DNA of 61,420 nucleotides from Tannerellaceae bacterium (GTDB lineage: Bacteria; Bacteroidota; Bacteroidia; Bacteroidales; Tannerellaceae): positions 1-61,420 of the forward strand of contig JAJPZJ010000074.1 in assembly GCA_021204405.1 (NCBI GenBank). Direction: 5' to 3'. How positions within the stretch are numbered: the stretch's first letter is position 1; every line of letters starts with the position of its first letter. The translations under genes and the position numbers were made by a program. The notes under the pieces were generated by a model. It saw nothing but the letters and a program-made list of their open reading frames with translations. It did not search any database and had not been told where the DNA came from. Of this stretch, positions 1 through 61,420 are shown in pieces.

Positions 1-53
1 ACTCCGACTTCAAATCCAGAATTTATAATAGGACATTATGCGGATAATCATTT
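1..53. repeat. Terminal inverted repeat, left copy (probable IS end)
   Basis: The first 53 bases recur as the reverse complement at 61366-61418 with one mismatch (position 16). The match stops at base 53, where ordinary gene sequence (DUF5106) begins. The inner edge resembles the end of an insertion sequence whose body lies outside the window. Family not identified. Confidence 0.75.
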
Positions 54-297
54 TAGCAAAAGCCTGTTCGGTTACTTCCGGAACTTCCGTATATTCCTTA
101 CGGGTAAAATCAAAATTATCCCAGTAATGATCTACCAGGTATGCTGCCCGCTGGGAAGGATTGGTTACAATGGTGGGAACGGATGGTAATTCGAAGGTCA
201 GCGGTTTCTTTTCATTTTCTTTACCACCTCCAGCAGATTGTCCACTACAGGCAAAATGCAATAAACATAACGACAAAAAGAAAAAGATTCTATTCAT
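10..297 (-). pseudogene. DUF5106 lipoprotein, 3' end cut off by the terminal repeat
   Basis: An N-terminal fragment of a Bacteroidales DUF5106-type periplasmic lipoprotein, a family often fused to a thioredoxin-like domain. Residues 1-17 are a signal peptide ending in a lipobox (LHFAC, lipidated Cys 17). The family-like stretch YLVDHYWDNFDF follows, and then EVTEQAFAK. After that Lys the frame runs into the 53-bp terminal repeat and stops after 13 unrelated residues (MIIRIMSYYKFWI). The repeat supplies the stop, so only about 80 native residues remain, far fewer than in intact relatives. The family call rests on recognising the motif. The truncation is seen directly. Confidence 0.7.
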
Positions 298-453
298 TGT
301 AACATCTTTTTAATTATGCAAATATAGAGTTTTTTACTTTTTACACGCTTTAATTTAAAATCCATTTATTTTTATCCCGGAAGTATACATATAAAACCGT
401 TGGATATTCCTCCTGTGATAACCGGAAGATTTTTATGCCCGGATAAGGAGCTG

Positions 454-3270
454 TTAATACCAGCTCTGTCCTTCTCCCCGGTTACTACTTTGGTTGTATT
501 TGAGATCTCTTAATAGGGAGGAACTTACTGCGATAGAGAAAGTATATGATTTCAGCGGGCCTACCGGTACAAAATTTACAGTCATCTGCCAGCAATGGAG
601 GTTACGGCTTAGGTTACAGGTCATATATGAGATTTTATTCGCATCAAAGTCATAAGTAGCATTAAAGCTTAGGCGCCAGTTTTTAGTAGGCTGGATACTA
701 CCGTTAAAGGTTAATGCATGGGTAAGCCGGTAGTTATATTCGTCTTTATTGTAATTAAAATCTCCATATCCTACTCGTAAGCTATAGTTGAAAGATAAAC
801 TCCAGGGAATAGCATGGCGCAGATAGCCATCAGCATCGTAATCGCCGCTGGTATCTTCTTTCTCTGTACGCAGGCGCCGCACACCTGTTTCCATATCTTC
901 ATTTTCAAAATACTCAGGGCCTCCTCCGATAGTTCCGTCGGGTATCTCACTTTCCAGTTCAGCCAGTGCAGCAGGATCAACACCACTACCTTTTCCTCCA
1001 AACCATTTACTGAAGGTTTCATTATTAAATGTATAGGCATAACTTAAACTGGTAGAGCGCAGGCGGCCAATCCCTTTCCCTACCGTCCAGCGAGGTTTGT
1101 TTACCCTGCGGAAAGATGTATTCTCAGCATTTGATTCGTATGTATAAGTGTCAAATACTCCCGTGATATTCATTGTATAGCTTTTCGAGAATTTAATACG
1201 CAAACCCACATTCAGGTCGCTCCATTGAAAAGAGTCGGCCGCCAGGTTATAACTTCCGGATAAAGATAGTTTATCAATTAAGCTGATTTTACGGAAGCCC
1301 GTACTATCCTTATCTGTACGAATCTTCATCTCCAGGTTATTATCCAGCGAGAAGGCTATATTGCCTGATTTGCCTCTCCCGGGAGCACCAAATATCTGGT
1401 GAGAAAAAAGAGAATAAGTGATTGTATCCCGTACACCGTCGTAGCGGTCATACGCATAGTTTTCATAATATCCGTAACGTGGATTGCCAAAGTCAGGAGC
1501 TATATTAAAACTTAAGGTAGGCTCCATACGATGCCTGATCATCTCTACCTTATCTCCCAGGAAAGGTAATAGTTTAAAGAAACCGTAAACAGTGGTAGAG
1601 GCTGAAACAGAGGCCGTATAATTATATACCCGGTAAAAGCCATAGGTAGTATCCCTGGCTACCATTGAGTTCAGCGCCGGGTCAAACTCCTGTTCGATCT
1701 TATTGGTATACCAACGCTCCGTATAGTTGAAAGAGGGAGAAATATTGAAATATTTGAAAATGGAGAAAGTCGCACTTACAGGAATGGTGTGTTGCATGGC
1801 ATTTCGCCAGTCTTTAATCAAACTGGCCTGGAAGAACTCACTTTCTTTCGTTTCCACACTATTCCGCAAATAACCGGTATAGCTCATAGATACTTTTTCA
1901 TACCATCGTTCTTTACCTATGGCGTTTTTCCGTTTCAACGGATAGACACGGCTTAAGGTGAATGTTAAGTCCGGCAGTGTTACAGCCAGGGTTGAGTCTT
2001 GCGTACGCTGGTTTACACTCATGGTGGCCGACATACTGAACGGGCTATTCGGAAAGCGCTGGCTTACACTAATGGTTGAACTTTTTGTGTTTTGGGTTGC
2101 CTCGGCAGTTGTCTGGGCGATATTGCTATTCCGGTTATAGCTACTGGTTGAGAAGTTTACACTGGCAGAAAGCGTACGGTACGGGTTGGCTTTTGCATCC
2201 TGTGTATGTGTCCAGCTAATTTTAAAGTCTTTTGAAAGACTATAGTCGGGAGCTGTAAAATCATGTGTTTTATCCCCCAGTTTCGTTACAATATAATTGG
2301 CATTAAAACTACCGGAATATTTATATCGTTTGCGGTACGAAGAGCGGGTAGTAAGTCCCCACGAACCTTTTGTATAGATCTCACCCGTTAGTGCCAGATC
2401 GACATAATCATTAATAGCAAAATAATATCCACCATCCCGCAAAAAGAATCCACGCTGGCTCTCATCCCCGAAAGTAGGCATCAGGATACCGGAAGAGTAG
2501 GAGCTGGAAAAGGGAAAAAAACAGAAGGGTAACCCTAATGGGTATAAAGGAACATCCTCGAATACCAAATATGCAGGACCTGTAACAATATTCTTGTTGG
2601 GCCTTACCTTAGCCTTGGTTATATGGATATAAAAGTGAGGATGGTCGTGGTTATCGCAGGTGGTATACCGTCCGCCTACCATATTCAGGATATCATCATC
2701 CATTTTTTTGGTACGGCCGGCTGTTACGTATCCCTCTCCCTGCTGGGTTATGACATCGGTTATATAACCCTTTTGCGTCTTGAAGTTGTAACGCATGGTA
2801 CGGGATTCATACTGGTCGCTCCGGTCTATAAACAACGGATAACCAAACTCATTACCCAGTGAGTCAAGGTCAAAACGAGCATATACAAGGCTACTGTCGA
2901 GATTCATTTCTATGAGTTCCGACTGCAATTGAATTTCCTGGTATTTCACATCTGCTTCACCGAACAGGTAGGCCCAGTTGCCGGCAGTCATAACAATAGA
3001 GTCTTCGGCCTGGTAAAAGACAGGCGCATCCAGTGGGCCTTGTTTGGCAGGTGCTATTGAATCGGCAGGCATGCCACTATCTATGGCTTCCGGAATGATA
3101 CTATCTAAAGGCACCGGTGGGATAGAATCTACTAAAACAGAGGCAGGCATACTGTCGGTAATGACAGGTATCACACTATCAATAGGTACAGTTATTTCCT
3201 GTGCCTTAGCGAACCAACCTCCTATAAGGAAAAATAATAAGATTATTAAGCCTCTGTATTTCGAAAACAT
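454..3270 (-). CDS. lptD: LptD-like LPS assembly outer-membrane protein
   Basis: A 938-residue protein that resembles Bacteroidetes LptD (OstA), the barrel that inserts lipopolysaccharide into the outer membrane. Residues 1-23 are a signal peptide ending AKA-Q. Residues 25-80 are a low-complexity Pro/Ser/Asp linker with repeated DSxxP units. An OstA/LptA-like jellyroll follows at about 85-270 (DAPVFYQAEDSIV, then YTTCDNHDHPHF and LPFCFFPF). The rest alternates like beta strands and ends in W-Y, as expected of a barrel. Two Cys lie in the N-terminal part and two near the C-terminus (MTCNLS, LHCWQM), the kind of arrangement LptD uses for disulfides. The frame is unbroken over 2.8 kb beside many broken genes, which fits an essential role. 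Confidence 0.88.
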   Translation of the reverse strand: MFSKYRGLIILLFFLIGGWFAKAQEITVPIDSVIPVITDSMPASVLVDSIPPVPLDSIIPEAIDSGMPADSIAPAKQGPLDAPVFYQAEDSIVMTAGNWAYLFGEADVKYQEIQLQSELIEMNLDSSLVYARFDLDSLGNEFGYPLFIDRSDQYESRTMRYNFKTQKGYITDVITQQGEGYVTAGRTKKMDDDILNMVGGRYTTCDNHDHPHFYIHITKAKVRPNKNIVTGPAYLVFEDVPLYPLGLPFCFFPFSSSYSSGILMPTFGDESQRGFFLRDGGYYFAINDYVDLALTGEIYTKGSWGLTTRSSYRKRYKYSGSFNANYIVTKLGDKTHDFTAPDYSLSKDFKISWTHTQDAKANPYRTLSASVNFSTSSYNRNSNIAQTTAEATQNTKSSTISVSQRFPNSPFSMSATMSVNQRTQDSTLAVTLPDLTFTLSRVYPLKRKNAIGKERWYEKVSMSYTGYLRNSVETKESEFFQASLIKDWRNAMQHTIPVSATFSIFKYFNISPSFNYTERWYTNKIEQEFDPALNSMVARDTTYGFYRVYNYTASVSASTTVYGFFKLLPFLGDKVEMIRHRMEPTLSFNIAPDFGNPRYGYYENYAYDRYDGVRDTITYSLFSHQIFGAPGRGKSGNIAFSLDNNLEMKIRTDKDSTGFRKISLIDKLSLSGSYNLAADSFQWSDLNVGLRIKFSKSYTMNITGVFDTYTYESNAENTSFRRVNKPRWTVGKGIGRLRSTSLSYAYTFNNETFSKWFGGKGSGVDPAALAELESEIPDGTIGGGPEYFENEDMETGVRRLRTEKEDTSGDYDADGYLRHAIPWSLSFNYSLRVGYGDFNYNKDEYNYRLTHALTFNGSIQPTKNWRLSFNATYDFDANKISYMTCNLSRNLHCWQMTVNFVPVGPLKSYTFSIAVSSSLLRDLKYNQSSNRGEGQSWY

Positions 3271-3335
3271 TCTATGCTTCTTAGCAGTGTGTTACAGCGT
3301 ACAAATGTATAATAAATAAATGAGCCCTACTCTTT

Positions 3336-3884
3336 TTATTCCGCTAAAAAGAGTTTACTCCAGTTATCAAAACGCATAATTGTCTCATTTCCATACCGGG
3401 ATAAACCCTTCCTGATCTTACCGATAGATTTCTCTTTTTCAGGATGGCTTTTACTATAAAATTTATCGGCAAAACAGATAAGTTGTTCTTCCGGGGAAAC
3501 CGGCAGGTAATCCTGTACAGGTATAGGTAATTGCTCTGCAATAACCATCTCTTTCGATATACCAGTTCCTGTATGCCGTTCACAGACAAGTGCATGCCGG
3601 GGGTATCCCTCCTGCCTCATCAGGCCGGCACCCAGGTGACCATGGCAAATATATTCGGCTTCCCCGTAGCAGCCTATTTCAGGTGCATTACATAAAAACA
3701 CACCAATATCATGCAACATGGCAGCTTCGTAAATGAAAGACAGGTCAAGTCTCATTTCCGGATGTTTCCGTGCAATCGTCAATGCTTTTTTTGTTACCTG
3801 TTTACTGTGATGAAGCAAGATTTGATAAGCTTCCGTATTGGCAGGATAATATTTTTCGATGATCTTTACCGGATCCATTCCCAT
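3336..3884 (-). CDS. HD-domain phosphohydrolase
   Basis: A 182-residue soluble protein with the HD superfamily metal-binding pattern: an early His in LLHHSKQVTKKALTIA, the HD pair in AAMLHDIGVF at about residue 58, and a further His in CERHTGTG at about 108. Family members cleave phosphate esters, often on nucleotides. The substrate cannot be read from the sequence. It has no signal peptide or membrane segment. It lies convergent to nothing and is separated from lptD by 65 bp, so it may be its own unit. Met 3 is an alternative start. The frame is intact. Confidence 0.8.
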   Translation of the reverse strand: MGMDPVKIIEKYYPANTEAYQILLHHSKQVTKKALTIARKHPEMRLDLSFIYEAAMLHDIGVFLCNAPEIGCYGEAEYICHGHLGAGLMRQEGYPRHALVCERHTGTGISKEMVIAEQLPIPVQDYLPVSPEEQLICFADKFYSKSHPEKEKSIGKIRKGLSRYGNETIMRFDNWSKLFLAE

Positions 3885-4029
3885 TTCCTACGTATTAATT
3901 GGTTATAAAACGGTTACAAAGATAGAGATAGCCCGGAAAAAATAGTGGAATTATTGTTATATCAATAGCTAATAGACAATTAATAATATTAAAAACGAGG
4001 TGGTATCATTAAAAAAAGATAACATTTAC

Positions 4030-4037
4030 TACATTTG
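4030..4037 (+). promoter_or_regulatory. Bacteroidetes -7 box for the DUF1343 gene
   Basis: TACATTTG matches the TAnnTTTG -7 consensus of the Bacteroidetes primary sigma factor, 27 bases before the start codon. No clear TTTG -33 element is present at the usual distance. Confidence 0.5.
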
Positions 4038-4064
4038 TAATATTGAAAATTAAACGCATCCGAT

Positions 4065-5252
4065 ATGAAATTACACAGCTTTTTTATAAGCTTATTGCTA
4101 GTGACTATAGTGTTCCTCCCCAGGTTTTCCTTACAAGCTTCAGTCCGTGTCGGAGCTGAGCGGATGGATATTATCACCCGGTTGCTGGATGGAAAAAAGG
4201 TAGGGCTGGTAGTGAATCATACAGCCATCCTGGAATCATGCCAGATTCATTTGCTGGATGCCTTACTGGAAGAAGGTATACAGGTAGAGAAGGTTTTTGC
4301 GCCTGAGCACGGGTTTCGGGGAACAGCTGATGCCGGTGCGGATGTAACAGATAGCCGGGATAAACGGACAGGGATACCGATTATCTCTATTTACGGGAAA
4401 AACAAAAAACCTACTGCTGCCCAGTTAAAAGGGCTTGATGTGGTTGTTTTTGATATACAGGATGTTGGTACACGCTTTTTTACCTACATAAGTACCATGC
4501 ATTATGTAATGGAAGCTTGTGCGGAAAACGACCTTGAGTTTGTAGTATTGGATCGCCCGAATCCTAACGACTTTGTAGATGGCCCGGTTCGTCAACCGGG
4601 GTTAGAGTCTTTTGTAAGCATGCATCCTATTCCCTTATTACACGGGCTTACCATAGGTGAACTGGCCTGGATGATTAATAATGAAGGGTGGCTTGAAAGT
4701 ACGCCCGGTACCTGCAAATTACATATTGTTCCGATGGAGAACTGGAAGCATGGTGATCCTTACTGGCTACCGGTAAAGCCTTCGCCTAATTTGCCTAATG
4801 ATCAGGCAATCCGGCTTTATCCGTCGCTCTGTTTTTTTGAGGCGACTCCTTTCAGTATCGGGCGGGGTACCTATTATCCCTTTCAGGTGATTGGTTATCC
4901 GGATCCTACATATGGGGATTTCACCTTTACTCCTACTTCCCTGCCCGGGTTTGATACCAACCCTTTACAAAAAGATAAGAAATGCTATGGGGTTGATTTG
5001 CGTGAATATCCTTTTGAGGGAGGACTGACGCTACGGTTTTTTATCAACTTTTTTAATAAAGCCGGTAAAGATGCCAAATTCTTTTTTTCGCGTGGCAATT
5101 GGTTTGACCTGCTGGCCGGTAACCGGGAGTTACGGAAGCAAATTATCCAGGGAGTAAGTGAAGAAGAGATACGCGAAAGCTGGCAGCCGGAGCTGAATCG
5201 ATATAAGGAAATACGGAAAAAGTATCTTTTGTATCCGGATTATCTTAATTAA
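4065..5252 (+). CDS. DUF1343 (NamZ-like) exported hydrolase
   Basis: A 395-residue protein of the DUF1343 family. Characterised members (NamZ) are exo-beta-N-acetylmuramidases that remove MurNAc from peptidoglycan fragments. Residues 1-26 form a signal peptide. Family motifs are FAPEHGFRG near residue 80, FDIQDVGTRFFTYIST near 130 and LDRPNPND near 165. The Glu of EHG is the likely catalytic acid by comparison with the family. The length is normal and the frame intact. A -7 box lies 27 bp upstream and a palindromic repeat follows, so it is probably monocistronic. A role in peptidoglycan recycling is inferred from the family. Confidence 0.85.
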   Translation: MKLHSFFISLLLVTIVFLPRFSLQASVRVGAERMDIITRLLDGKKVGLVVNHTAILESCQIHLLDALLEEGIQVEKVFAPEHGFRGTADAGADVTDSRDKRTGIPIISIYGKNKKPTAAQLKGLDVVVFDIQDVGTRFFTYISTMHYVMEACAENDLEFVVLDRPNPNDFVDGPVRQPGLESFVSMHPIPLLHGLTIGELAWMINNEGWLESTPGTCKLHIVPMENWKHGDPYWLPVKPSPNLPNDQAIRLYPSLCFFEATPFSIGRGTYYPFQVIGYPDPTYGDFTFTPTSLPGFDTNPLQKDKKCYGVDLREYPFEGGLTLRFFINFFNKAGKDAKFFFSRGNWFDLLAGNRELRKQIIQGVSEEEIRESWQPELNRYKEIRKKYLLYPDYLN

Positions 5253-5328
5253 GGAAAGATGTTTTTTGAAGTGAAGGCATACCACCAGTCGTGATCGAAA
5301 GTTTTGCAGTCCAGAAAGGACATCCTAT

Positions 5329-5486
5329 CTTAGCCCAGTACGAAGTACTGGGTAATTGAGATTGAGTTTTTGAGTGCTGTAAGCACGACATAAAAATATT
5401 CATACGAGCATATTTCTATTTATGCCGTCCTTACAGGACTCATCCTCGATTACACATTTAAACCCAGCACTTCGTACTGGGCTAAG
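5329..5486. repeat. Palindromic intergenic repeat with four mirrored hairpins
   Basis: Two 25-nt arms (5329-5353 and 5462-5486) are reverse complements with one mismatch. Each arm holds its own small hairpin around CAGTACGAAGTACTG or its partner. Inside them, 5373-5392 and 5421-5440 are again roughly complementary, and each also folds on itself (GTGCTGTAAGCAC, GTCCTTACAGGAC). No ORF covers it. The 413-bp gap 5253-5665 holds only this and a terminator. The shape suggests a REP/MITE-like dispersed repeat. Confidence 0.6.
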
Positions 5487-5613
5487 AAGTGTTGTTCTTT
5501 CAGAACTCCAAACCCTAGATAAACCTTATCTGAAATCATTCAGTTAACATGGATCGTTCACCCGAATATTTATATAGACACACAGTGTAGGTCTGATATA
5601 AACAAAAAAATAA

Positions 5614-5644
5614 AAAGGCGACTCTTACCAGAAGAGCCGCCTTT
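5614..5644 (-). terminator. Intrinsic terminator after the META lipoprotein genes
   Basis: A hairpin with 13-bp arms (AAAGGCGACTCTT / AAGAGCCGCCTTT, one mismatch) and a five-base loop lies 22 bp past the stop of the minus-strand gene. It has A/T runs on both sides and could work in both directions. Confidence 0.7.
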
Positions 5645-5665
5645 CCCATCATATACATCTTATTT

Positions 5666-6109
5666 TCATCGTTCAATTACCATGATACGGGTATTATCCA
5701 TACCATAGAAAATAACTTTACCGGTTGCGGGCGATGCTTCATACCGTACGATATTATCCAAAACCTTGAATAACTCTTGTTCGCCACTCATATCCGGACA
5801 AGCCATCCGGGTTGAAATAACCTGAAGGAATTTAATTACATTATTATTAGTTGTATTGGTAGGAAATTCAATATTTCCCGACATACGGTTACATCCGGCA
5901 TTTCCGGAAAAAGCAAGGCGCGGAATATCAAAGTTAATTGTTTGCCCGGTTTCTGACGCATTTAAAGATTTTCCATTCAACTCTACGATTTTCCATTCGC
6001 CATTCAGGCTGGCCATAGGAGTATAGGCAGAGGTTGTTTGCCGTGTACCACAGGAAACCAGTACTCCTACAAATACAAGTACTATACTTATTACTAAATA
6101 CTTCTTCAT
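5666..6109 (-). CDS. META-domain (HslJ-like) lipoprotein
   Basis: A 147-residue lipoprotein. The signal peptide ends in the lipobox VLVSC (Cys 20). Residues 34-147 are a META/HslJ-like domain: LNGEWKIVELNGKSL opens it, FSGNAGCNRMSGNIEF is the hallmark centre, and MACPDMSGEQELFKVL is the usual Cys-Pro segment. The family is linked to envelope stress and motility in other bacteria, but the molecular activity is unknown. It is one of two tandem META genes. The upstream paralogue (6111-6545) is disrupted, so this is the only working copy here. The two genes are separated by one base and probably shared a transcript. Confidence 0.85.
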   Translation of the reverse strand: MKKYLVISIVLVFVGVLVSCGTRQTTSAYTPMASLNGEWKIVELNGKSLNASETGQTINFDIPRLAFSGNAGCNRMSGNIEFPTNTTNNNVIKFLQVISTRMACPDMSGEQELFKVLDNIVRYEASPATGKVIFYGMDNTRIMVIER

Positions 6110-6110
6110 A

Positions 6111-6545
6111 TTAATCTGCTTTTTCTAGAACTAAAATAACATTGTCGCCTGTACCCACAAGATACATCTGCTTATCATGCTTACCCATTTTTACCCGGGT
6201 AATTTCCTGTATTCCTTTCAATACTTTATCTTATGTCTCCAGATGTGGGCAGGCCATCATAGTAGTAGTGCCCGGAGCAATACGGATAACCGATACATCT
6301 TCATTATCACGGGAGAAAGTGCTATTAAAAATATTACAGCCGGCATTCCCGTGGATTTTGTCATCTGAGGTATTAAACTCAATGAAAGGCATATTTTCCT
6401 GCTGGATCTTTGTTCCGTTCACTTCAGTGATCGTCCAGGTTCCATCCAGTTTATTCACATCTACTTTAGAGTCTGAACAAGCAACCATTAAGGCTGCAAC
6501 CGGAAGCAAAACCATATATAACAACGTTTTCTTCATAACTAACAT
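6111..6545 (-). pseudogene. META-domain lipoprotein with an in-frame stop
   Basis: A paralogue of the adjacent META gene. A lipoprotein signal (lipobox VACS) precedes LDGTWTITEVNGTKI, the core IHGNAGCNIFNSTF and MACPHLET. A TAA at 6231-6233 then ends the frame after 104 residues. Beyond it the same frame continues with sensible sequence (DKVLKGIQEITRVKMG to VILVLEKAD) to a stop at 6111-6113. The restored length of 144 residues is almost equal to the neighbour's 147. CAA to TAA (Gln to stop) is the simplest origin. The lost part is the C-terminal third of the domain, so a stable product is unlikely. Confidence 0.85.
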
Positions 6546-6617
6546 TCATTAAATATTTCTTTCTATTATAGGATAAGACGGAAAATCCGCCTTAAATGTT
6601 TACACCGGAAGAGGGTT

Positions 6618-7993
6618 TTATTCTAAATTAACATTTGATTGTATTAACGATCGCTTCTTCCATTTCTGCGTGCGCCAACGCAGGGCCAGTACAATTCCAC
6701 GCGACCATTCGTCCATCGCAAAAGCAATCCACATACCAGCCAGACCAAATCCCCATACGATACCAAACAGATAGCCACAGCATACGGCAAAGAACCACAT
6801 GCAGAACAGTTCTATAATTACCGGTACAACAATATCCCCTGCCGAACGTAAAGTAAACAGGAAAAGAAGGACGGTGACCCTGCCATGTTCGAGTACAATA
6901 TCAATAAAAAGTACACTAAGGGCTATTTGTATAATTGTTTCATTGTCCGTAAATATTCCCAATAGCTGTTTTCCCAGCAACCAGACAGAAACACTGGCTA
7001 TACAAGTTACCAGCAACGATTTCCGTCAGGCATACCAGCTTAACAGGTAGGCAGCCTGTTTCTTAACGGCACCAATCAGGTTACCGGTACTTATAGAAGC
7101 AGCCTGGGCTATAGACAGAGAAAAAAGATAACCTATGATAACGATATTCATTACATACACTCTGGCTGTAAGCACTTCATTACCAAGCATATTTATAAAA
7201 TAAACGATCACGACCTGTGAAGCATCATAAGATAATTGTTCTAAGGCCGAAGGGATACCGATTTTTAATACACTTTTAAGCTTCTGTACAGGAAACGGCC
7301 TGAAATAGGCTAACGGCATCTTTTTAATTAACCTTTTGAATAAGGTAAAGAACAACAACAGCATAGCCACACCCCGGCAGATAGAGGTGGAAATAGCTGC
7401 ACCTTCTACCCCTAATTCCGGAAAACCAAAATGACCAAAGATAAGGGAGTAATTACCAAATACATTCAGGATATTGACCAGGATGGTAACCTGCATCGCA
7501 TAATTTGGTTTATTAGCTGCCCTGAGGACAGCCGAAATAGTAAAACTGATTGCCTGAAAAAAGCCGAACCCACCCACAATCCGCATATATGTTGAGGCAT
7601 CTCCCATAAGGTCTGGCCGGATATCCATCGCAACCAGCATATGTTTGCCAAAGAAGAATAAGGCTATACTAATAAGGAGCCCTACCGTTGCATTGAAGAG
7701 AAGGGATGAACCAACAACCTGTATAAATTTTTATTTCCCCGTGCTCCATAATAGAGGGCACACATCACTGCCGTACCGGTAGTAGTGATATTAAATAAAA
7801 GAAAAACCATATTCAGTAACTGGTTCACTACTCCAACCGCAGCTACACTGTTATCTGAGTATTGGCTTAACATTAGGGTATCTACCACTCCCAGTGTAAG
7901 CATAAGTAAAGTTTCTATAAAAATAGGTCCTGTCAACTTAAAGAGTTTGCCCTTAAGTCCTTTTGGCCTTTGTGCCAGCCGCTCAATATTCAT
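6618..7993 (-). pseudogene. MATE-family efflux pump, frameshifted and with a stop
   Basis: Three reading-frame pieces join into one MATE (multidrug and toxin extrusion) transporter of about 458 residues. Piece one opens with GPIFIETLLMLTLGVVDT, the usual MATE start. The frame shifts by -1 in the T run 7728-7732 (A run on the coding strand). Piece two has family-like membrane segments and ends at a TGA (7026-7028), read as Trp to stop in YA-W-RKSLLVT. Piece three supplies the last two helices. Both lesions lie in membrane segments or their edges, so the gene is dead. An intact MATE gene lies at 39725-41080. Confidence 0.88.
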
Positions 7994-8073
7994 AATTCCT
8001 AAACAATCTTCTTAAAGGATGCAAATGTACAAAGGTTTCACGGAATAACTATTTCCTGATTTATATTATTGGC

Positions 8074-8081
8074 TAACTTTG
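8074..8081 (+). promoter_or_regulatory. Bacteroidetes -7 box for the M23 peptidase gene
   Basis: TAACTTTG matches TAnnTTTG and lies 34 bases before the M23 start codon. A weak TTTC sits about 19 bases upstream in place of the TTTG -33 element. Confidence 0.5.
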
Positions 8082-8115
8082 TAGCTTACATAATCACTAC
8101 TAACGACTTAACGAT

Positions 8116-9438
8116 ATGAAAAACGTTGTTCAGCAAAATGAACGAAGCAAAAAACAATCTTTATCGATATTAACTCTATTGATTAGTGTTCTTACGATCA
8201 ATCTCTTTTTATGTACTAATTACAAACAGGCAGAGGAGCCAGAAATTAGTATTGAAAAAGACAGTACGGTTGTGCATTATCCCTTTGGGATCGATACAAG
8301 CCTTTTCCGGGTGGCCGAATATACGATTAAAAGCGGCGACAATATCGGCGGAATATTTAACCGGCTGGGATTTGCAGCCTCGCGGGTAGATAGTATCTGT
8401 AAAGCGGCAAGCGGTGTATTAGATCCTACTAAACTGCGGGCAGGTATGCATTATATGACTTTTAGTAATCAGGAATCTCCGGAAAAAATAGCGTATATTG
8501 CCTTTGCCAAATCGCAGACAGATTATGCAGTGATTGATCTGGGCCGGGATTCTATAGTTGCCTACGAGTATAATAAGCCGGTCACTTATAAAAGACATTA
8601 TGCAGAAGGTACTTTAAACACCTCTTTATGGAATGTATTGAAAGCCAGTGGAGCCAATCCACTGCTGGCACTTAAGATATCTGATGTATTTGCCTGGCAA
8701 ATAGATTTTTTTGATATTAAAAACGGAGATTCTTTTGAGGTTATATATGATGTAGCTTATATCGACGATACGACAGCCCTGCATGTCGCTTCTATAGAAG
8801 GAGCTATATTCAAACACCAGGGTAAAGAATATACGGCTATTCCTTTTACTCAGGATAGTATTTTTGAGTATTTTGATGCTGAGGGCAATAGCTTACGAAA
8901 AGCTTTCCTGAAAGCTCCGCTTGACTTTTTTCGGATTACTTCACGGTTTACCAATTCACGGTTCCATCCGGTATTGAAACGTTACAGAGCGCACCACGGG
9001 GTTGATTATGCCGCACCGGTTGGAATGCCTGTAAAAAGTATCGGTGCGGGTACTGTCATTGCAAAAGGATATGAGAGTGGCGGAGGTAATTATATTAAAG
9101 TGAAACATAATTCGATTTATACTACTAGCTACATGCACCTGAGTAAGTTTGCTAAAGATATCCAGATCGGCAGCCATGTACAGCAGGGACAAGAAATTGG
9201 GTATGTAGGCTCTACCGGTCTTTCAACCGGCCCCCACCTCGATTTCAGGGTATATAAAAACGGACAGCCGATTGACCCGCTTACTATGGAAGCTCCTCCC
9301 TCTTTACCTGTTAAACCGGAGCTAACAGATAGCTTCCTGGTTATAAAACAACAGGTATTTGCTGAAATAGAGACATTCAGAAAATATTATCTCGGCGGAA
9401 GAAGTAGATATGGAGAGAAACCTGCTGACAGCAGTTAG
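8116..9438 (+). CDS. M23 (LytM-type) peptidoglycan endopeptidase
   Basis: A 440-residue exported protein. One hydrophobic N-terminal segment (about 17-35) is followed by a LysM/OapA-like region (AEYTIKSGDNIGGIFNRLGF, about 75-95), a middle domain, and an M23 peptidase at about 285-395. The peptidase has the metal motif HHGVDYAAP (HxxxD) and GPHLDFRVYKNG. In LytM the second motif is HxH; here it is H-L-D, a variant I recall from other Bacteroidetes M23 proteins, so activity remains likely. Peptide cross-link cleavage in the wall is inferred from the family. It is followed after 48 bp by the YccF gene. Confidence 0.85.
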   Translation: MKNVVQQNERSKKQSLSILTLLISVLTINLFLCTNYKQAEEPEISIEKDSTVVHYPFGIDTSLFRVAEYTIKSGDNIGGIFNRLGFAASRVDSICKAASGVLDPTKLRAGMHYMTFSNQESPEKIAYIAFAKSQTDYAVIDLGRDSIVAYEYNKPVTYKRHYAEGTLNTSLWNVLKASGANPLLALKISDVFAWQIDFFDIKNGDSFEVIYDVAYIDDTTALHVASIEGAIFKHQGKEYTAIPFTQDSIFEYFDAEGNSLRKAFLKAPLDFFRITSRFTNSRFHPVLKRYRAHHGVDYAAPVGMPVKSIGAGTVIAKGYESGGGNYIKVKHNSIYTTSYMHLSKFAKDIQIGSHVQQGQEIGYVGSTGLSTGPHLDFRVYKNGQPIDPLTMEAPPSLPVKPELTDSFLVIKQQVFAEIETFRKYYLGGRSRYGEKPADSS

Positions 9439-9486
9439 GGACAAAGAGTAAAGAACGATCTTTTATCAACAACAAATTAAAAACAA

Positions 9487-9855
9487 ATGAAATTTTTAGA
9501 AAATATTATCTGGCTGGTCTGTGGTGGTTTAGTGACCTGTATCGAATATTTACTAGCCAGCATCTTGCTAATGATTACGATTATTGGTATTCCGTTCGGA
9601 TTACAGACCATCAAACTGGCGTTACTGGCGCTATGGCCGTTTGGAAGTAAAGTAGAAGATTCAGGAAATGCGGGAGGATGCATTTCACTAATTATGAATA
9701 TCATCTGGATATTTATAGGAGGTATATGGATCTGCCTTACACACTTGGTATTCGGGCTACTTTTATGTCTGACAATTATAGGTATTCCTTTCGGAAGGCA
9801 ACATTTCAAAATGGCCGCACTGGCATTGAGTCCATTCGGTAAACGTATTTCCTGA
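9487..9855 (+). CDS. YccF-domain inner-membrane protein
   Basis: A 122-residue membrane protein made of two YccF repeats. Each consists of a hydrophobic segment followed by a conserved Gly-Ile-Pro-Phe-Gly motif: IGIPFGLQTIKLALLALWPFG (first half) and IGIPFGRQHFKMAALALSPF (second half). Three to four membrane segments are likely. The function of the family is unknown. It probably follows the M23 gene on one transcript. It ends six bases before the convergent M15 pseudogene, so the two 3' ends nearly touch. Confidence 0.85.
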   Translation: MKFLENIIWLVCGGLVTCIEYLLASILLMITIIGIPFGLQTIKLALLALWPFGSKVEDSGNAGGCISLIMNIIWIFIGGIWICLTHLVFGLLLCLTIIGIPFGRQHFKMAALALSPFGKRIS

Positions 9856-9860
9856 GGCTC

Positions 9861-10541
9861 TTATTGGATTAACGGATAGTTGGCACGCGCTTCATCGCGG
9901 GAGCAGGCATTGAAATGCCACTATTCATACAGGATTGTCCGGAAACCGGCTTGCCTCATCACCCGGCGAAGTAATTGCCGGTTACGGTAGGCCTCTTCTG
10001 TTATTTTTCCGGTAGCCACTAATTGTTCTTCGTTATTAATATGAGCCTCGTCTCCGAAAAAGTCAAACGGGGTCCCCATAGGCAAGGGGTTGCCATTTCC
10101 ATCTACAATAGTAAGATCTACTGCCATGCCGTAATTATGCAAACCTCCTCCATTAGCCGGATTACTTACATAGTTGGTTTTCCCGGTTACTTGGGCAAGT
10201 TTCCACATTTTCTTTTGTACTGATATAGGGCGCACGGCATCATATATCAGCAAGGAGTAAACAGGATATTCTTGTTTCAGGTAAAGTTGTGCTTTTGCCA
10301 GCATATAAGCAGTTATAGGGTGTAGCCAGGCTTTCGTCAGTCCATCATACAGTTGTTCACCCATAAAATTATCAGTAGTACTGTATTTGAGGGAAACCTG
10401 GATGGAAGGATCGAGTGTTGAAATATCCACCAATCCTTTTTCAGCCATTTCTTTATCCAGATCGCCGGCATACATACCAGACGGAAGAAAAAGAGCGAAT
10501 AACAATAATAGGTATATCTTCGTATCTATACGCATACACAT
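9861..10541 (-). pseudogene. M15 D-Ala-D-Ala dipeptidase (VanX/DdpX-like) with an in-frame stop
   Basis: The ORF encodes a signal peptide and an M15D domain with LLIYDAVRPISVQ, the zinc motif GGGLHNYGMAVDLT and a downstream DEAH. It ends at AGFRTILYE where a TAG (9921-9923) replaces the first Trp of the family-defining E-W-W-H motif. The same frame then reads WHFNACSRDEARANYPLIQ to a stop at 9861-9863, exactly the expected family C-terminus. The open product therefore has 206 residues instead of 226 and lacks the zinc-ligand His of the motif. TGG to TAG is the simplest origin. murI directly abuts upstream, so the two were co-transcribed. Confidence 0.9.
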
Positions 10542-11378
10542 TTATTTATCGATCGTAACTTTTTGCACCGCTATCGGATGACTTAAAAAGACTGTGGCGG
10601 CCTCCGAAAATTTCGTAGCCGACCCGGTGGTCAGGAAACGGGAGGTTCCATTGCGGGTTAGCCTGCTTTCCATTCCCGGATGACGCTTCAGGTAATCCTG
10701 CAGACTATTTGCCACATATTCACCCTGCGAAAATAAAGAGATACCCGCGGGTACATACTGCCTGATCTTATCTATTAAAAGCGGATAATGGGTACATCCT
10801 AATACTAATGTATCAATCTGCGGATCTTTAGCCAGTATTTCATCCAGGTTTTTCTTTATAAAGTAATCGGCTCCCGGCGAATTAAACTCATTATTCTCTA
10901 CCAAAGGTACCCACATCGGACAAGCTTGCCCAGTCACTTTTATATGAGGGAACATTTTTTTTATTTTCAGTGTATAAGAACGTGACGAAATCGTTTCTGC
11001 GGTGCCCAATACCCCGATATGTTTTGTATGGCTGACCTCATCCATTAATTCTACTGTAGGACGGATCACACCCAAGACACGCCGTTCCGGAGCCAGTTTC
11101 GGCAGGTTTTTCTGCTGGATGTTACGCAAAGCCTTTGCAGAGGCGGTATTACAAGCCAGGATTACCAATTGGCATCCTTCATCAAACAATTTCTTTACGG
11201 CCTGTAGGGTAAATTTATACACTACCTCGAACGAACGCGTCCCATAAGGTGCACGGGCATTATCTCCCAGATAAATATAATCATACCCAGGCATCAGTTG
11301 TTGTATTTTATCGAAGATAGTTAATCCACCATAACCGGAATCAAAAATTCCGATAGGTCCTTGTTGATTGGTTGCCAT
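10542..11378 (-). CDS. murI: Glutamate racemase
   Basis: A 278-residue cytoplasmic enzyme that converts L-glutamate to D-glutamate for peptidoglycan. Both catalytic Cys are in their motifs: LVILACNTASAKAL (about residue 77) and LVLGCTHYPLL (about 190). The N-terminal GIFDSGYGGLTIF carries the conserved Asp and Ser. The length is normal. The stop codon is directly followed by the ATG of the M15 gene, an arrangement that would couple D-Glu supply with D-Ala-D-Ala turnover. A terminator separates it from the Skp genes upstream. Confidence 0.95.
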   Translation of the reverse strand: MATNQQGPIGIFDSGYGGLTIFDKIQQLMPGYDYIYLGDNARAPYGTRSFEVVYKFTLQAVKKLFDEGCQLVILACNTASAKALRNIQQKNLPKLAPERRVLGVIRPTVELMDEVSHTKHIGVLGTAETISSRSYTLKIKKMFPHIKVTGQACPMWVPLVENNEFNSPGADYFIKKNLDEILAKDPQIDTLVLGCTHYPLLIDKIRQYVPAGISLFSQGEYVANSLQDYLKRHPGMESRLTRNGTSRFLTTGSATKFSEAATVFLSHPIAVQKVTIDK

Positions 11379-11403
11379 GCTACAAATTTAGTATAAAAAC
11401 AAC

Positions 11404-11435
11404 AAAAGGATGCCTCTTAGTTGAGACATCCTTTT
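11404..11435 (-). terminator. Intrinsic terminator of the Skp/bamA gene row
   Basis: A hairpin with 13-bp arms (AAAAGGATGCCTC / GAGACATCCTTTT, one mismatch) lies 26 bp after the last Skp stop on the minus strand and is followed there by a T-rich stretch. Confidence 0.75.
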
Positions 11436-11460
11436 GTATATGGGTATTTAATTCTTTTTA

Positions 11461-11955
11461 TTATAATCCCAGCTTCGTTCTTACGAAGGGAGTAGCATCT
11501 ACCGCATTGGTTCCAATATAAAGGAGTGCAGCGGGATCGATTACATAAGTATACCCTTTTTCCTGTCCTACTGCTTCAATGGCTCTCTGCAATCTTTCCT
11601 GAATTGGCTGTAGCAAATCCTGTTGTTTTTTCTGTACATCCTGTTGAGCTACCTGTACGAAATTTTCCAGACGGGTACGGATATCTTCGATCTCCTGCAT
11701 TCTTCTCAGTTTAATATTCTCAGTTAATTCATTCTGTTGTGCAATAAAGTCTGAATATTTTTTTTGATATTCATCCTGCATCTGTTGCATTTCCACTCTA
11801 TATTTTTCGTTCAGATCAGTCATTTGTTTTTCTATATCTGAAATTTCAGGCATGCTCATAAAAACGTCACTGGTATTTACATAAGCAATTTTCACTTCCT
11901 GAGCAATTACTCCTAACGGGAGCATCATAAACAACAAAACTATAAGTTTCTTCAT
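11461..11955 (-). CDS. Skp/OmpH-family periplasmic chaperone, copy 2
   Basis: A 164-residue exported protein with a signal peptide (1-18). The mature part begins EVKIAYVNTSDVFMSMPE, typical of OmpH, and has a long charged, Gln/Glu-rich helical arm (about 38-115) that would form the coiled-coil tentacles of the Skp trimer. It ends with a short beta segment (GYTYVIDPAALLYIG). Skp chaperones carry barrel proteins to the Bam complex, whose core gene is two genes upstream. A 27-bp tandem duplication sits 15 bp before its start codon. The frame is intact. Confidence 0.88.
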   Translation of the reverse strand: MKKLIVLLFMMLPLGVIAQEVKIAYVNTSDVFMSMPEISDIEKQMTDLNEKYRVEMQQMQDEYQKKYSDFIAQQNELTENIKLRRMQEIEDIRTRLENFVQVAQQDVQKKQQDLLQPIQERLQRAIEAVGQEKGYTYVIDPAALLYIGTNAVDATPFVRTKLGL

Positions 11956-11969
11956 TTTCTAATCTCTAT

Positions 11970-12023
11970 ATTATTATTATATTATTTGTTACTATTATTA
12001 TTATTATATTATTTGTTACTATT
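11970..12023. repeat. 27-bp exact tandem duplication in the Skp intergenic region
   Basis: Two identical 27-bp A/T-rich units (11970-11996, 11997-12023) fill most of the 109-bp gap between the two Skp genes, just before the start of copy 2. The duplication may change spacing of the leader. No coding sequence is affected. Confidence 0.85.
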
Positions 12024-12064
12024 CTTTTTTGTTTTTACATTATAAAGCGCACAAATGTAAGCAT

Positions 12065-12586
12065 TTATTTTGAATATCCTAGTTTAACCAACACTTCATT
12101 GCTGATATCGATTTTAGGAGAGGCAAAAATAATACTCATGGCCGATGCACGATCCAGGATCAATTGATAGCCTTTATCATCGGATATTTGTTTTACAGCA
12201 TTATAAATTTCATCCTGTATCGGACGCATCAGACTTTCACGTCTTTTATACAGTTCACCGTCAGGTCCAAAGTACTTACGTTTCAACTCCTGGGCTTCCT
12301 GCTCTTTTTGTACGATTTCCTCTTCACGTTTGCTTTTCATTTCGGCCGAAAGGAATACAAGGTCACTCTGATAGTTTTTATACATATTCTGGGCTTCCTG
12401 CTGTACGGCATCAATCTCGTTCTGCCATCTTACAGATATCTGGCTTAATTGCTCATTAGTCATTTCATAAGCCGGAATATTCTTCAGAATATATTCCATA
12501 TCAATCAAGGCAAACTTTTGGGCATTTCCTGCAAATGCACATAGTAACATTAAACAGCTTAGTGCAAAAAATCTTTTCATATCCAA
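12065..12586 (-). CDS. Skp/OmpH-family periplasmic chaperone, copy 1
   Basis: A 173-residue paralogue of the following gene. The signal peptide ends AGNAQ and the mature start is KFALIDMEYILKNIPAYE. A central coiled-coil arm (about 45-125, rich in Glu, Gln and Lys) and a C-terminal strand GYQLILDRASAMSIIFA follow. It lies 77 bp downstream of bamA on the same strand, the usual Bacteroidetes order, and would hold unfolded barrel proteins for BamA. Frame and length are normal. Confidence 0.88.
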   Translation of the reverse strand: MDMKRFFALSCLMLLCAFAGNAQKFALIDMEYILKNIPAYEMTNEQLSQISVRWQNEIDAVQQEAQNMYKNYQSDLVFLSAEMKSKREEEIVQKEQEAQELKRKYFGPDGELYKRRESLMRPIQDEIYNAVKQISDDKGYQLILDRASAMSIIFASPKIDISNEVLVKLGYSK

Positions 12587-12663
12587 TATACATTTTATTG
12601 TTTTTACCTTCTGACTATAAATATAGCAGAAGGTTTAGAACAGCAAGCCTAAATTACGTTAAA

Positions 12664-15324
12664 TTAAAATTCCTGTCCGATAATAAAGTGGAAATTGCTT
12701 CCGCTACGGCCACTACTACCACCATAATTAGGAGTATCGAACCCGTATGCCCAGTCAATACCCATCAACCCAATCATAGGCAGGAAGATACGCACACCCA
12801 CACCAGCAGAACGCTTCAGATCGAACGGACTAAAGCTCTTCACATCCTGCCATGCATTACCAGCTTCAACGAATACCAAACCATAGATGGTTGAAGAAGG
12901 TTCTAACAGGAACGGATAGCGCAATTCCATCGACAAGCGTGAATAGGCATATCCATAGGAGTTATAACCACCGTTACCAGCAATACTACCATTATCATAT
13001 CCTCTCAAACCGATTGTTTCAGTAGCATACGTACTTGAATATCCGCTCATACCATCACCCCCCATATAGAAGGTTTCAAAAGGAGTCTTTTTATGTTTGT
13101 TATACATACCCAGGAAACCATACTCTACACGTGACATCAATACAGGGGTTCTCTTTACATTCATAGAGGCCAGCGGAGAAAAGATCTTGGCTTTGAATTT
13201 CCATTTATGGTATTCAATGAATCTGAACTTTGATTCATCTTGATCGCTCATATTCGCATAATCTTTTCCATCCCACAACGAATAAGGAGGTGTTGCTGTA
13301 ACAGAAAGGGAGAATTGTGAACCATGGCGTGTATACAACGGATTATCAATAGAGTTACGTTGTAACATCAATTCCAGGTTAATATTATGACTGGTACCGT
13401 TGCTAACTAAGAAGTAGTCCCAGTCTTTCATCATATACAACTGGTAGTTCAATGTAGCCATAAACTGGAAATAGTCATCCGGCCAGTTCAAACGTTTACC
13501 ATATCCAGTAGCTATACCAAACATCTGGATGTATTTATCCGGATTCAATGCATATGAATAATCATAGCCATAACTTCCATAGCCATAATTGCTATAGCTA
13601 CCATAATAAGAATATGGATTATAAAAACTACCATATCCATAATTACTTAAGTAATTGGAACTAATATCTGTCTGTTTCGAAAAATAGGCACTTACCGAAA
13701 GCGTATTCGGGCGTTTCCCTCCAAACCAAGGGTCAATAAAGGAGATACTATACGCCTGATAATAACGACCGTTGGTTTGTCCGCTCAACGCCAGTGTCTG
13801 TCCTTCTCCCTGTGGAATAATACCTTTATATGTTTTAGGATTCAGGAAGTTCTTCATAGAGAAGTTTGTGAACTTCAAGCTTAATTTACCGATTACACCG
13901 GTTTGCCCCCAACCCGCTGAGAACTCAATCTGGTCATTTGCTTTTGAAACCAGATTATATTGAATATCAACCGTACCTGTTTCCAGGTCAGGCACCGGTA
14001 CCGGATTCATATTTTCAGGATCGAAATGTTCCATCTGGGCAATTTCACGAATGGAACGTACTAAGTCTTCACGGCTAAACAACATCCCCGGTTTAGTACG
14101 TAACTCACGTCTTACGATATCTTCATACAAACGGTCGTTACCATTAATAATAACCCTGTTAATACTTGCCTGCGGACCTTCCTGAATACGGATCTCAAGG
14201 AAAATAGAGTCATTGTCCACATCTACCTCCACCGGATCGGCACTAAAGAAGATATATCCATTATTATAATAAATATTTGCTACTGCATCTTCATCGGTAT
14301 TCAAACGTTCTTCCAGCTTTTTCTGGTTATATACTTCACCAGGTTTCATATTCAACACAGCTTCCAACAGCTCGGTTGCATATTTAGTATTTCCAACGAA
14401 ACGAATATCCTTCAGGAAGTATCGTTGCCCTTCATCTACAGTTAAGAAAACATCAACTGTTTTTTCATTAAAGTTAGCTACACTATCAAATACCAGAACA
14501 GCATCCCGGTATCCATGTTCATTATATTTAGCAATAATATTCTTTTTGTCATTCTCGTATTCTTCTGTTGTGAACTTTTTGGTACTGAACATCTCACGTA
14601 CACTGGTACGGAAGTCACGTTTAAGAGAGAATTTCTCATTGGTTTTCTTCATTGCTTTTTTCAAAGCACGGTCTGAAAGAGCTGAGTTTCCTTCAATATG
14701 GATCTGATGTATCTTGGTTTTTTCATTTTTATCAATATCAATATTGAGTATTACTTCATCTTCGTGTGCCAGATCATCTTTCTGTGTAATATCAACCTCC
14801 ACATTCTTAAATCCTTTCGCATCAAAATAGCGCTGTATCACAATTTTAGCACGGTCTACCAGGTTAGGAGTAATCTGGAAACCTTTTTTCAGATTCAGAC
14901 GTGCTTCCAGGTCTTCCCGTTCTCCCTTTTTAATACCGGAGTAGTGTACTTCCGAAATACGCGGGCGTTGTTTAAGCTGGATCTCCAGCCATACCTGTCC
15001 ATCTTCTATCTTGGTTGCTAAAATTTTTACATCAGAAAACAATCCGTGACGCCAGAAGCGTTTTACAGCAGTAGTAATCTCATCACCAGGAATACTTACT
15101 TCATCACCTACCGACAGGCCTGAAAATCCTATCAGTACAAAATCATCATAATTTTTGACCCCAGTAACCTGTATGTCAGCAATCTTATACTTTTTGGGAG
15201 TCAACGAATAGGATATAACCGGTACTTCTACCAGTGTTTCAACCAGGGTGGTGTCATTTTCCTGAGCAAAAATTCCACAGGCAATACTCAGGAAAATAGA
15301 AAACAACACAATTTTTTTGTACAT
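12664..15324 (-). CDS. bamA: BamA outer-membrane protein assembly factor
   Basis: An 886-residue Omp85 protein, the core of the machine that folds outer-membrane barrels. Residues 1-20 are a signal peptide. Five POTRA domains occupy about 45-450 (for example IADIQVTGVKNYDDFVLIGF, then IHIEGNSALSDRALKKAM). The barrel fills the rest and ends in Phe (IIGQEF), the usual assembly signal. An unusual Tyr/Gly/Ser/Asn-rich stretch lies at about 555-592 and is probably a surface loop. A conserved loop motif of the family (ATETIGLRGYDNGSI) is present near 770. Its neighbours are uppS 14 bp upstream and two Skp genes downstream, a conserved envelope cluster. The frame is intact. Confidence 0.95.
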   Translation of the reverse strand: MYKKIVLFSIFLSIACGIFAQENDTTLVETLVEVPVISYSLTPKKYKIADIQVTGVKNYDDFVLIGFSGLSVGDEVSIPGDEITTAVKRFWRHGLFSDVKILATKIEDGQVWLEIQLKQRPRISEVHYSGIKKGEREDLEARLNLKKGFQITPNLVDRAKIVIQRYFDAKGFKNVEVDITQKDDLAHEDEVILNIDIDKNEKTKIHQIHIEGNSALSDRALKKAMKKTNEKFSLKRDFRTSVREMFSTKKFTTEEYENDKKNIIAKYNEHGYRDAVLVFDSVANFNEKTVDVFLTVDEGQRYFLKDIRFVGNTKYATELLEAVLNMKPGEVYNQKKLEERLNTDEDAVANIYYNNGYIFFSADPVEVDVDNDSIFLEIRIQEGPQASINRVIINGNDRLYEDIVRRELRTKPGMLFSREDLVRSIREIAQMEHFDPENMNPVPVPDLETGTVDIQYNLVSKANDQIEFSAGWGQTGVIGKLSLKFTNFSMKNFLNPKTYKGIIPQGEGQTLALSGQTNGRYYQAYSISFIDPWFGGKRPNTLSVSAYFSKQTDISSNYLSNYGYGSFYNPYSYYGSYSNYGYGSYGYDYSYALNPDKYIQMFGIATGYGKRLNWPDDYFQFMATLNYQLYMMKDWDYFLVSNGTSHNINLELMLQRNSIDNPLYTRHGSQFSLSVTATPPYSLWDGKDYANMSDQDESKFRFIEYHKWKFKAKIFSPLASMNVKRTPVLMSRVEYGFLGMYNKHKKTPFETFYMGGDGMSGYSSTYATETIGLRGYDNGSIAGNGGYNSYGYAYSRLSMELRYPFLLEPSSTIYGLVFVEAGNAWQDVKSFSPFDLKRSAGVGVRIFLPMIGLMGIDWAYGFDTPNYGGSSGRSGSNFHFIIGQEF

Positions 15325-15338
15325 ATAACAGCTACTGT

Positions 15339-16082
15339 TTATAAGATTAATTGCTCACTTGTTTTACCGAACCGGCGTTCACGATCCTGATAATACAATA
15401 TAGCTTCATACAATTCTTCTTCTCTAAAGTCCGGCCAATACATATCAGTAAAATAAAACTCTGCATACGACAATTGCCATAGCAAAAAGTTACTGATACG
15501 TTTCTCACCACCGGTTCTGATCAACAGATCCGGATCTGGTATACCTTTGGTCGTAAGGTAGTCTGAGACAACTGCCTCAGTTATATCGTTGGGGGTAATT
15601 TTTCCATCTAAAATCTCTCTGGCTATCTGCTGCAGGGCATGCGTTATTTCCCATCTAGCCGAATAGCTGAGTGCCAGAACCAAGGTAGTTCCGGTATTGG
15701 AAGAAGTTTCCTCTATACATTGTTGTAATGTCTGATACGCTTCCTGCGGTAAACGTTCCAGATTACCAACAGCCATCAAACGCACATTATTTTTCATCAG
15801 GTCGGGCGTCTCCCGGTGAATAGCTGTTACAAGCAATGACATCAGGGTCTGAACCTCCGCTTGCGGACGGTTCCAGTTTTCTGTTGAGAAAGTATAAACC
15901 GTTAGGTATTTTAATCCCAGGCGCGAAACAGCCTCTACAATCTTACGTACGGAAACAACGCCCTCCTGATGTCCAAAGCTGCGGCCTTTTCCTCTTGCTT
16001 TAGCCCACCGGCCGTTTCCGTCCATAATAATTGCCACATGCTTGGGCAAACGGTCTTCATCTATGCTATCAAATAAAGACAT
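15339..16082 (-). CDS. uppS: Undecaprenyl (isoprenyl) diphosphate synthase
   Basis: A 247-residue cis-prenyltransferase that makes the C55 lipid carrier for wall and O-antigen synthesis from farnesyl and isopentenyl diphosphates. The catalytic Asp is in [16 protein letters not shown] (about residue 20). Further signatures are [21 protein letters not shown] and [18 protein letters not shown]. The length is normal. It lies five bases after the DUF6089 gene and 14 bp before bamA on the same strand, consistent with one envelope operon. The frame is intact. Confidence 0.95.
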
Positions 16083-16087
16083 TCTTT

Positions 16088-16798
16088 TTAATATCTGAAA
16101 CTACTGTTACTATTTGCATTATTACAATCGTTATTTCGTGGTCCGAAATCCCAGGTAATTGAAAACAGTAGAAAAGAATACCAATCGTTATTCTTTAAAA
16201 AACTTCCTTTTATATGATAAGGATCTTTCAGGGAATCTTTTCCTTCCAGATTATCAGCAAACAGCTTCCGGAAAGAAAACTCACAACCCAGATTGATCCG
16301 GTTTTTCACTTTATATTTTACCCCTACACCCAACGGTATGTTAGGTCCGGCAAAAGTTCCGTCTCCACCGGGTGCCACAGTAAAACCCAGGCCCAGAAAA
16401 ATGTAAGGAGTAATTCGCTTCGTATTCAGATACCCGAACTGGTCACTATACGGAAAGAAGTTAAACTCCATCTGTCCTCCCAACTCGATCAGACTACGTG
16501 TAAAAGAGGTCTGAAGGTTATCCGGAAAAACGTTATCCAGTCCTTCCGTACTACCTGAAACCTGCCCCCACATCAGATTGCCTTTAAAGGCCCATCTGAA
16601 ATTAGCATTATAGCGAAATACAGCTCCTAAAGCGGGATTCATCCCTTTAAAAAGGGTATTCTTATTTACATCCCCCATATAGAAAGCACCTCCGGCCATT
16701 CCTCCTATTTCATACTTGTACTCCTGTGCCTGTGAAGAGAGGGATACAGTAAGAAATAAGAATAAGCAGCGTAAACGTTGAAAAAAAGTTGAAGTCAT
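16088..16798 (-). CDS. DUF6089-type outer-membrane beta-barrel protein
   Basis: A 236-residue exported protein with a signal peptide (1-24, ending SSQAQ). It then alternates aromatic and Gly-rich strands: [49 protein letters not shown]. The last part ([16 protein letters not shown]) ends in an Asn/Ser tail. This matches small Bacteroidetes barrels called DUF6089, commonly found directly before uppS-bamA, as here. The function is unknown; the position suggests an envelope role. Confidence 0.8.
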
Positions 16799-16874
16799 AA
16801 TTATGCACTGTTATATTACTACCCCTTTTTCCCTAACGTTAAAAACCTCACAAAATTATAATTTATATATGAAG

Positions 16875-18253
16875 TTATTTTTTAGAGAATCCAAGCCGGT
16901 TAATGCGTCCACGCCAGATCTGATCCAGCACATTCCCATTACGGCTTTCCTTTCCGCCAAAAATAAGCATATAATCATTATCATCTACATAGATCGAAGC
17001 AAAACCACGAGCCTTGTAAGCCTCCGGTAATATAACTAACGAATCGGCAGTGGCCCAGCTTACCCCTTTATCTATTGACACATACATGTCTTTTGTAGCT
17101 ATATTATCTTTGTCAATGCCACCTATCAGATAATACTTATCATCGTACAAGGTAAGCATAGCTCCTTCTTTTTGTTCAAAGAAATTAGCCCGGTCATCTG
17201 TGAGCTTCATCCATTCCAATCCGTCAAAAGTAGACCATGCGGTATTCAGCAATTCGTTATTTTCATCCCTGCCTGCAACCAGCATCAACCGGTAATAATT
17301 TCCGGATTATAGCTATAGTTATCTTCTCCGTAAGCGCTAAAACCAGAAACAGGAAAACCATTATTAATAGCCTCTCCTGTTTTCCATTCCAGGTCCATAC
17401 CCAGTGTGGCATATATTATTTGACCGCCTTCTTCAATCAGCGCTGCCACTGATTTAGCTTGTGTTTTATCATCAGCAGGATTTATGGCACCCAGTAAAGC
17501 TCTAACCCTAACTGAAGTATCCAGTAAATTCCATTCCTGTCCATTTCTTGAACAATACAAATTACCATCGGTTGCAGGAATAAAGAAATAATTATCCAGT
17601 ATTATTAATTGTTGCAGGTTCAGCAGGCTTGCAGGTAATCCACTTAAAGACAGTTGCTCCCACTGTAACTCATTGCTTACAGGAGAAGAGTAAAGTTGAT
17701 AGCCTGATGTATTAGAGACATACATCAGATACTGTTTTACCCCATTATTTTCAGCAACAATAACTTTCAGGTCGGTCAACGTTTGACTGATTACATTATC
17801 AGCATATAATTTCCATACCATACTGTCCGGATTGATCTGATGGATATTGACCTGTGCCATATAGGCTTTAGTTGTAATTCCATCGTACGCATGAGAGATA
17901 ATCTTTACAGCTTGGGAAAAGTCGACAGAATCAGTTTTGGTCGCATAAATAGTATCCCCACTTACTTCGGGTATTATTTCAACATACGAAGTACCTGCAC
18001 CGAAAGTAGTAGTACATAACACGGTGTCCAAAACTGTACCAAACGGCAAGGAATCCACATTATAAATAAGTCCATTCTGCTGATCTATAGTAAATTTAGT
18101 AGTTTTCAAAACGGCAATAGAGTCGTGTGATAGTGTAAAAGTGAAGACTCTGTAATCGGTCACCATATCATATTCCCTGATATTTGAATTCAGGCACAAC
18201 GACAAGATCAACAGCATCCAACCAGTAACGAGTAATACGATCTTATTTTTCAT
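16875..18253 (-). pseudogene. DUF6242-type (kelch-like) lipoprotein, frameshifted
   Basis: Two frames make one Bacteroidales DUF6242-like lipoprotein of about 459 residues. The N-terminal signal has a lipobox-like LSLC. The middle part reads like a small exported beta domain (TFTLSHDSIAVLKTTKFTID), followed by repeated strands that look like a kelch/propeller fold (QLSLSGLPASLLNLQQLI, FSAYGEDNYSYNPEIITG). A one-base loss in a T run at 17285-17288 changes the frame. The second piece continues LMLVAGRDENNELLN to LDQIWRGRINRLGF. About 100 residues before the shift and the second piece are both family-like. The function of intact members is unknown. Confidence 0.8.
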
Positions 18254-18365
18254 CAAAAAAAGAGATTTATTTCATATAAGCCACAAAAGTAGAAACATTT
18301 TTGGCTTTATACCTAAAGTAAGCTAATATTTATAATATTTTAGCGACAAAACCTATCAAACAATC

Positions 18366-19433
18366 CTATAGGGGAGTATAAATTGAGATAAGATGTTTTT
18401 TTGTGTTACCTGTATTCACAGAAACGGTATTGACCAATTTGGCATGGTACTCCGGAAGTAAAAGGGGTGCCTGTATCCCCTGGGATAAAACCGCCGGAGT
18501 AGTTTCTGTTCTTATTTCATCCCATATTCCTTGTTGTAAAAAATGATTTTGTAAAAAAGGTCCTCCCTCAACCAGTAAACTCTGCAGTCCCTCCCGGTAT
18601 AAAACAGTCAGCACCTGAGAAAGCACGTCTCTATCATAATCTATATGGAAATAAGAAATATTTTTTTTATTAGAAGCCCGCTGCCGGGTAAAAACCAATG
18701 TAGGCTGCTGTCCATCCAGCAAATGAAAAGATTCTGGAATAGACAAATCCCGGTCTAATACTACCCGTACTGGAGCCGCACCTGTCCAATGACGTACTGA
18801 CAAAGAAGGATTATCCAACAATGCTGTACGGGTACCCACCATAATAGCACTAACCCGCGAGCGAAGTTGATGTACCTGCCGCAAAGTTTCAGGAGAGGAG
18901 AGCAAAGCCGGTACACAACTATGATTCGAACGGTTATAATCCACAAAGCCATCTGCACTTTGCGCCCATTTAAGGATGACATAAGGACGTTTCTGCTGGT
19001 AGAAAATAAAAAATCCCCGGTTAAGATAAGTAGCCTCTTTCTCCATCACTCCGGTTATAACTTCTATACCGGCTTCCTTCAACATCCGGATACCCCAGCC
19101 GGCAACTTTGGCAAATGGGTCAACCACGCCAATTACCACGCGGGGTATTTTTTTCCGGATGATCAATTCAGTACAGGGAGGAGTTTTGCCATAATGCGAA
19201 CAAGGTTCCAGATTTACATATAGGGTTGAACGGCTTAGCAAAGAAGGATCTTTCACTGAAGCAATTGCATTCACTTCCGCATGGGGTCCGCCATATTTAC
19301 GGTGGAATCCCTCTCCTATGATCTTTCCATCATACACAAGTACAGACCCCACCATTGGATTAGGAGCCACCCTCCCCTTTCCGGCCTGTGCCACCATAAG
19401 GCAGCGAGCCATATATTTTTCCTGAATATCCAT
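18366..19433 (-). CDS. ribD: Riboflavin biosynthesis deaminase/reductase
   Basis: A 355-residue bifunctional enzyme for steps two and three of riboflavin synthesis. The deaminase half (1-145) has the zinc motif HAEVNAIASV (about 51) and PCSHYGKTPPC (about 77), with NPMVGSVLV for substrate binding. The reductase half (about 150-355) begins RPYVILKWAQSADGF and includes LLVEGGPFLQNHFL. The length is normal and the frame intact. It is divergent from prmC across a 54-bp gap that holds the prmC promoter. No FMN riboswitch is visible upstream. Confidence 0.93.
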   Translation of the reverse strand: MDIQEKYMARCLMVAQAGKGRVAPNPMVGSVLVYDGKIIGEGFHRKYGGPHAEVNAIASVKDPSLLSRSTLYVNLEPCSHYGKTPPCTELIIRKKIPRVVIGVVDPFAKVAGWGIRMLKEAGIEVITGVMEKEATYLNRGFFIFYQQKRPYVILKWAQSADGFVDYNRSNHSCVPALLSSPETLRQVHQLRSRVSAIMVGTRTALLDNPSLSVRHWTGAAPVRVVLDRDLSIPESFHLLDGQQPTLVFTRQRASNKKNISYFHIDYDRDVLSQVLTVLYREGLQSLLVEGGPFLQNHFLQQGIWDEIRTETTPAVLSQGIQAPLLLPEYHAKLVNTVSVNTGNTKKHLISIYTPL

Positions 19434-19441
19434 TTTTTATA

Positions 19442-19472
19442 TTGTATATTTCTTTATTTAGAACTATTTTTG
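19442..19472 (+). promoter_or_regulatory. Probable promoter of prmC-recX-comFC
   Basis: TTG (19442-19444), a 20-base spacer and TATTTTTG (19465-19472) fit the Bacteroidetes -33/-7 pattern. The predicted start of transcription is about 10 bases before the prmC ATG, so the leader is very short. Confidence 0.55.
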
Positions 19473-19487
19473 TAGTAAAATTTAGCT

Positions 19488-20336
19488 ATGACTGAGACCG
19501 TTGCCTTTATACATGCTTCACTACAAAATTTATATCCTCCGACGGAGATTAAAAGTTTTATCCGTATGCTGATGGAGACAATTTGTAATATTCCATCCCA
19601 TATGCTTTTGATAGACAAAGATAAAAAATTATCCGTGCAGGAGAAAAACCAGATAAAAGAGGCTGTAGGCAGACTGGAAAACTTTGAGCCTATTCAATAT
19701 ATCCTGGGAGAATGCTATTTTTACGGGCTTCATTTCCGAGTCAATCCGTCTGTTCTTATTCCACGTCCTGAAACTGAAGAGTTAGTAGAGCTTATTCTTA
19801 CTGAACACCGTCAAAAAACGGTACGAATACTTGATATCGGAACAGGAAGCGGATGTATTGCAATCAGTTTAAAAAAGTATATGCCCCAAGCGGAAGTAGC
19901 TGCTATCGATATTTCACTGGTGGCATTAAAAACTGCCCGGGAAAATGCGAGCCAACAACAGGTAGCTATCCAACTCATAGAGCACGATATATTATCTCCT
20001 GACTATACAAGTATCAACCGACCAGGAGGATATAATATTATTGTCAGTAATCCCCCGTATGTAGCAGAAAGCGAAATAGGGCAAATGGAAAGAAATGTAT
20101 TGGATCATGAACCTCATCTTGCATTATTTGTAAAAGACAACGATCCTCTTTTATACTATCGTAGGATAGCTCAGGTAGGAAAAAAAATATTAAATCGTCC
20201 GGGATATCTCTATTTTGAAATAAACGCCCGGTACGGTAACGAAACTGTTCAATTGCTGGAAAAAGAAGGATTTTTGGGGATAACATTAATCAAGGATCTT
20301 TCCGGCAAAGACCGTATAATCAAAGCAAATCTATGA
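19488..20336 (+). CDS. prmC: Release factor glutamine methyltransferase
   Basis: A 282-residue SAM-dependent enzyme that methylates the Gln of the GGQ motif in peptide release factors. It has an N-terminal helical domain (1-85), then RPETEELVELIL, the SAM motif RILDIGTGSGCIAISL (about 110) and the signature IIVSNPPYVAESE (about 185), whose NPPY binds the target Gln. The length is normal. The stop TGA overlaps the recX ATG by four bases, which implies translational coupling. The frame is intact. Confidence 0.93.
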   Translation: MTETVAFIHASLQNLYPPTEIKSFIRMLMETICNIPSHMLLIDKDKKLSVQEKNQIKEAVGRLENFEPIQYILGECYFYGLHFRVNPSVLIPRPETEELVELILTEHRQKTVRILDIGTGSGCIAISLKKYMPQAEVAAIDISLVALKTARENASQQQVAIQLIEHDILSPDYTSINRPGGYNIIVSNPPYVAESEIGQMERNVLDHEPHLALFVKDNDPLLYYRRIAQVGKKILNRPGYLYFEINARYGNETVQLLEKEGFLGITLIKDLSGKDRIIKANL

Positions 20337-20824
20337 AACAATTAACAGAACCGGAAATGTTACACCGGATGGCAGCTTATTGTTCTTCGACAGAGCGCTG
20401 TTCGGCCGAGGTAGAAAGAAAAATATTAGCCGGAGGCCTACCTCCTGAAGCTGCTGCCCGGATACTGGAAAGGCTAATAAAAGAAAAATTTATTGACGAC
20501 CGGCGATATTGCCGCAGCTTTGTTAATGACAAACTGTGCTACAATAAATGGGGACGTATCAAAATAGGTTATGAACTTCGCAAAAAAAATATTCCGGTAG
20601 CAATCAGCGAAGAAATATTAGCTTCTATCGATGAAGAGGAATATACTGATATACTTCTCACGCTTTTAAAGGCAAAATTAAAAAGTATCAAATCCAAAGA
20701 TGAAAGAGACACCTGGAATAAACTATTTCGTTTTGCCGCCGGACGTGGTTACGAAAGTTCCCTGATCACTCAAAGCCTTAAAACATTACTTAATGAAGGC
20801 GATTATCAAGACTTTATGGAATGA
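20333..20824 (+). CDS. recX: RecX-family regulator of RecA
   Basis: A 163-residue helical protein that restrains RecA filaments. It shows the three-helix RecX repeats: AYCSSTERCSAEVERKIL, LERLIKEKFIDDRRYCRSF and WGRIKIGYELRKKNIP. It overlaps prmC by four bases and comFC by 32 bases, so the three genes form a tight operon. The length is normal and the frame intact. Given the mutational record nearby, an intact recombination modulator is worth noting, but it does not explain that record. Confidence 0.88.
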   Translation: MKQLTEPEMLHRMAAYCSSTERCSAEVERKILAGGLPPEAAARILERLIKEKFIDDRRYCRSFVNDKLCYNKWGRIKIGYELRKKNIPVAISEEILASIDEEEYTDILLTLLKAKLKSIKSKDERDTWNKLFRFAAGRGYESSLITQSLKTLLNEGDYQDFME

Positions 20825-21521
20825 CCTGTTAAACCTCTTTTTCCCTGACGTGTGCCTGCTTTGCGGAAAGTTATTATATCAGGGAGAAGAGCATATATGC
20901 TTGTATTGTTATTGTCAACTACCTAAAACAGGCTTTTATACCCATGAAAACAATCCGGCATGGCAACTGTTCCTGGGAAAAGTCCACATTGAAAAAGCCT
21001 GGGCCTTTCTCTATTTTGAAAAAGGAGGTTTTGTACAAAAACTAATACACCAATTAAAATATCATAATAATAAAGAATTAGCTTACTGGCTAGGCAGATT
21101 AGCAGCAGAAGAAATAGTATCCTCCCGGAATAAATATAATTTTGATTTACTGGTTCCTGTACCTTTGCACCCCACAGCAAAAAAAAGAAGAGGATATAAC
21201 CAGTCTGAGTGGATAGCTAAAGGAATAAGTATAGTAACTGGTTTGCCGGTACGGACAGACGTATTAATAAAAAAAGTGGTTACAGGGTCCCAAACCCAAC
21301 ATACCGTATACGACCGCTGGAAAAACCCAACATACCGTATACGACCGCTGGAAAAATACGCAACAATATTTCCTGTAATTCAGGCAGAAGAATTACAGGA
21401 TAAACATATCTTATTGATAGATGATGTGTTAACAACTGGTTCAACAACCGCAGCCTGTGCAGAGACTCTGCTAACAATATCTGGTACCCGTATCAGTATT
21501 TTAACACTTACGATCGCGTAA
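20793..21521 (+). CDS. ComF-family phosphoribosyltransferase-like protein
   Basis: A 242-residue ComFC protein, linked in other bacteria to DNA uptake and recombination. The N-terminus has a four-Cys zinc finger (CLLCGK and CLYCYC, about residues 22-50). LVPVPLHPTAKKRRGYNQ and the PRPP-type loop HILLIDDVLTTGSTT follow. Between them (about residues 168-188) lies an exact 31-bp tandem duplication (21293-21354), read in two frames as TQHTVYDRWK and PTYRIRPLEK. A 31-bp insertion alone would break the gene, yet the frame after it is correct, so a nearby one-base loss (likely AAA to AA about 10 nt further on) must compensate. It may still fold, with an extra loop. Confidence 0.85.
   Translation: MKAIIKTLWNDLLNLFFPDVCLLCGKLLYQGEEHICLYCYCQLPKTGFYTHENNPAWQLFLGKVHIEKAWAFLYFEKGGFVQKLIHQLKYHNNKELAYWLGRLAAEEIVSSRNKYNFDLLVPVPLHPTAKKRRGYNQSEWIAKGISIVTGLPVRTDVLIKKVVTGSQTQHTVYDRWKNPTYRIRPLEKYATIFPVIQAEELQDKHILLIDDVLTTGSTTAACAETLLTISGTRISILTLTIA
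21293..21354. repeat. 31-bp exact tandem duplication inside comFC
   Basis: Units 21293-21323 and 21324-21354 are identical. The length is 3n+1, so the two copies are translated in different frames. The downstream frame is nevertheless the correct one. Confidence 0.92.
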
Positions 21522-21574
21522 AGATTAATTAATTTTTAACGTTGCATATATAAGGTTTTATCATCCAGTTTCGT

Positions 21575-21582
21575 TACTTTTG
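21575..21582 (+). promoter_or_regulatory. Bacteroidetes -7 box for pyrE
   Basis: TACTTTTG matches TAnnTTTG and lies 29 bases before the pyrE ATG in the 90-bp gap after comFC. A -33 TTTG is not obvious. Confidence 0.5.
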
Positions 21583-21611
21583 TGCACAGTTACAAATATT
21601 AATGGATTATA

Positions 21612-22244
21612 ATGAAAACACTGGAAAGATTAGTCGCTGAAAAATTATTAAAAATAAAAACCGTGAAATTACAACCGGCCAATCCTTTTACTTGGGCATC
21701 GGGATGGAAATCGCCGATATACTGTGATAATAGGAAAACGCTTTCTTATCCGGCTGTTCGTAGTTTCATCAAATTGGAACTAGCACGTGTAATCAGCGAA
21801 AAATATGAAAACGCCGATGCTATCGCCGGAGTTGCTACCGGAGCCATTGCACAGGGTGCATTAGTGGCAGACCTGTTAGGATTACCTTTCGCATATATCC
21901 GTGCTACACCTAAAGATCATGGGTTGGAAAACCTGATTGAAGGCGAATTGAAACCTGGTTCAAAAGTTGTTATTATCGAAGATCTCGTTTCTACAGGTGG
22001 CAGCAGTCTGAAAGCAGTTGAAGCCGTTCGCAATTTTGGCTGCGATGTAGTAGGTATAGTTGCTATCTTTACGCACGGATTCCCTATTGCAACTCAGCAG
22101 TTCAAAGAGGCTCAGGTTACACTTACTACATTAAGTAACTACGATGCCGTTATCGAAGAAGCTGTACGTACAGACTATATTGATGAATCAGAGATTGCTA
22201 CGTTACAGGAATGGCGGAAAGATCCGGCTAACTGGAGACCATAA
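21612..22244 (+). CDS. pyrE: Orotate phosphoribosyltransferase
   Basis: A 210-residue enzyme that joins orotate to PRPP to make OMP in pyrimidine synthesis. The PRPP-binding motif VVIIEDLVSTGGSSLKAV lies at about 118-135. IAGVATGAIAQGALVADLLG and FAYIRATPKDHGLEN are typical of the family. The start ATG follows a -7 box by 29 bp. The frame is intact. The SRPBCC pseudogene starts 31 bp later and was probably co-transcribed, an arrangement I recall from other Bacteroidales. Confidence 0.95.
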   Translation: MKTLERLVAEKLLKIKTVKLQPANPFTWASGWKSPIYCDNRKTLSYPAVRSFIKLELARVISEKYENADAIAGVATGAIAQGALVADLLGLPFAYIRATPKDHGLENLIEGELKPGSKVVIIEDLVSTGGSSLKAVEAVRNFGCDVVGIVAIFTHGFPIATQQFKEAQVTLTTLSNYDAVIEEAVRTDYIDESEIATLQEWRKDPANWRP

Positions 22245-22275
22245 GTTCACATTACAACAACCGATCAACAGCAAG

Positions 22276-22686
22276 ATGACAGAATTTGTAAGTGAAGTCA
22301 AACAGATCCCCTATAGTGCCGAGCGAATATTTACGACACTTTCGGATCTGTCTAATCTCGAAAAAATATAAGACCGTATACCACAGGATAAGATAAAGGA
22401 GTTTGAATTTGATAAAGACTCATGTACATTTACAGTCGACCCAATTGGTAAAATTAGGTTTGAGATTGTAGAACGTGAACCAAACAAAACGATCAAATTC
22501 ACTACAACCAATTCGCCGGTAGCTCTTTTTTTATGGATACAATTAAAAGAGGTAGATAAGAACGATACGCATATGAAAGTGACCGTACGTGCTGAGTTAA
22601 ATGCTTTTATCAAACCCATGGCATCGAAACCATTACAGGAAGCTATCGATAAAATTTCTACTGTGATTGCTTCCTTACCTTATTAA
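22276..22686 (+). pseudogene. SRPBCC (polyketide cyclase-like) protein with an in-frame stop
   Basis: The start MTEFVSEVKQIPYSAERIF and the end LQEAIDKISTVIASLPY frame a 136-residue START/SRPBCC-fold protein of the kind often next to pyrE in Bacteroidales. After LSDLSNLEKI a TAA (22369-22371) stops the frame at residue 31. The rest (DRIPQDKIKEFEFDKDSC and so on) is open to 22686. The lost codon may have been Lys or Gln. If Gln, it is another C-to-T change; if Lys, an A-to-T change. The ligand of intact members is unknown. Reinitiation downstream is not excluded but would lack the first strand and helix. Confidence 0.8.
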
Positions 22687-22698
22687 TTATTTTTTTGT

Positions 22699-24039
22699 AT
22701 GGCACAAAAACTTTGGGAGAAAAATGTGCAGGTCGACCAGGTGGTTGATATCTTTACGGTAGGTAAAGACCGCAAAATGGATCTTTATCTGACGAAGTAT
22801 GATGTACTAGGGTCAATGGCACACATTACCATGCTTGAAAGCATCGGACTGCTCTCTGCAAATGAACTTGCGGAATTGCTGGCTGAACTCCGGTTGATAT
22901 ACAACCTGGCTAACTCCGGTAAATTTATTATTGAAGAGGGGATTGAAGATGTACATTCACAGGTTGAACTTATGCTTACCCGTAAGTTGGGAAATATGGG
23001 CAAAAAAATCCATAGCGGCCGTTCACGTAACGACCAGGTACTATTAGACCTAAAACTTTTCACCCGCGCCCAAATACAGAAACTGGTAGATTTAACTTAT
23101 CAACTATTTGAAGTATTAATCAACCAAAGTAACCGGTATAAAGATATTCTTTTACCAGGTTATACCCATTTACAGGTGGCCATGCCTTCTTCTTTCGGTC
23201 TGTGGTTTGGAGCGTATGCCGAAAGCCTGGCAGATGACTTGCAACTAATGCAGGCTGCCTATAAAATATGCAACCGGAATCCACTGGGTTCGGCTGCCGG
23301 CTATGGATCTTCTTTCCCGTTAAACCGTCAGATGACTACCGACCTGCTGGGTTTTGATTCACTTAACTATAATGTAGTATATGCACAGATGGGAAGAGGT
23401 AAAATGGAGCGTACGGTTGCTTTTGCGTTAGCCGGGCTGGCAGCTACACTTTCCAAACTGTCATTCGATGCATGTATGTTTAACAGCCAGAATTTCGGGT
23501 TCATAAAATTACCTGATCAGTTCACCACCGGTTCAAGCATTATGCCTCATAAGAAGAATCCGGATGTTTTTGAACTTACCCGTGCCAAATGCAATAAGAT
23601 ACAGGCATTGCCTCAGCAAATTACCCTGATCTGCAACAATTTACCATCAGGTTATTTCCGGGATTTACAGATCATCAAAGAAATTTTCTTACCATCTTTT
23701 GATGAATTGAAAGACTGCCTGCAAATGGTTACTTATATGATGCAGGAGGTAGAAGTAAATGAACACATTCTCAGCGACGAGAAATACGCTTTACTTTTCA
23801 GTGTTGAAGAGGTAAACCGCCTTGTACTGGAAGGAGTTCCTTTCCGGGATGCTTATAAACAGGTAGGCCTGGAAATAGAAGCCGGCCAATTTAACCCGGC
23901 AAAAACTGTAAACCATACCCATGAAGGTAGTATTGGAAAACTATATAATGACCACATTGCGTTATTAATGCAACAGGTTGTTGATGGATTTAACTTTGGA
24001 AAAGTTAATGAGGCCGAGCATAATCTACTAAAAGGATAA
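22699..24039 (+). CDS. argH: Argininosuccinate lyase
   Basis: A 446-residue enzyme of the fumarase/aspartase superfamily that splits argininosuccinate into arginine and fumarate. The signature GSSIMPHKKNPDVFELTR (about 275-292) is complete, including the catalytic Ser. HSGRSRNDQVLLDLKLF (about 95) and LPGYTHLQVAMPSS (about 150) are the other conserved blocks. It starts 12 bp after the SRPBCC pseudogene and is followed after seven bases by a lipoprotein gene. Frame and length are normal, so the last step of arginine synthesis is retained. Confidence 0.95.
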   Translation: MAQKLWEKNVQVDQVVDIFTVGKDRKMDLYLTKYDVLGSMAHITMLESIGLLSANELAELLAELRLIYNLANSGKFIIEEGIEDVHSQVELMLTRKLGNMGKKIHSGRSRNDQVLLDLKLFTRAQIQKLVDLTYQLFEVLINQSNRYKDILLPGYTHLQVAMPSSFGLWFGAYAESLADDLQLMQAAYKICNRNPLGSAAGYGSSFPLNRQMTTDLLGFDSLNYNVVYAQMGRGKMERTVAFALAGLAATLSKLSFDACMFNSQNFGFIKLPDQFTTGSSIMPHKKNPDVFELTRAKCNKIQALPQQITLICNNLPSGYFRDLQIIKEIFLPSFDELKDCLQMVTYMMQEVEVNEHILSDEKYALLFSVEEVNRLVLEGVPFRDAYKQVGLEIEAGQFNPAKTVNHTHEGSIGKLYNDHIALLMQQVVDGFNFGKVNEAEHNLLKG

Positions 24040-24046
24040 CTTTTCT

Positions 24047-24520
24047 ATGAAACGTTTTTCTTTAATCTTATTAATTCTGTTCTTTGTGTCCTGCACCAAA
24101 GTGCAGGAACAAAGATTTGTGTTGCAAACCATTTATCTGATAATAGATTTAACTGCCCGTGATAAAGAATTGGTGGGAACCTATAATTTTAAAGAGATCA
24201 CTGCTCCACGCATTGCAAGTGAAGTAATGAGTAAACCTTATATCGGTGTCCTTGTCATTTCAGGCTTAAATTCAATATCCGGTGAAGAAGCCTATTATGC
24301 TTTTGATTTAAGATGTCCTTACGAAGCCAATAACAATACAAAGATACAAGCAGATCCGGAAAAAAACGGCTATGCTTCATGCCCTACATGTGGCAGTAAG
24401 TATGATTTAAGAACCGGTATAGGCTTTCCTACCGGTGATGAAGGTCCTTCAACCTATCACTTAATCAGTTATCCTGTAAACAGGAAAAGTACTAACGAAT
24501 GGGTCGTTTCAAACTACTGA
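24047..24520 (+). CDS. Lipoprotein with a Rieske-like Cys motif
   Basis: A 157-residue lipoprotein (lipobox FFVSC, Cys 16) that I do not assign to a named family. The C-terminal half resembles a Rieske fold: AFDLRCPYEA (one Cys), then SCPTCGSKYDLRTGIGFPTG and a YHLISYPV strand. A true Rieske centre needs two His and two Cys. Here the second loop has CxxC but the His are missing, so a 2Fe-2S centre is unlikely; a zinc site or a purely structural role is possible. It lies seven bases after argH and 38 bp before the tRNA promoter. The frame is intact. Confidence 0.65.
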   Translation: MKRFSLILLILFFVSCTKVQEQRFVLQTIYLIIDLTARDKELVGTYNFKEITAPRIASEVMSKPYIGVLVISGLNSISGEEAYYAFDLRCPYEANNNTKIQADPEKNGYASCPTCGSKYDLRTGIGFPTGDEGPSTYHLISYPVNRKSTNEWVVSNY

Positions 24521-24558
24521 TCCGGAGGAGATTTTTTCAGCAATTTTCTTCAATTTTA

Positions 24559-24589
24559 TTTGCAGAAATCAAAAAGTTCTTTACCTTTG
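24559..24589 (+). promoter_or_regulatory. Consensus promoter of the tRNA cluster
   Basis: TTTG (24559-24562), a 19-base spacer and TACCTTTG (24582-24589) match the Bacteroidetes -33/-7 consensus exactly. The first tRNA begins 21 bases downstream. Confidence 0.75.
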
Positions 24590-24609
24590 CACACGCAAAC
24601 ACAAGCAAT

Positions 24610-24682
24610 GCGAAAGTAGCTCAGTTGGTAGAGCATAACCTTGCCAAGGTTAGGGTCGCGGGTTCGAATCCCGTCTTTCGCT
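24610..24682 (+). tRNA. tRNA-Gly (GCC)
   Basis: A complete 73-nt cloverleaf. Acceptor stem GCGAAAG/CTTTCGC, D stem GCTC/GAGC, anticodon stem TAACC/GGTTA with loop TTGCCAA (anticodon GCC), T arm with TTCGAAT loop, discriminator T. CCA is not encoded. It is first of three tRNA genes behind a consensus promoter. The sequence GAGCATAACCTTG and its downstream partner CAAGGTTAGGGTC form an imperfect palindrome relevant to the third gene. Confidence 0.96.
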
Positions 24683-24701
24683 CATTCTTTAGAGAAAGGA
24701 T

Positions 24702-24785
24702 GCTCGAATGGTGGAATGGTAGACACGAAGGACTTAAAATCCTTTGGCTATTGCAGCTGTGCGGGTTCAAGTCCCGCTTCGAGTA
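24702..24785 (+). tRNA. tRNA-Leu (TAA)
   Basis: A complete 84-nt class II tRNA with acceptor stem GCTCGAA/TTCGAGT (one G-T pair), anticodon loop CTTAAAA (anticodon TAA), a variable arm (TGGCTATTGCAGCTG) and T loop TTCAAGT, discriminator A. It lies 19 nt after tRNA-Gly and 12 nt before the third gene. Confidence 0.95.
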
Positions 24786-24797
24786 CACAACTACTTC

Positions 24798-24870
24798 GCG
24801 GAAGTAGCTCAGTTGGTAGACCCTAACCTTGGCAAGGTTAGGGTCGCGGGTTTGAGTTCCGTCTTCCGCT
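24798..24870 (+). tRNA. Degenerate tRNA-Gly copy with a GGC anticodon (probable pseudo-tRNA)
   Basis: A 73-nt relative of the first gene, with an intact acceptor stem (GCGGAAG/CTTCCGC). Bases 24819-24845 form a perfect palindrome (GACCCTAACCTTG, G, CAAGGTTAGGGTC). Compared with the intact gene this changes three bases: one pair of the D stem is broken (GAGC to GACC), base 26 is C, and the loop reads TTGGCAA, so the anticodon is GGC (Ala) instead of GCC. The conserved C of the TTC loop is T (TTTGAGT) and a T-stem C is also T. Gly identity of the acceptor with an Ala anticodon and a damaged core make it non-functional or mistranslating. The three changes fit one template-switch event. Confidence 0.8.
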
Positions 24871-24892
24871 CATCTACTGAAGAAAAAATTAA

Positions 24893-24922
24893 AAAGCCGT
24901 TTTAGCTAGCTAAAACGGCTTT
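24893..24922 (+). terminator. Terminator of the tRNA cluster
   Basis: A perfect 15-bp palindrome (AAAGCCGTTTTAGCT and its complement) starts 23 bp after the last tRNA and is followed by TTACTTTTT. The right half shares TAAAACGGCTTT with the hairpin at 36205-36266. Confidence 0.85.
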
Positions 24923-25080
24923 ACTTTTTACAAACAGATCTTTCTCCCCTCTCCTCCTATTCATCTTAATATCTGAGCTACAACTTCAGCATGTAAAAGA
25001 TAGGAAAGCAAGCGCTACAAAAAGTCCGGTATGATTTTCATAAGATAGCAACAACGACTATACTGTATACTAATTATAAA

Positions 25081-25112
25081 AAAGGCCTGCCGGAATTTTC
25101 GGCAGACCTTTT
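25081..25112 (-). terminator. Terminator after the PUL A beta-galactosidase
   Basis: A hairpin (AAAGGCCTGCCG / CGGCAGACCTTT, one mismatch) with A/T runs on both sides lies eight bases past the restored stop of the GH2 pseudogene. The stretch 24923-25080 before it shows no gene. Confidence 0.75.
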
Positions 25113-25120
25113 TGTAGAGA

Positions 25121-28708
<3,588 letters not shown>

Positions 28709-28742
28709 TTGTATATGTTTAAAATATATAACCAAAGATAAG

Positions 28743-28788
28743 AAAATGACCACAGGTAAAAAGCATAATCTATATCTGTGGTCATTTT
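28743..28788 (-). terminator. Terminator between PUL A SusD and the GH2 gene
   Basis: Perfect 13-bp arms (AAAATGACCACAG at 28743-28755, CTGTGGTCATTTT at 28776-28788) lie 46 bp past the SusD stop. Confidence 0.75.
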
Positions 28789-28834
28789 TCTTCTATAGGA
28801 GCTGATATCGGTAACTGATTTTATACTTCAGTTA

Positions 28835-30547
28835 TCAATAACCGGGGTTTTGTCCGTTTTTCCAGCCATCGGGGCCACCGTCCTGTTTCCTGATCTCGCT
28901 ATTCCTGTCGAGTGCAGCCTGAGGAACCGGCATATAATACATTTTAGGCAGGAACAGGCGGTTACGGATCTCTACAATATTATAATTTAAGGTACCATCG
29001 GGATTTTCAGAAATTTCCATTCCACGCAGGGGCCGGTTCATTACCCCTGGATTACCGTCGGGCATGGTTTCGGCTATTTTCCACCGGAGGATATCCCACC
29101 ACCGTTTGTCTTCAAAGCTCAATTCTACGCGTCTTTCACGGCGGATAATCTCCCGCATTTTGTCTTTGGTAACAGTACCATACGATTCTTCGACAGAGGG
29201 TAAGTTGCCTGAGCGGGTCCGTACCCTGTTGACTGCATTTAATACCTCCTGCGTTGGTCCGTTGACTTCGTTTTCGGCTTCGGCATAGCTTAGCAGCGCT
29301 TCGGCAAAGCGGAAAAGGATATAATTCTGATAAGACTTCTGGTCAAAATAAGCAGACGGGTCTTTATCTTCATTTAACCGTTTGCGGGCATAATAACCGG
29401 TATGGGTATTGTCACTGGAGTATCCTTTATTGATTTCATTGTTTCCACCAATACGGGTTTGTATGATTTCTGCGTGGAAAGTAGAGTTGTCGTAAATGAT
29501 GGTCTGGTAGAACCTTTTTTCCCGTCCGGCATACGGATTGGCAGGATCATATCCGGAGCCCTCTTCAAAGATTGTTTTTCCATTTGCCATAGAGAATTCG
29601 TCAACTAAATCCTGGGTCGGTTGGAAATTACCCCAGCCGCCACGCATATCGCCTACCCGTGCCGGACCGACACGTCCCTCTGTGGAGTGACCTTTATTGG
29701 GGCCATACTGACGGGCAAAGATGGTTTCCTCGTTGTTATTTTGAAGGAACAAAGTCGGGAAGTCTTCCACGAGGTCGTAAACGTTGAGGTCGATAAGTGC
29801 TTTATTTGTTTTAGCTGCCGCTTTCCAACGCTCTGTATCGTTAGCCGGGTTTCGTAATTCACTGGCATGGAACAGTTCACACCATCCCTTTAAAGCCAGT
29901 ACGGCTCCTTTCGTTGCCCTTCCATAATCATCACCGGATACTTCCAGGGGCAGGTCATTATAGATAGCGTCGAGTTCATCTACTATAAACTGAAATGTTT
30001 CCGCTGCCGTTGACCGGGGATATTCGAGTTGCATATCCGGTATCAGGTTATTTTGTGGCACCGTGATGATCGGAACGCCACCGAAACTCATCCATAAGAT
30101 ATGATAGAAATAAGCCCAGATAAAACGTGCTTCAGCTATACGTAATGTTTTATAATCATCTGGTAATTCCGATTCACTTACTCTCTGGATAAATATATTA
30201 GGTTTACGGATACGTGTATACAGATTTTCCCAATCCCAGAAACGGCTTGGGTAAGATTCCGGGGCGATCTGTGCCTGCCCGATGTATCTGTACCCTTCAT
30301 GCCTCAGTACGCCTATATCGGAATTGTCACTTAACTGATCCATGTGTTGCTCCAGGTCGTCCTGGTCTGCGGTTTTCAGGTTATCATATATATCATTCAG
30401 AAACAGGTCTGCATTGTTGGTAGATTTCCATATTTCTTCATCCGACATAAAGTCTTTCGGTGGAACTTCCAGAAAGTCGGAACAACCGGTAAACAGGAGT
30501 ATGCTATAGAGTATACCGAATAGGAATGTATGTTTCATAGTTTTCAT
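28835..30547 (-). CDS. SusD/RagB glycan-binding lipoprotein (PUL A)
   Basis: A 570-residue SusD-family lipoprotein (signal peptide with lipobox LLFTGC, Cys 22). It has the typical start DFLEVPPKDFMSDEEIWKS, tetratricopeptide-like helices in the N-terminal half (EARFIWAYFYHILWMSFGGVP) and the family C-terminus (RNRLFLPKMYYMPVPQAALD). SusD caps the SusC channel and binds glycan. It sits 16 bp after susC. The frame is intact although its SusC partner carries five lesions, so the protein can no longer form its usual complex in this locus. The substrate cannot be read; a galactoside is possible from the adjoining GH2. Confidence 0.93.
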   Translation of the reverse strand: MKTMKHTFLFGILYSILLFTGCSDFLEVPPKDFMSDEEIWKSTNNADLFLNDIYDNLKTADQDDLEQHMDQLSDNSDIGVLRHEGYRYIGQAQIAPESYPSRFWDWENLYTRIRKPNIFIQRVSESELPDDYKTLRIAEARFIWAYFYHILWMSFGGVPIITVPQNNLIPDMQLEYPRSTAAETFQFIVDELDAIYNDLPLEVSGDDYGRATKGAVLALKGWCELFHASELRNPANDTERWKAAAKTNKALIDLNVYDLVEDFPTLFLQNNNEETIFARQYGPNKGHSTEGRVGPARVGDMRGGWGNFQPTQDLVDEFSMANGKTIFEEGSGYDPANPYAGREKRFYQTIIYDNSTFHAEIIQTRIGGNNEINKGYSSDNTHTGYYARKRLNEDKDPSAYFDQKSYQNYILFRFAEALLSYAEAENEVNGPTQEVLNAVNRVRTRSGNLPSVEESYGTVTKDKMREIIRRERRVELSFEDKRWWDILRWKIAETMPDGNPGVMNRPLRGMEISENPDGTLNYNIVEIRNRLFLPKMYYMPVPQAALDRNSEIRKQDGGPDGWKNGQNPGY

Positions 30548-30562
30548 ATTGTTATTAGATTA

Positions 30563-33500
30563 TTAAAATGTTACATTGAGACCGAAGGAGTATACGGATT
30601 GCTGGAAGTAATAATTTCCGTTGCTGTCGCCAGCCTCCGGATCAATTTTTTCTTTCATTTTGGGGGTCCAGGTCAATAGGTTCTGTCCGGCAAAATAGAT
30701 CCGCACTTTACTCATCGCAGCTTTTTCCGTCCACTGACGGGGTAATGTATATCCGAATTCAATATTTTTCAGACGCAAATAAGAAGAATTCTTTACCCAG
30801 TGCGACGAGTTAACCGTGTTGTGGCTCTGGGGCTGTACGGTTACCCGGGGATAACGGGCGTTGGTATTTTCCGGTGTCCAGTGATCCTTGTATACCAGTT
30901 TGGTGGCCGAACTGAGATTTTCGAACGGGTTAACCATGATACCCCATATATACATGATACCCCATATATAAGAGTCGTAAAGAGCGGCTCCCTGCCATAG
31001 GGTACTGAAATCAAAACCTTTCCAGGTGATCGTCGGAACAAAACCGAACATCAGTTGCGGATTATTTTTCGGACGGCCAATTACAGTTTCATCATGTGCG
31101 TCGATAATGCCATCCGGTACTCCGTTGGGGCCACTTAAATCTCTGTATTTAATATCACCCGGGGCTACATTGGCATCCGGAATAGAGGCTATTCCTTCTT
31201 TCAGGTTGCCATTGGCATCAAAATCATCTGCTGTAAAATAACCGATCGCTTTATATCCGAAATAGGAATCCAGCGGCCTGCCTGTTTTCCTCCGGTTAGG
31301 ATTGTCGTAAGTTGCCGAGGTTTCATATATTTCCTTCAATTTATTTTGGCAAATGTCATTGTTCCCCGCAGGTCAATGTTCCAGTCTTTATGGATATTGA
31401 AATTGCTACCTAAGGCAAGTTCCACCCCCTGGTTACTCATTTTTCCTCCGTTGACCTGTGAAAGCCCTATACCATATTCAAGCGGAACCTCAGTTTTCGG
31501 CTCTACCAACATATTGTCCCGGTTTTCATAAAAATAATCGGCTGTGAGGGCTAATAAGCCATTCCATAATAAAGCATCAAAACCGACATTAAACTTTTTT
31601 GCCCTTTCCCAGGTAATTTCCGGATTCCCTTGTTTGCGTTCCCGGATACCGGTGGTGGCATCCCCGAAATAAGTAGAACCACTATATATTTCGTAGCCTG
31701 TCAGGTACTGATAAGCACTACCGGCCAGATTCCCGGATTCCCCGTAAGAGCCTCTCACCTTTAACTGGTTTAAGTAAGGGGCATTCTTTTTAATGATCTC
31801 TTCTTCCGCCATATTCCATGCCAGTGAGAAAGAGGGGAAAAAGGCCCATTTACTTCCGGGGGCGAAATAATAGTTTCCGTCGTAGCGGCCGGAAACCTCT
31901 GCCATGTATTTACCGTCATAGGTATAGCCTAAGCGGTATACGAAACCTACCTGTGTGGCTCTGGATGAAGTACCTTCATTGGTTACCTGCCCGGCGGCGT
32001 TACCTCCGAAGTTTATTTCATCGATCTCTACCGGGAAATTGGTCCGTCCCAGCTTGTTGGAATTTTTTTCACTTCCGACCGTTCGGCCACTCCTAATACA
32101 GATATATCATGTAGCCCGAAGGTATTTTTATACATAATATATCCCTGGTAGGTAAACCGTTTCTGATATTCGTTTTCTTCTGTCAACGAAGGTGAAGAGC
32201 CTTTATAGGATTCAATGAAAGTAATCGGATCTGTGGAATAATCGGGCAGGTAAGACAGGGTCGGCAGGCTCCAGTATTTGTAAAATTTAAACCGGGGGTC
32301 GTAACTGAATACACCTTTGACACTTAATCCTTTCAGGAAGGTTAATTGTTGTTCTACTTCCAGTGTGGTATAGATCTGGCTGATATCATTTTTCCTGTAG
32401 CCACTGGTTTTCAGGGCTCCTACCGGTGAGTTAACCAGGTATTCCCCCCAAAGGCCATTGGAAAAGTGGATGGCATTAATGGGTGGCGTACGGGTCGTAA
32501 AATAGGAGAGGTTGAAGGTAGATTCTCCCGGGTGGTGCTGGTCTTCCACATAGCCTGCCAATGATAAAGAGATATTGGTTGTTTTGGTGGCTGCTACATT
32601 TAGGCGTGACTGGAGGTTATATCGTTTCAGATCGATCGTCTCGAATTGCGATTTCTGGTTCATATAGGCCAGGGATATATAATATTTTACGGCCTCCGTA
32701 CCACCTGAAACATCGATACTATGGTTGGTAATCGGTTGATTGTACTTAATGATATCCCGTAGTCCGCGGCTGTTGGGCCAACGGTCGGCATGTGCTCCAC
32801 CGGCACCATCCACTGTTTTCTTGTAGTTGGCAATCTCCTCGTCGGAAAATGGCATATTGGTGAGTCCGCTATTCCGGGCAGCTTCATTCATCAACATGGT
32901 GTATTCATAGGAGTTCACCTATTCCGGCATACGGGTAGGATTCTGGAAACCGATATACCCATTGTAAGAAATAGTCGCTTTGCCCGTTTTTCCTTTTTTT
33001 GTGGTAACCAGGATCACTCCGTTCGCACCAGCTAGTCCGTAAGGAGCTACCGCTGCAGCATCTTTCAATATCGTAATACTTTCAATACTGTTAGGATCTA
33101 ACCGGGAATAGTTTTCGCGGGGAATCCCGTCTACCACAACCAGTGCTTTAGATTCTCCCATCGTGCCACGTCCCCTGATGTAAATATCAGAACCGTCGGA
33201 ATCAGGCTCTCCGCTACTTTGACGGGCAATAACCCCTGACACACGCCCGGCCAATGTATTGGATATATTAGCTACCGGGTTCCGGGCCACCTCATCTCCT
33301 TTCATATTGGAAATAGCGGAAGTAAGGGAAGATTTTTTCTGTACACCATATCCAACCACGACTACTTCATCCAATACCTGATTATCTTCTGAAATAACGA
33401 TAGATAAATTATCGCCTGCTTTCGCACGGACTGTTTGGGGCTCATAGCCGATGTAAGTTATTTCGAGTTGGATCTCATTCTGACTTACATTAAATGAAAA

Positions 33501-34027
33501 GTTTCCGTCTATATCGGTAAGTGTACCGTTTAGGGTTCCTTTTTCAATTACATTTGCTCCGATAACAGGTTCTCCCGTATTGTCTCTGATAGTACCTGCT
33601 ATAATCCGGTTAGTAGCTTGTTGGGGGGGGAGCTGGTACAGAGGCAGCAGGAGCATTGGCTTCCGTATCTTTTTTTTAAAACGGTGATTTGCCGGTCGGA
33701 GATTCTATAAGTAATATCTGTTCCTTCGAACAGTTGATCCAGTATTTTGTCGACCGGTTGATCTTTTACGCGGACAGATACACTACGGTTGGTATCGAGT
33801 ACATCATTCAGGTAAAAGAAAATAAATTCACTGTTTTTCTCAATCATATTAATTACATTCCCCACAGTCTCGTTTTTCAATTCAAGGCTAAAGGAAGTTT
33901 CCTGAGAATAGGTATTTGCCGCGAAACAGGCACCTGTGAACAAGAATAGCAAAAGAAAAATGGCTTTCATAATTCGCAAAAGTCTACTTTGCCTGGTGTT
34001 TACACCAGACATCTTAATAATTTTCAT
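30563..34027 (-). pseudogene. SusC-type TonB-dependent transporter (PUL A), five lesions
   Basis: An 1154-residue SusC with an extra N-terminal STN domain (SLELKNETVGNVINMIEKNS), which marks control by an ECF sigma/FecR pair. The carboxypeptidase-like domain (GTIRDNTGEPVIGANV), TonB box, plug (DEVVVVGYGVQKK) and barrel follow. Lesions: +1 in the eight-base T run 33670-33677, +1 in the eight-base G run 33623-33630, TAG at 32919-32921 (probably Trp), -1 in 32063-32069 and -1 in 31344-31347. The signs sum to zero, so start and end are in phase, but the pieces are not. An 18-bp in-frame duplication repeats YIWGIM. The protein cannot be made in full. Confidence 0.92.
30935..30970. repeat. 18-bp exact tandem duplication in SusC A
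   Basis: Units 30935-30952 and 30953-30970 are identical and in frame, giving YIWGIMYIWGIM in a barrel strand. Confidence 0.92.
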
Positions 34028-34149
34028 ACTTTTGTAATAGATTTAAAAGTTAATAATCAAATGATTGTTAATTTGAGACCGGATAGTACCGCAAATATTA
34101 TCCGGTTTTTTGTGCAGGTATTTAAGGGCTCATAGCAAATAGTTTATTT

Positions 34150-35348
34150 TTAAGGGTTAAACGATAAATGTATGATGTTCTCGCGCGAATCTATTTTCAG
34201 GGAAGCCGCATCCGCCACCGTAGAAAGAACCTGGGTGAAATCATTTTTCAGATCCAGTTTGCCGGAATAAATTAATTGGCCGATAGCCGGTTCGTATTCA
34301 ACCATTTCACCATAATACTTGGTTAACGTCTTTATCACTTCCGCCATTGTTTGATTCCAGTACTGATAGTATCCATACCTCCATGCCAGATGATCAAGGT
34401 CGTCTACAGTATGTATATTCTAGTTTTTATCTTCATAGGTAAATTGTTGGTTCGGTTGCATAACCTGCTTCTTTTTATCCGGTAAACCAACTTCCACCTT
34501 ACCCTCTACCAGTATCACATGATGAGCATGATCTTCATTATAGGCACTCACATTAAATTGGGTACCTAATACTTCAATATGCATATCTTTTGTTTTTACA
34601 ATAAAGGGATTTTTCTTATCAGGTGTTACATCCAGAAAGATCTCTTCCTCTACATAAATTCCCGTTTATTGCCTGTAAATTCAATGGGATAGACAACAAT
34701 AGTGCCGGCATTGACCCATATTTGTGTTCCATCCGCCAGGGTCACAAAAGAGCATTTCCCTTTGGGTACGATCAATTTATTAAAAGGATCATGGGCATCG
34801 TTGGTTTTCTTCTCTTCGCCTGCATCCGTATTGATCTCCACATAGCCTTCCTGATAGTTAACTATTGCTTCTTTCCCATCCAGGGAAATCTCTTTTTCCT
34901 CGGAAAGGATCAAGGTTATATTTTGTTCTTTATTATTTATCAGGGAAGAGGTTGCTGAGATCAGGGAAGAATAATCAACCTCCTCTTCCGCTTCAGGCAT
35001 AAAAGTTAACAAAGCAAAAACAAGTAGTAGAAAAGAGGCAGCGACGGATATACTTCGTTTGATCCATATCGGGCGATTTTGCTGATAGTTGTAGCGGTTT
35101 TTGGAAACTTCTATTTCCTGCCACAGGGCAAGTTCTTCTTTTGCGGGCAGCTGGCCTTTATTATTCTTTTTATCAATCAACTCCAATACCGTCCGGGCCA
35201 ACTGCAACTCATGGGCAAAATTGGAATCCCGGACGGCCAGTTCATCCCAGCAGTTCTTTTCTGCTCTGGTATTTTCTCTTTCTCTCCTGAGAAAATACTC
35301 ATCGTTTACTAATTGGTCCGCAGTATAATTGAGGTATTTGTTTTCCAT
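34150..35348 (-). pseudogene. FecR-type anti-sigma factor, frameshifted and with a stop
   Basis: A 399-residue FecR-like membrane anti-sigma factor. The N-terminal cytoplasmic part (about 1-95) is followed by one membrane segment (SISVAASFLLLVFALLTFMP). The periplasmic FecR domain carries LIVPKGKCSFVTLADGTQIW. The frame shifts by -1 near 34659 after TGNKRE. The downstream frame (VEEEIFLDVTPDKKN) is stopped again by a TAG at 34420-34422 (DKN-Q-NIHTVDDL, Gln to stop) and then continues to the DUF4974-like end at 34150. Partner of the ECF sigma 66 bp upstream and the STN-type SusC downstream. Only the cytoplasmic domain and the start of the FecR domain could be made. Confidence 0.9.
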
Positions 35349-35414
35349 TTAAATAGGGTCTTTCCAACAGGACAACCAGGACTTTGTTTTTTACCCTATA
35401 ATTATAAATTATTT

Positions 35415-36044
35415 TCAGAAAAAAATGACCCACATCGTTATACCTTTCAAATTCAGGTTTTTATATTTTCTTTTTTGTTTAGCCGGGATGGAGAAGACAG
35501 ATAACCGGCTATCCTTTTCATTGCGTACTTTTTGAAAAGCTTTTTGAATAAGGTTATGGGCAGACTGGTAAGTGATATCCATTAATTCACAGATCTCATC
35601 CATTTGTAACTCCTGTATATACCGGTAATAAATAATTTCCTTTTGCCTTTCCGTCAGTAACGAGAGGATCTTTTCCACAGCCTGCCTGGTATGTGTGTCC
35701 AGCTCTTTTTTAATATACTCATCTTCCACAGAATCAGTCAGGCTAAAGAGATAACCGCCATCCTCCATATGCTGGGTATATGCCGCATGCTTAAAACTGT
35801 TAAGAAGCCGGTTTTTAAGGGATACCAGTAAATAAACTTTTATATTATTAAGAGTCGGGGTCGATTTCCTATTCCTGTATAAGGTAATAAAAAGATCATG
35901 GATACAATCTTTTATAAGCTCCCTGTCAGACGTGAACCGCAACCCATATTCATGCAAAACAGACGCATAGGTTTTGTATAGCCATTCGAAAGCATCTTCA
36001 TCTCTGGCTATAAAAAGATTCCATTTATGCGGCAATTCATTCAT
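35415..36044 (-). CDS. ECF-type RNA polymerase sigma factor (PUL A)
   Basis: A 209-residue group IV sigma factor. Region 2 lies at about 12-75 (EDAFEWLYKTYASVLHEYGL, then LIKDCIHDLFITLYRN) and region 4 at about 130-185 (LLTERQKEIIYYRYIQEL, then MDEICELMDITYQSAHNLIQ, the DNA-reading helix-turn-helix). It is the first gene of the sigma/FecR/SusC/SusD row, an arrangement in which ligand-bound SusC signals through FecR to free sigma. Here FecR and SusC are dead, but sigma is open. The upstream region carries a 23-bp tandem duplication. A basic C-terminal tail follows region 4. Confidence 0.92.
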   Translation of the reverse strand: MNELPHKWNLFIARDEDAFEWLYKTYASVLHEYGLRFTSDRELIKDCIHDLFITLYRNRKSTPTLNNIKVYLLVSLKNRLLNSFKHAAYTQHMEDGGYLFSLTDSVEDEYIKKELDTHTRQAVEKILSLLTERQKEIIYYRYIQELQMDEICELMDITYQSAHNLIQKAFQKVRNEKDSRLSVFSIPAKQKRKYKNLNLKGITMWVIFF

Positions 36045-36144
36045 TTTATTATTTCTAAAGTTACAAAGGGTATATAGTCACAAGTGGGATATGGGCAATA
36101 AAAGTAAAAATAAAATAATAATTCTTATTAATAAAGTAAATAAA

Positions 36145-36190
36145 TATAGCTACAGATGTTGATTCACTATAGCTACAGATGTTGATTCAC
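36145..36190. repeat. 23-bp exact tandem duplication upstream of the ECF sigma gene
   Basis: Units 36145-36167 and 36168-36190 are identical. They lie 100-146 bp upstream of the sigma start codon, possibly within or near its promoter. Confidence 0.9.
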
Positions 36191-36204
36191 TCTTTATCCG
36201 ATAA

Positions 36205-36266
36205 GATTAAATATAAAAATAAAGCCGCTTTAGCAGGCTAAAACGGCTTTATTTTTATATTTAATC
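36205..36266 (-). terminator. Long perfect hairpin terminator after nfnB
   Basis: Perfect 23-bp arms (36205-36227 and 36244-36266) with a further TTTAGC/GCTAAA pair inside. It begins four bases after the nfnB stop. GC core AAAGCCG with A/T-rich flanks fits a strong bidirectional terminator. It shares TAAAACGGCTTT with the tRNA terminator at 24893-24922. Confidence 0.85.
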
Positions 36267-36270
36267 TATT

Positions 36271-37746
36271 TTATTCCCCACGCAAACGGGCATCCATGGC
36301 AGCTGCTGCTTTACGCCCGTCACCCATTGCCAGAATAACGGTAGCTCCGCCACGAACAATATCTCCTCCGGCATATACATCCGGCAGTGCCGACTGCATG
36401 GTACTCTCATCCACAACAATGGTACCCCATCTGCTTACATCCAATCCCTGGAAAGAGCTTGGGATAAGTGGATTAGGAGAAACACCCACGCTAACGATCA
36501 CCTCATCTACATCAATCGTCTCAATCGCTCCTTCAACCGGCACCGGGCGGCGGCGTCCTGAAGCATCCGGTTCGCCCAGTTCCATCCGTTGCAGTTTCAT
36601 CTGTTTTACACGGCCATATTCATCACCGGTATATTCGACCGGATTGTGTAGAGTTAAAAACTCCACTCCCTCTTCCTTGGCATATTTCACCTCTTCCAGG
36701 CGGGCAGGCATCTCCTCTTCGCTGCGGCGATAGATAATCATGGCACGGTCAGCCCCCAGGCGGCGGGCAGTACGCACAGAGTCCATAGCAGTATTCCCAC
36801 CACCGATCACGGCAACGTTCTTACCCTGTAATACTGGCGTATCACTTTCCGGATTAGCCGCATCCATCAGGTTTACGCGGGTCAGATATTCGTTAGACGA
36901 CATCACCCCGATCAGGTTCTCACCCGGAATATTCATAAAGTTAGGTAAACCGGCTCCACTGGCAGCAAAAATACCTTTAAAGCCTTCTTCCTGTAAATCT
37001 TCATAACTGATCGTTTTTCCCACAATACAGTTGGCAATGAATTTCACACCCATTTTACGAAGACCTTCTATCTCTACATCTACGATGCTATTCGGCAAAC
37101 GGAATTCCGGGATACCATATTTCAATACACCACCAATCTCATGGAGTGCTTCAAAGACTGTTACGTCATATCCTTTTTTAGCCATGTCTCCGGCAAAAGA
37201 AAGCCCGGCAGGTCCCGAACCCACTACTGCGATCTTTATTCCATTCTTTTCCGCTATTTCGGGAACAGAAATATTACCGCTTTCGCGCTCATAGTCGGCT
37301 GCAAAGCGCTCGAGGTAACCGATCGCTACCGGCTCTTTACCCAGCTTAAGCTGGTAGATACACTGGCATTCGCATTGCTTTTCCTGCGGACATACACGGC
37401 CACATACGGCTGGCAAAGCACTTGTCTCTTTTAATGTTTTAGCAGCTTCCAGGAATTCTCCCCGTTCAATATTCTTAATAAAAGTAGGAATATTAATTCC
37501 AACCGGGCAACCGGTCATACAGGTAGGATTAGGACAGTCCAGGCAACGTTGTGCTTCCAGCACCGCCTGTTCAGCAGTTAACCCCAGGTTCACCTCCTCT
37601 TTATTCCGGCTACGGTAATCCGCATCCAGTTCATTCATGTGTACCCTTGGGATCCCGGTACGCTCTTTATTTTTTTTACTTTTACGTAGTTCTTCCCGCC
37701 ACGGTTCAGCGCGGCGAACCGCTATGTTATTGGTTTCTGTAGTCAT
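36271..37746 (-). CDS. nfnB: NfnB-like / GltD-like NADPH flavoprotein with two 4Fe-4S clusters
   Basis: A 491-residue flavoprotein related to the small subunit of glutamate synthase (often called gltA or gltD). The N-terminal ferredoxin-like domain has Cys motifs CLDCPNPTCMTGCPVG and CGRVCPQEKQCECQC for two 4Fe-4S clusters. The FAD site is VVGSGPAGLSFAGDMA and the NADPH site VIGGGNTAMDSVRTARRLG. No glutamate synthase large subunit is adjacent. The partner 17 bp upstream is a 2Fe-2S flavoprotein, so the pair fits NfnAB, which couples NADH, ferredoxin and NADPH by electron bifurcation, or the related SudAB. Met at 37746 is preferred to the upstream TTG. The frame is intact. Confidence 0.85.
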   Translation of the reverse strand: MTTETNNIAVRRAEPWREELRKSKKNKERTGIPRVHMNELDADYRSRNKEEVNLGLTAEQAVLEAQRCLDCPNPTCMTGCPVGINIPTFIKNIERGEFLEAAKTLKETSALPAVCGRVCPQEKQCECQCIYQLKLGKEPVAIGYLERFAADYERESGNISVPEIAEKNGIKIAVVGSGPAGLSFAGDMAKKGYDVTVFEALHEIGGVLKYGIPEFRLPNSIVDVEIEGLRKMGVKFIANCIVGKTISYEDLQEEGFKGIFAASGAGLPNFMNIPGENLIGVMSSNEYLTRVNLMDAANPESDTPVLQGKNVAVIGGGNTAMDSVRTARRLGADRAMIIYRRSEEEMPARLEEVKYAKEEGVEFLTLHNPVEYTGDEYGRVKQMKLQRMELGEPDASGRRRPVPVEGAIETIDVDEVIVSVGVSPNPLIPSSFQGLDVSRWGTIVVDESTMQSALPDVYAGGDIVRGGATVILAMGDGRKAAAAMDARLRGE

Positions 37747-37763
37747 TTGTTGCAAGTGGTTTA

Positions 37764-38561
37764 TTACTTTTTCTCTATATCTTTATAAGCACTCAAACGC
37801 ATCAGCATTTCGTCAAAATCAACCTGGTGTGCATCAAACTCCGGCCCGTCTACACATACAAATTTAGTTTTGCCCCCTACAGTAATACGGCAGGCCCCAC
37901 ACATGCCGGTACCATCCACCATAATGGTATTCAGTGAAGCCACAGTGGGAACTTCATACTTCTTAGTAAGAGCCGAAACAAATTTCATCATAACAGCAGG
38001 CCCGATGGTTACACACATATCTACTTTTTCCCGGTTGATCACACTCTCCACACCATTGGTAACCAAACCTTGTGTACCATAGGAACCATCGTCGGTCATA
38101 ACGATCACCTCATCCGAATTAGCACGCATTTGTTCTTCCAGGATCATCAGTTCTTTTGTCCGTGCGGCCAATACAACGATCACCCGGTTACCGGCTTTAT
38201 GGAATGCCTCTACGATAGGTAATAGAGGAGCAACCCCTACTCCACCTCCGGCACATACCACTGTTCCTACTTTTTCTATATGGGTAGCCTGTCCGAGCGG
38301 ACCTACCAGGTCGGTAATATAATCGCCTTCAGTCAGATCGCATATTTTTTTCGAAGAACCTCCCACTGCCTGGATCACAAGGGTAATCGTTCCCTTTTCG
38401 GCATCGGCAGCAGCAATTGTCAAGGGTATTCTTTCACCTTTTTTGCCAACTTTTACAATCACGAAGTGGCCGGCTTTGCGTGAGCGGGCAATCAAAGGAG
38501 CTTCGACCTCCAGCTTCACCACATTTACAGAAAAATGCTCTTTACTTACAATTTTATTCAT
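37764..38561 (-). CDS. nfnA: NfnA-like FAD/NAD and 2Fe-2S protein
   Basis: A 265-residue protein of the ferredoxin-NADP reductase superfamily (dihydroorotate dehydrogenase electron-transfer type). The FAD-binding barrel is at about 1-95 (GHFVIVKVGKKGERIPLT), the NAD domain at 100-210 (VCAGGGVGVAPLLPIVEAFH) and the C-terminal cluster motif DGTGMCGACRITV...KFVCVDGPEFD binds 2Fe-2S. It is the natural partner of the following gene. ATG at 38561 (MNKIVSKEHF) is chosen because a -7 promoter box lies at 38604-38611, inside the longer frame. The frame is intact. Confidence 0.87.
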   Translation of the reverse strand: MNKIVSKEHFSVNVVKLEVEAPLIARSRKAGHFVIVKVGKKGERIPLTIAAADAEKGTITLVIQAVGGSSKKICDLTEGDYITDLVGPLGQATHIEKVGTVVCAGGGVGVAPLLPIVEAFHKAGNRVIVVLAARTKELMILEEQMRANSDEVIVMTDDGSYGTQGLVTNGVESVINREKVDMCVTIGPAVMMKFVSALTKKYEVPTVASLNTIMVDGTGMCGACRITVGGKTKFVCVDGPEFDAHQVDFDEMLMRLSAYKDIEKK

Positions 38562-38603
38562 TCTAATCGCTACAGTTGATAGTTTGTTTTGTTGATTTGG
38601 TTG

Positions 38604-38611
38604 CAAAAGTA
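38604..38611 (-). promoter_or_regulatory. Bacteroidetes -7 box for the nfnAB operon
   Basis: On the minus strand TACTTTTG matches TAnnTTTG, 42 bases before the chosen ATG. It lies inside the N-terminal extension of the longer ORF, so it decides the start. Confidence 0.55.
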
Positions 38612-38656
38612 CATCAAAAAAGTGAATATTTAAATATTTTGCAACATATAAAACAA

Positions 38657-39043
38657 TTATTCAAACAAACCTTCGTCCCTGATCAGCATTAAGATAGCAG
38701 AATGAGGAATGATCACATACGTTTCCTCATTGAATTGTATTTCGTAGGCTGCATTCTGAAGATAGACAGCCAGATCGCCCTCGTGTGCCTGCAAAGGAAG
38801 GTATTGCACCTCTTCTTCTTTCTTTTTCTTCCATACTTCATGCTCTTCCGTCTGCGACGGTAGCGGGTAGCCAGGGCCTGTTTTGATGATATACCCGCTC
38901 TGGATCTTCTCGCCCTGCTGTACAGTAGGTGGCAGATACAGGCCGGTTTTTGTTTGCGCCTGCGGATTCTTGGGTTTGATAAGCACCTTATCGCCTACCA
39001 TCAGGAATTTATCAATATCTGTCTGATTTAAAGATAACTGCAT
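38657..39043 (-). CDS. GroES-like (Cpn10-fold) protein with an insertion
   Basis: A 128-residue protein of the Cpn10 family, longer than a standard GroES of about 95. Typical parts are VLIKPKNPQAQTKTGLYLPP at the mobile loop, GYIIKTGPGYPL, GDLAVYLQNAAYEIQF and VIIPHSAILMLIRDE. Between 62 and 86 is a charged insertion (TEEHEVWKKKKEEEVQYLP) not seen in canonical GroES. No groEL lies next to it. It may be a GroES paralogue with a different partner; the role is unknown. The frame is intact. Confidence 0.8.
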   Translation of the reverse strand: MQLSLNQTDIDKFLMVGDKVLIKPKNPQAQTKTGLYLPPTVQQGEKIQSGYIIKTGPGYPLPSQTEEHEVWKKKKEEEVQYLPLQAHEGDLAVYLQNAAYEIQFNEETYVIIPHSAILMLIRDEGLFE

Positions 39044-39096
39044 AACAAAACTTTTTATGATTATTCATTCGGAGTGCAATATATAAAAATTGACTT

Positions 39097-39656
39097 TTAA
39101 ATCGAACGTCCTTTAAATACATTGGATTCTTCTGCCGGATACAAGGTGCCGGTAAAAGAGGTACGGTTGCTATTAAAGTTCGGGTTTACAGTGGCGGTAC
39201 ACTTATTGGTACCTTTATACATCTGGAAGGTAAGTTGTGCCGAAACAGCTACTCCCTGCACCATCATGGTTTCTGTTATATTTCCTTTCTTATCGGTTTT
39301 AACCTGGTAATTGGAAACCCTGCCGTCTACCGTAATGCCACCAATTCCATTGGAACCGGATCTTCCCGTATTAAAAGCAAGTTGTATGGTTGCCTAGTCT
39401 CCCTGTACCGACACAAAGTTGGTAGTAGGAGTAACATATACCATACGGCCGCGTTTAAACTCTACCCGGTCGGCTTCGAGTACAAAATCGCGTTTTCTAT
39501 TACCTCTACTGCCTGCCGGAACAAAATACTATCACGGGCAGCCTCCATTTCCTTTTTGATCTGCTTCTTACTCTTTTCGGGTTGAATGCTATTCTGGGCG
39601 AAGAGAGTTAATCCACCCGTCGCCATAATAATCAACATTAATACGAATCTCTTCAT
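39097..39656 (-). pseudogene. DUF4251 exported protein, frameshifted and with a stop
   Basis: A Bacteroidales DUF4251 protein of about 186 residues. The signal peptide (MKRFVLMLIIMATGGLTLFA) is followed by a charged helix (KSKKQIKKEMEAARDSI) and the family opening AVEVIEN. A -1 change near 39491 alters the frame. In the next frame DFVLEADRVEFKRG continues, a TAG at 39394-39396 (GD-W-ATIQLAF) stops it, and the family end SFTGTLYPAEESNVFKGRSI is open to 39097. The function of intact members is unknown. Only about 55 native residues can be translated. Confidence 0.83.
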
Positions 39657-39724
39657 AACTAAATCTTTTTGTTATCAATTCTATTACTATATAGGACATT
39701 GAAAAGTATAAAATGTTTATTTAA

Positions 39725-41080
39725 CTACCAGCATTCCAGCACTCTTTTTGATGTTTTAACATGTTGCCAGATAAATACCCATGCAAAGACCGCAGCGATC
39801 AGATCTGAAAAGGAAGCTGCCAGCCATACACCGTCCAGGTCGAAGAAAACGGGCAGGATATAAATGGCCGGAACCAGGAAAATACACTGCCTGCTTAAAC
39901 TCAGGAAAATCGATTTCCATGCCTGTCCGATACTCTGGAAATACTGGCTGATCACGATTTCCGATCCAACCACCGCAAAAAGCAGGAAAGAGATTTTTAG
40001 TCCATTCGTAGAAATAGCGATCAACAATTCATCATTCGTAAAGGCACGGACAATCCATTCCGGAAAGAAAAAGCTGGCCAGGAAACCAACCGTAACAATT
40101 ACCGTAGCAACATTTACCGAAATACGTAAGGCTTTCAACGAACGATCATACCTGCCGGCACCATAATTGAAACCGACAATGGGTTGCATTCCCTGCGCCA
40201 GTCCCATAACCAGCATCACCAGCAGCAAACCAAAACTGGCTATAATTCCGTTTGCACCGATCGCCAGGTCGCCCCCATACTTTTTCAAAGAACTATTCAG
40301 TGCCACATTTACAAAACTGCCTGCCATCTGCATAGAAAAGGGAGACAGCCCGATGGTAACAATACTCATTGCAACCGGATAACTCAGCCGGAAATACTTC
40401 CGCCGGAAACGGATCAACGTATCCGGACGCAGGAAATGATTAACAACCAGCAGGGAAGTAACAGCCATTGAAATAACCGTAGCAATTGCCGCTCCCCGGA
40501 TGCCCATTTCCAGCACCAAAATAAACAGTGCATCCAGAATAATATTCAACACAGCCCCTAACAACATATACAGCATCGCCTTTTTAGGATAACCCGCTGC
40601 CCGCATAACCGCATTAAAACCAAAACTGATCGTTGCCAGAAAATTACCCGGTATAGTAATATACAGATAGTCTTTCGCATAAGGGAGTGTTTGCTCACTT
40701 CCACCAAACCAAATCAAGATCTCGTCCAACCAGATCAAACTGGGAATAATAGACAACACACTTAGCAGGAAGGTCAGGGTCAGCGCATTCCCCAATACCT
40801 GTTCGGCAACATGGTGCTCCTTCCCCCCCAGATAGATGGAGACACGTGCAGCAGCACCTGCCCCTACCAGCATGCCAAATCCCTGTAAAAAGATCAGGAT
40901 AGGAAAAGTAAGCGTAAGGCCGGAAATAGCCAGTGCCCCTACCTCCTGCCCTATAAATATGCGGTCTATAATATTATACAACGCATTTACCATGGTGCCG
41001 ATAATGGCCGGTAATGTATAATGGAGTAATAAACGGCCTATTTTATCATGTTCAAGCCGTGAAGTAATTTCATTTTCCAT
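39725..41080 (-). CDS. MATE-family efflux transporter
   Basis: A 451-residue membrane protein with about 12 transmembrane segments in two halves. The start GRLLLHYTLPAIIGTMVNAL and IIDRIFIGQEVGALAISGLT, and the mid part GLAQGMQPIVGFNYGAGRYD, are MATE hallmarks. It would export organic cations or drugs using Na+ or H+. The ABC transporter gene ends 10 bp away on the same strand, so the three may be co-transcribed. The frame is intact, unlike the MATE copy at 6618-7993. Confidence 0.92.
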   Translation of the reverse strand: MENEITSRLEHDKIGRLLLHYTLPAIIGTMVNALYNIIDRIFIGQEVGALAISGLTLTFPILIFLQGFGMLVGAGAAARVSIYLGGKEHHVAEQVLGNALTLTFLLSVLSIIPSLIWLDEILIWFGGSEQTLPYAKDYLYITIPGNFLATISFGFNAVMRAAGYPKKAMLYMLLGAVLNIILDALFILVLEMGIRGAAIATVISMAVTSLLVVNHFLRPDTLIRFRRKYFRLSYPVAMSIVTIGLSPFSMQMAGSFVNVALNSSLKKYGGDLAIGANGIIASFGLLLVMLVMGLAQGMQPIVGFNYGAGRYDRSLKALRISVNVATVIVTVGFLASFFFPEWIVRAFTNDELLIAISTNGLKISFLLFAVVGSEIVISQYFQSIGQAWKSIFLSLSRQCIFLVPAIYILPVFFDLDGVWLAASFSDLIAAVFAWVFIWQHVKTSKRVLECW

Positions 41081-41090
41081 ACAAAAAATC

Positions 41091-42104
41091 TCAGTTACTC
41101 AATTGTTTGACCGTTGCCAGTAGCTGATTGACGGAAGTTACTGTTTCAGCAAATCCATCCGGACGGGAGATTACCATCCGGTCTACTCCCTGGCAATTTA
41201 TATTAATATATTCAGTACTTACCGGTGAAGGCCGGTAGCCATTTCTTACCAAAGCATTCCCCACCCAGTAAGAGGTAAGGAAATCTCCTGCTATTCCGAT
41301 GGGCTGTACAGGCGCATCCATGGTCAATTTACCGGTGCCCCGGTCAAAAGAGATCCCCTCCCGGCTGAAAAAAGAGTCGAATGCCCCATTCAGGATCAGG
41401 TCTTCCGGTGTACCACACGCCAGCTGTTGTCGTTTTTCCTGTAACCACAAACGGTCGCCTAGTTGAATGGCCAGATCGAGGTCATGCGTAGAAAGTAAAA
41501 TTGCTTTTCCTTGTTCTACTGCCAGTTTACGCAGAAGCGACATGGTTTCGATCCGGCTGGTCACATCCAGGAAAGCGGTTGGTTCATCCAGCAGAATAAC
41601 CGGGCACTCCTGTGCCAATGCTTTGGCGATCATCGCTTTTTGCCGTTCCCCATCACTCAGTTCCGATACATAATTAAAGGCTTTATGGGCAATACCTGCC
41701 TCCTCTAATGACTCGTTTATGATCTGTTTATCCTTTTTACTCAGCCTGCCAAAAAAGCCGGTATAGGGATAACGCCCCAACGAAACCAGTTCGTACACAG
41801 TAATACCTCCTGCATTGGTTTTCTCGGTAAGTACCACACCTACCGTCAGAGAAAAAAGGCTCTGGGAATAATCGGTAAGAGGCTTACCCATTAGCAGGAT
41901 GGTGCCTTCCAACGGAGGCTGAAAACCACATAACGTACGTAGCAGCGTTGACTTACCCGCTCCGTTCAACCCCAATAAACAGGTTACCTCGCCGGAATAG
42001 AGCTCCAGGTCAAGTCCCTGGTTCACTACCTTACGGTTTCCTCCCTTTAATAAATAGCCAATACTCAGATTGGTTGCCTGAATTGCGATCTGTTGCCTTT
42101 CCAT
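41091..42104 (-). CDS. ABC transporter ATPase, BtuD/FecE type, with a C-terminal extension
   Basis: A 337-residue ABC ATPase. Walker A GLNGAGKSTLLR (about 45), signature LSDGERQKAMIAKAL (about 145), Walker B VILLDEPTAFLD (about 165) and the switch His in STHD are all present. Residues about 255-337 are an extra domain (GIAGDFLTSYWVGNALVRNG) seen in Bacteroidetes cobalamin/iron ATPases. It starts one base after the permease stop. No binding-protein gene is adjacent. The structured leader of the operon suggests B12 or a related ligand. Confidence 0.88.
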   Translation of the reverse strand: MERQQIAIQATNLSIGYLLKGGNRKVVNQGLDLELYSGEVTCLLGLNGAGKSTLLRTLCGFQPPLEGTILLMGKPLTDYSQSLFSLTVGVVLTEKTNAGGITVYELVSLGRYPYTGFFGRLSKKDKQIINESLEEAGIAHKAFNYVSELSDGERQKAMIAKALAQECPVILLDEPTAFLDVTSRIETMSLLRKLAVEQGKAILLSTHDLDLAIQLGDRLWLQEKRQQLACGTPEDLILNGAFDSFFSREGISFDRGTGKLTMDAPVQPIGIAGDFLTSYWVGNALVRNGYRPSPVSTEYININCQGVDRMVISRPDGFAETVTSVNQLLATVKQLSN

Positions 42105-42105
42105 A

Positions 42106-43140
42106 TTAATTAAAGTATTGGATATTTTTACGGTTCACGATTACATAAATAATGACTGGAGCCCCCAGTAAAGGCGTAATAGCGTTAAGCGGCAGGACCG
42201 TATTCGAACCTGGCAATACAGTCAGTATATTACAAAGCAAGGCAATGCAACTACCCGACAGCATCGTGACCGGAACCAGATGCGTATGATTGGACGACCC
42301 CAATAGCAAACGGGCCATATGAGGAACTGCCAGGCCGATAAACGAGATCGGACCACAGAAAGCAGTCATAGTAGCCGTTAATAACCCTGTACATACCAAC
42401 AGGAAAAAACGGATGCGTTTGATACGTACCCCCAGGTTGGCCGCATACAGCTCTCCCAGCAACAGGGCATTCAACGGCTTTATCAGTAAAGCTGCAAACA
42501 ATAACCCTATAAACGAACAAAGCACAAAAAAAGGTAACTGGACCAGGGAAACACCGGAAAAATTACCCAGTCCCCACATCACATAGGCATGCACATTATC
42601 CACTGAAGCATAATAATTCAGTATAGAGATGCAGGAAGATGCCAGATAACCGATCATAATCCCTATAATCAGCAGCATCACATTACTTTTCACCTTCCCG
42701 GAAAAATAAATGATAATACCCAATATGATACAGGCACCGGCAAAGGCGGCCAGCACAACAGACAGGTAACCACTGATCTGCCAGGCAGTAAGCTGTGTTA
42801 GCGAGCCGCCAAAATACAACATAACCGCAGCCACCCCCAGGTTGGCACCATCACTGATACCTAATATAGAAGGCCCGGCCAATGGATTCCTGAAGAGGGT
42901 TTGCAACAACAACCCGCTTGTTGCCAGCGAAGCTCCGGCCATCCAGGCGGTCACTGCCTGTGGAAAACGGGATTGCAGCACAATGTTCTGCCAGGCAATC
43001 TTTTCCGCCCCTTTTCCCAGCAAAATATCCACCACCTGTCCGAACGGTATGGAAACTGCTCCATAGGCCAGGCTTGCCATAAACAAGAACACCAAAAGCA
43101 GGAGCAGGCAGGGATAATAAAGTAGTACATGTCGTTTCAT
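42106..43140 (-). CDS. ABC transporter permease, FecCD/BtuC family
   Basis: A 344-residue permease of the FecCD family with about 10 transmembrane segments. Family blocks are SRFPQAVTAWMAGASLATSG, NPLAGPSILGISDGANLG and GLAVPHMARLLLGSSNHTHL, the last containing the coupling region for the ATPase. Substrates in the family are vitamin B12, haem and siderophores. It is the first gene of an operon with the ATPase, after a 235-nt leader that looks like a cobalamin-type riboswitch. The periplasmic binding protein must be encoded elsewhere. The frame is intact. Confidence 0.9.
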   Translation of the reverse strand: MKRHVLLYYPCLLLLLVFLFMASLAYGAVSIPFGQVVDILLGKGAEKIAWQNIVLQSRFPQAVTAWMAGASLATSGLLLQTLFRNPLAGPSILGISDGANLGVAAVMLYFGGSLTQLTAWQISGYLSVVLAAFAGACIILGIIIYFSGKVKSNVMLLIIGIMIGYLASSCISILNYYASVDNVHAYVMWGLGNFSGVSLVQLPFFVLCSFIGLLFAALLIKPLNALLLGELYAANLGVRIKRIRFFLLVCTGLLTATMTAFCGPISFIGLAVPHMARLLLGSSNHTHLVPVTMLSGSCIALLCNILTVLPGSNTVLPLNAITPLLGAPVIIYVIVNRKNIQYFN

Positions 43141-43375
43141 CCGGCAAAGGTACTGTTTTTTGAGAATAGGTTGTCGTTCTACCGGCAGGAAGTAACCGGC
43201 AGCACCACTACTTTCACATAACGCCTGCCGGGAACAGATGAAAAGGCTTTTTTACCAGCCGGATATAAGATCCAAACTTAAACAGAAACTTTTACAAAGG
43301 AGAATAGCTGCAAACCGACACCGGATTCCCGGCAATTCCGATCATCTTTGCAGGGAAAAACAAATCTTAAGCCTT
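43141..43375 (-). promoter_or_regulatory. Structured leader, possible cobalamin riboswitch
   Basis: On the minus strand the leader of the BtuC-like gene contains GGGAATCCGGTG (43330-43319) followed by GCAGCTATTCTCC and TTTGTAA. This resembles the GGGAA...GGTG...GCAACTGTAA core of cobalamin riboswitches, but diverges from CCCGCAACTGT. Nearer the gene, CCGGCAGG (43232-43225) can pair with CCTGCCGG (43189-43182) or, shortened by a base, with CTGCCGG (43202-43196), two exclusive hairpins that suit a switch. This 310-bp gap holds only the leader and a hairpin. The match is by eye. Confidence 0.4.
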
Positions 43376-43378
43376 AAG

Positions 43379-43425
43379 GGATGTATCCCGGAATATTAAA
43401 TGATGGTAATATCCGGGATACATCC
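43379..43425. terminator. Hairpin between the POT transporter and the ABC leader
   Basis: Perfect 13-bp arms (GGATGTATCCCGG at 43379-43391, CCGGGATACATCC at 43413-43425) with a TTTTTT run on the plus side. It probably ends the minus-strand POT transcript, although the U run faces the other way. Confidence 0.55.
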
Positions 43426-43450
43426 TTTTTTATTCCTTCTTTTCAAAAGA

Positions 43451-44872
43451 TTATTCCTTAGCGATCATCCGGTCGTATAAATAAAGAAGTACACTGGCAG
43501 CCAGTCCTATACCCAGGATCACGGTCCACAACTGCGACGGGGAATAGGTATTCCATAACAGGTCTGTCAATTCACGTGTAGACATATTGATCTGCGAAGC
43601 AACCTCTTCAAAATAGGCATTGCTGGACAACCCCGGTTGTATCTGTAATCCGCGTTCGGCAGCAAACCGCTGTACAAGCGACACTTTATCAGACATATGC
43701 TGGTAAACACTTCCGGAAATGATCCCGGCCATCACACTACCAATAAATACCGGTATAAAGGAATACCCCATATAAAGTGCTTTCTTATCAGCAGGTGCAA
43801 TACGCCCGATATACTCCGTGATCTTGGGAGATCCGGCCATTTCACCCAGGGCAAAGATAAGGATAGCGACCATCGTAAAAAGGACATTCTGGGATACCAG
43901 CGTCAGCGCCATACCGATCGAACAAACCAGAAAACCTGACATCATCGACTTCAACGGCCTCAACTGCATGACTATGCTCGATACGACCAGCTGCAAAGAG
44001 ATGATATACAAAGCGTCCATATTAACAATAAACTCAGAGTCCATCACACCGGGAGCCGTGCTGTAATTCTCACTGATAAAAGGGAAATGCCGGCTAAAGA
44101 AGTTATAGATCACACTGGTATCGACCCACTGCGAAATAAACACAGGCAACGTAAGGAACAACTGGAAATACATGGTCCAGAAACCGGCCACAATAAGCAG
44201 GAACAAGAGGAACTTCACATCTTTGAAAATAGTTCCCATATTCCGGAAAATAGTTCCGAAGGTCTGTAACAACGACTCTTCCGTCCGTTGCTCCTCACGG
44301 GGAGGCTCCTGGTAAAAGAAAAGCAATATGAAATTGAGTGCTATAATAGCAGCGGATACATAAAATATTAAATGCGAAGTACCTTTAAATAACAAAGTAA
44401 CCATCGGCCCGAAGAAGGCTCCGATATTCACCATCATATAAAAGATCCCGAAACCGATAGACGATGTTTGCTCCGTAGTCGTTTTAGCAATGGTTGCCGA
44501 AATAACCGGTTTAAACAGGGCGGCACCCAGGGCCAGGTAAAGATACATCAGAAAGACAGCTGTAAATGTAGAGAACATCGGGAGCAGCAGGAAAGCAGAT
44601 ACATAGATTACAAAAGAGAGGAACAGCACTTTCTTATATCCATATTTATCGGCAATGGCACCGGTCAGCATCGGAAGAAAATAAAGGATACCGGTACCCA
44701 CCCCCATTAAGGTTCCTTTCTGGCTCTGGGAAAACTCAAGGCCACCCATATCCGACGATCCGGTCAGGTAATTAGCAAAAAGCATAAAAAAGCCATAATA
44801 GGCCCAGCGTTCAAATAGTTCAATTACATTGGCCACCCAAAAGGTACGGGAAAATCTACTGAAAATACTCAT
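43451..44872 (-). CDS. POT-family (proton-dependent oligopeptide) transporter
   Basis: A 473-residue major-facilitator transporter. The POT signature E-x-x-E-R-x-x-Y-Y is present as ELFERWAYYGFFMLF at about residue 16. GVGTGILYFLPMLTGAIADK and FGIFYMMVNIGAFFGPMV are further POT blocks. About 12-14 membrane segments with a long periplasmic insertion before the last two (DKVSLVQRFAAERGLQIQ). The usual substrates are di- and tripeptides with protons. ATG at 44872 (MSIFSRFSRTFWV) is preferred to an upstream Met that adds 15 unlike residues. The frame is intact. Confidence 0.85.
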   Translation of the reverse strand: MSIFSRFSRTFWVANVIELFERWAYYGFFMLFANYLTGSSDMGGLEFSQSQKGTLMGVGTGILYFLPMLTGAIADKYGYKKVLFLSFVIYVSAFLLLPMFSTFTAVFLMYLYLALGAALFKPVISATIAKTTTEQTSSIGFGIFYMMVNIGAFFGPMVTLLFKGTSHLIFYVSAAIIALNFILLFFYQEPPREEQRTEESLLQTFGTIFRNMGTIFKDVKFLLFLLIVAGFWTMYFQLFLTLPVFISQWVDTSVIYNFFSRHFPFISENYSTAPGVMDSEFIVNMDALYIISLQLVVSSIVMQLRPLKSMMSGFLVCSIGMALTLVSQNVLFTMVAILIFALGEMAGSPKITEYIGRIAPADKKALYMGYSFIPVFIGSVMAGIISGSVYQHMSDKVSLVQRFAAERGLQIQPGLSSNAYFEEVASQINMSTRELTDLLWNTYSPSQLWTVILGIGLAASVLLYLYDRMIAKE

Positions 44873-45085
44873 AAAAATCTGTTTTTCATTTAATATTGGC
44901 GGGTAAAGGTACGACATTTTCTGATATCTGTTATCCCTATTGCCCGTAATAAGCCAGGTAAAGCCCTACATTTCACTACGCTATCCTCTCCAAAAGCACT
45001 TTTTTCAAAACGATTTACAAAATAAGAGTATGACATTTTTATTTCACCCGGAACAGATATTTAAAAATTAATTACCTTAGCTCCA

Positions 45086-45093
45086 TATATTTG
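45086..45093 (+). promoter_or_regulatory. Possible -7 box for the hybrid regulator
   Basis: TATATTTG matches TAnnTTTG, 73 bp before the start codon. No TTTG -33 element is clear. The 293-bp gap 44873-45165 holds nothing else obvious. Confidence 0.4.
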
Positions 45094-45165
45094 TCAACAA
45101 AAAGGAAACTCTTATCCCCTAAGCAATAAATGATGGCTATCGGTCAGCATATAACTTTTTAACCC

Positions 45166-48100
45166 ATGAGAAAAACACTTTTTATCCTGTTTATCCTATT
45201 GCTGAATATCGCTTTTTCACAAGCTATTTATTTCAGGCACCTTACTTTAAAAGACGAACTCTCCCAATTATCTGTCATGTCGATCTACCAGGATGAAATC
45301 GGCAGGATGTGGTTTGGTACTTTAGAAGGCTTATGTATGTACGACGGGGAACAAATTACCATACATAAACCGGAAAGCACAAACGAAACTGGTATATTGG
45401 GAAATGATAACCGGTATATCGTAGGCGACCGGCAGGGAAATATCTATTTCAACTCTGACTTCTCCTTTATCAGGTATAACATCTGTACCCAACAGTTCAA
45501 ATGCCTGAAAAAAGAAAATGTAGATGCCATAACCTCCTACAACAACGCTATCTATCTGGCAGTAAAAGATACCATCTACATATTCAGTAAAAGATACCAT
45601 CTATATATTTGATCCTTTAGCAGAAAATTTCACCTATTATACCCATCTCGGAACGACCGGTAACACCATCCAGAAAATAATGCCCGACTCAAAAGGTAAT
45701 TGCTGGATCGGTACTAAAAACGGCCTATTCATTAAAGAAAAAGATAAGAACCCAACCTGTATCATGGATTCGGCCGATATCAGTGATATCTTTGAAGACA
45801 GGAACAGGCAGATATGGATAGCTACCCGCTACCGTGCTATTTATAAAATAAAAGAAGATGGAGAGACCATCCATTACCTGCAGAATGAAAATAACTGTCG
45901 TTTCTTAAGTAACCTACAGGTCCGGTGTTTTGCTGAAGACAACTACGGTAATCTGTGGATCGGTACATTTAATGGCCTGAATAAATATAACCCCTATACG
46001 GATGAATTCACCGCTTTCACTACGGAACGCCTTCCCGGTAGCCTGAGCCACCCTTCCATATTCTCTTTATACAAAGACCGGCAGGGCACGATCTGGGTAG
46101 GTACTTACTACGGCGGTGTTAACTATTTTAACCCCGAAACCGATATATTCAGCTATTATCCGGAAGACGCGCAACGGAATACCTGCCTGAGCTATTATTT
46201 TGTAGGAAATATGCTGGAAGATAAAGATAAGAATATATGGATATGTACGGAAGGGGGGCGGCCTGAACCTCTTCAACCGGAAAAAGCGTACATTCAGTTA
46301 TTTCCTTTCGGAAGATACCAATGGAATAGCCCATAACAACCTGAAAAGTATTTGCTACAGCGAAAAAAGAACCAGCTTTACATCGGAACCCATACCGGCG
46401 GACTTTCCATCTATGATATTGTCCGTAACAATTTCCGCAACCTTTATAAGGAGAATCCGGATTATGCCCGGCTGGCCGGCGATGTAGTCAACCAGGTTGC
46501 CCTATATAAAGATACTGCATTGGTGCTCCTTACCCAGACCGGTATCTTCAGGTTTGATCTGGAAACAGAAAAACTTACCTATATCTTTCCGAACGATAAT
46601 AAATTTATCGGCTCCTGTTTTTTATTGGATTCCCGGGGATATATCTGGATAGCCCGCTGGGGAAAATTACATAAGATAAATATGGATAACCCCTACGATA
46701 GTACTGTTACCAGTTGTGGCGAAAAAGGGCTGGGAAAATTCAATGTTACTAAAATTTTGAAGATAAAAAGGGCAGGATCTTCCTGGGTACGCAGGGCAGC
46801 GGATTATTCTATTACAACGAACCCGAAGATATCTTTCTGAACTATACCGCCGAAAGCCATTTACTCCCCAATAATTATTGCTACAATATCGCAAAATCCA
46901 ACCAGGATTACCTGATTATAACCAGTGATAAAGGGGTCTGCTTCTTTAATCCGGATAAAAATATCGTACGCACAGTCGACCTGGGCCGGGCACTTCCCAT
47001 AACAGGTATCAACCTCGGATGTGGATTACTGGTATGTGACAACGGGGAGGTATTTATCGGCGGGACGGATGGCATGACCTCTTTCTTCGAACAGGAGCTC
47101 TTCACCTCACAGAAAGAATACAATTTATATTTTTCCGGTATCCTTATTAACAACGAACCTGTTACCCCACTGGATAATAGCAAGATATTATCAGAAAGCC
47201 TACCTTTTACAACCAGTATAAAATTAAAACACCGGCACAATAACCTGAGTATCTCTTTTTCCAGTAACAGTTATGTAAAAACACTTACCCGGAAACTCTA
47301 TGAATATAAACTGGAAGGTTTCGATGAAAAATGGATACCCGGCACTACCAACCAGCTCTTTTATACCAACCTCAATCCGGGAAAGTACCTGCTTAAAGTA
47401 CGGGAGAAACAATCAGACCCAACCACTATACCCAAAAGCATCGAACTGGCAATAACGATCCAAAGCTCCCTGTATGCCACACCGCTTTTTTATTTTCTGT
47501 ATATACTCATTATCAGTGGCATTGTTTACAGTATTTTCAGGTTCAAGCAGTCTAAACTGTTACTCAAGACTTCCCTCACCCTAGAACGGAAAGAAAAAGA
47601 GCAAATAGAGGCACTCAACCAGAACAAGCTCCAATTCTTTGCCAATATCTCCCACGAATTCCGCACGCCCCTTACACTCATCATTACCCAGATAGAGATA
47701 TTATTAAAAAACAACTCCCTCCCCCCCCGGGAGTATACAATAAATTATTAAAGATATACAAGAACTCCCACCAGATACGGAACCTGATCGGTGAATTACT
47801 GGATTTCCGTAAATCGGAGCTGGGTCATCTGAAACTTAAGGTATACCAACAGGATCTTATCTCTTTCGTAAAAGAGATCTATCTATCTTTTTACGAACTG
47901 GCTGCCAACCGCTCTATCCGGTATACATTTACCGCACCCGAACAGCCGGTTCTCCTCTGGTTCGACCCAAAACAACTGCAAAAGGTTTTTTATAACCTGC
48001 TTTCAAACGCCTTCAGGTTCACCCATCCGAACGGAACCATAGAAATAATAATAGAAGAGTTTGAAAAAGAGGTTGTTGTAAAAATCATCGACAACGGAAC

Positions 48101-49198
48101 AGGCATCTGCCAGGAAGATATCGAAAGGATATTCGACCGCTTTTACCAGGCTTACCACCCCGGGACATCCGCCTTTGCCACACAGGGTACCGGTATAGGA
48201 CTTTCCTTATGTAAGAATATAGTTGAACTGCACCGGGGAACTATCGACGTAAAAAGTACTCCCGGCTACGGAAGCATCTTTATGGTACATATCAGGAAAG
48301 GAAATGAGCACTTTGAGGAAAAGGAACTGGGAGAAGAGATGCCCCAGGTTGTTCTTACAGAAAGTTTCTCCCTATCTTCAACAGCCTTCAACGAACCGGA
48401 AGAAATAATGAATTAACCGAAATAGAAGAAGCAGCCGGTAAACGTACCCTACTGATCGTCGACGACAATGAAGAGATCCTCCTGTTACTCGAAACCCTTT
48501 TCTCTTCCACCTTCCGGATCATCAAAGCCACTAACGGCAAAGAGGGTCTGGAACAGACCCGGAAAGAAAAACCTGACATCATCGTCAGTGATGTAATGAT
48601 GCCGGAAATGACGGGGATTGAAATGTGTATGAAAATAAAGAACGATTTTGACCTCTGCCACATCCCGGTGATCTTACTCACAGCTTTTGCATCGGTAGAA
48701 CAAAATATTGAAGGATTAAAACGTGGCGCCGATGATTACGTAAGCAAGCCCTTCAACGCACAACTCCTTTTCACACGTACCCATAACCTGCTCAGGAACC
48801 GGATCATCCTGCAAAAGAAATTCAGCTCCGAGGCCGACTTCGACACCCAATAATTGGCGCACACCCCGATCGACCAGAAGTTCCTGGATAAAGTAAATGC
48901 CATAATCGACCGGCACCTGGACAACAGCGACTTCGATATAAACCTCTTAGCCAAAGAACTGGGCGTAAGCCGTAGCTCCCTGTATACCAAGTTCAAAGCC
49001 CTTACAGGTACATCGCCCAATGAATTTGTAATAAACAGCAAACTGAAAAGAGCGGCAACCCTGCTGAAGAACAATCCGGAATTACAAATTGCCGATATTG
49101 CTTCTCAACTCGGATTCAGCTCGCCCCGCTATTTCTCCCAATGCTTCAAAACACAGTTCCATATCAGTCCGGCAGAATACAGGAAAAGTAAAGTGTAA
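45166..49198 (+). pseudogene. Hybrid two-component system regulator (HTCS) of PUL B, seven lesions
   Basis: Pieces join into a protein of about 1336 residues: signal peptide, two-part periplasmic propeller (repeated W-F/I-G-T motifs such as MWFGTLEGLCMYDGE), Y_Y_Y domain (RKLYEYKLEGFDEKWI), one membrane helix, His kinase (FANISHEFRTPLTLI), ATPase, receiver (LLIVDDNEEILLLL, Asp in IIVSDVMMPEMTG) and AraC-type DNA-binding domain. Lesions: 25-bp duplication 45561-45610, +1 at 46253-46258, -1 at 46363-46368, -1 near 46759, a change in the eight-base C run 47721-47728, -1 near 48404, TAA at 48851-48853 (Gln). Adding these back gives 1337 codons. It would have sensed the PUL B sugar product. Confidence 0.92.
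45561..45610. repeat. 25-bp tandem duplication in the HTCS gene
   Basis: Units 45561-45585 and 45586-45610 differ at two positions, both C in the first and T in the second. The 3n+1 length shifts the frame. Removing one unit restores AVKDTIYIFDPLAEN. Confidence 0.9.
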
Positions 49199-49477
49199 GC
49201 AGATAATAATTTATTCATTAGCAAGATATGGTGTATCCGGCAAAATATTTTATATCTTTGTAGTATGTTAAACACTTCATTTAAATCGGATTTGGTTTAG
49301 TAAACAATCTGTCTCTCTTTTACAGATTGTTCCTTCGTTTGTTCCCGGATAACTCTTTTCGGGAGTAATTTTCGTATTCTTATAATTGTAATTTTTAATC
49401 TGCGTATACTGATAAAAGCGTGGGTATACTCTCATGTGCATGCCAAATACATGCAGATCATAAAAAAAGATAACACC
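49199..49477 (+). other. Non-coding leader of the rsgA-like gene with two hairpins
   Basis: It contains a possible -7 box TATCTTTG (49253-49260), a 10-bp hairpin (AACAATCTGT at 49303-49312, ACAGATTGTT at 49322-49331) and a weaker one (TCCCG/CGGGA, 49343-49364). No ORF is supported. The arrangement resembles an attenuated leader. Confidence 0.4.
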
Positions 49478-50532
49478 ATGATTAATTTAAATAGCTATGG
49501 CTGGAACGATCAGTTAAACCAGCTAAAACAACAGTCAACCTATAAAAACCTCATTCACGCCCGTGTATCCACAGTACACAAAACATGTTACGAGGTTATT
49601 TCCGAAAACGGTATGTTCCAATGTGAACTAACAGGAACACTGATATATGGAAGATCAGATTTCGAACTACCCTGTACCGGTGACTGGATTATTTTTCAAC
49701 CTTTCGATGGAAATAAAGGCATTATAGTTGATATATTGCCCCGACAGCGGATCCTGTACTGTAAAAAAGCGGAACAGTTGCTGATAAACAGGCTATTGCT
49801 TCGTATGTCGATAAAGCATTTATTGTGCAAAGTATCGACGATAATTTCAATGTCCGCAGAGCCGAGCGCTTTATGGTTCAGCTCTCGGAAGAAAATATCG
49901 ATCCCGTACTGGTACTCAATAAGGCCGATTTAGGTTTTGACAAGCAACACATCGAAGAACAGATCAAACATATTACCCGCCGGATACCAGTCTTTTTCAC
50001 AAGTATCCACGACCCCGAAACGATTCACCGGCTCCGGGAATCTATTGCGGAAAGTGAAACAGTTGTATTTGTCGGCTCTTCGGGCGTAGGGAAAAGTTCG
50101 CTGGTGAATGCACTTTGCGAAAAACAGATCCTGCTTACAGCCGAAATAAGTATGTCCACAGGAAAAGGAAAGCATACTTCAACCCGCCGGGAAATAGTAC
50201 GGTTAGACGGTTCGGGTGTTTTAATCGACACTCCGGGGGTCAGGGAATTTGGCCTGGCGACCCACAGTACCGGTTTACTGTCTAAAATATTGGAAATATC
50301 CGATTACGATGGTAAATGCCGGTTCACGGATTGTACCCACACCCGCGAACCCGGATGTGCAGTTTTAGAAGCTATAAACAACGGAATGTTAGATCCCGGT
50401 GTATATCAAAGCTATCTGAAACTCCGGCGGGAAGCCTGGCATTTTTCTACTGCCGAACATGAAAAACGAAAAAAGGATAAATCTTTTTCAAAACTTGTAG
50501 AGGAAGTAAAGAAACGTAAAATGAATTTCTAA
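49478..50532 (+). pseudogene. rsgA: RsgA-like circularly permuted GTPase, frameshifted
   Basis: A protein of about 351 residues of the RsgA/YjeQ family, which helps mature the 30S ribosomal subunit. The N-terminal OB-like part (GWNDQLNQLKQQ to LPRQRILYCKKA) is followed by a -1 change in a G run at 49771-49772. In the next frame come TVADKQAIASYVDKAFIVQS, G4 LVLNKADLGFD, P-loop GSSGVGKSSLVNAL, G3 DTPGVREFGL and the zinc site CRFTDCTHTREPGC. All GTPase motifs are intact, so only one base is missing. A single-copy rsgA would probably be under selection, so another copy may exist elsewhere. It splits the HTCS from the rest of PUL B. Confidence 0.88.
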
Positions 50533-50538
50533 CAAAAC

Positions 50539-50576
50539 TCCCTGTACCCGGATTGTAATAAACCGTGGTACAGGGA
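50539..50576. terminator. Bidirectional terminator between the rsgA-like and GH88 genes
   Basis: Perfect 10-bp arms (TCCCTGTACC / GGTACAGGGA) between two convergent genes, six bases after the rsgA-like stop. Confidence 0.65.
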
Positions 50577-50602
50577 ACCGTGAAAAACATCTTAAATCAT
50601 AA

Positions 50603-51806
50603 TTAAATTGCCAACTCTATATCTCTCTTGCGTTTAAGTGCCTCCAGAAAATAATAATCGGCATAATTAAGCGGAGCATCCACCTCTGCATTATGCGGAA
50701 TACTTCCTACCGAATGTTTCAGGAGGAAATTGCCATTCTCTCCCGGATTGGCCCGGTAGGCCGGCGAAGCTACCGATACCATAATCTCATCGGCATACTT
50801 TTTATACTCCTCTCCGCCTTCGATATCCAACTGGCTTAGTTCATATAAGGCAGAAGCCATACAGGTGGCCGCCGAAACATCACGTAAAGCCTCCGGTATA
50901 TCAGGAGCCGACATATCCCAGTAAGGTATTTTATCGGCAGGCATATCCGGATGATCTTTCATAAAATGAAACGTTTCCAATGCCTGTTGCAGGTAGCGCC
51001 GGTCACCGGTCTCACGGTAACAAACCGTATATCCGTAAATAGCCCAGGCCTGCCCGCGGCTCCACACAGGCTCATGGCTGTATCCCTGTGCCGTATGCCG
51101 GTTCCGTACCGAACCAGTTGTTAGTGAATAATCAATTACATGGTAGCAACTCCCATTCCGGCGGAACTGTTCCTGCAACGTACGGTCGGCATGCGAAACA
51201 GCTATCCGGTAGAAAGAGGAATCGCCCGTTAAACGGGTTGCTTCAAACAATAACTCCAGGTTCATCAGGTTATCTATAATTACCGGACATTCCCATCCCC
51301 GCTCAGACATCCAGTCATGCGCTACATCCCACGACTGGATAATTCCGGGCACTTCCCGGAAACGGGTAGCGAGCGAGCGGGCAGCCTGTACGATCACCTC
51401 TTCATACTCCCGGATACCCGATATACGTAACCCGTTCCCAAAACTACAGTAAACCATAAATCCCACATCATGGTGCCAGGTCAGGTTCTTGGCTGCTTCG
51501 ATCGCTTCCGTATACTTCCTTGCCAGCGGTTCGAGCGACCGGTCACCGCTAAGTTCATACAGGTACCATACCGAGCCCGGAAAAACTGCTCCGCCAGTCG
51601 GTATAATCACAATAATATACACCTCCCTCCGGCTTAACCGTTACCGGATTCAACACCTTTCCACTCGATTCAATAAAAGCGATTTCCCTTCCGATCTGAG
51701 CACGTGCAAAAGCAATATTTTCCTCTACGAAAGAAACAGGCTCTTCCTTTTTCATAGTACATGACAAGAGTAGCAGGCTTACAAAGCTGACAGCTACCTT
51801 TCTCAT
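50603..51806 (-). pseudogene. GH88 unsaturated glucuronyl hydrolase, frameshifted
   Basis: A lipoprotein (lipobox LLLSC) of about 400 residues. GH88 enzymes take the unsaturated uronic acid off oligosaccharides made by lyases. The catalytic Asp regions are WHHDVGFMVYCSFGNG and VIIDNLMNLELLFEA; RGQAWAIYGYTVCY and PYWDMSAPDIP follow. The frame changes in the run 51581-51585 (net +1 or -2) within the conserved W-x-x-(G)FFPG segment: the first piece ends DWRSSFSGLG, and the second resumes at PGSVWYLYELSGDR. The remaining domain is open. It partners the lyase 10 bp upstream. Confidence 0.88.
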
Positions 51807-51816
51807 AAGTTGATCC

Positions 51817-53742
51817 TTATTTGTCCTGATTAATTATAAATACATACTTCCCTGTGGTTTGTACCTGCCCGGCGTTGAGGGATACCCGGTAGATCTTTTC
51901 ACCCCACACATCCGATAAACGCGGATCGTCCAGCTTTACCGTTTCCACCACAGATGTAAAAACCGCAGGGTCATACTTCATTTTTACCTTCTCCCCGTTT
52001 ACTTCCAGCCGTACCTCGCCGGGTACACTTACATCTACACTACCCCAGCACATAAAATTGACCTGGTTAGGCAGGGAAGGGTTGATAAGCTCAAAGGTAT
52101 CCTCGATCCGTACCTCCTTCCGTAATAACCGGCAGGAGCGCGTCCAGCTTTTTATACCTGCTTCTGCCGGATAAGCAGCAGCCAGGTCAGCCGTAAATTC
52201 CATCCGGGATGAATTGAAACGGACATTTCCCGCTTTATATTCCGGCCCGAATGCCTGTGCAAACCCATTCACCAGCGGCACATTGTGGTAATCACTCTGC
52301 ATCGTCCAGATCGAATACCGTTCGTGGCTGAAGGTCTGGCGGGTGTAGGTACCGACCCCGGCATCAATAAAGATAGGAGTGGTGTGGAGATATAAAGAAA
52401 ACGTTCCGGCATCATTGTGATTATGGCTTTCATTATTATAGCCACCCTTCGTAGCCAGGAAAAAACCCTCGCGGTTACTCATATAGCAAAATTCGGTTTC
52501 CGGATACCAGCTATAGGTCGGTGGTATATAAACCTGCCCGGTATATACCAGTTCCTTTTCATACAACAAATTCTGAAGCGTACGGAACAGGTCTCTTCCC
52601 CCGGATATTTCCCCGGGCCCATTGCCCGACAGGTAAGCTGCATATTGCTGCATCAGCGGGCTATCCACCGCTTTACCATACCGGTAGATCAACCGGGCAT
52701 CCCCTCCTCCGCGGGCAGAGGCATCGGCAAAATTCACCACCCATCCGTTCCCCACATACGAGCGGGCAATATATTCGCCCATATTACGGATCAGCGGCTC
52801 GTCAAACAGCGAGACCGAACCGCCTGTCGCATCATGCAATAACTGGAGGTAATCATACATTTTCCCGGCTGCATGCCCCCAGTAAGATGGCCCCTCTTCA
52901 CAGGCCCCATCCGGATGGGTATAATTGATAAACTTATCCACCGACAACATGGTACGGTATACCGCTGCTGCCAATGGATCCTGCTCCTCTTCCAGCAAAA
53001 GAAAACACTGTAACACATTGAAATTACACCAGGGATTTCAGTTATTAACCAATCCGCCCGGCTTCAGGTTAAAAGCCATCCACCAGAAACGGTCTTCTGC
53101 CATATAAGGAGTGAGGATGCGTTTGCGGAGTTCCGTATGCAACCTTTTATTCACCACCGGATTCACCTGGTCGAACGCATCCTTCATAAAATACCAGGTC
53201 CAGGCCAGGAGCGACCCCAGGTCGCTGGAAGTAAGGTCAATCACCTGTTCGGTATAATCGGGTAACGAGCGCCCCAAATGTTGGGCATTCAGGTGGGCGG
53301 AAAGTACCCACGAGGTCATCTCGCAGAAATAGTATGCCCCATTGATAAGCTGGCCGGTAAAGCGTCCTTCCCCCTCGGCCAGTTCGGCCAGCAAAAGCGA
53401 CGCCAGTGCATCCATATTAGCATTGAAAGGATCTTCCATTATTTTCCGGTTACCACTTCTTTCGAACTCGAGGTAATCGGTCGCTTTTACCACTTTCCAT
53501 TCGTAGGTAAGCAGTTGCTCTCCTGCGGTTATCAAGCGGCTTCTGTAAGCTCCCGTCAATTGTTCCCATCCCTCCCGGTCGGTATAAGCGGGATAGGGAA
53601 CCCATTCAGAAGCAGGCAGAAGCGAATGGCGCACTTCCGGGTAGCCAGCCTTCTGCTGTAACAAATTCTTCTCACTATACGCCGATAGTACCAACGGGAG
53701 ACAGGCTGCCAACCCGGTAATTATATATTTAAGTAGTTTCAT
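51817..53742 (-). pseudogene. Heparinase II/III-type polysaccharide lyase with an in-frame stop
   Basis: A 641-residue exported protein with one lesion. Signal peptide (1-20), N-terminal alpha/alpha toroid (about 40-340, with WWMAFNLKPGGLVNN then NPWCNFNVLQCFLLL, and DGACEEGPSYWGHAAGKMYD) and C-terminal heparinase II/III-like beta domain (SNREGFFLATKGGYNNESHN, HNDAGTFSLY, with candidate catalytic His/Tyr). A TGA at 53038-53040 sits where Trp is expected (NN-W-NPW). Otherwise the frame is open. Such lyases cut uronic acid-containing chains such as heparin-like glycosaminoglycans or alginate. With GH88 and GH2 a glycosaminoglycan-like or other uronate polymer is likely. Confidence 0.9.
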
Positions 53743-53805
53743 AGGCCCTTATTTCATGTTAATCAGCTATTTCCTTCCCTGGTGTAATCCTGTTTTCTTC
53801 TTTCC

Positions 53806-55593
53806 TTAGCTGCCCCAACCCGGATTCTGGGTAATGGCAGGGTTCATCTGGATTTCAGTCAACGGAATAGGCCATGTATATAAATGATCGCCCGGCCATA
53901 AATAGGCAGAAACAACTTCACCCCACACCTGCTTAATCCCGTTGCCGGAATAATATACTACCTCTTCCAGCGTTTTCCAGCGAAGTTCATCAAAATAGTT
54001 AATTCCTTCGTTTACAAACTCTATACGCCGTTCATTACGGATCCGTTCAATCAGTTCCTGCCGGCTGTTCACCCTAGTAGCAGGTGATGAATTCAGCGGA
54101 GCTACCCCTGCACGCTCCCGTACCCGGTTGACCAGTGCGATAGCCTCTGTACTTACTCCACCTGCCAATTCAGCCAGGGCTTCCGCCCACATCAATAACA
54201 CATCGGCATAGCGGATAACCGGGAAGTCGGTCGGACAATAGGCGCGGTTAGGAGTTTCATACATGCCTTCATACACAAACTTCCGGTGTAAATAATAGAA
54301 GTATGTAGGAGTATCTGTCCGCAGGTCGCCCTCCGGCTCGTTCTGGTTTCTGAAAGGCCATCTCAGGGTGGTATTGAAATCTTTGCCGTCGAGCACCCCC
54401 AGGTAATTGGCATACGGAGTAATTACATTTGCCTCCAGGCGGGGGTCCCTGTTCTCATACGCTTTCCGGATCCGCTCTTCATTACCCGCCGGAAGATACA
54501 ACGACATATCCAGCCCTTTCAACACCGCTTCATGCATCTCCTCCTCCGTTAAACCGTCACGCAGGAAATAGACCTGCCTGTCTTTCACCGGCATACTGTT
54601 ATATCCCGGAATAATATCGTCCCAATCAAACTTCGTACCGTCGGTATATTCGTACATATCCACAATATTAGGAGATACCAGGAACGTATTCCAGCACGAA
54701 CCGTAAGAAGAACGCGTTCCGCAATAAAACTGGGTATCTGTCCCATACTTATCGACCCCTATATTTTGTATCGAAAAGATCATTTCATCACATTGCTCAT
54801 TCTCTTCCTTAAACAGTACTTTATAGTCGCCGGTAAACAGGTCATACCCACACTTACCTACCTGTTCAAAATCGCTGATTGCTTTCTCGTACTCTTTCAT
54901 ATAGAGGTATACCTTTCCGCGGAGTGCATAGACCGCTCCGCGGGTAACACGTCCGTAATCTGCGTGGCCGGCTCCATATTTATCCGGTAAAGCCGTTTCG
55001 GCCAACGCATCATTAAGGTCTTTCAAAACCACTTCCCAGATGGTCTCTTCCGTTTCGCGCGGATGATTCATCTCCTCTACCTCCACCTCTTCCAGGTACA
55101 CAGGCACTCCTTTAAAAAGCTGGTTCAGGCGGAAATAATAATAGGCACGCAGGAATTTCGCTTCTGCCACATAGCGCCGCTTCTTGGCCTCATCCGAAGG
55201 CGAGAGAGCCGGCATATTATTAATCAGGTCATTGGCACGTGCGATACCGGTATACATATCTTTCCATACATTTTTGAAAAGATCGTTTGAACTATTGATC
55301 GTTCCGTTCATAAACCCATGGATATCCCGGCATTGGGTAGAAAGCCCCAATTGGTCGAACTGGTACAACGCCCTGTGTGAAGCTCCCGACGAAGAATAGC
55401 CTGCACGCAAAGCGCTATACACTCTACCCATACCCAGGTCGGTCAGGTAGTCGGTTGTCCACATATCATCCGCATTTACTTTATCATATGGTTTGGTATC
55501 CAGCAGGTCACTCATACACCCGGTCAGCAACCCCACCAGCAGTGCAAACAATCCATACTTTCTTACTTGATATAATTTTATATTTTTATTCAT
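53806..55593 (-). CDS. SusD/RagB glycan-binding lipoprotein (PUL B)
   Basis: A 595-residue SusD-family lipoprotein (lipobox LLTGC, Cys 26). It has the usual start LLDTKPYDKVNADDMWTTDY, helical repeats (AEAKFLRAYYYFRLNQLFKG), RGAVYALRGKVYLYMKEYEK and the family end LYTWPIPLTEIQMNPAITQN. It lies 12 bp after susC. As in PUL A, SusD is open while SusC is broken. It would bind the PUL B glycan at the cell surface. The frame is intact. Confidence 0.93.
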   Translation of the reverse strand: MNKNIKLYQVRKYGLFALLVGLLTGCMSDLLDTKPYDKVNADDMWTTDYLTDLGMGRVYSALRAGYSSSGASHRALYQFDQLGLSTQCRDIHGFMNGTINSSNDLFKNVWKDMYTGIARANDLINNMPALSPSDEAKKRRYVAEAKFLRAYYYFRLNQLFKGVPVYLEEVEVEEMNHPRETEETIWEVVLKDLNDALAETALPDKYGAGHADYGRVTRGAVYALRGKVYLYMKEYEKAISDFEQVGKCGYDLFTGDYKVLFKEENEQCDEMIFSIQNIGVDKYGTDTQFYCGTRSSYGSCWNTFLVSPNIVDMYEYTDGTKFDWDDIIPGYNSMPVKDRQVYFLRDGLTEEEMHEAVLKGLDMSLYLPAGNEERIRKAYENRDPRLEANVITPYANYLGVLDGKDFNTTLRWPFRNQNEPEGDLRTDTPTYFYYLHRKFVYEGMYETPNRAYCPTDFPVIRYADVLLMWAEALAELAGGVSTEAIALVNRVRERAGVAPLNSSPATRVNSRQELIERIRNERRIEFVNEGINYFDELRWKTLEEVVYYSGNGIKQVWGEVVSAYLWPGDHLYTWPIPLTEIQMNPAITQNPGWGS

Positions 55594-55605
55594 AACTGTA
55601 GGTTT

Positions 55606-58600
55606 TTAGAAATTAAGATTTACACCAAATGCAAACTGTCTCATAGGCAGATAGCCTATCCCTGCGCCCCGTTCGGGATCCATAAAAGGATAGGGAGTAA
55701 ACATCAGCAGATTCTCGCCCGAAACATACACCCGCAGGTTGCTGATCTTACACCGTTCCACGATATGGGACGGGATGGTATACCCTAACTGGATATTTTT
55801 TTAGCTTGAGGTAAGAGGCATTGTAAATCCAGCGGTCGCTCATCTCGCGGTTGATCGCAGTAGTTTGGTAAGTGAGCCGGGGATAGGCTCCGTTGATACG
55901 ATTAGCAGGATCGGCCGGGTTGGTGGCATTATAATAATACCGGTCATTGGCTACCTGTGCGGAGATCGCATTTCTCGAACTTATATTAGAGGCGTTATAG
56001 CTGGTTTCCAGGAAATAGTAATGCATCCCTGCACTTCCTGCCCAGATCATAGAGAAATCAAAATTCTTCCATTCCAGGTCTACATTAAAACCATAATTAT
56101 ACTTGGGTAAGGGCGATTTACCGGAGAACTCCCGGTCGTTACTATCCCCATACACCCCATCACCGTTGAGGTCGGCATACAACAGGTCACCATAATAGAG
56201 TTGTGCCTGCCCCACGACATTGACCGGCGCAAAGGTATACCCGGCTGCCTGCATGGCCTGTACCCACTTCATATCCTCTTCCGTACGGATCATCCCATCT
56301 TTCGGCCCCCCTTTTATATTGACAGACCCATCGGAGTTGAAGTAAGCACCATTACCTTTATACACTTTTTGGTATAGAACTCCCCGATCTTACGGCCTTC
56401 CACCAGGTAACCTTTCTCTTTGATGCTTCCGTCTTCTTCTTTATTCTGGGCAGATACCTGTCCGAAGTTATTCGTCCCGTCGGCATATACCTGATATTCG
56501 CCCAGGTATTTTTCCACCCGGTTGAAATTATATGCAAAGTTACCTTTCACACTATACCGTACATTCCCGATCTTATCGTTCCAGCCTAAGGCAACCTCCA
56601 TACCTCGGTTCCTTACATCTGCCGTATTCATGGTGGGGGCTTCAATATTTCCGGCCGACAGGTAGATAGAAGGCTGCGTAAGGATACCCGTAGTTAATTT
56701 ATCATAATAATCGATCTCAAACGATGCACGTCCGTTCAGCAGAATACCTTCGAGGGCGATATCTTTCACATCGGTCTCCTCCCATTTCAGGTTGGGGTTG
56801 GCTATTTTCTCCCGGCCCAGGGTAGTCATCCCCGCACCGCCGAAGCTGTAATAATAGATGGCATAGAGCGAATGGTAATCATAATTACCTGCCGCATCAT
56901 TCCCCAGCTGCCCCCACGAAGCACGTAGCTTCAGGTTCTGGAACGTACCTTTCAAGGGTTCGAAAAAGCTTTCTTCCGAAATCCGCCAGCCGGCCGATAC
57001 ACTCAGGAAGGTACCCCAGCGGCTTTCCGTTCCGAAGCGGGAAGAGCCGTCGCGCCGTAAGTTAAACTCAAACAGGTATTTCGATTTATAATCGTAATTC
57101 ACACGTCCGAAGAAAGAGCGCATTGCCCTGTCGTATTCTTTCCCTTTAATTTATTTTCATCTTCCCCGGCAGAATCGGGTACGTAAATACCTTCGGCTAC
57201 CAGGCCTTTTTTGGATGCTTCCTGCTCATAGTAGTTGAAATAGTACTCATTATGACCCACCAATACATTGAAGGAATGGTCTTTATGGATATCAAAGCCA
57301 TACCGGAGTACATTATCGAAGGTGAGCTGGTAATCCCGGTCGCGTTTATAAACCGTAGACATTTGCGAAGGAGTAGTTGGATATGATGCGATCTCGCCCG
57401 ATGCAAAATTCAGTGCCGTACTCGATACAGGATAGGTGTTTTTCTCCCTGAAGTGGGTCTGGTAATTGAATTTTGTTTCAAAAACCAGCCCTTTCAGGAT
57501 GTTTAACCGGGCAAAAAGAAGAGTAGTATTGACACGCGATACCTGGTCTTTTCCGTCGAAATCATACAATTCGCGCAACAGGGAGTTCATCTAAACATCC
57601 TCGGCACTCGACGAAGGAGCCGCCCAGTATCCGTCATACTTGTATGCATACAGCCCGGGAGTTTTTTGTGATAAGTAATTAAATAATTGATCTTCCGTTT
57701 GTCCCATCTGGTTATCTTGTATGGACATAAACGTATGGGTACCTAAGGTTAACACCTTTGCAAAAGTAGATTCGAGATTCACGCAGAACTGGTACCGTTC
57801 TGTTCCTGTATTGGCTATAATACCGGGGTTATTCAGATAACCGGCCGACAATACATATTTAGAAGTTTCACTACCGCCTGTAACGGAGAGGTTATATTGT
57901 TGTACCACGTTATTTTCAAACAAAGCATCCGCCCAGTCGGTATTGGGATAGGCCACGTAATTGGGGTAACCCGATTTGGCTATTGCCTTAGGATTTTTAG
58001 CCGCATCGCGCCAAAGGTCGATCTCGGTTTGTGTAAAGTTACCGGTCTGCCCTACATTCTGCATGGATTCATTGAAGAGCTCCATATACCGGGCGTAGTC
58101 CGATACAAATTCCGGCACGCGGGTGGGTTGTGCCAGCGAGAGGGTACCACTGAACGAGATCCGTAGTTTACCTACACTACCCGATTTGGTTGTTACCAGG
58201 ATCACCCCGTTAGCCGCCCTGGCTCCGTAAATAGAAGAAGAGGCAGCATCTTTCAGGATAGATATCTCGGCAATATCACTGGGGTTAAGGGCATCTAAGG
58301 TTCCTTCTATCCCGTCGATAATCACCAGTGCCGACGAGTTGCGGTCGTTTAAGGTACCCTGCCCGCGTACACGGATATTGGCACTGTCGTCTCCCGGACG
58401 CCCGGATAGCTGGTTAACCCGTACGCCGAAAGCCAGACCGGCCAGTGAGGTAGAGACATTGGTTACCGGCCGGGCCTCTATACTTTTTGCCCCCACCGTA
58501 GAGATCGACCCGGTCATGTTTACCTTTTTCTGTACACCGTATCCTACTACTACCACCTCTTCGATCAACTGGTTATCCTCTTTCAACTGGATCCTTAGTT

Positions 58601-59012
58601 CCCGCTGGTTATTTACACGCACCTCCTGCTCCGTATAGCCGATATAGCTTACCACCAGGATAGCCTCCCCGTTTTTAACATCCAGGGTAAAGCGGCCGTC
58701 AAAATCGGTAACCGTACCGTTTAACGTGCCTTTTTCCACCACATTGGCCCCTATAATAGGTTCGCCGGAGGGATCGGTTACCACATCACTCACCGGCACA
58801 GATGCCTGTTGGTGTATACCTCTTACCTCTCCTACAGTTAAACTACCGGCTCCGGCCGGCCCGGCATACAAGGCTCCTATAGAACCGAAAAGGATAGCGC
58901 CTGCCAGATAGCCCTTTCTATACCGGATAAAATCTCTCATTTTTTTCATAATAATTACATCAGATACTTTAGTTATTCTTGTTTTCATTTCCAGGTTAAA
59001 GGAGTTTTTCAT
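55606..59012 (-). pseudogene. SusC-type TonB-dependent transporter (PUL B), four lesions
   Basis: A SusC of about 1135 residues without an STN domain, as expected when an HTCS and not an ECF sigma controls the locus. It shows the carboxypeptidase-like domain (GEPIIGANVVEKGTLNGTVT), TonB box and plug (EEVVVVGYGVQKKVNMTGS), and barrel (FFGRVNYDYKSKYLFEFN). Lesions: TAG at 57591-57593 (Gln to stop, EDV-Q-MNSLLREL), -1 in 57139-57141, -1 in 56366-56370 and +1 in the seven-base T run 55796-55802. The restored tail ends LNF at 55606. Several Met codons could start it; MKKMRDFIRYRKG is a likely one. Confidence 0.92.
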
Positions 59013-59156
59013 AAGTTAAATATCACTCATTCCATTCGCCGGGAACAAATGAACTAAAAACGCGTGTTCGCGAACACACAAAATCGTCTGAATTATATAC
59101 ATAAATTGTCCAAAGACGGGAAATTAACACTTGGAGGAGAGGGGAATATAGGGAAA

Positions 59157-59233
59157 AAATACGGAGACACAGAGACACGGAGATTTTATTTTCTAATGAT
59201 TAAAAACCTCTGTATCTCCGTGTCTCCGTATTT
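59157..59233. repeat. Long quasi-palindrome with repeated ACGGAGACAC units
   Basis: Arms 59157-59188 and 59202-59233 are complementary over about 30 bases with a few mismatches. Within each, ACGGAGACAC-like words repeat. It lies in the 268-bp gap between susC and the GH2 gene, where I see no ORF. It may be a dispersed repeat or terminator. Confidence 0.55.
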
Positions 59234-59280
59234 GAAATTATATTTCGTGACTTTTAGAGAACCATTACACCTACATACAG

Positions 59281-61314
59281 TTATTTACAAGTCCAGCTTA
59301 CTTTATCTTCATATATGTTTTTAGCTTGTATAGCTTTTACATATATTTCATTGTTGCCTTTCTGTAGGGTTACCTCTTCCCAGGTGAAAATAGCATAGTC
59401 GCCGGCACGCCTGATTCCCTGGCTTACTCCGTTTACAAAAAGCTCGGCTTCAGGCAGGTTGGAGAATACGGTTATATCGGTCACTGGCTGGCTCCGGTTG
59501 AGATGGCAGCGGTTACTGATGTAGACAAATTTATCGTCGGGATTCCAGTTGGCCTTATAAAAATAGAAAGCATCTTTCTTCACCTTGCGGTCGAACGTAA
59601 CCAATCCTTTGTCATTGATACCCGGCCGGTCGCCCTCCGTACGGTGGGCAGCTCCGAAATCGAACAGGTTCCAGATATAGGAACCCCAGATAAACGGGCG
59701 TTCGGCAATGGCTTTCCAGTTATGGATATGGAAATAGGTCTGGAAGTTCTCCGGGTGCCACCATTCCGAAGCATCGCCGGGTTTAACGGAGTCCTGCTGG
59801 TGGTAAATGCTTGCTCCAGCGCCATACTCGCTCACCCCTATTCTGAACTCCGGGCAATCGCAGTGCACCTGGTCTGCCCACGGACCCATGTCGGAAGGCG
59901 ACCCGCCATACCAGCCGAAATACTGGTTCCATGCTACTAGGTCGGTTGTCGCATTCAGTTTATCATGGTGTGAAAGGAAGCTGGCGGCAGTAGTAGGACG
60001 TGTAGGATCTTCCTCTTTTGCCAGTGCATCCAGCTCTTTTACATATTCAACCGGATTATCCCCGTAAGTTTTCAGCTCATTATACAACCCCCAGAAACAG
60101 ATGGAGGGATGGTTATAATGTTGCCTGATCAGTTCTTTTAACTGCTCTTTCCCATTTTCCCGGAAAGCAGGTATATCATTAAACCCTCTGTCCAGATAGC
60201 CGCCCGGCCCAATAAACGGGATCTCTGCCCATACCACCAGGCCATGTTGGTCCATCAGGTCGTAAAAAGCCGTAGCCTGCGGATAGTGTGCCAGCCGGAC
60301 AGAGTTAGCTCCCATTTCAACCATAATCTCCGCATCCTCCTGGTGATGTTGGAGGCGCAGGGCACTTCCGACCTCTGCCCGGTCCTGGTGGCGGCATACC
60401 CCTTTTAGCTTCACATGCTCGCCATTGAGGAAAAAACCCTTCTCTGCATCTACATGATAAAAGCGCAGACCCAGCGGCTGAATTACCTTATCCGCTTCTT
60501 TTCCGTCTACCAGCAAAACAACCTCCGCCTTATACATAAAGGGATCTTTTACTCCATTCCACAAACGGGGTTTCTGCAAGGTAATATCCGTAGTCAGCAC
60601 CTGTTGGGCAGTGGTAGCCAAAGTGACCGGGGCTGTTTTTGTTGTACCAGCTTTCCGCCATCCCAGATCTTTACCTGTATCTCCGCCGGTTTGGGGGTAC
60701 CGGTATAATTGGAAAGGACAACTTTTGCCGTAACAGCGGCCTTTTCCTTCGTCACTTCATCCTAGATAAGATAGACACCCGGCGAAGCATAATCGGTTAA
60801 AGAGATATGGGTAGGTTCGGTAATGATCAGGTTGACATCCCGGTAGATCCCTCCGTAGATATTAAAATCTCCTACCAGCGGCATAATATCCAGGTGCAGA
60901 GCATTGGTAACCTTTACCAATATTTTATTTTCTTTCCCATAGTCCACCCGGTCGGTAATATCGAACACAAAAGCACCATAAGCACCCCTGTGTTCGCCCA
61001 CATAAACATCGTTAATAAAAAGTTCCGTTACGATACTTACTCCTTCAAAGCGAAGATAGAGTCGTTTGCCCTGCCAACCGGAAGAGACAAAAAGCGTTTT
61101 TCATAATTCCCCATCCCCCGGAAGTAATCCTGTTTACCACTTAAGGCGTCCTGCGCATTCCAGGTATGAGGCAGGTCTACTCGTTCGGCACTTCCGCGTT
61201 GTACATGGTGGGAGAAGCGAAACTGCCAGTCGTCATTCAAAAGGATCTGCCGGCGGGATGCAAAAACAGATGTGCCTCCTAACAGCAACATCAGTAAGAG
61301 AAGCGTTTTTTCAT
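59281..61314 (-). pseudogene. GH2 glycoside hydrolase (PUL B), four lesions
   Basis: A 678-residue GH2 enzyme: signal peptide (MKKTLLLLMLLLGG after repair), sugar-binding domain (ILLNDDWQFRFSHHVQRG, VDLPHTWNAQDAL), immunoglobulin-like domain and TIM barrel with GVCRHQDRAEVG, catalytic acid/base FWGLYNELKT and nucleophile RIGVSEYGAGASI. Lesions: -1 at 61306-61311 right after the start ATG (61312-61314), -1 at 61089-61093, TAG at 60762-60764 (probably Gln) and -1 at 60652-60654. Adding three bases gives 679 codons. It could act as a beta-galactosidase or beta-glucuronidase. Confidence 0.9.
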
Positions 61315-61365
61315 GTTTTTCAGTTTCTAATAGTATTTGTAATTGCCACAAATAATAAATTATAC

Positions 61366-61418
61366 AAATGATTATCCGCATAATGTCCTATTATAAATTC
61401 TGAATTTGAAGTCGGAGT
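61366..61418. repeat. Terminal inverted repeat, right copy (probable IS end)
   Basis: The reverse complement of bases 1-53 with one mismatch (61403). It lies 52 bp upstream of the GH2 start. The copies point away from each other, as expected if an element body lies outside each end. Confidence 0.75.
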
Positions 61419-61420
61419 TA

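Follow-up and report, generated by a model that had tools for sequence, protein, structure and literature searches.

The tRNA cluster

The window analysed here is an entire contig of 61,420 bases, part of a draft genome of 3.45 Mb in 184 contigs. A cluster of three tRNA genes occupies positions 24610-24871: tRNA-Gly(GCC), tRNA-Leu(UAA) and a third member, identified by ARAGORN as tRNA-Ala(GGC) (Table 1). With Rfam the third tRNA scores 49.8 bits compared to 73.3 for the first, and two of its columns are flagged as non-standard. These two columns are the two sides of a single D-stem mismatch, C11:C24.

The Bacteroidetes -7 element has the consensus TAnnTTTG. A sequence of this kind precedes the first tRNA, and a similar one, TACCTTTGCA, lies upstream of the cluster in three of the relatives' loci. 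Because this putative promoter lies upstream and a terminator-like hairpin lies downstream, the three tRNA genes are probably transcribed as one RNA.

Table 1. Features of the tRNA cluster and of its third gene (window coordinates; base changes are numbered by tRNA position)
Feature	Position	Strand	Evidence or remark
TACCTTTG, -7-like element, presumed cluster promoter	24582..24589	+	20 nt upstream of first tRNA; sequence, function presumed
Intact tRNA-Gly(GCC), cluster gene 1	24610..24683	+	ARAGORN; Rfam 73.3 bits
Intact tRNA-Leu(UAA), cluster gene 2	24702..24786	+	ARAGORN; Rfam 60.6 bits
Altered third tRNA, formerly tRNA-Gly(GCC), probable pseudogene	24798..24871	+	GGC anticodon, C11:C24, C56T, C61T; ARAGORN tRNA-Ala(ggc); Rfam 49.8 bits; Gly(GCC) orthologues; fold
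Perfect palindrome	24819..24845	.	tRNA positions 22-34, 35, 36-48; sequence
Maximal target tract of the putative switch	24819..24840	+	tRNA positions 22-43; changed bases span 24821-24832
Maximal source tract, copied as reverse complement	24824..24845	-	tRNA positions 27-48
G24C	24821	+	Breaks D-stem pair 11:24; parent comparison, fold
A26C	24823	+	Permits C26-G44 pairing in extended hairpin; parent comparison, fold
C35G	24832	+	Anticodon GCC to GGC; palindrome centre inverted; parent comparison
C56T	24853	+	T loop; base as in the family's tRNA-Gly(UCC)
C61T	24858	+	T stem, G53-U61 wobble; parent comparison
Terminator-like hairpin, 13 bp	24893..24922	+	Just 3' of third tRNA

Sequence changes in the third tRNA

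Within the third tRNA, positions 24819-24845 form a perfect inverted repeat, GACCCTAACCTTG-G-CAAGGTTAGGGTC, with 13-nt arms and a 1-nt centre. The tRNA at 24610 reads GAGCATAACCTTG-C-CAAGGTTAGGGTC at the equivalent place and differs from the palindrome at arm positions 3 and 5 and at the centre. Both the palindrome and these three differences had been described in the initial annotation, and the sequence bears them out. That annotation also took the 24610 gene as its reference, which is sound for the arm differences but not for parentage. The 24610 copy is further unlike the parent of the third copy at positions 4, 59 and 69; the true parent is the orthologous third copy in relatives.

Compared to this parent, the third tRNA has exactly five differences. 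Three of them (G24C, A26C and C35G) are transversions and two (C56T and C61T) are transitions. The right arm retains the original GGGTC.

Ancestral state and distribution of the GGC form

In most relatives examined, the cluster lies downstream of argH, usually with a small lipoprotein-like gene in between. The alignment of the cluster's third tRNA across related genomes, which the initial annotation had suggested, gives a uniform picture: wherever a third tRNA is present and has been read, the syntenic copy is a tRNA-Gly(GCC) whose D stem is intact. The inferred parent, GCGGAAG...GAGTCCCGTCTTCCGC, is found verbatim in several genomes, and the full parental third copy in several relatives, GCGGAAGTAGCTCAGTTGGTAGAGCATAACCTTGCCAAGGTTAGGGTCGCGGGTTCGAGTCCCGTCTTCCGCTC, is five positions off the window copy. 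At the closest matching locus, from another genus, the contig ends inside the third copy; the part that is present has GAGC and GCC.

We scanned for the GGC form with a pattern that permitted either D-stem base and made the GGC anticodon obligatory; the family scan was slightly looser. There was no match in 84,980 species genomes and none in viral contigs. Among 393 order, 395 phylum and 125 family genomes, counts that include the window's own genome (leaving 124 other family genomes), the window's own genome was the only match. The species, phylum, order and family scans thus returned no relative with GGC, whether its D stem is normal or not, and a GGC form with a normal D stem in close relatives is what the initial annotation had named as evidence against its reading. 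A GGC variant conserved in relatives was rejected on the same scans. Since the GGC form is missing elsewhere, the state is derived and, as far as these sequences indicate, apparently unique to this genome.

The genomes scanned, which include no other member of the genus, showed no stepwise intermediates; a scan via the neighbouring lipoprotein gene found no same-genus genomes. The reciprocal event, in which the right arm is recopied from the left, was not found in the family.

Two features of the relatives' loci concern copy number. At five of the relatives' loci the contig ends within a tRNA-Gly copy, which is why drafts often lack the third one. In one genome (G030; locus L084, about 1088-1161), a single tRNA-Gly follows argH and the lipoprotein gene in place of the Gly-Leu or Gly-Leu-Gly of relatives, reflecting either a deletion between Gly copies or a collapsed assembly.

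A probable single template switch

If positions 22-43 are overwritten with the reverse complement of positions 27-48, G24C, A26C and C35G result without error. The switch tract is at most 22 nt, and the three changes themselves span 12. The ancestral imperfect inverted repeat, in which 11 of 13 arm positions are complementary, is present in the genome's own tRNA-Gly and in that of relatives. Each of the clustered changes is the base expected from the reverse complement of the opposite arm, as in a quasi-palindrome mutation.

To gauge how often chance would produce such a fit, we placed five random substitutions in the parent in 100,000 simulated sets and counted those in which a single reverse-complement tract, 14 nt or longer, accounts for at least three changes. 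Only 6, 1 and 0 of the 100,000 sets did so at transition biases of 1, 2 and 4. The earlier proposal that the three arm and centre bases were recopied from the opposite strand is supported, with one tract fitting exactly. A template switch is the most parsimonious history, given the exact fit, the derived state and the lack of GGC in the relatives scanned.

Two other origins were considered and set aside. A plain inversion of the whole 27 bp is ruled out because the right arm, which would then read CAAGGTTATGCTC, retains GGGTC; copying would have rejoined the original template somewhere in positions 35-43. An integrase attachment site was dropped as well: two of the changed positions, 24 and 26, are on the 5' side of the anticodon loop, and no integrase is among the ORFs read immediately downstream, in the GH2/SusCD locus.

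The starting point would have been a cluster with an ordinary tRNA-Gly(GCC) in third place. In that gene the anticodon arm, the 3' strand of the D stem and the variable loop would together have formed a natural quasi-palindrome centred on C35. In one round of replication, the polymerase may have jumped to the opposite strand and used part of the right arm as template, writing its reverse complement over the centre and onto the left arm. It would then have returned to the original template, leaving G24C, A26C and C35G changed together. An inter-strand switch, with arm homogenisation and spacer inversion, appears to fit better than a one-strand snap-back hairpin because the centre base itself is complemented and a one-strand hairpin cannot template its own loop, a preference drawn from a single base. 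C56T and C61T could have arisen before or after the switch, by point mutation or, in the case of C56T, perhaps by conversion. We consider it probable that the third tRNA is a tRNA-Gly pseudogene whose origin is a quasi-palindrome template switch, and that it adds an example to an established class of mutation.

Structure and function of the altered tRNA

The changes replace the D-stem pair C11-G24 with C11:C24, and positions 22-26 are now able to pair perfectly with 44-48. In Vienna predictions, which leave out modifications and tertiary contacts, the minimum free energy structure contains an extended 12-bp hairpin at -38.1 kcal/mol, compared to -16.9 for the cloverleaf. The predicted D-stem pair probability is 0 in the mutant and 0.95 in the parent, and that of the mutant T stem is about 0.002. 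The template-switch changes alone suffice for the predicted loss of the D stem, and with the T-arm changes the T stem is lost too; by themselves, the two T-arm changes already weaken the predicted cloverleaf.

Alanine identity requires G3:U70, with A73 as a further element, and glycine identity uses C35, C36 and U73 (PMC9976931). The third tRNA has G3-C70 and U73, so it lacks both G3:U70 and A73. It retains the glycine features C36, U73, G1-C72 and C2-G71, but C35 is now G. The genome's own tRNA-Ala(GGC), on contig C14, is normal and has G3:U70 and A73, and two intact tRNA-Gly(GCC) genes remain in the genome.

In view of the identity elements and the existing tRNA-Ala(GGC) gene, we rejected the third copy as a genuine tRNA-Ala, and on the predicted structure it is very unlikely to work as one. 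Some claims of the initial annotation need narrowing here. The anticodon did change from GCC to GGC, but the step from Gly to Ala does not extend to tRNA identity, given the missing alanine elements and a fold that is not predicted to be a cloverleaf. The D stem is broken as described, at C11:C24, but only this one pair is lost, and position 26 also becomes C.

The altered RNA is most likely uncharged and degraded, since it lacks the alanine identity elements and the glycine determinant C35. With its identity and fold damaged and intact Gly(GCC) and Ala(GGC) genes elsewhere, the third copy is most likely dispensable and dead. It has the marks of a pseudogene: functional orthologues, structural damage and a function covered by other copies. 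Such a pseudogene would be tolerated because other Gly(GCC) genes remain.

The two T-arm changes have different standings. C61T, judged against the identified parent, is private to the window copy. With C56T the customary G19-C56 contact is lost. In the family's tRNA-Gly(UCC), however, the normal base at position 56 is U, opposite A19, so C56T is not inactivating by itself. It may be drift or, because U56 also occurs in the family's tRNA-Gly(UCC), a short gene conversion from that gene. Later drift, the explanation first given for both C-to-T changes, is therefore plausible for C61T, but C56T may be a conversion.

The tRNA-Gly(UCC) genes themselves show a compensated change at the elbow contact: in four loci of relatives, A19 and U56 replace the usual G19-C56. 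A partial tRNA-Gly(UCC) in the window's own genome (locus L004, 1-50) also has U56.

Alternative explanations

The main rival is an artefact of library preparation or assembly, in which fold-back or end-repair on palindromic DNA gave chimeric reads that the assembler adopted for one tRNA copy. Enzymatic fragmentation is known to yield palindrome-centre and multi-nucleotide substitutions (PMC6941819), the genome is a draft in 184 contigs, and tRNA repeats break the contigs of relatives. However, such errors are infrequent and sit close to the ends of reads, whereas most reads must agree to give a contig consensus, and the locus is internal to a 61-kb contig. An artefact would also leave C56T and C61T in the same copy unexplained, and the flanking tRNAs are normal. 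We regard it as unlikely, if deserving of some weight. Far less probable is that the T-arm changes had first inactivated the gene and that three independent point mutations then happened to match the palindrome. The two further substitutions indicate that the copy may have been free to drift, and the T-arm changes alone weaken the predicted cloverleaf. Yet in the simulations no more than 6 of 100,000 five-substitution sets gave such a match when the tract had to reach 14 nt, and the three changes are all transversions and all lie on one side and the axis.

Functional recoding, a working tRNA that puts alanine or glycine at GCC/GCU alanine codons, is just as improbable as independent mutation. 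The GGC anticodon is perfect in an intact 7-nt loop, the acceptor stem retains the G1-C72, C2-G71, G3-C70 and U73 of tRNA-Gly, and the cluster is flanked by a promoter-like element and a terminator. But there is no G3:U70 or A73 for AlaRS, the GlyRS determinant C35 is gone, the D stem is broken with a non-cloverleaf predicted fold, a proper tRNA-Ala(GGC) is already present and the GGC form is not conserved. A mosaic formed by recombination between tRNA-Gly(GCC) and tRNA-Gly(UCC), with separate changes in the anticodon arm, is still harder to credit. U56 and the GCGGAAG/CTTCCGC acceptor stem are common to the family's tRNA-Gly(UCC), but there is no known donor with GACCC or GGC, and relatives' third copies already combine the GCGGAAG stem with C56. 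Recombination accounts for C56T only, and would add to a template switch without replacing it. We give equally little credence to a more speculative scenario in which the palindrome is prone to repeated spacer inversion, so that within the population the middle anticodon base may alternate between G (GGC) and C (GCC), and some remaining fraction of the GGC form is glycylated and misreads alanine codons. If true, anticodon flipping with a glycylated GGC form would be a mutation-driven source of mistranslation.

Relation to known systems

Quasipalindrome-associated template-switch mutation was reportedly described by Ripley in 1982 and, in Escherichia coli, by Lovett, Sinden and co-workers. Quasi-palindrome template switching is documented in E. 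coli (PMC7202029): as here, an imperfect inverted repeat with short arms and a 1-nt spacer is made perfect by arm-to-arm copying that changes several bases at once. Unlike that laboratory hotspot, the present case is a natural and apparently fixed change in a tRNA gene. In the yeast gene REG2, one arm was converted and the spacer inverted by an inter-molecular switch (Abraham and Hazkani-Covo, 2021; PMC8604942). The third tRNA likewise combines arm conversion with a reverse-complemented spacer in one step, but the yeast examples are protein-coding genes and here the spacer is the middle anticodon base of a bacterial tRNA. A survey of rRNA history found compensatory change with loop inversion to be extremely rare (Monttinen and Löytynoja, 2022; PMC8794818). 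There too a single event lengthens a perfect stem in an RNA gene; those cases are in rRNA and miRNA, whereas here, in a tRNA, the D stem is destroyed as the anticodon stem lengthens. In an open-literature search with partial coverage, we found no earlier report of a tRNA anticodon remade by a template switch.

Anticodon shifts are customarily viewed as single point mutations. They are rare in bacteria, with four found in 61 Enterobacteriaceae (Rogers and Griffiths-Jones, 2014; PMC3923123). Like such alloacceptor remoulding, the window has a syntenic tRNA with an anticodon unlike that of its orthologues (Gly to Ala); unlike it, the window copy has no matching shift in identity elements, looks dead and arose by what appears to be a multi-base event and not a point mutation. 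It offers a clean example from nature of a single replication error that would alter the anticodon and the tRNA fold together. The quasi-palindrome of tRNA genes, made up of the D-stem 3' strand, anticodon arm and variable loop, may be a site where template switching remakes or kills tRNAs. If common, such events would be a route to tRNA loss and, more rarely, to identity change.

Neighbouring genes

A GH2 beta-galactosidase gene adjoining the cluster (25232-28402, minus strand) is broken by a single amber stop, located in the SLGNES region, and by two changes of frame. Its best-matching copies in relatives are open across about 1,200 codons; the window copy is either a decayed gene or affected by local sequence errors. 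The adjacent gene for a SusC-like TonB receptor (30563-33656, minus strand) is likewise in several pieces, and SusD (28835-30547) beside it is seemingly intact. We read the SusC-like/GH2 region as a decaying polysaccharide-utilisation locus.
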